Notes under the pieces: model-generated | Database searches by the model: none | What the model was told of the DNA's origin: nothing | The model's input: only the letters and a program-made list of their open reading frames with translations | Program-made: the position numbers and the translations under genes | Shown: piece after piece, positions 1 through 36,518 of the stretch | How the letters are laid out: each line of letters begins with the position of its first letter | How positions within the stretch are numbered: the stretch's first letter is position 1 | Source of the DNA: an uncultured Acidobacteriota bacterium | Lineage (GTDB): Bacteria > Acidobacteriota > Thermoanaerobaculia > Gp7-AA8 | NCBI GenBank assembly: GCA_937870635.1 | Contig: CALMZP010000149.1 | Span: 1-36,518 of the forward strand | Direction: 5' to 3' | DNA length: 36,518 nt

Positions 1-1439
1 ACGATTGCCGCGGCCCATTCTGATGCGGTCGCAGTCAACGTTCGAGGGTCGTATCCCGCCGCGCTGAGAAACGGCGTCCAGACCACCTCGCCGACATCGA
101 CGGCTCTGTCGATGACCGGCGGAGCGATCATGAAGCGACTGAGCCTCCCATCGGCGTCGAGATGAACGTTCGCCATCCCTCGGTCCAGCGGCGGGTCGAA
201 CACTCTCAGTGTGCCGTTGGCGTTTCGCGGACGCATCGGCAGAGTGGACTGCCGATACACTGCGCTCAACCGGCCCGTGAACGGCTCCAGCTGGACGATG
301 AGACCACGATCTGCCGGACGCTCCTTCACACCCGCCAGAGCGAGAATCTCTCGCGCCCGTTCCGAGAGCGCATCGGGTGCTTTCAGATCGGAAACCTGGG
401 CGAGCAGCGTCCGCCGGGAGATCCACGCGGAGGTCAACAACCCGGAGAGCGCAAGAGCGAGTAGAACCCATGCGGTCAGCGCGGGCAGGTCTCCGGTCCG
501 GGCCGCTGCCGCCACCATTGCTGGAGTCGGTGTCTCGCCGGCGGCGATTGCGGCTGCCAGAGGATCACCGCCCGGCAACTCGCGCAAGATGTCTTTAACC
601 GAAACGGGCCGGGCCGTCGGGTCGGGGTCGAGACAGCGCACGATGACGCGCTCGACCGCGGGGGGAACGTCGCGGGTTAGCGAAGAGGGGCGTATGAATT
701 CACTTGCCTGCTGCCGCGCCAGAAGGTCGTGGAGAGATCTCGCGTCGAACGCCCGTCGGCCCGTGAAGATCTCATAGAGAACGAGTCCGACGGCGTAGAC
801 GTCGCTGGCGACGGACGACGCTGCCCCTTGAAGTTGTTCTGGCGCCATGTAAGCAGGCGTTCCGGAACGGTCGGAGACTTCCCCCGCTACCGCCAGACCG
901 AAGTCGGTGACGCGGGCCCGGCCACGGCCGTCGACCATGACGTTCGCCGGTTTGAGGTCGCGATGGATCACCCCTTTCTCATGGGCGGCGGCAACGCCGG
1001 CACAGATATCCCGTGAGAGAGCCAGCCCCTTTTCCGGGGGCAGGCGGCCGACGCGACGGAGGAGGGACGCCAGATCCTCTCCATCGATGAATTCCATCGT
1101 GATGAAGATTTGCCCGTCCACCTCCGCTGCGTCATAGAGGCGGCAGACGTTCGGATGGGAAACCTCCCGTCCAATGCGGACTTCTTCATAAAGACGCTGT
1201 ACGTGCTCGCGATGCGAGAGAAACTTCAGGGCGACGCTGTGGCCGATCTTGAGGTCGTCGGCCCGATAGACCTCGCCCATCCCGCCTCGTCCGATCAAGG
1301 AGACGATTCGATACCGCCCACCGAGAACCTGCCCCGGTGTGAATTGCCGGGACGGGACTGCCTCGCCGCCCGCCACGGTTGGCGTTTCTTCCGGAGAACG
1401 ATAGGCGGTCGGCTCGTCGGCCGGCGGTTGCTTGGACAT
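1..1439 (-). CDS. Membrane Ser/Thr protein kinase (PknB-like), C-terminus beyond window
   Basis: Reads leftward from ATG at 1439 and stays open to the window edge, giving about 479 residues with no stop. The kinase domain covers residues 43-290. It shows the glycine loop GRGGMGEVYR (50-59), the ATP-binding lysine in VALKFL (K72), the catalytic loop HRDLKPANVM (D161), DFGLA (D179) and GTPAYMAPEQ (193-202). These residues argue for an active Hanks-type kinase. A hydrophobic segment at about 321-340 is a single membrane span, so the roughly 140 visible residues after it should form an extracytoplasmic sensor region; I recognise no domain there. Such kinases phosphorylate Ser/Thr on regulators, often FHA-containing ones, and a DUF4388-FHA protein lies at 14825-16015, but a partnership is only a guess. 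The next gene upstream on the same strand ends 94 bases away. Confidence 0.93.
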   Translation of the reverse strand, partial: MSKQPPADEPTAYRSPEETPTVAGGEAVPSRQFTPGQVLGGRYRIVSLIGRGGMGEVYRADDLKIGHSVALKFLSHREHVQRLYEEVRIGREVSHPNVCRLYDAAEVDGQIFITMEFIDGEDLASLLRRVGRLPPEKGLALSRDICAGVAAAHEKGVIHRDLKPANVMVDGRGRARVTDFGLAVAGEVSDRSGTPAYMAPEQLQGAASSVASDVYAVGLVLYEIFTGRRAFDARSLHDLLARQQASEFIRPSSLTRDVPPAVERVIVRCLDPDPTARPVSVKDILRELPGGDPLAAAIAAGETPTPAMVAAAARTGDLPALTAWVLLALALSGLLTSAWISRRTLLAQVSDLKAPDALSERAREILALAGVKERPADRGLIVQLEPFTGRLSAVYRQSTLPMRPRNANGTLRVFDPPLDRGMANVHLDADGRLSRFMIAPPVIDRAVDVGEVVWTPFLSAAGYDPRTLTATASEWAAAI

Positions 1440-1533
1440 GCTTTCGCGTGAAGGCGATGATAGCTCGTCACCAGATTCCGGACCGTCCCGCTGGTTCGAC
1501 CGAGAGGACTCTCAATCACGCCGGAAGGATCGA

Positions 1534-2337
1534 TCACCGGGCCAATCCAGCTGTTGCCCTTTCTCTGTGGAAAGTCAGGCTCGCCCAGATGCTCTCCCAG
1601 TCCGCTCCGGCGCTCTTCGGCGCAGCGAACATGTGGACGGCTTTGACCATCCATGGGCCATCTCCCTCGAGCTCGAGCGCCACGCGACCTTCGGCGTCCG
1701 ACCGGCCGGCGATCGTCTTGCCGGTCCCCAGTCCGATCGCCCTGACCAGAACTCCCTCGACCGGTTTTCCTGCAAACAGAAGCTGCGCTTCAAAGCGCTC
1801 CGCCATGGCGGGATCGTTCAGCGGGACGATTTCGAAGCGAAAGCCCAACGGAACATCGAACCGCGCTCCCCGTTTGGAGGATGTGAGCCACGCTTTTGCG
1901 CTTCGCGAGTAGATCTCTCTCCCTCGCTCGAGCGATGAGCCGGCGGCCGCGCGCAACGCGATGATCGGCTCCAATCCCTCCTCGCGGAGATAGGACTCGA
2001 ACCGTTCCGCGGACAGGTCGCCGTGACGCAACGGCTCGGTCTGATAGCCAACCATGGCATCTCCCGAAATCGCGTCGAGGTATCCGGCTGGATCGGAACC
2101 GTGACGCCCTGCCACGCCCTTCTCACCGTCGGCGTCACGCACGATGAAACGATCGATCCGGCGGTTGTTCCGCCTGACCGGTTCGCCCCGACCGTGGTCG
2201 CCGACCATGAGCCTGATCGCCACAGGGCGGTCATTCGCAGGATGAAAGGTCGACGGCTCCAGCCAGAAATCGTGCGCCGCGGTTTTCACCGCGACGCACG
2301 AAACGAAAAGAACGATGAAGAAACGCAGTGTCGTCAT
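1534..2337 (-). CDS. DUF4198-family exported protein
   Basis: This protein has 267 residues. The N-terminus is a signal peptide (hydrophobic stretch FFIVLFVSCVAV, cleavage near AAHDFW). Mature residues begin HDFWLEPSTF, the hallmark start of DUF4198 proteins, which are periplasmic beta-rich proteins sometimes linked to nickel or cobalt uptake. The C-terminal half (FEAQLLFAGKPVEGVLVRA, then TDAEGR-like SDAEGRVALEL) fits the Ig-like fold seen in this family. The start at 2337 overlaps the stop of the upstream gene (2334-3254) by 4 bases, indicating translational coupling. No metal transporter genes are nearby, so the metal role is not supported by context. Family assignment is good; function is unknown. 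Confidence 0.8.
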   Translation of the reverse strand: MTTLRFFIVLFVSCVAVKTAAHDFWLEPSTFHPANDRPVAIRLMVGDHGRGEPVRRNNRRIDRFIVRDADGEKGVAGRHGSDPAGYLDAISGDAMVGYQTEPLRHGDLSAERFESYLREEGLEPIIALRAAAGSSLERGREIYSRSAKAWLTSSKRGARFDVPLGFRFEIVPLNDPAMAERFEAQLLFAGKPVEGVLVRAIGLGTGKTIAGRSDAEGRVALELEGDGPWMVKAVHMFAAPKSAGADWESIWASLTFHRERATAGLAR

Positions 2338-3254
2338 CGAATGGAAGCGCCGACGCCATAACGCTGGAGAAGATCGCGGAAAGGCGACTGCGGGAACATT
2401 CCCTTGCTCAACGCGGATGTGCCGTTGTCGGGGAAGTTGCCGGTGATGAAGACCGCATCGGCAGTCTGGTTGTCGATCACCGACGCATACGAGACGACCG
2501 AGCCGCTTCCCTGCGTAATGCGGAACTCAGCCGACCCGATGTCGAAGGAAGCCGTCCCCGCGCCGTTCAGCGAGCGAACCGGGAACTGCAGATGTGTCAC
2601 GGCGCCAGGTCCGACAGTGATCTGTCGCGTTCCGACCGTCGTGCCGGCCGCATTGCGCACGGTCACGGTCACATTGAGAACGCTGTTGAAGCCCGTTGCG
2701 TTCGCGACCACGAGCCCGAGGTTGGTGCGGAAGCGGTCGTTCTGAATGAGGCCGGGGATGTAAGCGACCGCGGTGGAAAGATCGGTTGAGCCTTCGGTCA
2801 CGTTGAGAAAGTTCGCCGAGGGAGGCACGGTCTGTCCGATGGTGTTGCCGTCGGGGGTCATGCTGTACGCGCGGCTGGTGACGGCGAAGGGACGATCGCC
2901 TCCGAGAATCAGCGATCCGATCGCCGAGTCGATGCCCGGCATGCCGGCGAGAACGTCTTTGAGCAGGACGCTGCCGCCGGCCGGAACGGTGACAGAGCCG
3001 TTCACCGTCCCGGTGATCACCGGGGTCACGTTGTCCAGCCGCCCTTCACCGCTGGCGATGAAGATGAGCTGCACGGTCAGCGGCGCCGCTGCGAAGTTCT
3101 GAATGGCGACGTCGCTCATCCAGTTGGTGCCGTACTGCCCCGCCGTGTGAGAGACCACGGGAATGACGTAAAGATCTGAGTAGTGAGCGGCGTAGGCCGA
3201 CGTGCAGGCCCAGACCGTGATCATCGCGATGATCGACGTTCGAATGATACGCAT
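2334..3254 (-). CDS. Secreted beta-rich protein of unknown function
   Basis: This protein has 306 residues with a signal peptide at the N-terminus (MRIIRTSIIAMITVWACTSA, cleavage near AYA-AHYSDL). The mature part is rich in Val, Thr, Gly and Asn and contains a motif for intact secreted beta-sandwich proteins (YVIPVVSHTAGQYGTNWMSD, then repeated strands such as LNVTVTVRNAAGTTVGTRQ). I do not recognise a named domain; similar proteins are common in Acidobacteriota as far as I recall. The ATG at 3254 has AAAGGACC just upstream. The gene lies 23 bases after the DUF4331 gene and overlaps the DUF4198 gene by 4 bases, so the three are probably one transcript and may act together outside the cytoplasm. 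Confidence 0.75.
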   Translation of the reverse strand: MRIIRTSIIAMITVWACTSAYAAHYSDLYVIPVVSHTAGQYGTNWMSDVAIQNFAAAPLTVQLIFIASGEGRLDNVTPVITGTVNGSVTVPAGGSVLLKDVLAGMPGIDSAIGSLILGGDRPFAVTSRAYSMTPDGNTIGQTVPPSANFLNVTEGSTDLSTAVAYIPGLIQNDRFRTNLGLVVANATGFNSVLNVTVTVRNAAGTTVGTRQITVGPGAVTHLQFPVRSLNGAGTASFDIGSAEFRITQGSGSVVSYASVIDNQTADAVFITGNFPDNGTSALSKGMFPQSPFRDLLQRYGVGASIR

Positions 3255-3277
3255 GTGAGTAGGTCCTTTCGTGGCGT

Positions 3278-4723
3278 TCAGGGAGTGGTCGTCCCGGCGT
3301 TGTTGTGCGGGCGGCTTTCAAATCCCTGCCACGGAAGCGCCGCATAGGGGAACGTGGAGAGGAACGGCACTTCATTGGCGTCGACGCCGTCGGTGAGCAT
3401 GTTGTTGGGCTGTTTGTTGTATCCCTGGACGAGGACGCCGGCGACGACGCGCAGAGAGATGTCGACGACGTCGTCCGCGAGGCGGCGGCCGTTGGGGAAT
3501 CCACCGAGATCGCCGGCGATCACGCCGAGCCGGTTCGGGCTTGCTGTGACCGGCACCGCCACGTTGAGGCGGAGCATTTCCGCCGGCGTGACGTTGGGAG
3601 GCATCGTCGCGCCCGGAACTCCGGTGAGGAAGACCTGAACCAGGTCATTGCGCGGGGCGGGAGGGACGTCGAGGCCGTAGAGAGCTTTCATCAGCTTCGC
3701 CGTCTCGGGGTCGAGCACTCGGTTGCGAAACGCCTCGTTGGTCGTAAAGAGCGCGTTATCGCCTCGCGGCTCGGAAGAGTTGAAAATGTCCTTGAAGGCA
3801 AGGCTGAGCACGACCTCGTTGATCAAAGGGGAGCCGAGACGCGAGACCTGCGTCGTCCCGCCAATCGTCTGGCGGAGGAGGTTTCCGCCGCTCAGGACGG
3901 TGACGCGCGAACGGCTGGTCGTGGACCAGACACCGATCACTGCGTTCGACGCCGTCGGTGCGGTCGGGACCGATCCGTTGACGAGCGATGCGATCGGAAC
4001 CTGAATGGCGATCGTATGCACGTTGTAGCCGCGGAGGCCGTCGACACCCGGCGCGGACGAGGCCATGGGCGGAACGGCGTGGAGCTGCTGGATCGGACGG
4101 AGCGTCAGAAGATCGACGATTCCGGCGATGTCGACGAAAAACGAGTCATCGCGCGGCCCGGCGAAAACTTTGCCGCCGTTGTTCGGCAGGTTGAAGACGG
4201 CGGCGTTCGCCAGGGCGGGGTAGCTGGGCGTCGACTTCGGTCCGATGTTCGCGGGTGCGACCTGAAAAGTCGATCCGAGCGATGTGCCCGGCGACGAGCG
4301 CCGGTCACCCGTGACGCGGTTGACCGTATAGAACTGGCGCACGTTGAGGTTGGCCGAGTCGAGCGTGAGGACTGGCCCGGTGTTGTAGAGGAACGTGCTG
4401 TTGTCCCGCACGTCCGTACGGAACCGGAACTGGTAGGTGATGTCTTCACGGGCGTCGCCGTTGTTGTCGATATGGATCTCGTACAGCGCCGAGTCGCTGA
4501 AGCTGTAGAAGTTGGGCCCGTTGGACGGCTCTTCGAGAGGGATGAAGTTGGCGATGATCGTCACCGTGTCGGGAGCATCGGGGCTGCGAAAGGCGTAAAC
4601 GTCGGTGTTGTCGGCGGTAGGGTCTTCCTTGATGAGCGGAGCTTCGCGGTGTGACGAAGCGAGCGCCGCCGTGCTCGTGAGGACGAACAATGCTGCGAAT
4701 GCGAGTGCTTGGATCCTTTTCAT
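3278..4723 (-). CDS. DUF4331-family exported protein
   Basis: This protein has 481 residues. The signal peptide is MKRIQALAFAALFVLTSTAALA, followed directly by SSHREAPLI, the near-invariant start of DUF4331 proteins. Other family marks are the stretch DNTDVYAF (about 39-46), FYSFSDSALYEIHIDNNGDA and, near the C-terminus, a segment with DDVVDISLRV. DUF4331 proteins are secreted and of unknown biochemical role. The start is secure: ATG at 4723 has the Shine-Dalgarno sequence GGAGGAAGC 4 bases upstream. It is the first gene of a three-gene minus-strand run and is divergent from the GAF-LuxR regulator at 4881, which makes that regulator a candidate controller, though this is inference. Confidence 0.88.
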   Translation of the reverse strand: MKRIQALAFAALFVLTSTAALASSHREAPLIKEDPTADNTDVYAFRSPDAPDTVTIIANFIPLEEPSNGPNFYSFSDSALYEIHIDNNGDAREDITYQFRFRTDVRDNSTFLYNTGPVLTLDSANLNVRQFYTVNRVTGDRRSSPGTSLGSTFQVAPANIGPKSTPSYPALANAAVFNLPNNGGKVFAGPRDDSFFVDIAGIVDLLTLRPIQQLHAVPPMASSAPGVDGLRGYNVHTIAIQVPIASLVNGSVPTAPTASNAVIGVWSTTSRSRVTVLSGGNLLRQTIGGTTQVSRLGSPLINEVVLSLAFKDIFNSSEPRGDNALFTTNEAFRNRVLDPETAKLMKALYGLDVPPAPRNDLVQVFLTGVPGATMPPNVTPAEMLRLNVAVPVTASPNRLGVIAGDLGGFPNGRRLADDVVDISLRVVAGVLVQGYNKQPNNMLTDGVDANEVPFLSTFPYAALPWQGFESRPHNNAGTTTP

Positions 4724-4742
4724 TTGCTTCCTCCAGATATTG

Positions 4743-4763
4743 ACCGCTCGGGCGACGAGCGGT
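4743..4763. promoter_or_regulatory. Inverted repeat in the divergent DUF4331 / LuxR intergenic region
   Basis: ACCGCTCG (4743-4750) and CGAGCGGT (4756-4763) are perfect 8-base inverted arms around a 5-base loop, 19 bases upstream of the DUF4331 start. It could be an operator for the adjacent LuxR-type regulator or a 5' UTR stem. Only the symmetry is seen. Confidence 0.45.
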
Positions 4764-4880
4764 TCTCGGGAAGCGGCTCACTGCACGCGGGTGTCCAGAG
4801 AAGGCCGCGCGAATGTGCGAATTTCCGCAGCGAAGCAAATTCGTACGGAGTGGCACCTGCAATGCAAATCATGGAGAACA

Positions 4881-5663
4881 ATGGGCCTGGGCGAAGAGAA
4901 ACCCTACGATGCCGTGAGCCGCGTCGTACGCGACCCCATTCGACTCGCCGCAGTTCGCATGACGGAGTTGCTGCATTCGCAGAGTGAAGTGTTCTTCGAC
5001 AGGCTCACTTATATGGCGGCGACAATCGCCAGCGCTCCCGCTGCCTTTCTGTCGCTCGTCGAAGAGAACTCCGACTTCTACAAGTCGTGTTTCGGATTCG
5101 ACGGGGCCCTTGCGTCGAGTCGTGAGGTCAACGGCGTGACCTTCTGTCACTACGCTCTCGTTTCCAAAGGGCCCCTGGTGATCGAGGACACGAGAAGTCA
5201 CCCGATCTTCCACGCCGTCCCGACCGTAGAGACCATGAACGTCGCCGCCTACCTCGGCGTGCCGCTCTCCGTCGGCGATCAGGCCCTCGGCGCGTTCTGC
5301 GTGATCGACCATCGCCCGCGTCAATGGAGCGAAGCGGCCATCGATGCCGTCGCTTCGCTCGCGCGCGCTGCGAACTCTGAAATCGTTTCGCGCATGAGGG
5401 CGCGCGCGGGCGAGCCGGAGCCAGGTCCCTCTGAGGTTGCGACCGCCGCGCCGGCGGCTGTGAAGCGCTTGTCACGGCGTGAACTGGAAGTTCTTTCACG
5501 GATTCTCGCCGGAAAAGGGACGAAAGAGATCGCCGTCGAGCTCGGAATGAGCGATAAGACGGTGGCGACTCACCGCGGCAGGCTGCTGAAGAAACTCAAT
5601 CTGCAGTCCAGCCGGGACCTGTTCATGTACGCCGTGCGCAACCGTCTGGTCGACTGGATCTAG
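4881..5663 (+). CDS. GAF domain-LuxR HTH transcriptional regulator
   Basis: This regulator has 260 residues. Residues about 35-170 form a GAF sensor domain (LSLVEENSDFYKSCFG, FCHYAL, VIEDTR, AYLGVPL and ALGAFCVID are the usual GAF landmarks). Residues 196-258 form a LuxR-type HTH (LSRRELEVLSRILAGKGTKE followed by IAVELGMSDKTVATHRGRLL). I chose ATG 4881 because GGAGAA lies 3 bases upstream and the GAF domain needs no more sequence; the frame is open further upstream, but that part is antisense to the DUF4331 gene. There is no receiver domain, so the input is likely a small molecule or redox signal rather than phosphorylation. The stop TAG at 5661-5663 is followed immediately by a heptad-repeat hairpin. 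Confidence 0.88.
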   Translation: MGLGEEKPYDAVSRVVRDPIRLAAVRMTELLHSQSEVFFDRLTYMAATIASAPAAFLSLVEENSDFYKSCFGFDGALASSREVNGVTFCHYALVSKGPLVIEDTRSHPIFHAVPTVETMNVAAYLGVPLSVGDQALGAFCVIDHRPRQWSEAAIDAVASLARAANSEIVSRMRARAGEPEPGPSEVATAAPAAVKRLSRRELEVLSRILAGKGTKEIAVELGMSDKTVATHRGRLLKKLNLQSSRDLFMYAVRNRLVDWI

Positions 5664-5744
5664 TGGATTTTGGATTTTGGATTTTGGATTGAGGTTCGCG
5701 AAGACAATCTCAAATCCAAAATCCAAAATCCAAAATCCAAAATC
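5664..5744. repeat. Heptanucleotide inverted repeat (TGGATTT array) between convergent stop codons
   Basis: The left arm (5664-5690) is three and a half copies of TGGATTT; the right arm (5712-5744) is its complement, AAATCCA repeated four times plus a partial copy. The 21-base loop is unique sequence. The array starts on the base after the LuxR stop codon and ends within the stop codon of the convergent oxidoreductase remnant (5744-5746). The stem of more than 25 bp would form in both transcripts and could act as a bidirectional terminator. Related copies lie at 9876-9960 and 20307-20373. Confidence 0.92.
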
Positions 5745-6325
5745 TACTTCGACGGTGCCTTCGCCTTCACCAGCTTCGGCTTCTTCACTGCCGGGCGCCG
5801 GATTTCCTGCTTGAGGGTCGGCCTGGTCGTCTTAGCGATCGGAGCGATCTTCACCGCTTTCCCCGATTTCGCCGATCGATACAGCGCCGAGACGATCCGC
5901 GCGTCGGCCAGCCCTTCCAGTCCCGAAGGTTCGGGCTGCCGGTTTTTCTGGATGCACTCCGAGAAGTACAGAAGCTCCGGCGCGAAGTGATCGCGCTTCG
6001 GATACGTCTTCGATGTCTCACGCTCGTTGATGGTCAGGGTGCGCTTCAGCTCGAGCGCGTATTCGTAGGCGGGATCGAGAGTGAGGTTTCCCTTCGTTCC
6101 GACGATCTGATAGCGGGCGAGGAATGACACCCCGAAGTTGCAGATGAACGTGGCCAGCCGGTCGCCCGGAAAGCGCGGCATCGCTCCGGTCATCTCCTCG
6201 GTCTCCTCGAAGCGGCGCTGGCCGTTGGTGGCGGTCATCGCCAGGACCTCGATCGGCTCATCGCGGAAGAGATGGGTGATGTGGCCAAGTCCCACGACGG
6301 CGTATCGGATTTTTCTGCGAGCCAT
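5744..6325 (-). pseudogene. Gfo/Idh/MocA (glucose-fructose oxidoreductase-like) gene with large internal deletion
   Basis: The reading frame is intact (193 residues from ATG 6323-6325) but the protein is a hybrid of two ends. Residues 1-14 (MARRKIRYAVVGLG) are the first strand and glycine loop of a Rossmann NAD(P) domain. The sequence then jumps at HI/THLFRDEPIEV straight into the C-terminal substrate domain, with landmarks such as RFPGDRLATFICNFG, YQIVGTKG, DPAYEYALELK, KRDHFAPELLYFSECI and PSGLEGLADARIVSALYRSA. Family members are normally about 350-390 residues, so roughly 180 residues are gone in frame, including the catalytic EKP motif. It cannot bind NAD normally and should be inactive as an oxidoreductase. 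The tail is Lys/Pro-rich (RRPAVKKPKLVKAKAPSK). An assembly collapse is the other explanation. Confidence 0.8.
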
Positions 6326-6381
6326 GCCCTCACAGGTGTGCAACAAGTTGGCCCGCGCCGGTGGGATAAACTCCGGCCCCC

Positions 6382-7974
6382 ATGACTCAGATCCACACCC
6401 TCGGCGAGTTGCGTTCCTCCGGTTACAAGGTGCAGTCCGTCAAGGACGAGATGCGGGCCAACCTGCTCGCCATGATCGCGCGCGGCGAGGAGACCTTCCC
6501 CGGCATCCACGGCTACGAGCGCACGGTCCTCCCCGCGATCCACAACGCCGTCCTCTCCCGTCACGACATCATCCTTCTCGGACTGCGCGGACAGGCCAAG
6601 ACGCGCATTCTCCGCTCGCTGACGGCGCTGCTCGACGAGCACGTGCCGATCATCGCCGGCTGCGAGATCAACGATTCGCCGCTGGCGCCGTCGTGCAAGC
6701 GCTGCCGCCGGCTCGCCGCCGACCAGGGCGATGATCTGCCGGTCGCCTGGCTGCGGCGCGACGACCGCTATCGCGAGAAACTGGCAACGCCTGACGTCAC
6801 CGTGGCCGATCTCATCGGCGACATCGATCCAATCAAGGCCGCCAATCAGCGCCTGACATACGCGGACGAAGAAGTGATCCACTACGGGATCATTCCCCGA
6901 ACGAACCGCGGCATCTTCGCCATCAACGAGCTGCCCGATCTCGCGCCGCGCATCCAGGTCGCGCTCCTCAATATCCTGGAAGAGCGCGACCTGCAGATTC
7001 GCGGGTTTCCGATCCGCATCCCGATGGACGTCGTCCTCGTCTTCAGCGCGAACCCCGAGGATTACACGAGCCGCGGGAACATCATCACGCCGCTCAAGGA
7101 CCGCATCGACTCGCAGATCCTCACGCACTATCCGCAGAAGGTCGAGATCGCCCGGCGCATCACCGACCAGGAAGCGTGGCTGCAGCGCGAGGCCGGCATC
7201 ACCACCGAGATCCCTCAGTACGTACGCGACCTGGTGGAGAACATCGCCTTCGCCGCGCGCGAGTCAGAGCTCGTCGACCAGTCATCGGGCGTCTCCGCCC
7301 GTCTGACGATCGCCGCGATGGAGCTTCTGCAGTCCAACCTCGAGCGCCGCGGTGCGCTGACCGGCGACAGATCGGTGTTCCCCCGCCTCTCCGACCTGGC
7401 CATGGTCCTGCCGGCCATCACCGGCAAAGTGGAGATGGTCTACGAGGGCGAGCAGCAGGGAGCCGAGGTCGTGGCGCGGAAGCTGATTGGAACGGCGGTG
7501 GCGAAGCTGTTCGAACAGAAGTTCCCGCCCGTCGAGCGCGCCGGACGGTCGCAGGATCGCGACCGCCGTTACGGTGAGCTGGACATGGACGACCTCGACG
7601 ACGCCTTCGCAGGGAAGAGGAAGAAAGGTGGAGCGCGGGCGACCTCGCCCGCGGGGCGCGAGTCCGGAACACCGGAACCGCCCACCGAGCCGGCCTACGA
7701 CTCGATCCTGGCGTGGTTCGTCGAGGGCAACAAGATCACGCTCTCGGACGAGCAGAAGTTCGCCGAATATTTTGCCGAGCTCAAGCGCGTGCCGCGCCTC
7801 GCGGAGACCGCGGCAAAGTACGTGAAGCCATCGCGAGACGAAGAGCTCGCGTTCTGGATGGAGATGATTCTGGAGGGCCTGCACCAGGCGCTTCGCCTGT
7901 CGCGGGAGGATCTCGATTCGACGATCACCTTCCGGGAGCTGATGAAATTCAACGTATTGAGGACTGTGAAATGA
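6382..7974 (+). CDS. MoxR / magnesium-chelatase-like AAA+ ATPase
   Basis: This ATPase has 530 residues from ATG 6382. Walker A is GLRGQAKTR (67-75), a variant P-loop with Ala-Lys-Thr. Walker B with its Glu is GIFAINELPDL (177-187), sensor 1 is FSANPEDY (221-228), and LKDR near 238 is placed as an arginine finger. Between Walker A and B is an insertion with cysteines (GCEIND at 93-98, CKRC at 105-108) that could bind metal. The C-terminal third (about 425-530) is a separate helical domain. MoxR ATPases act as chaperones or remodelers with a VWA-domain partner, and one is encoded at 10416-11510 in the same run. A palindromic repeat is embedded in frame at 7628-7655 (peptide GARATSPA) in the linker. 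The stop overlaps the next ATG by 4 bases. Confidence 0.88.
   Translation: MTQIHTLGELRSSGYKVQSVKDEMRANLLAMIARGEETFPGIHGYERTVLPAIHNAVLSRHDIILLGLRGQAKTRILRSLTALLDEHVPIIAGCEINDSPLAPSCKRCRRLAADQGDDLPVAWLRRDDRYREKLATPDVTVADLIGDIDPIKAANQRLTYADEEVIHYGIIPRTNRGIFAINELPDLAPRIQVALLNILEERDLQIRGFPIRIPMDVVLVFSANPEDYTSRGNIITPLKDRIDSQILTHYPQKVEIARRITDQEAWLQREAGITTEIPQYVRDLVENIAFAARESELVDQSSGVSARLTIAAMELLQSNLERRGALTGDRSVFPRLSDLAMVLPAITGKVEMVYEGEQQGAEVVARKLIGTAVAKLFEQKFPPVERAGRSQDRDRRYGELDMDDLDDAFAGKRKKGGARATSPAGRESGTPEPPTEPAYDSILAWFVEGNKITLSDEQKFAEYFAELKRVPRLAETAAKYVKPSRDEELAFWMEMILEGLHQALRLSREDLDSTITFRELMKFNVLRTVK
7628..7655 (+). repeat. GCGGGCGACCTCGCCCGC palindrome inside the MoxR gene
   Basis: GTGGAGCGCGGGCGACCTCG continues into CCCGCGGGGC, a near-perfect palindrome. 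It is read in frame as GGARATSPAG at about residues 415-424, in a low-complexity linker after the AAA+ core. The same element occurs between genes and in three other coding sequences here. Confidence 0.85.
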
Positions 7975-9860
7975 AGAAGCTGTTGATGGTTGCCTGCGCG
8001 TTCGCGCTGGCGTGCCAGCAGACGACGAAAGAAATGCCGACGACAACCGATACGACGACAGCCACGACGCCGGTCACCGAGCAGAGGGTATCGGTTCCGC
8101 CGAGCCACTCGTGGTCCAGGCCTGAAGAAGCGGCCGTCGAGCACCTCACCCTCGACCTCGGCGTCGACTTCACGAAGAAGCAGCTGGCGGGGAAGGCCAC
8201 GCTGCGGATCAGGAACAGCGGCAGCGCGAACAAGCTCGTTCTCGATACGCGCGACCTGACGATCAGCCGCGTCACGCGGGACGACGGCACCGCCGCCAAC
8301 TACAGGGTCGGCGACGTTCAGGGGACGTTCGGCGCGCCGCTCGAGATCGATATCACGCCGCAGACGAAGTCGGTGACGATCGAATACGTTTCCAGCCCCA
8401 ACGCTGCTGCGCTGCAATGGCTCGAGCCGCCACAGACGGCCGGGAAGAAGCATCCTTTCCTGCTCTCGCAGTCACAGTCGATCCTCGCCCGCACGTGGGT
8501 TCCGATCCAGGACACGCCGAGCGTCCGGTTCACATACGACGCGACGCTTCGCGTGCCGAAAGAGCTGATGGCGGTGATGAGCGCGAGCAATCCCACCGCG
8601 AAGTCGACCGACGGCGTCTACAAGTTCTCGATGCCGCAACCGATCCCGTCCTACCTCCTGGCGATCTCGGTGGGCGATCTCGCTTTCCGCTCTCTGGGAC
8701 GCAATACCGGCGTTTACGCCGAGCCGTCGGTCGTGGAGAGAGCCGCCAGCGAATTCGCGGACACGCAGAAGATGGTGACAGCGGCCGAAGAGTTGTACGG
8801 GCCGTACCGGTGGGGTCGTTACGACATGCTCGTCCTTCCGCCGAGCTTCCCCTTCGGCGGGATGGAAAATCCCCGGCTCACGTTCCTCACCCCGACGATG
8901 ATCGCCGGCGACCGTTCTCTGGTGTCACTGATCGCCCACGAGCTCGCGCATTCGTGGTCCGGCAACCTGGTCACGAACGCGGCGTGGAACGACTTCTGGC
9001 TCAACGAAGGCTTCACGACGTACATCGAGCGCCGTATCAGCGAGAAGTTGTACGGGAAGGATCACGCGGAGATGCTCTGGACGCTCGGCCTGAAGGAGCT
9101 TCGCGACGATTTCGAGACGCTGCCGGATGCCGACGAACACCTTGTGCTCAACCTGAATGGCCGCGATCCGGACGAGGGGGCGACCCAGGTGCCGTACGAG
9201 AAGGGCGCGCTGTTCCTGCGCCTGATCGAGCAGACGGCCGGCCGCGACAAGTTCGACGCGTTCCTTCGCAAATACTTCGACGATCACGCGTTCCAGACGA
9301 TGACGACGGACCGCTTCATCCAGCTGCTGCGCGAGCGGCTGCTGGTACCGAACAGAATCGACGAGACGGCGCTGCAGATGAGCGCGTGGCTTCATGGTCC
9401 CGGTCTTCCGCCGAACGCGCCGCTCCCGAAATCGGAAGCTTTTGTGACGGTGGAAGCTCAGGCGAAGGCCGCCGCGTCCGGAGCCGCGCCTTCGATGCTG
9501 CAGACGACAGGCTGGACCACTCAGGAATGGCTGCACTTCCTCCACTCGCTGCCGAAGGACATCGGCGCGGAGAAGATGGCGCAGCTCGACCAGCAGTTCG
9601 CGTTCACGAAGAGCGGCAACAACGAGATCCTCGCCGCGTGGCTCGAGCTCGCGGTCGACAACCGCTACGAAGCGGCCTATCCGGCGCTCGAACAGTTCCT
9701 CACGTCGCAGGGCCGCCGCAAGTTCCTCAAGCCGCTCTACACGAAGCTCGCGGCCACGCCCGAGGGGCTGGAGCGCGCGAAACAGATCTACGCGAAGGCG
9801 CGCCCGACCTATCACAGCGTGTCCGTCCAGACGATCGACGAGATATTGAAGTGGCAGTAA
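7971..9860 (+). CDS. M1-family aminopeptidase (leukotriene A4 hydrolase-like), lipoprotein
   Basis: This peptidase has 629 residues. It starts at ATG 7971, overlapping the MoxR stop by 4 bases. The N-terminus MKKLLMVACAFALAC is a lipoprotein signal with lipobox ALAC, followed by a Thr-rich tether, so it is a membrane-anchored periplasmic enzyme. The M1 marks are the substrate-binding motif GGMEN (about 296-300) and the zinc site HELAH (about 323-327) with the distal Glu in WLNEGFTTY. The C-terminal helical part (FLRKYFDDHAFQTMTTDRF, and AWLHGPGLPPNAP) matches the LTA4H/aminopeptidase B branch. It removes N-terminal residues from peptides. Its coupling with MoxR suggests the ATPase works on an envelope process that includes proteolysis, but this link is only positional. 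Confidence 0.92.
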   Translation: MKKLLMVACAFALACQQTTKEMPTTTDTTTATTPVTEQRVSVPPSHSWSRPEEAAVEHLTLDLGVDFTKKQLAGKATLRIRNSGSANKLVLDTRDLTISRVTRDDGTAANYRVGDVQGTFGAPLEIDITPQTKSVTIEYVSSPNAAALQWLEPPQTAGKKHPFLLSQSQSILARTWVPIQDTPSVRFTYDATLRVPKELMAVMSASNPTAKSTDGVYKFSMPQPIPSYLLAISVGDLAFRSLGRNTGVYAEPSVVERAASEFADTQKMVTAAEELYGPYRWGRYDMLVLPPSFPFGGMENPRLTFLTPTMIAGDRSLVSLIAHELAHSWSGNLVTNAAWNDFWLNEGFTTYIERRISEKLYGKDHAEMLWTLGLKELRDDFETLPDADEHLVLNLNGRDPDEGATQVPYEKGALFLRLIEQTAGRDKFDAFLRKYFDDHAFQTMTTDRFIQLLRERLLVPNRIDETALQMSAWLHGPGLPPNAPLPKSEAFVTVEAQAKAAASGAAPSMLQTTGWTTQEWLHFLHSLPKDIGAEKMAQLDQQFAFTKSGNNEILAAWLELAVDNRYEAAYPALEQFLTSQGRRKFLKPLYTKLAATPEGLERAKQIYAKARPTYHSVSVQTIDEILKWQ

Positions 9861-9861
9861 G

Positions 9862-9966
9862 GTAGGAGTGCCATCGATTTTGGATTTTGGATTTTGGATT
9901 TTGGATTGAACACCAGATCTGAAATCCAATCCAAAATCCAAAATCCAAAATCCAAAATCCTCCTAC
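9862..9966. repeat. Heptanucleotide inverted repeat (TGGATTT family)
   Basis: The left arm (9876-9907) is GATTTTG-type heptads, about four and a half copies. The right arm (about 9923-9960) is the complement with one shortened unit. Short outer arms GTAGGAG (9862-9868) and CTCCTAC (9960-9966) add a further pairing. Unlike the copies at 5664 and 20307 it lies between two genes on the same strand (M1 peptidase and the RHH/TPR gene), so it would interrupt or process the operon transcript. Confidence 0.9.
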
Positions 9967-9975
9967 AATCCCTCC

Positions 9976-10398
9976 ATGGTCAAGGTAGCGGCAGAGATAC
10001 CGGGCGAGCTGGCCCGCCAGATCGACCGGATCATTCGCGATGGATGGTTTCCCGATCAGGAGACGGTCGTCCGCGAGGCGCTGAGCCAGTTCGTCGATGC
10101 CAAGTCGTTCCTCGGCGATTCGCCGCGGATGCTGCACCGCTTCGGCGCCGATGCCATGAACGATTCCAAGCCGGAGACGGCGCTGCGGTTCGTGAACCGC
10201 GCGCTGTCGCTGCTCTCCGCCACCGAGATCACGGATTTCGCGCTCTATCAGGCGCTCATTGAGCTGCGGGTACAGGTCCTGCTCATCCTTGGACGGGAGC
10301 CCGACGCGATCACCGCGCTGGAAGAGGCGCAGGAGCGCCTCCCGAACAACCCGACGATCGCCAAGTGGCTCCAGAAGTTGAAAAAGATCGAAGCCTGA
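9976..10398 (+). CDS. Ribbon-helix-helix plus TPR-like small protein
   Basis: This protein has 140 residues from ATG 9976. Residues 1-40 (MVKVAAEIPGELARQIDRII, then DGWFPDQETVVREALSQFV) look like a ribbon-helix-helix DNA-binding unit of the CopG/ParD type. Residues about 60-138 form paired helices with a TPR-like pattern (ALRFVNRALSLL, EPDAITALEEAQERLPNNPTI). It could be a small regulator, or the RHH may serve as a dimerisation unit. No toxin gene adjoins it, so an antitoxin role is unlikely. It is followed after 17 bases by the VWA gene and was probably co-transcribed with it. The fold assignments rest on pattern only. Confidence 0.7.
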   Translation: MVKVAAEIPGELARQIDRIIRDGWFPDQETVVREALSQFVDAKSFLGDSPRMLHRFGADAMNDSKPETALRFVNRALSLLSATEITDFALYQALIELRVQVLLILGREPDAITALEEAQERLPNNPTIAKWLQKLKKIEA

Positions 10399-10415
10399 AC
10401 CCTATTTCCCCGACC

Positions 10416-11510
10416 ATGCGCCACCGCTACGGCTATCTCGACCCGGAGTTGATTCGACAGCTCCTGAGCGAGATGGGCCTGCGCCGGCTGTTCAATCATC
10501 TTCTGCTGCAGGCGGGCGGCGACGTGGAGGAAGCGATGCAGTGGATGCGCGCCCTGCAGGAGCGCGGGCTGATCGCCTCGGATGTCGACCTCGATGAGTT
10601 TTTCGCGCGGCTGATGGCGGAGAACATCATCGGCACCGATGCGAACGGAAACGTCGTGATGGCCGCCGGAGGGGAACGGCAGATCAGGCGCGACGCGCTC
10701 GACGAGATCTTCGGCGGCCTCGACAAGTCCGCGGCCGGTTATCACTCGGTCGCGAAGCCGGGGCAGGGGAGCGAGCGTCTCACGGAGACGCGCCAGTATC
10801 AATTCGGCGACGACCCGATGTCGCTCGATGCCGGCCGGACGCTCCAGAACGCCATGAAGCACAACGATCCGGCAGACGCGATCCGGATCCATGAGGACGA
10901 TCTCGAAGTCTTCGAGACCGAGCACAACTCGAGCTGCGCGACGGTGGTCATGATCGACATCTCGCACTCGATGATTCTCTACGGAGAGGATCGAATCACG
11001 CCGGCCAAGAAAGTCGCGCTGGCGCTGACGGAGCTGATCCTCACGAAGTATCCGAAGGATTCCATCGACGTCCTGCTGTTCGGCGACGATGCCGTCGAGG
11101 TTCCGATCTCGGAGATTCCGTACGTCAAGGTCGGGCCGTTCCACACGAACACGAAGGCGGGCCTGGAGCTGGCGCAGCGGATCCTCCGGCGGCGCAAGCA
11201 CAACAACAAGCAGATCTTCATGATCACCGACGGGAAGCCCTCGGCGTTGACCGAGGGGGGGCAGCTCTACACGAATTCGTTCGGGCTAGACATGAAGATC
11301 GTCAACCGGACTCTGGAAGAGGCTGATCGCTGCCGCCGGGCCGGCATCCCCATCACCACGTTCATGCTGGCGACGGATCCGATGCTCGTGAATTTCGTCG
11401 AGCAGCTGTCGCAGATCAACCGCGGCCGCGCCTTCTACTCCTCTCCCGACCGTCTCGGCGAGTACATCCTCGCGGACTACATCCGCAACCGGCGTAAGTT
11501 CGTGCATTGA
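10416..11510 (+). CDS. VWA-domain protein, probable MoxR partner
   Basis: This protein has 364 residues. I chose ATG 10416 because the frame upstream overlaps the previous gene. The N-terminal 170 residues are helical and charged. The C-terminal VWA domain carries the metal-ion-dependent adhesion site DISHS (D181, S183, S185), a downstream Thr in FHTNTKAG and the Asp in FMITDGKPS. These are the residues that bind Mg2+ and a partner. It ends with ADYIRNRRKFVH and has no signal peptide or membrane span, so it is cytoplasmic. Together with the AAA+ protein at 6382 it makes a MoxR-VWA (ChlI/ChlD-like) pair, in which the VWA protein delivers substrate to the ATPase. In most such pairs the two genes are adjacent; here two genes lie between them. 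Confidence 0.87.
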   Translation: MRHRYGYLDPELIRQLLSEMGLRRLFNHLLLQAGGDVEEAMQWMRALQERGLIASDVDLDEFFARLMAENIIGTDANGNVVMAAGGERQIRRDALDEIFGGLDKSAAGYHSVAKPGQGSERLTETRQYQFGDDPMSLDAGRTLQNAMKHNDPADAIRIHEDDLEVFETEHNSSCATVVMIDISHSMILYGEDRITPAKKVALALTELILTKYPKDSIDVLLFGDDAVEVPISEIPYVKVGPFHTNTKAGLELAQRILRRRKHNNKQIFMITDGKPSALTEGGQLYTNSFGLDMKIVNRTLEEADRCRRAGIPITTFMLATDPMLVNFVEQLSQINRGRAFYSSPDRLGEYILADYIRNRRKFVH

Positions 11511-11551
11511 GAATGGAATCAGGTCTCGGGCGTACTCTGTTCTCCGCCCCG

Positions 11552-13246
11552 ATGCGAATCCTCGTCGCTGTCCTCCTGATCACTGCCACCGCTTCAGCAA
11601 ACGACGTCACCTGGCGCTCGATGCAGTCCGGGTCGACGACCACCCCCATTCACGATCGCGGGATCCGTGGGGAAGGCCAGATCGTGGCGGTGCTCGATAC
11701 CGGCGTGGACTGGACGAGCTGCTATTTCGCCGAGCCCGATGGATCGCGCCCGCCCCTGAACACGGGAACGCCGTCCGGCGGCCTGCAGTGGCAGAACATC
11801 AACCCGTTGCGGCGGAAGATCATCGCCTACAACTTTCTCTATTCGTGCGATCAGTACCCGAGCGCGACCGGTTGTGACAACCCCGCGTTGCCGCAGGACT
11901 ACAACAGCATCACGAACGCCTACGACAATCAAGGTCACGGAACGCATGCCGCGGCGACCGCGGTCGGCGACAAAGGGACGCCGCTCGCGCACGACGAAGG
12001 AGATTCGCTTGCACCGGCGGCGAAGCTGGTCGTGCAGGACGGCGGCGCCGTGTTCGACAGCGCGGGAAGGTTGCTGGGCGACGCCTGTTCGCATCGGCCC
12101 GGCTTCGGATGTCCGGTGAACCTCTATCCGATCCTCGATCAGGCGTACAAGCAGGGTGCGCGGATTCACTCCAACTCGTGGGGCGACCGTCAGGGCACAC
12201 CGCTGGGACTTCCTGCGCCGACCGCGAACTATTCGCAATCAGCGCGCGACGTCGACGCGTTCGTATTCGATCACCCCGACATGCTCGTCGTGTTCAACAC
12301 CGGCAACTTCGGCCGCTCCGACGGAAGCCTCGAGGAGGGGCAGATGTCTCCGGCCAGCTCGCTGTCGGCGCCCGGTGCCGCCAAGAACACGATCCAGGCA
12401 GGCGGTGTGCGCGGATGGGAAGGACAGAGCGACAACCAGGTTGCGAATTACAGCCTGAGCGGACCGACGCGGGACGGGCGCATCAAGCCGGACGTCGTCG
12501 GACCGGCATTCGTGCTCGCTGGTGACGCCCGCGTCTACAGCAAGCAGGAATGCTCGGCCAGTTTCGCGAACGGCACGTCGTGGGCCTCGCCCACCATCGC
12601 GGGTGCGGCGGCCCTGGTGCGGCAGTACTACACCGACGGCTTCTATCTCGGTCAACGCATGACGCCGAGTGCCGCGCTGCTGAAGGCGACGATCATCGCC
12701 GCGGCGCGTCCCGTTCCCTACCGCTCCACGAGATTCAGCCGTTTCGACGCTGAACCCGTTCCTTCGTACGAGCAGGGCTTCGGGTTCCCCGTTCTCGACG
12801 ACGCACTCTCATTCCCCGGCGAGACGCGGAAGCTTCGTGTTTACGACGTGGCTCGCGAGCGCGGCCTGGCGCAGGGTGAGAACTTCACCGTCGCTCTCGA
12901 TGTTCGCGCCGGGACCCCGTTCAAGGCCGTTCTGGTGTGGACGGATCCTCCGGGACGTGCCGTCGGCGTCACCGATACGAGCATGCAGCTCGTGAACGAC
13001 CTCGATCTCCGCGTCGTCTCGCCGTCGGTGACGATGGTCGGCAATCAGCGCCTGACCGGCGGCCAGCCGGACCGCGTGAACAACGTCGAAGGCGTCACGA
13101 TCGATTCTCCGTCGGCCGGCAAGGTCACGGTCACTGTGAGTGCGCCACGAATCGCGGTGGGTCCGCGCCAGGGTTACGCGCTCGTGCTGACGGGCGATTT
13201 CGACGCGGAGACGCCCTCGCGGAGGCGAAGAGCCGTGCGTCGTTGA
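11552..13246 (+). CDS. Secreted S8 subtilisin-like serine protease
   Basis: This protease has 564 residues from ATG 11552, which gives a clean signal peptide MRILVAVLLITATASA. Two in-frame starts lie upstream (TTG 11507, ATG 11513) but would push the signal peptide inward. The catalytic triad is D49 (VAVLDTGVDW), H132 (GHGTHAAA) and S343 (NGTSWASPTIAG). There is an insertion with paired cysteines between Asp and His. Residues after about 430 (KAVLVWTDPPG, VNDLDLRVVSP, GYALVLTG) form a beta-sandwich of the type found after the catalytic domain in Kp-43-like subtilases. It should degrade proteins outside the cell. It lies 41 bases after the VWA gene on the same strand and may share its transcript. 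The stop is followed within 3 bases by a composite inverted repeat. Confidence 0.92.
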   Translation: MRILVAVLLITATASANDVTWRSMQSGSTTTPIHDRGIRGEGQIVAVLDTGVDWTSCYFAEPDGSRPPLNTGTPSGGLQWQNINPLRRKIIAYNFLYSCDQYPSATGCDNPALPQDYNSITNAYDNQGHGTHAAATAVGDKGTPLAHDEGDSLAPAAKLVVQDGGAVFDSAGRLLGDACSHRPGFGCPVNLYPILDQAYKQGARIHSNSWGDRQGTPLGLPAPTANYSQSARDVDAFVFDHPDMLVVFNTGNFGRSDGSLEEGQMSPASSLSAPGAAKNTIQAGGVRGWEGQSDNQVANYSLSGPTRDGRIKPDVVGPAFVLAGDARVYSKQECSASFANGTSWASPTIAGAAALVRQYYTDGFYLGQRMTPSAALLKATIIAAARPVPYRSTRFSRFDAEPVPSYEQGFGFPVLDDALSFPGETRKLRVYDVARERGLAQGENFTVALDVRAGTPFKAVLVWTDPPGRAVGVTDTSMQLVNDLDLRVVSPSVTMVGNQRLTGGQPDRVNNVEGVTIDSPSAGKVTVTVSAPRIAVGPRQGYALVLTGDFDAETPSRRRRAVRR

Positions 13247-13248
13247 TG

Positions 13249-13450
13249 CATCCCGAGCGAAGCGAGGGATCTCCGGTACCACCGGCAGGATGAATCCCGC
13301 CAGCCGAGGATCAGTGGAGCGCGGGCGACCCGCCCGCGCACTTCAGGCGAGCGTGACGACGCGGGCGAGGTCGCCCGCGCTCCAAGGATTTTCGCTCGTG
13401 GGCCGCATCGCCTCGGTGGTACCGGAGATCCCTCGCTTCGCTCGGGATTG
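13249..13450. repeat. Nested composite inverted repeat before serS
   Basis: Outer arms are GCATCCCGAGCGAAGCGAGG with its extension GATCTCCGGTACCACCGG (13249-13286) and the complementary CGGTGGTACCGGAGATCCCT with CGCTTCGCTCGGGAT (13414-13448). Inside them lie two opposed copies of the GCGGGCGA palindrome (13314-13341 and 13361-13385). The structure nearly fills the gap between the subtilase and serS. It could terminate the upstream operon. The outer arm is a separate repeat family from the inner one. Confidence 0.9.
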
Positions 13451-13469
13451 ATCAGTATCATCGCCGGCC

Positions 13470-14738
13470 ATGCTTGGACGTGACTACCTCCGCGAACGCG
13501 CGGACGAATACCGGATCGCACTCAGAAACCGCGGCTCGAAGGTCGATCTCGAGCGCTTTGTCGAAGTCGACGCCGAGCGGCGCCGCATCATCGTTCAGGT
13601 CGAGGCGCTCAAGAATCAGCGCAACGTGGCCTCGCAGGAGATCGCCAGTCTCAAGAAGAACAAGCAGGACGCGTCCTCGCAGATCGAAGCGATGAAACGC
13701 GTCGGCGATGAGATCAGGACCCTCGACGAACGGCTCGGAGCTCTCGAGGAGGAGCTCTCCGGACTCGAACTTGGATTTCCCAACGTGCCTCACTCCAGCG
13801 TGCCCGTCGGCCCCGACGAGTCGGCCAATCGTGTGGAACGCACGTGGGGAGAGAAGCCGAAGTTCTCCTTCCCTCCACGGGCGCACTGGGACATCGGCGA
13901 ACGCCTCGGCATCCTCGATTTCGACCGCGCGGCCAAGATCACCGGCACGCGCTTCGCGATCCTCTACGGAGCGGCCGCGAAACTGAATCGCGCGCTGATG
14001 ATGTTCATGCTCGACCTCCACGCCGACCAGGGCTACACGGAGGTCCTGCCGCCGTTCATCGCGAACTCCGACTCGCTGCGCGCCACGGGCCAGCTGCCGA
14101 AGTTCGGCGAAGACCTCTTCCGGCTGCAGGGGGAGAAGGAGTACTACCTCATCCCCACGGCGGAAGTTCCCGTGACGAATCTTCATCGCGACGAATTCAT
14201 CGATGCGTCGCGGCTGCCGCTCCTCTACACCGCCTACACACCGTGTTTCCGCGCCGAAGCGGGAGCGGCGGGAAAGGACACGCGCGGCCTCATCCGCCAG
14301 CATCAGTTCGAGAAGATCGAGATCGTGAAATTCACGATGCCCGACCAGTCATGGGACGAGCTGGAGAAACTCACCCGCGACGCCGAAGCGATCCTTCAGG
14401 CCCTCGGCCTTCATTACCGCGTGGTGACACTCTCGACCGGCGACATGGGATTTTCTTCCGCGAAGACCTACGACATCGAAGTCTGGCTGCCCGGGCAGGA
14501 CACGTACCGCGAGATCTCTTCCTGCTCGAACTTCGCCGATTTCCAGGCGCGGCGCGCGGGCATCCGCTATCGGACCGCCGACAAGAAGACCGGTTTCGTC
14601 CACACGCTGAACGGGTCGGGACTGCCGCTGGGGCGGACACTGGTGGCTGTGCTGGAGAACTATCAGCAGGCCGACGGGTCGGTCGTGATCCCGGAAGTTC
14701 TCCGGCCTTACATGCGCGGCATGGACCGGATCGGGTAA
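13470..14738 (+). CDS. serS: Seryl-tRNA synthetase
   Basis: This enzyme has 422 residues, the normal bacterial length. It attaches serine to tRNA-Ser (and tRNA-Sec) in the cytoplasm. The N-terminal coiled-coil arm spans about 30-105 (charged heptads such as [20 protein letters not shown]). The class II core carries motif 2 ([20 protein letters not shown] then QFEKIE) and motif 3 ([19 protein letters not shown], then [15 protein letters not shown]). The zone TAEVPVTN that contacts serine is present. ATG 13470 is the natural start and is preceded by the end of a large repeat rather than by a clear Shine-Dalgarno sequence, so its promoter must lie in or close to the repeat. Confidence 0.98.
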
Positions 14739-14747
14739 CCGGGCAAA

Positions 14748-14819
14748 GTGGAGCCGCGGGCGATCCCGCCCGCGGATTTTCTACCCCCCGCCCGCGGGCG
14801 AGGTCGCCCGCGGCTCCAC
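14748..14819. repeat. Pair of opposed GCGGGCGA palindromes between convergent genes
   Basis: GTGGAGCCGCGGGCGATCCC (14748 onward, to 14775) and CCCGCGGGCGAGGTCGCCCG running to GGCTCCAC (14791-14819) are inverted copies around a 15-base spacer. They lie between the serS stop (14738) and the stop of the convergent DUF4388-FHA gene (14825). The whole unit can form one long stem, like a paired REP element, and probably ends both transcripts. Confidence 0.9.
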
Positions 14820-14824
14820 ACACC

Positions 14825-16015
14825 TCACGACGACGGCGAGGGCTCGATCACTTCGAATTTCAAATCCGTGGCGCCGAGGCGCAGCAGGTCGCCGTTGCGC
14901 AGCGTGGCGTGAAAGACACGCGTGCCGTTGATCCAGATCCCGTTGCGGCTCTTGAGATCCTCGATTGCGTAGCCGTCCCCTGAACGAAAGATCCGCGCGT
15001 GAAATCCGGAGACGCCCAGGTCGGTGATCTGGATGTTGTTGTCGCGGTGGCGGCCGACCAGGTACTCGGTGTCGGTCAACGAGAACTTCCGCGCGTCGGT
15101 GTCGCTGTCGGCAATGACGAGCTGCGCCATCATTTGTTTCTCGTCGCTGGTGATGAGAAGGCTCGTGTCGTCGCCAACCTCACCGTCGCGCACGGTCGGC
15201 TCGGCGTGAAACACCGGGGCGGTCTGGCGCATCGTGTCATCGGGAGGGCCGCTCCGGCTGGCCAGCCGCGATGCGTCGCCGCTCCTGACGGGTTCGATCA
15301 ACTGGTTCGCTGCGAGGCCGTAGATGATGCGGTAGACGTTCAACTGATCTTCATCCGAATCGCGGACGAGGTCGTCGAGCGTTCGCTGGCCGTTGATCAT
15401 GAAGAGCAGCTTCCATTCATCCTGAGTGAGTGTGATCTTGTCGTCCCGCGGCGACGCAACCACGCGGTAGACCGTCGAACTGTCGGGTAGCAGCTGCAGG
15501 CACTGCTCCCACTCTTCGATACGCCGCGCACCTTCCATGATCAGGTTCGGCAGGTCTACGGTGATCGTGACCGCGTACTCCGGAAGCTCCAGCTCCTCGG
15601 AAAAACTGAACTCGCCCGTGGTCCACACGAAAGCGTCGAAGAGGACCTCCGCGACCTGGATCTTCAGGAAGTCCCGGAGCTGATCTTCCGTGAGCACGCC
15701 TCGCTGCAGCGCGATCTGTCCGAACTGCTGGCCGCCGCGGACGAGCGCGTCGATTGCCTCGAACTGTTCGGGGGTGATCTTCTTCTTGCGCAGGAGGATC
15801 GCGCTCAGGCGAAGCTTCTCCTGGTTCGAGCCCGCGTAAACGACGGCACCGTTCACGAACACCACGGAAGTTCCCCGCCGGCCGCTGGTTTCGCGGGCGA
15901 GGTCGCCCGCGCTCCACAGCGTCAGCGTGCCGCTCTTTCGTCCCATGCTGAGAAGCGTCAGCACGTCGGCCAGCTTGAACGAGCCGAGGCTTCCGTGGAG
16001 AACGGCGTTCGTCAT
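14825..16015 (-). CDS. DUF4388 - FHA domain signalling protein
   Basis: This protein has 396 residues from ATG 16013-16015. The N-terminal DUF4388 (PATAN-like) domain is seen in LADVLTLLSMGRKSGTLTL and VVFVNGAVVYAGSNQEKLR, and is followed by helices with KKKITPEQFEAIDALVRGGQ. The C-terminal FHA domain (about 310-390) has the phosphothreonine pocket residues in YLVGRHRDNNIQITD, GVSGFHARI and KSRNGIWINGTRV. FHA domains bind phosphothreonine, so it is likely a reader of Ser/Thr kinase output; a kinase is at 1-1439. A GCGGGCGA palindrome is inserted in frame, giving WSAGDLAR at 34-41, exactly in the turn between two DUF4388 strands. The frame is open further upstream, but that part is out of frame with the real YeiH gene. 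Confidence 0.88.
   Translation of the reverse strand: MTNAVLHGSLGSFKLADVLTLLSMGRKSGTLTLWSAGDLARETSGRRGTSVVFVNGAVVYAGSNQEKLRLSAILLRKKKITPEQFEAIDALVRGGQQFGQIALQRGVLTEDQLRDFLKIQVAEVLFDAFVWTTGEFSFSEELELPEYAVTITVDLPNLIMEGARRIEEWEQCLQLLPDSSTVYRVVASPRDDKITLTQDEWKLLFMINGQRTLDDLVRDSDEDQLNVYRIIYGLAANQLIEPVRSGDASRLASRSGPPDDTMRQTAPVFHAEPTVRDGEVGDDTSLLITSDEKQMMAQLVIADSDTDARKFSLTDTEYLVGRHRDNNIQITDLGVSGFHARIFRSGDGYAIEDLKSRNGIWINGTRVFHATLRNGDLLRLGATDLKFEVIEPSPSS
15892..15917 (-). repeat. GCGGGCGA palindrome inside the DUF4388-FHA gene
   Basis: Read on the minus strand the element is GTGGAGCGCGGGCGACCTCG then CCCGCG, identical in its core to the copies at 7628 and 31748. It encodes WSAGDLAR between the strands GTLTL and TSVVFVNG. 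Confidence 0.9.
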
Positions 16016-16038
16016 GGCGGTGATCGAGATTCTACCCC

Positions 16039-16965
16039 TCACACGATTGCAGCCATGACGGCCCAGAGCGAGAGCACCGAGATCGCCGCCCAGAGAATGA
16101 CTCCGAGGATGAGCGCGCGCGGTCCCACCGCGCGGAGCGCGCGTGGCGACAGACCGGCGCCGATCAGCAGCAGCGTCACCGTGAGTCCGGTTCTGGCGAT
16201 GGATGTCAGCGCTTCGAAGAACGCGGGCGGTGCGGGCGCCCATGTTCGCAGCACGGACGCGACGAGGAAGAACACGATGAACCAGGGCACGGCGAGACGC
16301 ACGTCTCTGCGCCGGAACATCGCCGCGGTGACGATCGTCAATGGGACGATCCAGAGCGCTCTGGCCAGTTTCACCGGCGTCGCGATCTGCAGCGCCTCGA
16401 GACCGAACCTCGATGCTGCGCCGACGACCGAGCTCGTGTCGTGGATGGCGATCGCGGACCAGACGCCGAACTGCATCTGCGACATTCCGAGGGCGACGCC
16501 GATCGGCGGGAAGAGAAACAGTGCGAACGCGTTGAGAATGAAGACCGTGCCGAGCGAGACGGACATCTGTTCGTCGGATGCGTCGATGACGGGGCCGACC
16601 GCGGCAATCGCGCTTCCGCCGCAGATGGCGGTGCCGGCGGAAATGAGATGAGCCGTGGTCTTTTCGACGCGGAGCGCCCGTCCCAGCGCGTAGCCGGCCA
16701 GCACGGTTGCCGTGATCGAGACGATCGTGATCACGATCCCGATGCTGCCGGCGCGGATGACCTGATGAAGGTTCATCCCGAAACCGAGGCCGACGACGCA
16801 GACCTGCAGGAGGATGCGTGTCACGCGCGCGTTCGCTTCGGGCCATGGATGGCCGACGGTCAGCGCGATCACGACGCCGATCGCCAGCGCGAGCGGCGGC
16901 GATGCCCACGGCGTGAGGCAGAAGAGGACAGCGAGGACGAGGATGGCGGCCCGGAGCGTCTGCAT
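16039..16965 (-). CDS. YeiH/YadS-family putative sulfate exporter membrane protein
   Basis: This protein has 308 residues with about ten hydrophobic segments, so it is an inner-membrane protein. The family motif CGGSAIAA lies at 115-122 and the second glycine-rich repeat is near AIAIHDTSSVVGAA. This is the conserved-hypothetical-698 (YeiH) family, annotated as putative sulfate exporters; the substrate is not certain. I chose ATG 16963-16965 over TTG one codon before. The DUF4388-FHA gene starts 23 bases after its stop on the same strand, suggesting one transcript. The 5' flank is a palindrome pair (16974-17025) so close to the start that it would include the ribosome-binding region. Confidence 0.87.
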   Translation of the reverse strand: MQTLRAAILVLAVLFCLTPWASPPLALAIGVVIALTVGHPWPEANARVTRILLQVCVVGLGFGMNLHQVIRAGSIGIVITIVSITATVLAGYALGRALRVEKTTAHLISAGTAICGGSAIAAVGPVIDASDEQMSVSLGTVFILNAFALFLFPPIGVALGMSQMQFGVWSAIAIHDTSSVVGAASRFGLEALQIATPVKLARALWIVPLTIVTAAMFRRRDVRLAVPWFIVFFLVASVLRTWAPAPPAFFEALTSIARTGLTVTLLLIGAGLSPRALRAVGPRALILGVILWAAISVLSLWAVMAAIV

Positions 16966-16973
16966 CAACGCCC

Positions 16974-17025
16974 ATGGAGGGCGGGCGACCCCGCCCGCCT
17001 CGGCGCGAGCGACTTCGCCCGCGCC
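16974..17025. repeat. GCGGGCGA palindromes upstream of the YeiH gene
   Basis: ATGGAGGGCGGGCGACCCCG then CCCGCC (16974-16999) is one full copy, and CGCGAGCGACTTCGCCCGCG (17004-17023) a diverged second. They sit between the divergent YeiH and zinc-ribbon genes, 9 bases before the YeiH start. Confidence 0.8.
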
Positions 17026-17042
17026 TTGACCTTCCCGGCGTG

Positions 17043-17058
17043 TGTGACTTGTGTCACG
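17043..17058. promoter_or_regulatory. CRP/FNR-type operator-like site
   Basis: TGTGA-CTTGTG-TCACG matches the CRP-family consensus TGTGA-N6-TCACA at 9 of 10 positions. It lies 47 bases before the zinc-ribbon gene start and about 78 bases upstream of the YeiH start on the other strand. An A/T-rich stretch (GATTTTATAC, 17073-17082) between site and gene could hold a -10 element. No CRP-like gene is present in this window. Confidence 0.55.
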
Positions 17059-17104
17059 AACATTGCGGTGGCGATTTTATACGTGCAAGAATGCATTCGC
17101 CCGC

Positions 17105-17359
17105 ATGCATCTGACGAAAGAGCAAGTTACAGGGTTGGCGAGACGGCGGCACTGCCCGCGGTGCGATCTGAACAAGACGATCGGAAGCGCGCTCTGCAGT
17201 TCGTGCCGTGCCAAGCTCCCCGAGCACATGCGCAAGGCCCTCGAGCGGATCCCGCAGAAGGAGCCTTCCATCGTGGCGCGCGCCCTGCGAGGGGCGGCCG
17301 ATTACTTCAACCTCCACTTCCAGTCGGTCCGGAACTTCGGCGGCGGGAAGAAGCGGTAA
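17105..17359 (+). CDS. Small zinc-ribbon protein
   Basis: This protein has 84 residues from ATG 17105. Two Cys pairs, CPRC (near 17-20) and CSSC (near 32-35), spaced by 11 residues form a probable zinc ribbon. The rest is basic and helical (MRKALERIPQKEPSIVARAL, then LHFQSVRNFGGGKKR). I do not recognise the family. A role in binding nucleic acid or a protein is plausible but unproven. An upstream in-frame ATG does not exist; the frame extends to 17051 only by a non-ATG start and would cover the CRP-like site. Its 3' end overlaps the convergent gene by 53 bases. Confidence 0.7.
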   Translation: MHLTKEQVTGLARRRHCPRCDLNKTIGSALCSSCRAKLPEHMRKALERIPQKEPSIVARALRGAADYFNLHFQSVRNFGGGKKR

Positions 17360-18797
17360 CCGTCGCCAGCTCCTGCGCCAGCGGATCCGCCGGTGCCTCC
17401 TCGGCCAGCCGCGCCGCGGTGAGGATCAGCTCATCGACCACCTGTGCCGATGAAAGCGATTCACCCCACGCGGCACTGAGCGTGGCCAGCCGGTGCCGGC
17501 GCGACGCGGCCGCCCACGTCAGCTTCAATGCATCGGCGCGAATGTCGGTCGCGACGCGAACGGGGCGTTTCGTGACCGGCGAGATGTACTTCAAAATCAC
17601 AGTCGCCACACGCTGTCCCTCGGGCGTTCCCGGCTGAAGTTTCAACTCCACGAGTCCCGTCGCCGATTGCCCGGCGCGCAGAGAGCCGGTCGCCGCGTCG
17701 AGCGATCGCGGACCGGCGATCGTTCGATGCGTCGCGATCACACCTTCCTCCAGGACGATCGAAACTTCGGCTGACGCGAGCTTCGCCGGCGTGTCGATCG
17801 TGTACCGGATGACGGCGGTTCCATCGGCCTTCAGCGGCGCCTGTGAGGCTTCCACCTGCAGGCGCACGTCGTCGACGCCGGCCGGTGCGCCGGCGAAGTG
17901 ATTCACGACGGCCGCCACGTCGATCTGCTTTGGCGGATCGCCACGTTCGATGCTCTCCTTCAACTTTCCGACAACCGAAGGATCGGTCGAGATGCCGAAC
18001 GGGCGCGTGGAGATCGCACTCACGGGTCGCTGCAGGCGAGCCGCCGCGAGTGAGGTGGATGCGCGCGGTGCGTTCTGCGCGGTCGCGAGCTCAGTGTCAG
18101 CCTGGGTCTCGGTCACGAGAGTGGCACCAGGTTCGGCCAGGGACGCGGGTCGCGCTGGAGCAGCCGGGGCTTCCGCGGTCACGCTGATGGCCTCCGCGAC
18201 AACGGCGGTTTCCCTGTTTTCCACTACGCCGCCAATCTGTGCTGCGTCACGGGTGCTGGGTGCAGACCTTTGGGTGCTTGGTGCCGAGTGCCGGGTGGTG
18301 GGTGCTGGGGCCGTGGCCGCACCTGCTTCCGCTTTCTGCGCGACTTTGAGCTCGGGCTGTGCGAGAAGCGACCGTTCGGTCCGTTCCTCCTTTGTTTCCT
18401 GCCGCGCCGTGGCGGGCGGGATCGCCCGCGGCTCCATTCGATCCGGAACCAGCATCGTGGTCGTTTCTGCCGTCGGCACACTGGCCGGTGCGGGGGGTGG
18501 CGGGGGAACTTCGGCGACCGACTTCATCGCGCCGCGTTCGTGAGTGTCGACGCGCAGAACGTCGCCGTCGCGCGAGATCAGTTGCATGGTGAGGAAGACG
18601 GAAGTCACCAGAAGGATGATCGATGCCGCGACGCGCAGGGTGAATGCCCACGACAGGGAGACCCGGTCGCGATCGCGCCCGGTGCGGAGATACTCGGGGA
18701 TGTCGGCCTTGATGCGCTCGGCGAGACCTGAAGGCGGTTTGGCCACCGGAGCCATCGACAGCTTGCGCTGCAGCTCTGCTTTTCGTTTCTGTGTCAT
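17307..18797 (-). CDS. Membrane partner of ECF sigma factor with YfbK-like C-terminal region
   Basis: This protein has 496 residues and starts with a 4-base overlap on the ECF sigma gene, the standard arrangement for an anti-sigma factor or sensor. The N-terminal 50 residues are cytoplasmic (KPPSGLAERIKADIPEYL), a single membrane span lies at 52-74, and a long Ala/Pro/Thr-rich linker covers about 80-280. After it, a segment with KLKESIERGDPPKQIDVAAV and VNHFAG resembles the N-terminal region of YfbK-type VWA proteins, and the end (VILKYISPVTKRPVRVATDI) resembles their C-terminal DUF3520 region, but the VWA domain between them is absent. The linker carries two repeats: a palindrome (18411-18437) and a heptad array (18251-18310). 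It lacks the usual zinc-binding anti-sigma motif. Function as anti-sigma is inferred from context. Confidence 0.72.
   Translation of the reverse strand: MTQKRKAELQRKLSMAPVAKPPSGLAERIKADIPEYLRTGRDRDRVSLSWAFTLRVAASIILLVTSVFLTMQLISRDGDVLRVDTHERGAMKSVAEVPPPPPAPASVPTAETTTMLVPDRMEPRAIPPATARQETKEERTERSLLAQPELKVAQKAEAGAATAPAPTTRHSAPSTQRSAPSTRDAAQIGGVVENRETAVVAEAISVTAEAPAAPARPASLAEPGATLVTETQADTELATAQNAPRASTSLAAARLQRPVSAISTRPFGISTDPSVVGKLKESIERGDPPKQIDVAAVVNHFAGAPAGVDDVRLQVEASQAPLKADGTAVIRYTIDTPAKLASAEVSIVLEEGVIATHRTIAGPRSLDAATGSLRAGQSATGLVELKLQPGTPEGQRVATVILKYISPVTKRPVRVATDIRADALKLTWAAASRRHRLATLSAAWGESLSSAQVVDELILTAARLAEEAPADPLAQELATVTASSRRRSSGPTGSGG
18251..18310 (-). repeat. GGGTGCT heptanucleotide array inside a coding region
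   Basis: Eight successive 7-base units (GGGTGCT, GGGTGCA, GACCTTT, GGGTGCT, TGGTGCC, GAGTGCC, GGGTGGT, GGGTGCT) follow with strict period. It is translated on the minus strand as a TRHSAPSTQRSAPSTRDA-like segment of the linker. There is no inverted arm here, unlike the other heptad arrays. Confidence 0.85.
18411..18437 (-). repeat. GCGGGCGA palindrome inside the sigma-partner gene
   Basis: On the minus strand this is ATGGAGCCGCGGGCGATCCC then GCCCGCC, a variant of the family with one extra base in the stem. It is read as MEPRAIPPA in the disordered linker. Confidence 0.8.
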
Positions 18798-19408
18798 TTC
18801 GATTCCTCGTCGATCATCGCCTCGAGAATCGAGAAAGCCTTGTGCAGCCGCTTACGGATGGCGACTGTCGTGATGCTCTCGAGCTCGGCGATCTCCTTCA
18901 CCGGCAGTCCTCCCCAGAAATGCGCCGTCACTGTGAAACGCAGATCGTCGGGAAGCCGAAGAACCGCGGCGCGCAGCCGCTCCGATTCTTCGATGCTGGA
19001 CAGCACCTGATCCGCCGCGGGCACGTCGTCCGCGATGTTGGCCGCATAGGGCTCGTCCAGCGAGGTCGTCCGCCGCGGCCGGCGTACATGATTGAGAAAC
19101 GTCGTATAGGCGATGCGATACAGCCACGTGAAAAGTTGCGAGCGCCCGTCGAATCCGCGCAGCGCCGACCAGGCCTTCTGATACGTCTCCTGGGTCAGGT
19201 CCGCGGCGAGGTCCCCGTCCGAGCACAGCCGGAAGAGCGACGCGTACACGGCCGAATACGTCCGCTCGACCATGGCTTCAGCCGCTTCGCGGTCTCCCTG
19301 CCTCACCGCCTCGAGCAGGCTCTTTTCGTCAGCCCACCGCCCGGGCGGTTCGGCGTCCCGTTCGGGGGCTGGAAACCGCGCGAGACTTGCCATGTCGATT
19401 GGACACAT
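18794..19408 (-). CDS. ECF-type RNA polymerase sigma factor
   Basis: This sigma factor has 204 residues from ATG 19406-19408, or 199 from ATG 19391-19393. Region 2 (DLAADLTQETYQKAWSALRG then FDGRSQLFTWLYRIAYTTFL) recognises the -10 element; region 4 (LPDDLRFTVTAHFWGGLPVK, EIAELESITTVAIRKRLHKA) recognises the -35. It directs polymerase to a small regulon, typically envelope stress genes. Only about 25 bases separate its start from the divergent DUF1684 gene, so the promoters of both must overlap the opposing genes. The downstream membrane protein overlaps it by 4 bases and is its likely regulator. Confidence 0.92.
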   Translation of the reverse strand: MCPIDMASLARFPAPERDAEPPGRWADEKSLLEAVRQGDREAAEAMVERTYSAVYASLFRLCSDGDLAADLTQETYQKAWSALRGFDGRSQLFTWLYRIAYTTFLNHVRRPRRTTSLDEPYAANIADDVPAADQVLSSIEESERLRAAVLRLPDDLRFTVTAHFWGGLPVKEIAELESITTVAIRKRLHKAFSILEAMIDEESK

Positions 19409-19433
19409 GTCGGGGCCGTTTCGAAACCTGAGT

Positions 19434-20297
19434 ATGCTACGTCCCGTGAAACGCTGTCTCGCGACCGTTCTTTTCCTCGCCGCCGCGTGCCGGCCGGCCG
19501 AGACCACGTTCGACCCTGCCGCCCACGCGGAAGAGATCCGCAAGTGGCAGGAGAATCGCCAGAATCGCCTGAGCAAGGAAGACGGCTGGCTCACGCTCGT
19601 CGCTCTGGAGTGGCTCGAGCCGGGCAAAAACACGGTCGAGCCGTTCGGGACCCTGGTGCTCGAAGACGGAACCGTCACGCTCGAGCCCGCTCCCGAAGCG
19701 AAGCTGACCATCGACAAGAAGCCGGTCCTCGGCAAAGTCGAACTGCGCGACGACAACGATGACAGCGGCCCAACCATCGTCTACGCGGGGAAGCTCAATT
19801 TCCAGATCATCAAGCGCGGCGACCGATATGGGGTCCGCGTGAAGGATCCCGACGCGAAGACGCGTGTCGAGTTCAAGGGTCTCGAGTACTTTCCGATCGA
19901 TCCGAAATGGCGCGTCGTCGCCCAGTTCCAGCCGTATCAGCCGGCGAGGCAGATCCCGATCGTCGACATCACGGGGATGGTCTCGAAACAGGCCGTGCCC
20001 GGAGCACTCGTGTTCGAGGTCGATGGCGAGAGCTATCGCCTGGACGCCATCGCCGAGGAGGGTTCGCGGGAGTTGTTCGTGATCTTCAAGGATGCGACGA
20101 GCCGCGATGCGACCTATCCGGCGGGACGCTATCTATATGTGCCGCGCCCCGGCGTCGACGGAAAGATCGTGGTCGACTTCAACAAGGCCTACAGCCCACC
20201 CTGCGCATTCACCCCTTACGCAACCTGCCCGCTGCCGCCGCGCCAGAACCGCCTCCCGATCCGCATCGAGGCGGGGGAGAAGTACGAGAAGCATTAA
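19434..20297 (+). CDS. DUF1684-family lipoprotein
   Basis: This protein has 287 residues. The N-terminus MLRPVKRCLATVLFLAAAC carries a lipobox (LAAAC), so it is anchored in the envelope. The DUF1684 marks are EIRKWQENRQNRLSKEDGWL followed by TLVALEWLEPGKN, and the C-terminal DFNKAYSPPCAFTPYATCPL then PPRQNRLPIRIEAGEKYE. The family is of unknown function. GTG 19446 is an alternative start but would shorten the basic n-region. It is divergent from the ECF sigma gene and could be one of its targets. A TGGATTT hairpin follows 9 bases after the stop. Confidence 0.9.
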   Translation: MLRPVKRCLATVLFLAAACRPAETTFDPAAHAEEIRKWQENRQNRLSKEDGWLTLVALEWLEPGKNTVEPFGTLVLEDGTVTLEPAPEAKLTIDKKPVLGKVELRDDNDDSGPTIVYAGKLNFQIIKRGDRYGVRVKDPDAKTRVEFKGLEYFPIDPKWRVVAQFQPYQPARQIPIVDITGMVSKQAVPGALVFEVDGESYRLDAIAEEGSRELFVIFKDATSRDATYPAGRYLYVPRPGVDGKIVVDFNKAYSPPCAFTPYATCPLPPRQNRLPIRIEAGEKYEKH

Positions 20298-20306
20298 GCG
20301 TCGGTC

Positions 20307-20373
20307 GATTTTGGATTTTGGATTTTGGATTGGAAGAAAACAAAACCAAAATCCAAAATCCAAAATCCAAAAT
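20307..20373. repeat. Heptanucleotide inverted repeat (TGGATTT family) between convergent genes
   Basis: GATTTTG heptads (20307-20331) and their complement (about 20344-20373) around a 12-base loop. It fills the 80-base gap between the DUF1684 stop (20297) and the M20 peptidase stop (20378), like the copy at 5664. Confidence 0.92.
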
Positions 20374-20377
20374 TGTT

Positions 20378-21787
20378 TCAACGGCTCGCGTGCTCGTCCG
20401 CGATCACCTGGGCGATCGCCGCGGTGAGCGCCTTCGCGTAGGGGATGTGCAGGAACTCGTTCGGGCCGTGCGCGTTGCTGTGCGGGCCGAGGACGCCGGT
20501 GATGAGGAACTGCGCCTCCGGGTAACGCTCGCCGAGCATTCCCATGAACGGGATCGATCCGCCTTCACCAAACGTGCTGACACCTTTTCCGAAAAACGTG
20601 CGCGACGCCTTCTCGACCGACTTCTCGAGCCACGCCGCGGTCTTCGGCGCTTCCCATCCCGTTCCGCCCTTCTCGTATTCGAAGGTGACCTTCGCGCCGT
20701 AGGGCGGTTCCGACTCGAGCAGCTTCTTGAGGCGCTCGCCAGCTTCCGGCGCATTGAGCGTGGGCGGCGTCCGGAGAGAGAGTTTGAGCGCGGTCTTCGG
20801 GCGGAGCACGTTGCCGCCCTGCACGAGATCGGGGAAGCCTTCCTGGCCGGTGTAAGCGAGCGCCGGACGCCAAGTACGGTTGAGGAGCAGCTCGAGCGGA
20901 TCCTTTGAGAGGGGAACCATCCCCGGCATCCACGGGAACTTCTCGTACACGTCGGTGCCGAGAATGGCGGCACACTGCCGCGCCTCCTCGATACGGTTCT
21001 TCGGGATGTCGACCCACAGCCAGTCCGGCTTGATGGTGCCGGTGGCCGCGTCTTCGATTCGATCGAGAAGGATCCGCATGATGCGGAAGCTCGAAGGGAC
21101 GATGCCGCTGGCATCTCCGGAATGAACACCTTCGCTGAGCACCTGGACCGTCAGGTTGCCGACGATCGACCCGCGCAGGGAAGTGGTCATCCAGAGCTGG
21201 TCGTAATTGCCGCAGCCGCTGTCGAGACAGATGATGAGGCGCGGGGTGCCGATCCGATCGGAGAGCAGGTCGATGTATGCCGGCAGATCGACCGAGCCGC
21301 TCTCCTCGCAGCACTCGATGATGACGACGATCCGCGCATGGGGAGCCTTCGACTCCTGCACGGCGCGAATGGCCGCGATGGTGGAGAAGATCGCGTAACC
21401 GTCGTCGGCGCCGCCGCGGCCGAACAGCTTTCCGTCCCGGACAACCGGAGTCCAGGGTCCCAGACCCTCTTCCCAGCCGACCATGGCCGGCTGTTTGTCG
21501 AGGTGCCCATACATCAGGATGGTCGATGCCTTGTCGCCTTCGATCTCCATGAAGATCAGCGGCGTCCGCCCCTCCACCTCGAGGACCTCGAGCTTCATCC
21601 CCGCCACACCCTGCGATTCAGCCCACCGGCGGGCGAGATCAACCGCATTGTGCATGTGCCCGTTCTCCCGCCAGGCGGGATCGAACAGCGGGGACTGATT
21701 CGGGATCCGGATGTATTCGTGGAGGGTGGGGAGGATCGATTCATCCCAACGCCGGTCAATGGTTTGGCGGATCTGCTCAGGGTTCAT
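20378..21787 (-). CDS. M20-family metallopeptidase (dipeptidase)
   Basis: This peptidase has 469 residues. The metal ligands and catalytic residues of the M20 family are visible: H95 and D97 in MYGHLDKQP, D128 in GRGGADDGYA, E161-E162 in IIECCEESGS, D189 in LICLDSGCG and the last His in GPHSNAHGPNEFLHIP. The insert VLSEGVHSGDASGIVPSSF is the lid/dimer domain start. It hydrolyses dipeptides or small peptides using two zinc ions in the cytoplasm (no signal peptide). The ATG at 21787 lies 83 bases from the divergent ECF gene. It is probably a carnosinase/CPG2-like dipeptidase; the exact substrate is not readable. Confidence 0.93.
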   Translation of the reverse strand: MNPEQIRQTIDRRWDESILPTLHEYIRIPNQSPLFDPAWRENGHMHNAVDLARRWAESQGVAGMKLEVLEVEGRTPLIFMEIEGDKASTILMYGHLDKQPAMVGWEEGLGPWTPVVRDGKLFGRGGADDGYAIFSTIAAIRAVQESKAPHARIVVIIECCEESGSVDLPAYIDLLSDRIGTPRLIICLDSGCGNYDQLWMTTSLRGSIVGNLTVQVLSEGVHSGDASGIVPSSFRIMRILLDRIEDAATGTIKPDWLWVDIPKNRIEEARQCAAILGTDVYEKFPWMPGMVPLSKDPLELLLNRTWRPALAYTGQEGFPDLVQGGNVLRPKTALKLSLRTPPTLNAPEAGERLKKLLESEPPYGAKVTFEYEKGGTGWEAPKTAAWLEKSVEKASRTFFGKGVSTFGEGGSIPFMGMLGERYPEAQFLITGVLGPHSNAHGPNEFLHIPYAKALTAAIAQVIADEHASR

Positions 21788-21870
21788 ACGGCGGCGGAGG
21801 ATAGCACCGCGCTGGAATTCGTGTTAGCGTTCCGGCTACAGTCCATACTTCAGCACCCAATAGCCGCGAC

Positions 21871-22473
21871 ATGCTCGAACAGCTTTCCGCATCCGATGTC
21901 GCGTCTCCGCCAGGAGATGCGATCCGGCCTGCCGTTCCGGCCGCCCTGCGGCCGACGCGGCCGGCGGGGCAGCGCGCTGCGGGCGCCGACGTGGAATCGC
22001 TGTACGTCCAGCACCGGACACTGCTTCTTTCGGTCGCCTGCCGGAAGTTCAGCGTGCCGGAGGCGGATGCTGAAGGCCTGCTCCAGGAAGTCTTCCTTTC
22101 GTTCCTCCAGACCGGCGCGCAGATCGACAACGTCCGGTCGTGGCTCGTGGCCGGCATCTGCAACGCGAGCCGCCACTATTGGCGCAGCCAGGGGCGCTCC
22201 GAATCGCTGCCCGAGGATTACCTCGAGCGTTCCGATCCCGGTTCGGATTCGCTTCCCGAAAAACGGGCAATGGAAATGACGATTCAGCAGGCGCTCGGAT
22301 ATCTGCAGCCGCGTTGCCGGGAAACGCTGCGCCTTCACTATTTCGACGGCCGGTCGGCTTCCGAAGTGGCCGCCGAGCTCGATACGACGACCCGCTACGC
22401 GGAAAAGCTCATTCACAACTGCCTCAAGAGGGTACGCGAGATCTACATGAACATTACGGCGGTGCAGCGGTGA
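21871..22473 (+). CDS. ECF-type RNA polymerase sigma factor (second)
   Basis: This sigma factor has 200 residues. It has a Pro/Ala-rich 40-residue N-terminal tail, then region 2 (VESLYVQHRTLLLSVACRKF, DAEGLLQEVFLSFLQTGAQI with NVRSWLVAGICNASRHYWR) and region 4 (LGYLQPRCRETLRLHYFDGR, SASEVAAELDTTTRYAEKLI with HNCLKRVREIY). The partner gene with a zinc-type anti-sigma motif begins immediately after (ATG 22476, or GTG 22470 overlapping the stop). It is thus a sigma/anti-sigma pair independent of the one at 18794. No Shine-Dalgarno is obvious. Confidence 0.9.
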   Translation: MLEQLSASDVASPPGDAIRPAVPAALRPTRPAGQRAAGADVESLYVQHRTLLLSVACRKFSVPEADAEGLLQEVFLSFLQTGAQIDNVRSWLVAGICNASRHYWRSQGRSESLPEDYLERSDPGSDSLPEKRAMEMTIQQALGYLQPRCRETLRLHYFDGRSASEVAAELDTTTRYAEKLIHNCLKRVREIYMNITAVQR

Positions 22474-22475
22474 CG

Positions 22476-23834
22476 ATGATCGTTGAGCGGCACTATGACG
22501 ACGAGACCCTGATCGGGCTCCTCGGATCGAGCCTCGATGCGGAAAGAGACCCGCATCTGGCGGTCTGCTCGAGCTGCTCGGAAACTCTCGCTTCGTATCG
22601 TGCCATCGCCGAAGTGCTCGGCCACGACGCGGCCTGGGATCTCCGCGACCTGCGACAGGAACCCGTGCCGGAGACGATCTCCGCCCTGCGAATGTTCTCA
22701 TCCGTCCTCGCCGCGGAGGAAGAGGAAGCCCGGAGCGCGGTTGCGGCATTGCTCGCGCGGCCGAAGACGGCCTGGGTGTCGGCAATCTCGCATTCGCTCG
22801 AGCTGCAGTCGGTGGCCGCGGTCAACGCATTCATCGCCGCCTCCGAGAAGGCGATCGACCGCGATCCGTCGGATGCACTGGCGGTCGCGGCGCTCGCGAC
22901 ACACGTCGCGCGACTCCTGAAGTGCGACGAGTATCCGGACAGTGTCGTTTCACGCGCCGTGGGAGCTGCCTGGCGGCAGTATGCCTACGCCGCCTTTTAC
23001 GTCGGTGAATATCCAGCTGCTTCCGAAGCGGTCGCGAAGTCGGCGGCTGCCTTTGCGGCCTGCGCCGTGTCCGACTACGACCTTGCCAGGCTCTCCATCA
23101 TCCGGGGCCTGATTCTCTCCCAGCAGGAGCAGCATGACGCGGCTCGCGAAGAAGTCCAGCACGCCGCCGCGGTGTTCGACGCGTTCGGGGATCGCAGCCG
23201 TGCGGCCTCCGCAAGGGTGGCGGAGGCCTACTCGCTCATCAGCGAGCATCGGTACCAGGAAGCGCTCCCCATTCTCAGGACGGTGGAGCGCGATTATGCC
23301 GAAGACCTCGACAACTACTCGCGCGCGAACGTGGCGAACAACCTGGCGGTCTGTCTCATGGAGCTCGGTTCCGTGATCGAGGCGTTCGATCAGTATTCGA
23401 TCGCCGCGGCGATTTACGATGAAATCGGCAACGCACCCGAAGCAGCCCGTGTCCGGCACAACATCGGCTGCCTGCTCGCGGCCCAGGGGCGGCTCGGTGA
23501 TGCGCAGGCGCGATTCAGATCGGTGCGGATGGAATACCGCCGCCTTGGAATGGCGGACGGCGCGGTCGCAGCCGCCCTCGATCTCGCCGAGCTCCTGCTC
23601 GCGGAGAACGCCCACGCCGAAGCCGCGGCATTGTGCGGCGCCGCGGTGGAGCAGTTTCAGAAAACCGGTCTGAGCGCGACGACAAAGGGGCTGACCGCCC
23701 TGTCATTTCTCAGGGAGGCGGCTGCCCAGCGTCGCGCCACGCCTGAGACCGCTCGCCGGGTCCGGCGGTACCTCGAACGACTGTCGCGGGAGCCCCAGCT
23801 CCTCTTTGCACCGCCGCCACTGCTGGCACCCTGA
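22476..23834 (+). CDS. ZAS zinc-finger / TPR protein, putative soluble anti-sigma factor
   Basis: This protein has 452 residues. Near the start is HLAVCSSC (H27-x3-C31-x2-C34), the zinc-binding signature of ZAS anti-sigma domains, preceded by the usual DDETLIGLLGSSLD helix. Residues about 125-440 are TPR-type helix pairs (SEKAIDRDPSDALAVAALAT, AFYVGEYPAASEAVAKSAAA, VANNLAVCLMELGSVIEAFD, HNIGCLLAAQGRLGDAQARF). There is no membrane span, so the sensor would be cytoplasmic or respond through the TPR scaffold. Next to an ECF sigma gene this is a strong candidate for its anti-sigma factor. The last residues are Pro-rich (FAPPPLLAP). An amphipathic exported peptide gene follows after 108 bases. Confidence 0.8.
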   Translation: MIVERHYDDETLIGLLGSSLDAERDPHLAVCSSCSETLASYRAIAEVLGHDAAWDLRDLRQEPVPETISALRMFSSVLAAEEEEARSAVAALLARPKTAWVSAISHSLELQSVAAVNAFIAASEKAIDRDPSDALAVAALATHVARLLKCDEYPDSVVSRAVGAAWRQYAYAAFYVGEYPAASEAVAKSAAAFAACAVSDYDLARLSIIRGLILSQQEQHDAAREEVQHAAAVFDAFGDRSRAASARVAEAYSLISEHRYQEALPILRTVERDYAEDLDNYSRANVANNLAVCLMELGSVIEAFDQYSIAAAIYDEIGNAPEAARVRHNIGCLLAAQGRLGDAQARFRSVRMEYRRLGMADGAVAAALDLAELLLAENAHAEAAALCGAAVEQFQKTGLSATTKGLTALSFLREAAAQRRATPETARRVRRYLERLSREPQLLFAPPPLLAP

Positions 23835-23902
23835 AAAAATTTTTTGAGGTGGGGGGGTAGGGATTTTCCCCTCCCCGTCACTCCCCTCATAGGGCGCGCC
23901 CT
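23834..23902 (+). promoter_or_regulatory. Terminator-like and palindromic region ahead of the small peptide gene
   Basis: AAAAAATTTTTT (23834-23845) overlaps the stop codon of the TPR gene, then a G-run and C-run (GGGGGGGTAGGG and CCCCTCCCC, about 23851-23875) can pair imperfectly. AGGGCGCGCCCT (23891-23902) is a perfect 12-base palindrome 41 bases before the peptide ATG. These could separate the peptide gene into its own transcript or regulate it. Confidence 0.45.
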
Positions 23903-23942
23903 CCAAGCCTGAAAAGAAGAATTCACCGCCAGGAGGGTGCAG

Positions 23943-24155
23943 ATGAATCGTCGTGTCCGTAGTGTTGTGGCAGCGCTGTTTGCGCTGAGCCTCGTCCTTG
24001 CAGCTCCCGCAGCGTTCGCAGCCCGCGAGCGCGACCGCGATGTCACGCCGGGGTTCATGCAACGTGTCGTCCGGATCGTCAAGCAGATCGTCAAGCCATT
24101 CACGTCCACGGTCCAGGAAGAAACCACGGCCCTGCCGGGCCCGCCGAAACCCTGA
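23943..24155 (+). CDS. Small exported peptide with amphipathic cationic helix
   Basis: This peptide has 70 residues. The start ATG 23943 has a strong Shine-Dalgarno, AGGAGG, 6 bases upstream. The first 26 residues (MNRRVRSVVAALFALSLVLA then APAAFA) are a signal peptide with an AFA cleavage site. The mature 44 residues start ARERDRDVTPG and contain FMQRVVRIVKQIVKPF, whose basic residues (R, R, K, K) and Val/Ile residues fall on opposite helix faces. The tail is acidic/Pro-rich (TVQEETTALPGPPKP). I do not recognise a family. It follows an ECF sigma/anti-sigma pair; a secreted signal, membrane-active peptide or sigma regulon output are all possible. Confidence 0.75.
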   Translation: MNRRVRSVVAALFALSLVLAAPAAFAARERDRDVTPGFMQRVVRIVKQIVKPFTSTVQEETTALPGPPKP

Positions 24156-24190
24156 CGATCCGAACCGTCTCGATCTCGACACGTACAATA

Positions 24191-24219
24191 CCCGGCAACT
24201 CACTGGAGGGGTTGCCGGG
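24191..24219 (+). promoter_or_regulatory. Hairpin with the Shine-Dalgarno in its loop before the ABC transporter
   Basis: CCCGGCAAC (24191-24199) and GTTGCCGGG (24211-24219) are perfect 9-base arms. The 11-base loop contains GGAGGG, the Shine-Dalgarno of the ATPase gene that starts at 24222. The second arm ends 2 bases before the ATG. This geometry could control translation initiation, or the stem could simply stop transcription from upstream. Confidence 0.6.
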
Positions 24220-24221
24220 TC

Positions 24222-25142
24222 ATGTCGCATATCCTCGCTGTCCGAAACGTCGTCAAGACGTTCGGTAGTGTCCGCGCCGTAGATGGCGTGTCGTTCAACG
24301 TCCGCGAAGGGACGATCACCGGCCTCCTCGGCCGCAACGGGGCCGGGAAGACGACCACCATCCGGATGATCACCGGCATCTTCATGCCGGACTCGGGCTC
24401 CATCGAGTGGCTCGGGGCCTCCACCGCTGCCGAATTCCGTGATCGCATCGGTTACCTGCCCGAAGAACGCGGACTCTACCGGCAGATGAAGATCGTCGAG
24501 CTCCTTCTCTTTCTCGCCGAGATCAAGGGAAAGCGGCCGGCCGACGTCCGTCCCGCGATCGACCGCTGGCTGGAGAGGTTCGAGCTGACCGACAAACGCA
24601 ACGCCAAGATCGAGGAGCTCTCGAAGGGCAATCAGCAAAAGGTGCAGCTGATCGGCACGCTGCTGCACGATCCCGATCTGATCATCCTCGACGAGCCGCA
24701 GTCCGGCCTGGACCCCGTCAACATGGTCCTCGTCCGCAACCTGCTGCGCGATCTCAAGAACGAGGGAAAGACGATCCTTCTCTCGACGCACATGATGGGC
24801 GAGGCCGAACGTATGGCCGACGACATCGTGCTCATCCATCGCGGCAGCGTCGTGCTGGAGGGGAACATCAACGAGGTCCGCGGGTCGTTCGGAAAGAACA
24901 CCCTGCACGTGGAATACGACGGCGACGGCGCCTTCCTGAGCGAGCTTCCCAACGTCAAACGCGCTTCGATCGTCAACAACGCCGCGGAGCTGAGTCTCCT
25001 CGACGGGTCGGATCCGCAGAAGATCCTGGAAGCGGCGATGGGCCGGCTGCGCATCCGGAAGTTCGAGCTGGCCATGCCGTCGCTCGAAGAGATCTTCATC
25101 GAGAAAGTCGGAACCGAGACGCTGACCGAGGTGGTGCGATGA
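24222..25142 (+). CDS. ABC transporter ATP-binding protein (NatA-like)
   Basis: This ATPase has 306 residues. Walker A GRNGAGKTT (37-45), signature LSKGNQQKV (133-141), Walker B LIILDEP (153-159) and the switch His in LLSTHMMGEAERM mark an active ABC ATPase. The C-terminal extension (FELAMPSLEEIFIEKVG) is typical of NatA-type exporters that work with an ABC-2 permease. It powers export of an unidentified substrate (sodium ions in the classic NatAB case). The stop overlaps the start of the permease gene by 4 bases. The transporter may serve the small exported peptide encoded just before it, but that is only positional. Confidence 0.93.
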   Translation: MSHILAVRNVVKTFGSVRAVDGVSFNVREGTITGLLGRNGAGKTTTIRMITGIFMPDSGSIEWLGASTAAEFRDRIGYLPEERGLYRQMKIVELLLFLAEIKGKRPADVRPAIDRWLERFELTDKRNAKIEELSKGNQQKVQLIGTLLHDPDLIILDEPQSGLDPVNMVLVRNLLRDLKNEGKTILLSTHMMGEAERMADDIVLIHRGSVVLEGNINEVRGSFGKNTLHVEYDGDGAFLSELPNVKRASIVNNAAELSLLDGSDPQKILEAAMGRLRIRKFELAMPSLEEIFIEKVGTETLTEVVR

Positions 25143-26452
25143 AGAAACTGCTGGCAGTCCTGAAGCGCGAATACCTCCAGACCGTCCGGAAGAAGATGTT
25201 CATCGTGATGACGTTCCTCATGCCGGTGCTCATGGGCGCCGTACTGGTCCTGCCGAGCCTGATCATGGCCCGCGGCATGGGGGAGAAGAAGATCGCTGTC
25301 GTAGACGGCACAGGGAAACTGCGCGAGGCCTTCACGAAGGCTCCCGTGGCAACGGAAGGAAAGCCGGAGCCGTCGACGCGTCCCGGCCGGAGGCGCCTGC
25401 CGGAGAACATGCGCGTCGAGTATGTTGACGCGGCAGGAAAGGACGCGGACGAAGCCGCCAAACCCTTCCTCACACGGATGAGCGGCGCGAAAGAAACACG
25501 TATCGATGGCGTGTTCGTCGTTCCCGCCGACGCGATCACCAATACCGACGCGACTCTGAGGTACTACAGCCGTGCCGCCGCGGACTTCATGTCACAGGAA
25601 CGGCTTTCCTCCATCGCCAACGGCGCGGTGCAGCGCGACCGCCTGGCCGCGCGCGGTCTTTCGTCCGACGACGTCGACAAGGTTCTGCGCACGCTGTCCG
25701 TCGATGCGGTACAGCTGTCGAAGAGCGGTGAAGAGAAGAAAGGCGGCATCGCCAACTTCTTCGTCGGTTTCATGATGACCGGCCTGCTCATCGTCCCTTC
25801 GTTCATGTACGGCCTGGAGATCATGCGCGGCATCATCCAGGAAAAGACCGACCGGGTGGTCGAAGTCCTGGTGTCCTCGATGAGCACCCAGCAGCTCCTC
25901 ATCGGCAAGATCCTCGGGGTCGCGCTGGTCGGACTCACGCAGATCGGTGTGTGGTTCATCATGTTCGGCGCCGTGGGCGCCTTTGGCCTCGCCACCGCGG
26001 CGATGGCGGGGGAGAACGTGCTGCAGCTCCTGCGCCCGTCCACCTTCGTCTACTTCTTCATCTTCTTCGTGCTCGCGTACCTGACATACGTCTGCATCTA
26101 CGCGATCGGCGGTGCCGTGAGCAACTCGGAAAAAGAGGCGCAGCAGCTCATCGCGCCGATCACGATGATCATGATGCTGCCATGGTTCCTGCTCGTGGCC
26201 ATCATCACGAATCCCGATTCGACGCTCTCGGTCGCGTTCTCGCTCTCGCCGGTGTTCGGCCCGATGACGATGTACGTGCGCATCCTCGTCGCCGAACCTC
26301 CGATGTGGCACATCGTCCTGACGATCCTGATCTCGATCGCAACGATCGCCGTGTTTTTCTGGGCGACGGCGAAAATCTTCCGGGTGGGAATCCTCTCGTA
26401 CGGCAAACGTCCCACGATTCCGGAGCTGTGGCGGTGGATCAAGGTGGCTTAG
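25139..26452 (+). CDS. ABC-2 type transporter permease (NatB-like)
   Basis: This permease has 437 residues. An N-terminal membrane span (FIVMTFLMPVLMGAVLVLPS) is followed by a large extracytoplasmic domain of about 170 residues (35-205). Five or six spans follow (GGIANFFVGFMMTGLLIVPS, ILGVALVGLTQIGVWFIMFG, FVYFFIFFVLAYLTYVCIYA, ITMIMMLPWFLLVAIIT, MWHIVLTILISIATIAVFFW). This is the standard NatB/YhaP topology. It forms an exporter with the preceding ATPase. It ends at 26452, directly before a long inverted repeat. Confidence 0.92.
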   Translation: MKKLLAVLKREYLQTVRKKMFIVMTFLMPVLMGAVLVLPSLIMARGMGEKKIAVVDGTGKLREAFTKAPVATEGKPEPSTRPGRRRLPENMRVEYVDAAGKDADEAAKPFLTRMSGAKETRIDGVFVVPADAITNTDATLRYYSRAAADFMSQERLSSIANGAVQRDRLAARGLSSDDVDKVLRTLSVDAVQLSKSGEEKKGGIANFFVGFMMTGLLIVPSFMYGLEIMRGIIQEKTDRVVEVLVSSMSTQQLLIGKILGVALVGLTQIGVWFIMFGAVGAFGLATAAMAGENVLQLLRPSTFVYFFIFFVLAYLTYVCIYAIGGAVSNSEKEAQQLIAPITMIMMLPWFLLVAIITNPDSTLSVAFSLSPVFGPMTMYVRILVAEPPMWHIVLTILISIATIAVFFWATAKIFRVGILSYGKRPTIPELWRWIKVA

Positions 26453-26453
26453 C

Positions 26454-26699
26454 CCACCCTTCCACCCGTGACGCCACCGCCCACCCCGCCACCGTGACGC
26501 CGGCCGCCCCTCCGCCCGTAACGGCGAATAACGGGTCGCGTTGATTGCGCGTGACGCGGCACTCGTCACTCGCTACTCGTCACTCGCTACTCGTTGCTCG
26601 TAATCCCCACGGCCGCGTGGGAGGGCGGCGTCACGGTTGGGCGGGCGGCCGGCGTCACGGTGGGATGGAGGGCGGCGTCACGGCGGAATGGGTGGGTGG
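26454..26699. repeat. Long inverted repeat with CCGTGACGCC sub-repeats filling an intergenic gap
   Basis: The left arm (about 26454-26525) and right arm (about 26624-26699) are complementary over about 70 bases with a few mismatches. Each holds three copies of CCGTGACGCC (or one near-copy) spaced 24-26 bases apart, and the best-matched part is CACCGTGACGCCGGCCGCCC. The gap between the arms contains a 7-base array (26561-26602). The two structures together occupy nearly all of the 261 bases between the permease stop and the ligase start. Confidence 0.85.
26561..26602. repeat. ACTCGTC / ACTCGCT heptanucleotide array
   Basis: Six heptads in a row: ACTCGTC, ACTCGCT, ACTCGTC, ACTCGCT, ACTCGTT, GCTCGTA. 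It alternates two variants and has no inverted partner; it lies in the loop of the surrounding inverted repeat. Confidence 0.9.
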
Positions 26700-26713
26700 A
26701 ATATGATTCCGCG

Positions 26714-28537
26714 ATGCGAATTCAGACGCTGAACGACATCTACGCCGTCACGTCCGAGACCGACCGTCCCGCCATCATGAAGTACAAGAAGGGCGAGCGG
26801 TGGTTAGACATCACCGTCCCCGAATTCCGCGACAGGGTTCGGCACTTCGCCACCGGTCTCCGCGTCCTCGGCGTGAAGAAGGGTGACCGGGTGGCCATCC
26901 TGTCCGAGAATCGCCCCGAGTGGACGATCTCCGATTTTGCCATCCTCACCAACGCCGCGGTGAGCGTGCCGGTGTACCCGACGCTGCTCCCCTGGCAGAT
27001 CCAGTACATCCTCAACGATTCCGGCTCGGTCGCCGTCATCTGTTCGACCGAGGAGCAGCTGCACAAGGTCCTGGAAGTCAGGAGCCACTGTCCGGCTCTT
27101 CATCACATCATCGTGTGTGATCCGCCGACGACCACGCTGACGAACGTGTATACGTTCGAGCAGGTCGTGAAGAGCGGCCGCTCCGAAGAGGAGAAGAACG
27201 GCCGTGCGCGGTTCGACGAAATCCGGAAGAGCGTCAGGCCCGATGACCTCGCCACGCTCGTCTACACGTCGGGTACGACGGGCAACCCGAAGGGCGCCAT
27301 GCTGACGCACGGGAACATCGCCAGCAACGTGATGACGACCGCGGGCACGGTGCCGTTCGAGACCGGGGACATCGCGCTGTCGATCCTTCCGCTGTCCCAC
27401 ATCCTCGAGCGGATGGTCGACTACTTCTATCTCGTGCAGGGCGGGACCATCGCGTATGCCGAGGATGTGACGAAGGTCGCGCAGAATCTGGGGGAGATCA
27501 AGCCGCACTTCTTCGCCGCGGTGCCGCGCCTCTTTGAAAAGATGCGGACCCGCATCATGGACAGCGTCGCCGCCGCTCCCAAGGCGCGGCGGAAGATTTT
27601 TCACTGGGCGCTGCGTGTGGCGGAGAAACGCCTTCCCTATCGCGTGGAAGGCCGGAAGATGCCGCCGATGCTCGCCGTGCAGTCCGCGATCGCCGACAAG
27701 CTCGTCTTCAGCAAGATCCTCGAGCGCCTCGGCGGCCGCGTCAAATACGTCGTGTCAGGCGGCGCGCCGCTCTCGTCGGAGCTCGCCGCGTTCTTCATCG
27801 GCGCCGGAGTCGAAATTCTCGAGGGTTACGGTCTGACCGAGACGTCGCCCGTCATCGCGGTGAATACTCCGAAGCTGCGGCGGATCGGCACGGTCGGTCC
27901 CGTCATCCCCGGCGTCGAGGTCAAGATCGCCTCGGACGGCGAGATCCTCACTCGCGGACCGCACGTCATGAAGGGCTACTGGAACAATCCCGAAGCGACG
28001 GCACAGGCGATCGATTCGGAAGGCTGGTTCCACACCGGTGACATCGGGGAGTTCGACAAGGACAAATGCCTCAAGATCACCGACCGCAAGAAAGACATCA
28101 TCATCAACGCGTACGGTAAGAACATCGCTCCGCAGCCGCTCGAGGCGCTCCTCAAGAGCTCTCCCTACATCGGTACGCCGGTTCTCATCGGCGACCGCAG
28201 GAAGTACCTGACCGCGCTGCTCGTCCCGAACTTCGAGAAGCTGGAGCGCGATGCCGCGGAGCGTGGCATCGACGTCAGCGATCGCGAGAAGTACGTGAAA
28301 GATCCCCGTGTGCGCGCGATCATCCAGGACGAGATCGACCGCTTCAATCAGAACCTCGACCGGCAGGAGAAGATCCGCCGGTTCACGCTCCTGCCGCGCG
28401 ACTTCACGATCGACGACGACGAGATCACGCCGTCACTCAAGGTGAAGCGGAAAGCCATCGATACGAAGTACAAGCACCTCATCGACCAGATGTACGCCGA
28501 CGAGGACGCCGTCGAAAGAGAGATGAAGACAGCATGA
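26714..28537 (+). CDS. Long-chain acyl-CoA synthetase (AMP-dependent ligase)
   Basis: This ligase has 607 residues from ATG 26714, the first start after the repeat. The ATP/AMP motif YTSGTTGNPKG lies at 184-194; GYGLTETSPV, HTGDIGEFD and ITDRKKDIIINAYGKNIAPQ are the other signature motifs of the long-chain fatty acyl-CoA ligases (FadD15/ACSL type). It activates fatty acids with ATP and CoA in the cytoplasm or at the membrane. The stop overlaps the start of the FadJ-like gene by 4 bases, so activation and beta-oxidation steps are translated together. Confidence 0.93.
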   Translation: MRIQTLNDIYAVTSETDRPAIMKYKKGERWLDITVPEFRDRVRHFATGLRVLGVKKGDRVAILSENRPEWTISDFAILTNAAVSVPVYPTLLPWQIQYILNDSGSVAVICSTEEQLHKVLEVRSHCPALHHIIVCDPPTTTLTNVYTFEQVVKSGRSEEEKNGRARFDEIRKSVRPDDLATLVYTSGTTGNPKGAMLTHGNIASNVMTTAGTVPFETGDIALSILPLSHILERMVDYFYLVQGGTIAYAEDVTKVAQNLGEIKPHFFAAVPRLFEKMRTRIMDSVAAAPKARRKIFHWALRVAEKRLPYRVEGRKMPPMLAVQSAIADKLVFSKILERLGGRVKYVVSGGAPLSSELAAFFIGAGVEILEGYGLTETSPVIAVNTPKLRRIGTVGPVIPGVEVKIASDGEILTRGPHVMKGYWNNPEATAQAIDSEGWFHTGDIGEFDKDKCLKITDRKKDIIINAYGKNIAPQPLEALLKSSPYIGTPVLIGDRRKYLTALLVPNFEKLERDAAERGIDVSDREKYVKDPRVRAIIQDEIDRFNQNLDRQEKIRRFTLLPRDFTIDDDEITPSLKVKRKAIDTKYKHLIDQMYADEDAVEREMKTA

Positions 28538-30666
28538 CCATCGCAGAAGCCCCGGCCGCAACCGGCGCGTTTCGCATCGAGCGGGACGGCGATCTCGCAA
28601 TCATCTGGTTCGACCTTCCCGGCGAAAAGGTGAACAAGTTCTCGTCGACCGTGATGCAGGAGTTTTCCGGCGTCGTCGATCAGATGGCGAAAGCGACCGA
28701 TGTCCGGAAGATCATCGTCGCCTCCGCGAAGCCGGGCATCTTCATCGCCGGCGCCGACGTGAGCGAGTTCACGAAGGCGACGTCGCAGGAGCTGGCCCGC
28801 GAGTACACACGCTTCGGGCAACAGGTGCTGCACCGCTTTTCGAAGCTTCCTCAGGTGAAAGTGGCCGCGATCAATGGCGCCTGCGTGGGCGGCGGCTGCG
28901 AGCTCGCGCTGAGCTGCGACTGGCGCGTCATCTCCGATTCGCCGAAAGCCTCGATCGGCCTGCCGGAAGTGAAGCTCGGGATCTTCCCCGCCTGGGGCGG
29001 CGCGACGAAGCTGCCGCGGCTGATCGGCCTGCCCGCCGCGCTCGATATCATTCTCAACGGCAAAACTCTCGATGGCCGCCGCGCGAAGAAAGTCGGGCTC
29101 GTCGATGAGGTCGTGGAGCCGGGAATCCTCCTCGACGTTGCCCGGCGCTTTGCAGCGCGCGGGCCACGCAACATTCCCGGCCGCACGAAGTTCTACATCG
29201 AGGGTAATCCTCTCGCCCGCAAACTGATCTTCCGGAAGGCGAAGCAGGCCGTCATGAAGCAGACGGGCGGGCATTATCCCGCGCCGCTCGCCGTGCTCGA
29301 CGTCATCGACCACGGTCTTTCCTCCGGCGTTGACGCCGGCCTCGCGAAGGAAGTCGACACCGTGGCGCCGCTCATCCTCGGCGACGTCGCACAGAATCTC
29401 GTCAAGCTCTTCTTCCTCATGGAAGAGTCGAAGAAGGACCCCGTGTCCGCGAAGCCGAGGGAGATTCGCGACGTCGGTGTGCTCGGCGCGGGCGTGATGG
29501 GCGGCGGGATCGCGCAGATCGTGGCCGACAAGACGCCGGTGTCGGTGCGCATGCGCGACATCAACTGGAACGCGATCTCCGGCGGCATGAAGGCTGCCGC
29601 GAAGATCTGGAAGAAGAAGGTTGAGCGGCGCCGCATCACGCGCGGTGAGATGCAGCGCAATCTCGCGCGGATCACCGGCACGACGGACTGGACCGGCTTC
29701 GCGCGCGCCGACATGGTGATCGAAGCCGTCATCGAGAAGCTCGACATCAAGCAGAGGGTACTCGCCGAGTTCGAAGGCCTGTCCAAGCCTGATGCGATTT
29801 TCGCCACCAACACCTCCACGATTCCCATCACCGACATCGCCGCGCGGGCGAAACGCCCGGAAAACGTCGCCGGCATGCACTTCTTCAACCCCGTCGACCG
29901 GATGCCTCTGGTCGAGGTCATCCGCGGACAGAAGACCTCGGATGTCGCGCTGGTGACAGTGGCGAGCTTCGCCCGCAAGCTGGGCAAGACCGTCGTGTAC
30001 TGCAACGACGGTCCCGGTTTCGTCGTGAACCGCATCCTCGCGCCGTACATGAACGAAGCCGGCTTTCTCCTCGAAGAAGGCAACTCGATCGAGTCGATCG
30101 ACAAGGCCATGGTCGATTTCGGGATGCCGGTCGGCCCGGTGGCGCTCCTCGACGAGGTCGGCATCGACGTCGCGGCCAAGGTTGCCGGGATCCTGTCCGC
30201 GGCGTTCAAGGATCGGATGCCGAAGTCGAAGGTCGTCGACGCGCTTTACGAGAAGCAGCGCTACGGCAAGAAGAACAGCAAGGGCCTCTACGTCTACGAA
30301 CAGGGCAGGCGCAAAGGCCCGGACGCCGAAGTCTATCGGTTGTTCGGAGTCTCCAGCCCGCGTGCGGCGAGCGAGAAGGAAGTCGTCGACCGCATGGTGA
30401 TGGCGATGGTCAACGAAGCGTCGCTCATCATCGACGAGAAGATCGTGCGGTCAGCGGGTGAGCTCGACCTCGCCATGATCATGGGCACGGGGTTCCCGCC
30501 ATTCCGCGGCGGACTTCTCCGCCACGCCGATTCGATGGGCCTTGCCAACGTCGTGGCACGCCTCAAAGAACTCGAGAAAAAGCACGGATCGCGCTTCGCG
30601 CCGAATGCCCCGCTGAAGAAACTCGCTGAGAGCGGCTCGACCTTCTATCAGGCCTATTCGCGTTGA
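28534..30666 (+). CDS. fadJ: Bifunctional enoyl-CoA hydratase / 3-hydroxyacyl-CoA dehydrogenase
   Basis: This enzyme has 710 residues, the usual length. The hydratase part (1-190) has the oxyanion/active-site motifs GIFIAGADVSEF and NGACVGGGCELALSCDW with E123 and the second Glu E145 in IGLPEVKLGIFP. The dehydrogenase part begins near 312 with the NAD motif GVLGAGVMGGGIAQ, followed by TNTSTIPIT and the catalytic His motif MHFFNPVDRMPLVEV. The C-terminal helical domains (NDGPGFVVNRILAPYMNEAG, GTGFPPFRGGLLRHAD) are intact. It carries out the middle two steps of fatty-acid beta-oxidation. The FadA thiolase and acyl-CoA dehydrogenase are not in this window. fadB and fadJ cannot be told apart here. 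Confidence 0.93.
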   Translation: MTIAEAPAATGAFRIERDGDLAIIWFDLPGEKVNKFSSTVMQEFSGVVDQMAKATDVRKIIVASAKPGIFIAGADVSEFTKATSQELAREYTRFGQQVLHRFSKLPQVKVAAINGACVGGGCELALSCDWRVISDSPKASIGLPEVKLGIFPAWGGATKLPRLIGLPAALDIILNGKTLDGRRAKKVGLVDEVVEPGILLDVARRFAARGPRNIPGRTKFYIEGNPLARKLIFRKAKQAVMKQTGGHYPAPLAVLDVIDHGLSSGVDAGLAKEVDTVAPLILGDVAQNLVKLFFLMEESKKDPVSAKPREIRDVGVLGAGVMGGGIAQIVADKTPVSVRMRDINWNAISGGMKAAAKIWKKKVERRRITRGEMQRNLARITGTTDWTGFARADMVIEAVIEKLDIKQRVLAEFEGLSKPDAIFATNTSTIPITDIAARAKRPENVAGMHFFNPVDRMPLVEVIRGQKTSDVALVTVASFARKLGKTVVYCNDGPGFVVNRILAPYMNEAGFLLEEGNSIESIDKAMVDFGMPVGPVALLDEVGIDVAAKVAGILSAAFKDRMPKSKVVDALYEKQRYGKKNSKGLYVYEQGRRKGPDAEVYRLFGVSSPRAASEKEVVDRMVMAMVNEASLIIDEKIVRSAGELDLAMIMGTGFPPFRGGLLRHADSMGLANVVARLKELEKKHGSRFAPNAPLKKLAESGSTFYQAYSR

Positions 30667-30675
30667 GCTTCCTCT

Positions 30676-30774
30676 CACGTCATCCTGAGCCGCGAAGACG
30701 GCGAAGGACCTCAACATGCGAAGATCGCGCATCTTGAGGCCCTTCGGCGCGCTGCGCCGCCTCACGGTGACGTG
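30676..30774. repeat. Imperfect palindrome that contains the apparent start of the glycosyltransferase gene
   Basis: The left arm (30676-30720), CACGTCATCCTGAGCCGCGA... to ACCTCAACATGCG, pairs with the right arm (30728-30774), CGCATCTTGAGGCCCTTCGG... to CACGGTGACGTG, over most of 45 bases; the loop is 7 bases. The ATG at 30716 lies near the end of the left arm. The CGTCATCCTGAG motif is a separate family from the others here. Confidence 0.85.
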
Positions 30775-32509
30775 GGGAAATCACGGGATTTTCTGGTCCG
30801 TCGCTCTCCTTTGCGCCATCAGCCGCTTCGCCGCGCGCGCCCGCTCACTCTGGGACTGGGACGAGGCGCTCTTCTGTCTCGGAATGATCGAGTACGACGT
30901 CACGAGCCACCATCCGCACCCGCCCGGCTTTCCGGTTTACATCGCGATGGCGAAGCTCGCGCGCTTCGTCACGAACGATGACTTCCGCGCTTTTCAGAGC
31001 CTGAACCTAATCGCCGGGATGCTCGTCTTTCCGGCCGTGTTCCTTCTGGCAAGGCAGATCGGTCTCCGCTTCGAAACGTCCATCGTCGCGGGCGTCCTCT
31101 TCGCGTTCTTTCCCAATGTGTGGTTTTTCGGCGGGACCGCGTTCAGCGACCTACCTTCGATCGTGATCGCGGTCTTCGCCGCCGTGTTTCTGTTTCGGGG
31201 CACGGAATCGCGCCGCGACTACTTCATCGGCACGTTTCTTCTGGCACTTGCGATCGGCATCCGGCCGCAGAACCTGCTCGTCGGCCTCTTCCCGGGGATC
31301 CTCGCGACGCTGCGCAGGCCGCTCCGCGACGTCCTCGCGGCGCTGGTGTTGGGAATCGTTGTCGTTGGCGTCGCCTTCGGTGGAGCGGTTTATGCCACAG
31401 GGTCGCTCGATGCGTTTCTGACGACTGTCCGCGGGCACAGCGAGTACATCGCCCAGGTCGATTCCTTCCGCAGCCCGAACCGTCCGCCACTGTGGCGGAT
31501 CTTCGACCGGTTCTTCCTGAAGCAATATCAGTCGGCTGCGCTGAGCATCATCACGTCGCTGTTCGTGATCGTTTCCGTCGCCGGCGCGATCCGGAATCGC
31601 GATCGGTCGATGCTGTACAACTTCCTCACGTTCGCGCCGTTTGCGCTCGCGGCGTGGCTGATGCTCGACCGGTACAGCATCAGCCGCTTCTCGATCGGTT
31701 ACGCGCCGATGTTCGCGATCTTCGCGGCGGACGGCATTCGAAGAGTTGTGGAGCGCGGGCGACCTCGCCCGCGTGCCGAAGCCGTTCTCGCTACCCTCCT
31801 CATCGCGGCGTTTGCGATCTGGACGTTCCCCGCCCTTGCTCCCGTGCGCAACGAGGTCAGCCCGACGGTCCGCGCCGTCGAGGCCGCGAAGCGCGCGATC
31901 GATCCGGCGGCGGACACACTTTTCGTCGGCTATTCGATGGGACCGTTCGTCGAGTATCTCGCTCCGAATCTGCCTTTCATCCGTGTGATTGGCGTATCGG
32001 CCGTCCCTCTGACTCCTGCGAAACAACCGTTCCTTCTGGCTGAAGTGGGAAGAGGTGCGCCGGAAGGGGAGGTGTTCAGACGCGAGCGGGGGAGACTCTG
32101 GAACATCGCGCGCCGCCACTACTTCGAGGTCATGCTGACACCGCTGACCAACACCGCTCGGTTCGGTGAGGGTTGGTATGAACCGCGGCGCCGCGGCGCC
32201 GACGAATGGCGATGGATGGGCGCGCGATCCAGCACCTTGTTGCAACCGTCGTCAGATCGCCGCGAGCTCCGGATCGAGTTCACCGTTCCATCCGCTGTTG
32301 CCGGCGGCACGCTCACTGTTACTTTGAACGACAAGGTCATCGCGCGTGTACCGCTCGACGGCAGCAACGCGGCGCTCTCGTGGGACGTCGATCCGGCGCC
32401 GAACGGCATCCCGAATCGCCTGGATCTGGCCGTCGATCGCACCGCCGAGGAAGAGGGACGGATGGTGGGGCTCAAGATGCGATATCTCGGCTGGGGAGCG
32501 ACGCGATGA
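30716..32509 (+). CDS. GT-C family membrane glycosyltransferase
   Basis: This protein has 597 residues from ATG 30716, or 580 from GTG 30767. The second is credible because the first 17 residues are encoded by a palindromic repeat and real membrane sequence starts at NHGIFWSVALLCAIS. A first extracytoplasmic loop carries the acidic motif WDWDEALF and then HHPHPPGFPVYI, as in ArnT/PMT-type transferases that use polyprenyl-phosphate sugars. About nine or ten spans follow. The C-terminal 120 residues (LRIEFTVPSAVAGGTLTVTL, VARVPLDGS-like ARVPLDGSNAAL) form a beta-sandwich outside the membrane. The palindrome at 31748-31775 gives VERGRPRPR in a cytoplasmic or external loop between spans. The acceptor is unknown. 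Confidence 0.82.
   Translation: MRRSRILRPFGALRRLTVTWGNHGIFWSVALLCAISRFAARARSLWDWDEALFCLGMIEYDVTSHHPHPPGFPVYIAMAKLARFVTNDDFRAFQSLNLIAGMLVFPAVFLLARQIGLRFETSIVAGVLFAFFPNVWFFGGTAFSDLPSIVIAVFAAVFLFRGTESRRDYFIGTFLLALAIGIRPQNLLVGLFPGILATLRRPLRDVLAALVLGIVVVGVAFGGAVYATGSLDAFLTTVRGHSEYIAQVDSFRSPNRPPLWRIFDRFFLKQYQSAALSIITSLFVIVSVAGAIRNRDRSMLYNFLTFAPFALAAWLMLDRYSISRFSIGYAPMFAIFAADGIRRVVERGRPRPRAEAVLATLLIAAFAIWTFPALAPVRNEVSPTVRAVEAAKRAIDPAADTLFVGYSMGPFVEYLAPNLPFIRVIGVSAVPLTPAKQPFLLAEVGRGAPEGEVFRRERGRLWNIARRHYFEVMLTPLTNTARFGEGWYEPRRRGADEWRWMGARSSTLLQPSSDRRELRIEFTVPSAVAGGTLTVTLNDKVIARVPLDGSNAALSWDVDPAPNGIPNRLDLAVDRTAEEEGRMVGLKMRYLGWGATR
31748..31775 (+). repeat. GCGGGCGACCTCGCCCGC palindrome inside the glycosyltransferase gene
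   Basis: GTGGAGCGCGGGCGACCTCG then CCCGCGTG is identical over 25 bases to the copy in the MoxR gene but is read in another frame, as VERGRPRPR. It falls between two membrane spans (about residues 345-353). Confidence 0.92.
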
Positions 32510-32571
32510 GGAAACATCAAGGTGCCGCGAAGCGGATGAGGGGGACGAGTTGGGGGGGGGAAGAGTTCGAC

Positions 32572-32720
32572 TGAAGCCAAACGGGAATGGTGAATGTTCA
32601 ATGTTGAATGTTGAATGTTCAATGTTGAATGGTGAATGTTGAATTCAGTTTCAACATTCAACATTCAACATTCAACATTCAACATTCAACATTGAACAGT
32701 CAACATTCCCGCTGGCTTCA
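32572..32720. repeat. Heptanucleotide inverted repeat (TTGAATG / TTCAACA arrays)
   Basis: The left part has about eight heptads of TGAATGT type (32591-32645, with TCAATGT variants), the right part about seven of TCAACAT type (32651-32707). Outer non-repeat arms TGAAGCCAAACGGGAATG (32572-32589) and CATTCCCGCTGGCTTCA (32704-32720) also pair. The whole is about 149 bases, between the glycosyltransferase and the M28 peptidase on the same strand. Confidence 0.93.
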
Positions 32721-32758
32721 GGCGCCCCTTCATCCGGCCTTCGGATCGAAAAGGACAA

Positions 32759-33883
32759 ATGATGATCATTCGACTCTTGTTCACTGCTTTATTCACGATC
32801 GCCCTCTCCGCTCAAGCCTTCGACTTCCGCTCCGAGCCGATTCGCGCTCACATGAAGTTTCTGGCCAGCGATCTCCTCGAGGGGCGCGGCGCGGGGACTC
32901 GCGGTTACGACATTGCCGCGAATTACGTCGCTGCGCAGTTCGAGGCGGCAGGAGTGGCGCCGGGAGCTGGCGGCAGCTACTTCCAGGTGATTCCGTTCAG
33001 GAAAACGATTCCGGATGACCGCTCCACCGTGACGATCACGCCGGATGGCCGCCCGTCGATGCTGCTGCGCTACGGCGACGGATTCGCCACGGCCGGCGAT
33101 CCTCTTCATCCGGACCGGACCGTGGAAGGGCGCGTGACCGTCGTCGGCGTGGTCCGCGGTTCTGACCCGAAGCTTCGTGACGAATATCTCGTGTATTCCT
33201 CGCACCTCGACCACGTCGGGATCACTGAGCCCGTCAACGGCGACGCGATCAACAACGGCGCCTTCGACAACGCGTCGGGCATTGCCGCGCTGATCGAGAT
33301 CGCAAAAGCCATGGCTTCTCAGAAGCCTGCGCCGCGGCGCTCGGTTCTCTTCCTGGCGACGACGGCGGAAGAAAAAGGCCTCCGCGGAGCCGACTACTTC
33401 GCCAGCAATCCCACCGTCCCGCGCACGCAGCTCGTCGGCAACATCAACATCGATCAGGTCATGATGATCGACGCCGTCTCCGATGTCATCGTTCACGGGA
33501 TCGACGCCTCGACTCTGGGCGACGTCGCCCGCCGCGTGGCCGCGAAGCACTCGATCGGCATCAGCGACGACCCCTTTCCCGAAGAGGTCGTGTTCGTGCG
33601 CAGCGATCAGTATCCATTCGTGAAGCGGGGAATCCCCGCCCTCTACATCGATCCCGGGTACAAGGCGGTGGCCCCGGGCGTGGATGCCAAGCAGAATCAG
33701 ATGGCGTGGATCAAGAGCCGCTATCACACGCCTTCCGACGACCTCGGGCAGAAGATGGATTTCTCAGTACCGGCGGCTCTGGCCCGGTTCGATTTCCTTA
33801 TTGGACTCGAGGTGGCAAATGCCGACGCTCGTCCGGCCTGGAAGCCGGGAAATTTCTTCGGAGAAAGGTTTGGACGGCGATAG
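32759..33883 (+). CDS. M28-family exported metallopeptidase, apparently lacking the PA domain
   Basis: This peptidase has 374 residues. The signal peptide is MMIIRLLFTALFTIALSAQA. Zinc ligands and catalytic residues of M28 are present: H149 and D151 (SSHLDHVG), D170 (NNGAFDNASG), E204-E205 (TTAEEKGLRG), an Asp in NINIDQVM and the last His in RYHTPSDD. Homologues with the same LEGRGAGTRGYDIAANYVAA N-terminus usually have about 520-560 residues, with a PA domain between DPLHPDRTVE and VVGVVRGSDPKLRDEY. Here those two parts are joined at about residues 121-130, so roughly 170 residues seem missing in frame. The active site is complete. It should cleave N-terminal residues of peptides in the periplasm or outside. 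AAAGGAC before ATG 32759 is the ribosome site. Confidence 0.87.
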   Translation: MMIIRLLFTALFTIALSAQAFDFRSEPIRAHMKFLASDLLEGRGAGTRGYDIAANYVAAQFEAAGVAPGAGGSYFQVIPFRKTIPDDRSTVTITPDGRPSMLLRYGDGFATAGDPLHPDRTVEGRVTVVGVVRGSDPKLRDEYLVYSSHLDHVGITEPVNGDAINNGAFDNASGIAALIEIAKAMASQKPAPRRSVLFLATTAEEKGLRGADYFASNPTVPRTQLVGNINIDQVMMIDAVSDVIVHGIDASTLGDVARRVAAKHSIGISDDPFPEEVVFVRSDQYPFVKRGIPALYIDPGYKAVAPGVDAKQNQMAWIKSRYHTPSDDLGQKMDFSVPAALARFDFLIGLEVANADARPAWKPGNFFGERFGRR

Positions 33884-33959
33884 TACGGACGCCGGCAGGC
33901 CGCTCGTGGCCGGGAGCGATATGATAGCGGCCCGCAGTGCAAACCCTCAGGAGAGATCA

Positions 33960-36518
33960 ATGTCAGTCACAGCAGAGCAGCGAAAAGCGGAGCTCGTCGA
34001 CCGCCTCGCTGCGGAAGCTCGGAACCGCGTCGGAGCGAAAAGCGCTGACGACGTAGAGCTCTTTCTTCGGCGGTATTTCGCCCTCGTCGCACCAGACGAC
34101 ATCATTTACACCTCCGTGGACACGCTCATCGGCAGCGTGCTCTCGCTGTGGGAGTTCGGTCAGCAGCGGAAACCTGGCGTCCCGAATGTCCGTCTCTTCA
34201 GCCCCTCGGTCGACAAGAACGGCTGGGGCCTCGAGCACACCGTCATCGAGATCGTCAACGATGACATGCCGTTCCTGGTCGACTCGGTGAGCGCCGAGGT
34301 CGGCCGGCGTGATCGCAAGATCCACCTGATGCTTCATCCAACGGTCCGCGTGCGGCGCGACGCGGCCGGGAAACGCCTGGAAGTTGCCGATCCGACCGGG
34401 GGAGGGAAGGACGACACCGGCGTCGAGTCGTACATGCACATCGAGATCGACCAGGAAACCGATCCGGCCGAGCTCGAATCGATCCGCGCAAGCATCGAGA
34501 ACATCCTCCTCCAGGTGCGGCTGGCAGTGACGGACTGGCGCCCGATGCGCGAGCACCTTCACACGCTTCTCGCGGAGCTCGAAGGCGCGAAGCTTCCCAT
34601 GCCTCCCGAGGAGGTCGAGGAAGCGAAGGAGTTCCTGCGCTGGCTCGACCGCGGCCACTTCGTGTTCCTCGGATTCCGCAGGTATGGGTTCGAGTCGCAC
34701 GATGGAAAGGACTTCCTCCCGCCCGATGCTTCCAGCAGCCTCGGCATCCTGCGCCAGATGCGGCCGGAGTCGGAGAAGCGCGGCCATGAGCCGATGAGCC
34801 GCGAGTTCAGCGAATACGCGCGCAAGAAAGATCTGCTCATCATCACCAAGGCCAACAACAAGAGCTCCGTTCATCGCGCGGTACCGATGGATCGCATCGG
34901 CATCAAGCGTTACGACGCGAACGGTAACCTCATCGGTGAGGATCGCTTCCTCGGCCTCTTCACGTCGGCTGCATACAGCAAGAGCGTGCGCGACATCCCG
35001 ATGCTTCGTCTCAAGGCGAAGCGGACGCTCGACCGCGCCGGCCTCGATCCGCACAGCCACAACGGCAAAGCTCTGGTCGAGATCCTGGAGACGTTCCCCC
35101 GTGACGAGTTCTTCCAGATCACCGACAGCGATCTCTTCGACATCGCGCGCGGCATCCTGCTGCTTCAAGATCGCCAGCGCGTCGCGTTGTTCACGCGGCG
35201 CGATCTGTTCGAGCGCTTTGTATCCTGCTTCGTCTTCGTTCCTCGCGACCGTTACACGGTGGAGTTCAAGGAGCGCGCACGAGCGATCCTCGAAGAAGCG
35301 TTCGACGGGCGGGAGACGACTGTTTACGACCATGTCACGAACACGTCGTCGCTCGCTCGGGGACTGTTCGTCGTTCGTACGACCCCGGGGAGAATTCCGC
35401 AGGTCGACCTGCGCCGGGTCGAGGCCTATCTGGCGGAAGCGGCTCGCACGTGGAACGACCAGCTGCTCGAGGCCCTGATCCAGTCGAGGGGAGAGGACGC
35501 GGGCATCGAGATGCACCGCCGCTACAAGAAGGCGTTTCCTCTCGCGTATCAGGAGCGGTTCACCGCGCAGGCGGCGCTGTACGACATCGATCACATCGAA
35601 GACGTCATCAGGACCGACCGCCTCGTGGTCGACCTGTACCGTCACCGCACCGATCAGCGGCAGTTCCACGTGAAGATCATCCACTCCGGCGCCCCGGTTC
35701 CGCTTTCGGAACTGATGCCGCGCCTCGAGAACATGGGCGTGAAGGTCCAGTCGGAGGTGCCGTACGAGGTGCAGCCGCATGGAGCGGCGCATCCGGTGCG
35801 CATCCGCGACTTCAGCCTCGATGCCGAAGGGATGCAGGACGACCTTCGCGCGGTGAAGGAGAAGTTTCAGGAGACGTTCGTCCGCGTATGGCGGCGCGAA
35901 GCGGAAAACGACGGCTTCAACCGTCTCGTTCTCGGCGCGGAGCTCGAGTGGCAGGAGATCGTCATCCTCCGTGCCTACGCGAAGTACATGCGCCAGATGG
36001 GTGTGAACCTCAGTGAGGCTTACATCCAGCAGACCCTGGCGAACAACCCGGGGATCGTCCGGCAGATCATCCAGCTCTTCGTCACGCAGTTCGATCCGAA
36101 ACTCGGTGCGCCCGCGATGCACGGTCACTCTCCGGCGTCGCCGCGGGTCAGCGGACGCCAGCTCGCTGCGATGTCGCTGCACTCCCAGATCTACGACGCG
36201 CTCGAGAACGTCTCGAACCCCGACGAGGATCGCATTCTCCGTCTGTATGTGACGCTGATCGAGGCGACGCTTCGCACGAACTTCTTCCAGCGTGACGCCG
36301 CGGGCGAACGGAAGCCGTATCTCTCTTTCAAACTCGACTCGTCGTCGATTCGTGAGCTGCCGCTTCCGCGGCCGATGTTCGAGATCTTCGTGTACTCGCC
36401 GTTCATGGAAGGCGTGCACCTGCGCGGCGGCAAGGTAGCCCGCGGCGGGCTGCGCTGGTCCGACCGGCCCGAGGACTTCCGCACCGAGGTCCTGGGCCTC
36501 ATGAAGGCGCAGATGGTG
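33960..36518 (+). CDS. Large NAD-specific glutamate dehydrogenase (Bac_GDH type), C-terminus beyond window
   Basis: This reads 853 residues from ATG 33960 to the window edge without a stop; complete members have about 1,600 residues. The visible part is the long N-terminal ACT-like regulatory region (VIEIVNDDMPFLVDSVSAEV, FVFLGFRRYGF, PMLRLKAKRTLDRAGLD, CFVFVPRDRYT, FKIIHSG-like VKIIHSGAPVPLSEL) and the start of the catalytic domain (MFEIFVYSPFMEGVHLRGGK, VARGGLRWSDRPEDFRTEVL then GLMKAQMV). It converts glutamate to 2-oxoglutarate and ammonia with NAD+. AGGAGA lies 5 bases before the ATG, and TATGAT (33920-33925) upstream is a possible -10 element without a clear -35. It needs no partner genes. 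Confidence 0.95.
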   Translation, partial: MSVTAEQRKAELVDRLAAEARNRVGAKSADDVELFLRRYFALVAPDDIIYTSVDTLIGSVLSLWEFGQQRKPGVPNVRLFSPSVDKNGWGLEHTVIEIVNDDMPFLVDSVSAEVGRRDRKIHLMLHPTVRVRRDAAGKRLEVADPTGGGKDDTGVESYMHIEIDQETDPAELESIRASIENILLQVRLAVTDWRPMREHLHTLLAELEGAKLPMPPEEVEEAKEFLRWLDRGHFVFLGFRRYGFESHDGKDFLPPDASSSLGILRQMRPESEKRGHEPMSREFSEYARKKDLLIITKANNKSSVHRAVPMDRIGIKRYDANGNLIGEDRFLGLFTSAAYSKSVRDIPMLRLKAKRTLDRAGLDPHSHNGKALVEILETFPRDEFFQITDSDLFDIARGILLLQDRQRVALFTRRDLFERFVSCFVFVPRDRYTVEFKERARAILEEAFDGRETTVYDHVTNTSSLARGLFVVRTTPGRIPQVDLRRVEAYLAEAARTWNDQLLEALIQSRGEDAGIEMHRRYKKAFPLAYQERFTAQAALYDIDHIEDVIRTDRLVVDLYRHRTDQRQFHVKIIHSGAPVPLSELMPRLENMGVKVQSEVPYEVQPHGAAHPVRIRDFSLDAEGMQDDLRAVKEKFQETFVRVWRREAENDGFNRLVLGAELEWQEIVILRAYAKYMRQMGVNLSEAYIQQTLANNPGIVRQIIQLFVTQFDPKLGAPAMHGHSPASPRVSGRQLAAMSLHSQIYDALENVSNPDEDRILRLYVTLIEATLRTNFFQRDAAGERKPYLSFKLDSSSIRELPLPRPMFEIFVYSPFMEGVHLRGGKVARGGLRWSDRPEDFRTEVLGLMKAQMV

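Follow-up and report, generated by a model that had tools for sequence, protein, structure and literature searches.

A recurrent cassette of an ECF sigma factor, a zf-HC2-like/TPR putative anti-sigma factor and a predicted exported peptide in a family of Thermoanaerobaculia

One family of Thermoanaerobaculia (Acidobacteriota) repeatedly carries a cassette that combines an ECF sigma factor, a predicted soluble anti-sigma factor built on a long TPR superhelix, and a short peptide with a predicted Sec-type signal. We describe it from the copy in the window, by which we mean the whole stretch of 36,518 nucleotides that was analysed. As an explanation of the whole, we favor a peptide-controlled ECF sigma circuit that resembles RRNPP systems, a reading that we hold with about even confidence.

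The three open reading frames that the initial annotation had grouped into a cassette are all present, on the forward strand. The first (21871..22473) encodes an ECF sigma factor of 200 aa, which matches Pfam Sigma70_r2 and Sigma70_r4_2 above the gathering scores and TIGR02937 above its cutoff. The second (22470..23834) encodes a protein with a zf-HC2-like N-terminus and a TPR superhelix, a predicted soluble anti-sigma factor of 454 aa if translation begins at the GTG at 22470, which overlaps the sigma stop codon; the alternative start is the ATG at 22476. A gap of 108 nt separates it from the third, which encodes a peptide precursor of 70 aa (23943..24155), homologs of which adjoin TPR genes in other genera. 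The window also encodes a second ECF sigma factor (18794-19777, reverse strand), which several relatives keep in synteny with the cassette, and the long ORF downstream of it (17307-18797, reverse strand) has no Pfam match and looks like a membrane anti-sigma factor.

In order to determine how far this arrangement is conserved, we read 58 TPR genes from 19 genomes, covering the family and its sister family (G018). The sigma gene lies immediately 5' of the TPR gene in 43 of the 58 cases (19 genomes), and the 15 TPR genes that have no adjacent sigma gene include two at a contig end. Sigma orthologs with 59-82% identity are encoded directly upstream of the TPR orthologs. When the sequence downstream of each gene was scanned on the same strand, 31 of 49 TPR genes proved to be followed by a peptide-like ORF, compared with 3 of 163 other long genes (Fisher p 3e-21); in other cassettes the peptide gene is convergent to the TPR gene, and some of the 58 TPR genes have no recognisable peptide gene. 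An HMM trained on 18 copies of the peptide gave 35 matches in the family, at E values up to 4e-5, and all but one of these (34/35) adjoin a TPR gene. The same holds for 16 of the 17 matches outside the building set, and the sole orphan is in G006:C57 (L246). The three-gene order that had been suggested for comparison with other genomes is thus conserved across genera and paralogs with diverse peptides, and, as the HMM matches show, the peptide gene is not generally found alone or beside unrelated genes.

TPR homologs are encoded in 15 of the 18 family genomes, with a maximum of 12 per genome, and, across the class, 63 of 149 genomes encode more distant homologs. Within the class the peptide family is confined to the family of the window (15 genomes), and the TPR homologs examined outside that family are mostly without a peptide. 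Several cassettes carry tandem copies of the peptide gene, with four in G014:C83. Individual loci show further arrangements. L050 holds two convergent sigma/TPR cassettes with apparently one common peptide gene between them; L054, L056 and L057 are TPR-peptide pairs without an adjacent sigma gene, promoter or leader, and L057 has four tandem peptide genes. In L108 a tandem repeat encoding SPGGLTV units lies directly downstream of the TPR gene (approximately 29-401).

The TPR protein carries an H-x3-C-x2-C motif near its N-terminus, located by family alignment (HLAVCSSC, with H29, C33 and C36; 22554..22577, forward strand), followed by about eight TPRs that continue to the end, for which Pfam reports TPR_12 (E 5e-11). 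The motif does not vary among 13 relatives, and 41 of the 58 TPR paralogs carry it; the remaining 17 lack its exact form. Two TPR paralogs pass the Pfam zf-HC2 cutoff; the window protein has no Pfam zinc-finger match, with zf-HC2 below cutoff, and no HTH was found in it with Pfam or NCBIfam. Its AF2 model is all-helical and soluble (pLDDT 85.5) and no membrane helix is predicted, in agreement with the earlier description of a zinc-type motif on a long TPR scaffold that lacks a membrane span. The AF2 model of the isolated ZAS part (the N-terminal 98 residues) gave no confident PDB match and no anti-sigma factor among the Foldseek and VIA matches listed. The best bacterial structural neighbors of the TPR model are RapJ (with CSF), RapF, phage Raps and NprR (Z 18-22), and profile matches of the TPR domain to PDB entries include Rap and NprR (6e-11 to 9e-5), together with kinesin light chain and designed TPRs. 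The structural neighbors of the domain found by Foldseek and VIA are mixed, and since the closest match overall is the eukaryotic LGN (Z 26), the likeness to peptide receptors is generic. Gene overlap and repeated co-occurrence moderately support the view that the ZAS/TPR protein is the anti-sigma factor of this sigma factor.

The peptide precursor begins with a hydrophobic Sec-type N-terminus (predicted signal peptide MNRRVRSVVAALFALSLVLAAPAAFA; 23943..24020), and its hydropathy and composition fit a Sec signal. The mature part contains the segment RVVRIVKQIVK (24063..24095), with a hydrophobic moment of 0.97 that was reached by none of 100 shuffles, in agreement with the cationic amphipathic helix proposed earlier. 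In two thirds of the mature peptides an amphipathic segment exceeds shuffles, and these segments are mostly cationic. The peptide sequences are widely divergent except at their Pro-rich ends (PKP, PRP, PHP, PLP, PPG and PIP), which in the window peptide is PGPPKP (24135..24152), a candidate signal end. Pro occupies position -3 from the C-terminus in 36 of 42 non-redundant peptides, with 2.17 bits of information at this position compared with a shuffle maximum of 0.77, and at least two Pro residues are found within the last five residues in 35 of the 42, against 4 of 62 control ORFs. Conservation is stronger at the Pro-rich C-terminus than in the antimicrobial-like helix, and several family members, L060, L062 and L089 among them, have kept the Pro-rich end with the cationic helix absent. 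On the TPR tree, cassettes whose peptides share a C-terminal class group together (P-x-P class: 0 of 500 shuffles), a pattern that linkage alone could produce. Internal Pro-rich repeats (DPPGVRIAPPTGV and DPPGVRITPPTGV) occur in the L062 precursor, and L101 has an ORF with two Pro-rich cores. Both of these ORFs lie downstream of the TPR gene (256-577 downstream in L062 and 283-502 in L101) and resemble multi-core precursors, one of them without an evident signal sequence.

Comparison of intergenic regions recovered an ECF-type promoter, GTAGGGA-N13-GTCACTCC, which precedes the peptide gene in the window clade and the sigma gene in many PPG-type cassettes. The expectation of a shared promoter before both the sigma and the peptide gene is only partly borne out in the window, where the single site found within three mismatches (23857..23884, forward strand) is 5' of the peptide gene and none precedes the sigma gene. 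The genome to which the window belongs has five perfect sites and three with one mismatch, and the control has none. When one mismatch is allowed, the 18 family genomes contain 201 sites, compared with 5 for the reversed pattern, and the sites are at background level in the other 131 genomes of the class. The number of sites correlates with the number of cassettes (Spearman 0.89, falling to about 0.69 when genome size is partialled out). Promoter variants specific to a cassette clade keep the 13-nt spacer, for example GTAGCAA-N13-GTCACGCT in L099, L100 and L103 (with GTCACCCC in L094) and a CACTAC -10 variant in L106, L107 and L252; no such promoter was found in the clade without an adjacent sigma gene (L054, L056, L057). 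Strong circumstantial evidence of this kind indicates that the window sigma factor probably reads GTAGGGA-N13-GTCACTCC, and likewise that the sigma factor of each cassette would read its own variant.

In the putative regulon, the first ORF often begins at most 60 nt after the promoter site (62 sites). Pfam families found in a sample of these genes are lipases (patatin, a Tle1-like phospholipase and a GDSL lipase), peptidases (trypsin-like, astacin-like and M4), a RES domain, a cyclase with an NB-ARC domain, a metallo-beta-lactamase, and GAF, radical SAM and integrase domains, and many genes have no family; no enrichment is claimed, because the Pfam run covered 30 regulon genes with no background set. 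PADLOC returned weak matches for two regulon proteins and no match for the sigma factor, the TPR protein or the peptide. Two small protein families recur behind the promoter. One (NLSALVANFARVHMLLSMFDGDP...), with no Pfam match, is encoded directly 3' of the promoter in L283 (159-416) and also in L263, L267, L290 and L304, and it is found beside the TPR gene in L249 and L250; G003 has related small ORFs between the TPR gene and the peptide gene, and G004 has them 3' of the TPR gene. The other (L..LSRELNPEMPVAFG.PHVVRT.LE) occurs in L144, L256, L287, L295 and L297, the last of which has no Pfam match.

Between the promoter and the ATG of the peptide gene lies a structured 5' leader (23885..23942, forward strand; fold z = -2.75), in which CCCTCC (23899..23904) is able to pair with the Shine-Dalgarno sequence GGAGGG (23932..23937), sequestering it in the predicted single-sequence fold. 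A covariance model, built partly from the window leader (which it matches with E 7e-6), gave 35 leader matches in cassette loci, of which about 22 are from its own building set. The outer stem is nearly invariant, and for this reason its covariation is not significant; the case for it rests instead on pairing at the Shine-Dalgarno sequence, where 27 of 41 leaders form at least six of seven Watson-Crick pairs, compared with 6 of the 42 start sites used as controls. Of 34 leaders, 21 have an inner hairpin, of varying sequence, that outperforms shuffles; the window leader and its nearest orthologs do not. RNAalifold recovered no structure from the MAFFT-aligned leaders, probably because the inner hairpins vary in length, and Rfam gave no matches in the window at the gathering score. 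The leader would act in translation control of the peptide.

Downstream of the core cassette the window encodes a NatA-type ABC ATPase (24222..25142, forward strand; ABC_tran) and a NatB-type ABC-2 permease (25139..26452, forward strand; ABC2_membrane_3). Orthologs of the window locus show a syntenic block composed of an M20 peptidase, the cassette, NatA, NatB and FadD, and NatAB is absent beside the paralogous cassettes examined. The suggestion that this transporter is a dedicated exporter of the peptide is not supported, because a signal of Sec type is predicted for the peptide and the transporter genes are limited to the orthologous loci; NatAB may be a neighbor or a late addition.

Parts of this arrangement are known separately. 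RRNPP pairs (Rap-Phr, NprR-NprX, PlcR-PapR) have been described from Gram-positive Firmicutes, their phages and plasmids, and are recognised by a TPR receptor of 250-500 aa and a propeptide of 10-100 aa at -60 to 400 bp (PMC10075063). The cassette lies within these size rules (454 aa, 70 aa and 108 bp) and shares with RRNPP pairs intragenic or tandem precursor repeats and a TPR domain whose best bacterial structural neighbors are Rap and NprR; its precursor would likewise be exported by Sec. It differs in that its output is a zf-HC2-like domain beside an ECF sigma factor, not an HTH, phosphatase or Rap-type output, and in that peptide binding is putative. It resembles the soluble ZAS proteins ChrR, RsrA and RshA in that a zinc-type domain stands at the N-terminus, no membrane span is predicted and the gene overlaps the ECF gene; its sensor, however, is a long TPR superhelix, whereas theirs is a cupin or none, and the available part of PMC8999054 describes no exported peptide gene for them. 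The same source lists ECF270 and ECF271 as putative ZAS-controlled ECFs of unknown mechanism, with one Acidobacteria example (ECF270). Compared by description, these are similar in that the ECF sigma gene adjoins that of a soluble ZAS protein, but neither a TPR fusion nor an exported peptide is mentioned there (PMC8999054, in the part available). In the literature searched, which included few subscription papers, we found no description of a cassette of ECF sigma factor, TPR anti-sigma factor and exported peptide, and the combination of ZAS-controlled ECFs with RRNPP pairs looks undescribed.

In the circuit that we favor, the ECF sigma factor would be held by the cytoplasmic zf-HC2/TPR anti-sigma factor encoded just 3' of its gene. 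Once released, it would transcribe the peptide gene from GTAGGGA-N13-GTCACTCC, along with scattered regulon genes; in other cassettes it would also transcribe the gene that encodes it. After export by Sec and processing of the precursor, the Pro-rich C-terminus (about PGPPKP in the window peptide) would re-enter the cytoplasm and bind in the groove of the TPR domain. Sigma release would change as a result, with positive feedback as the most likely effect; masking of the Shine-Dalgarno sequence by the leader would provide a second, post-transcriptional gate. The logic would be that of an RRNPP receptor in which an anti-sigma domain replaces the DNA-binding or phosphatase output. We favor this circuit because Rap and NprR are the best bacterial structural neighbors and because the genes agree with the RRNPP detection rules in all but the output domain. 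The conserved order, the peptide HMM matches, the promoter counts and clade variants, the peptide C-termini and zf-HC2 in paralogs also speak for it, and of its elements the gene order, peptide family, promoter, leader and domain architecture are computational findings. The role of the peptide as TPR ligand, on which the conservation of the C-terminus bears indirectly, is weakly suggested, and so is the direction in which it would act. Import, processing, binding and sign are the weak links: no importer or protease was identified, and a returning peptide would also have to cross the outer membrane. The TPR genes that have no adjacent sigma gene, exact zinc motif or recognisable peptide count against the circuit as well, as do the generic TPR likeness and the result that the ZAS model matched no solved anti-sigma domain.

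A possible but rather doubtful alternative is that the peptide is an output, that is, an exported membrane-active or envelope peptide switched on by the sigma factor, and that the TPR/ZAS protein senses another cytoplasmic cue. The frequency of mostly cationic amphipathic segments beyond shuffles (two thirds of mature peptides) is consistent with this, tandem duplication suits an effector, and the promoter places the peptide in a sigma regulon with exported hydrolases and other effectors. However, it is the last few residues and not the helix that are most conserved, and several peptides, such as those of L060, L062 and L089, dispense with the cationic helix while keeping the Pro-rich end. The internal Pro-rich repeats in the L062 and L101 precursors also argue against an effector, as does the fact that the peptide nearly always adjoins the TPR gene instead of lying elsewhere in the regulon. 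Alternatively, the system could monitor export: unexported precursor would bind the cytoplasmic TPR protein and, upon failure of Sec or of membrane energy, would build up and cause sigma release. The architecture would suit this, with the precursor in the same compartment as a TPR protein that has no predicted membrane helix, its C-terminus exposed and no importer necessary. Co-translational export, however, would leave little free precursor, and the regulon, as far as Pfam on 30 genes without a background set describes it, resembles exported enzymes and conflict-type effectors and not Sec or proteostasis genes, so that we consider an export monitor unlikely.

It is very improbable that the zinc motif serves as a sensor of thiol oxidants, like that of RsrA or RshA, with the TPRs as scaffold and the peptide as an unrelated passenger. 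The invariance of H-x3-C-x2-C in the window clade speaks for such a role, as does the frequency of oxidant sensing among ZAS proteins (PMC8999054), but the motif has been lost in L050, L095, L102, L104, L106 and L107, where sigma factor and peptide are kept, and the clade-matched promoter of the peptide gene argues against a passenger. That the three genes are unrelated and neighbors by chance, for which only their proximity speaks, is refuted for practical purposes by the conservation of their order across genera and paralogs, with controls; the excess of peptide ORFs behind TPR genes over other long genes, reported above, rules it out.

Should the peptide prove to be the ligand of the TPR domain, the peptide-controlled ECF circuit would extend RRNPP-style signaling to a Gram-negative phylum, give it an ECF sigma output and join two large regulatory fields. 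We tentatively propose, at somewhat less than even confidence, a so far undescribed class of intracellular peptide signaling in diderms in which RRNPP-like TPR receptors serve as ECF anti-sigma factors, in about a dozen cassettes per genome at most, with clade-specific promoters and C-termini that may form separate channels, and with a leader gate. The repeated cassettes, in which promoter variants and peptide ends match, would then represent a natural multiplexed signaling set, in hosts that are largely uncultured soil bacteria, and the sampled regulon, with lipases, proteases, a RES-domain protein and STAND-type ATPases among its members, would link the circuit to competition or defence. Even a weaker reading still adds a new family of peptides, together with a dedicated promoter and a leader RNA, from which the ECF regulon is directly predictable.
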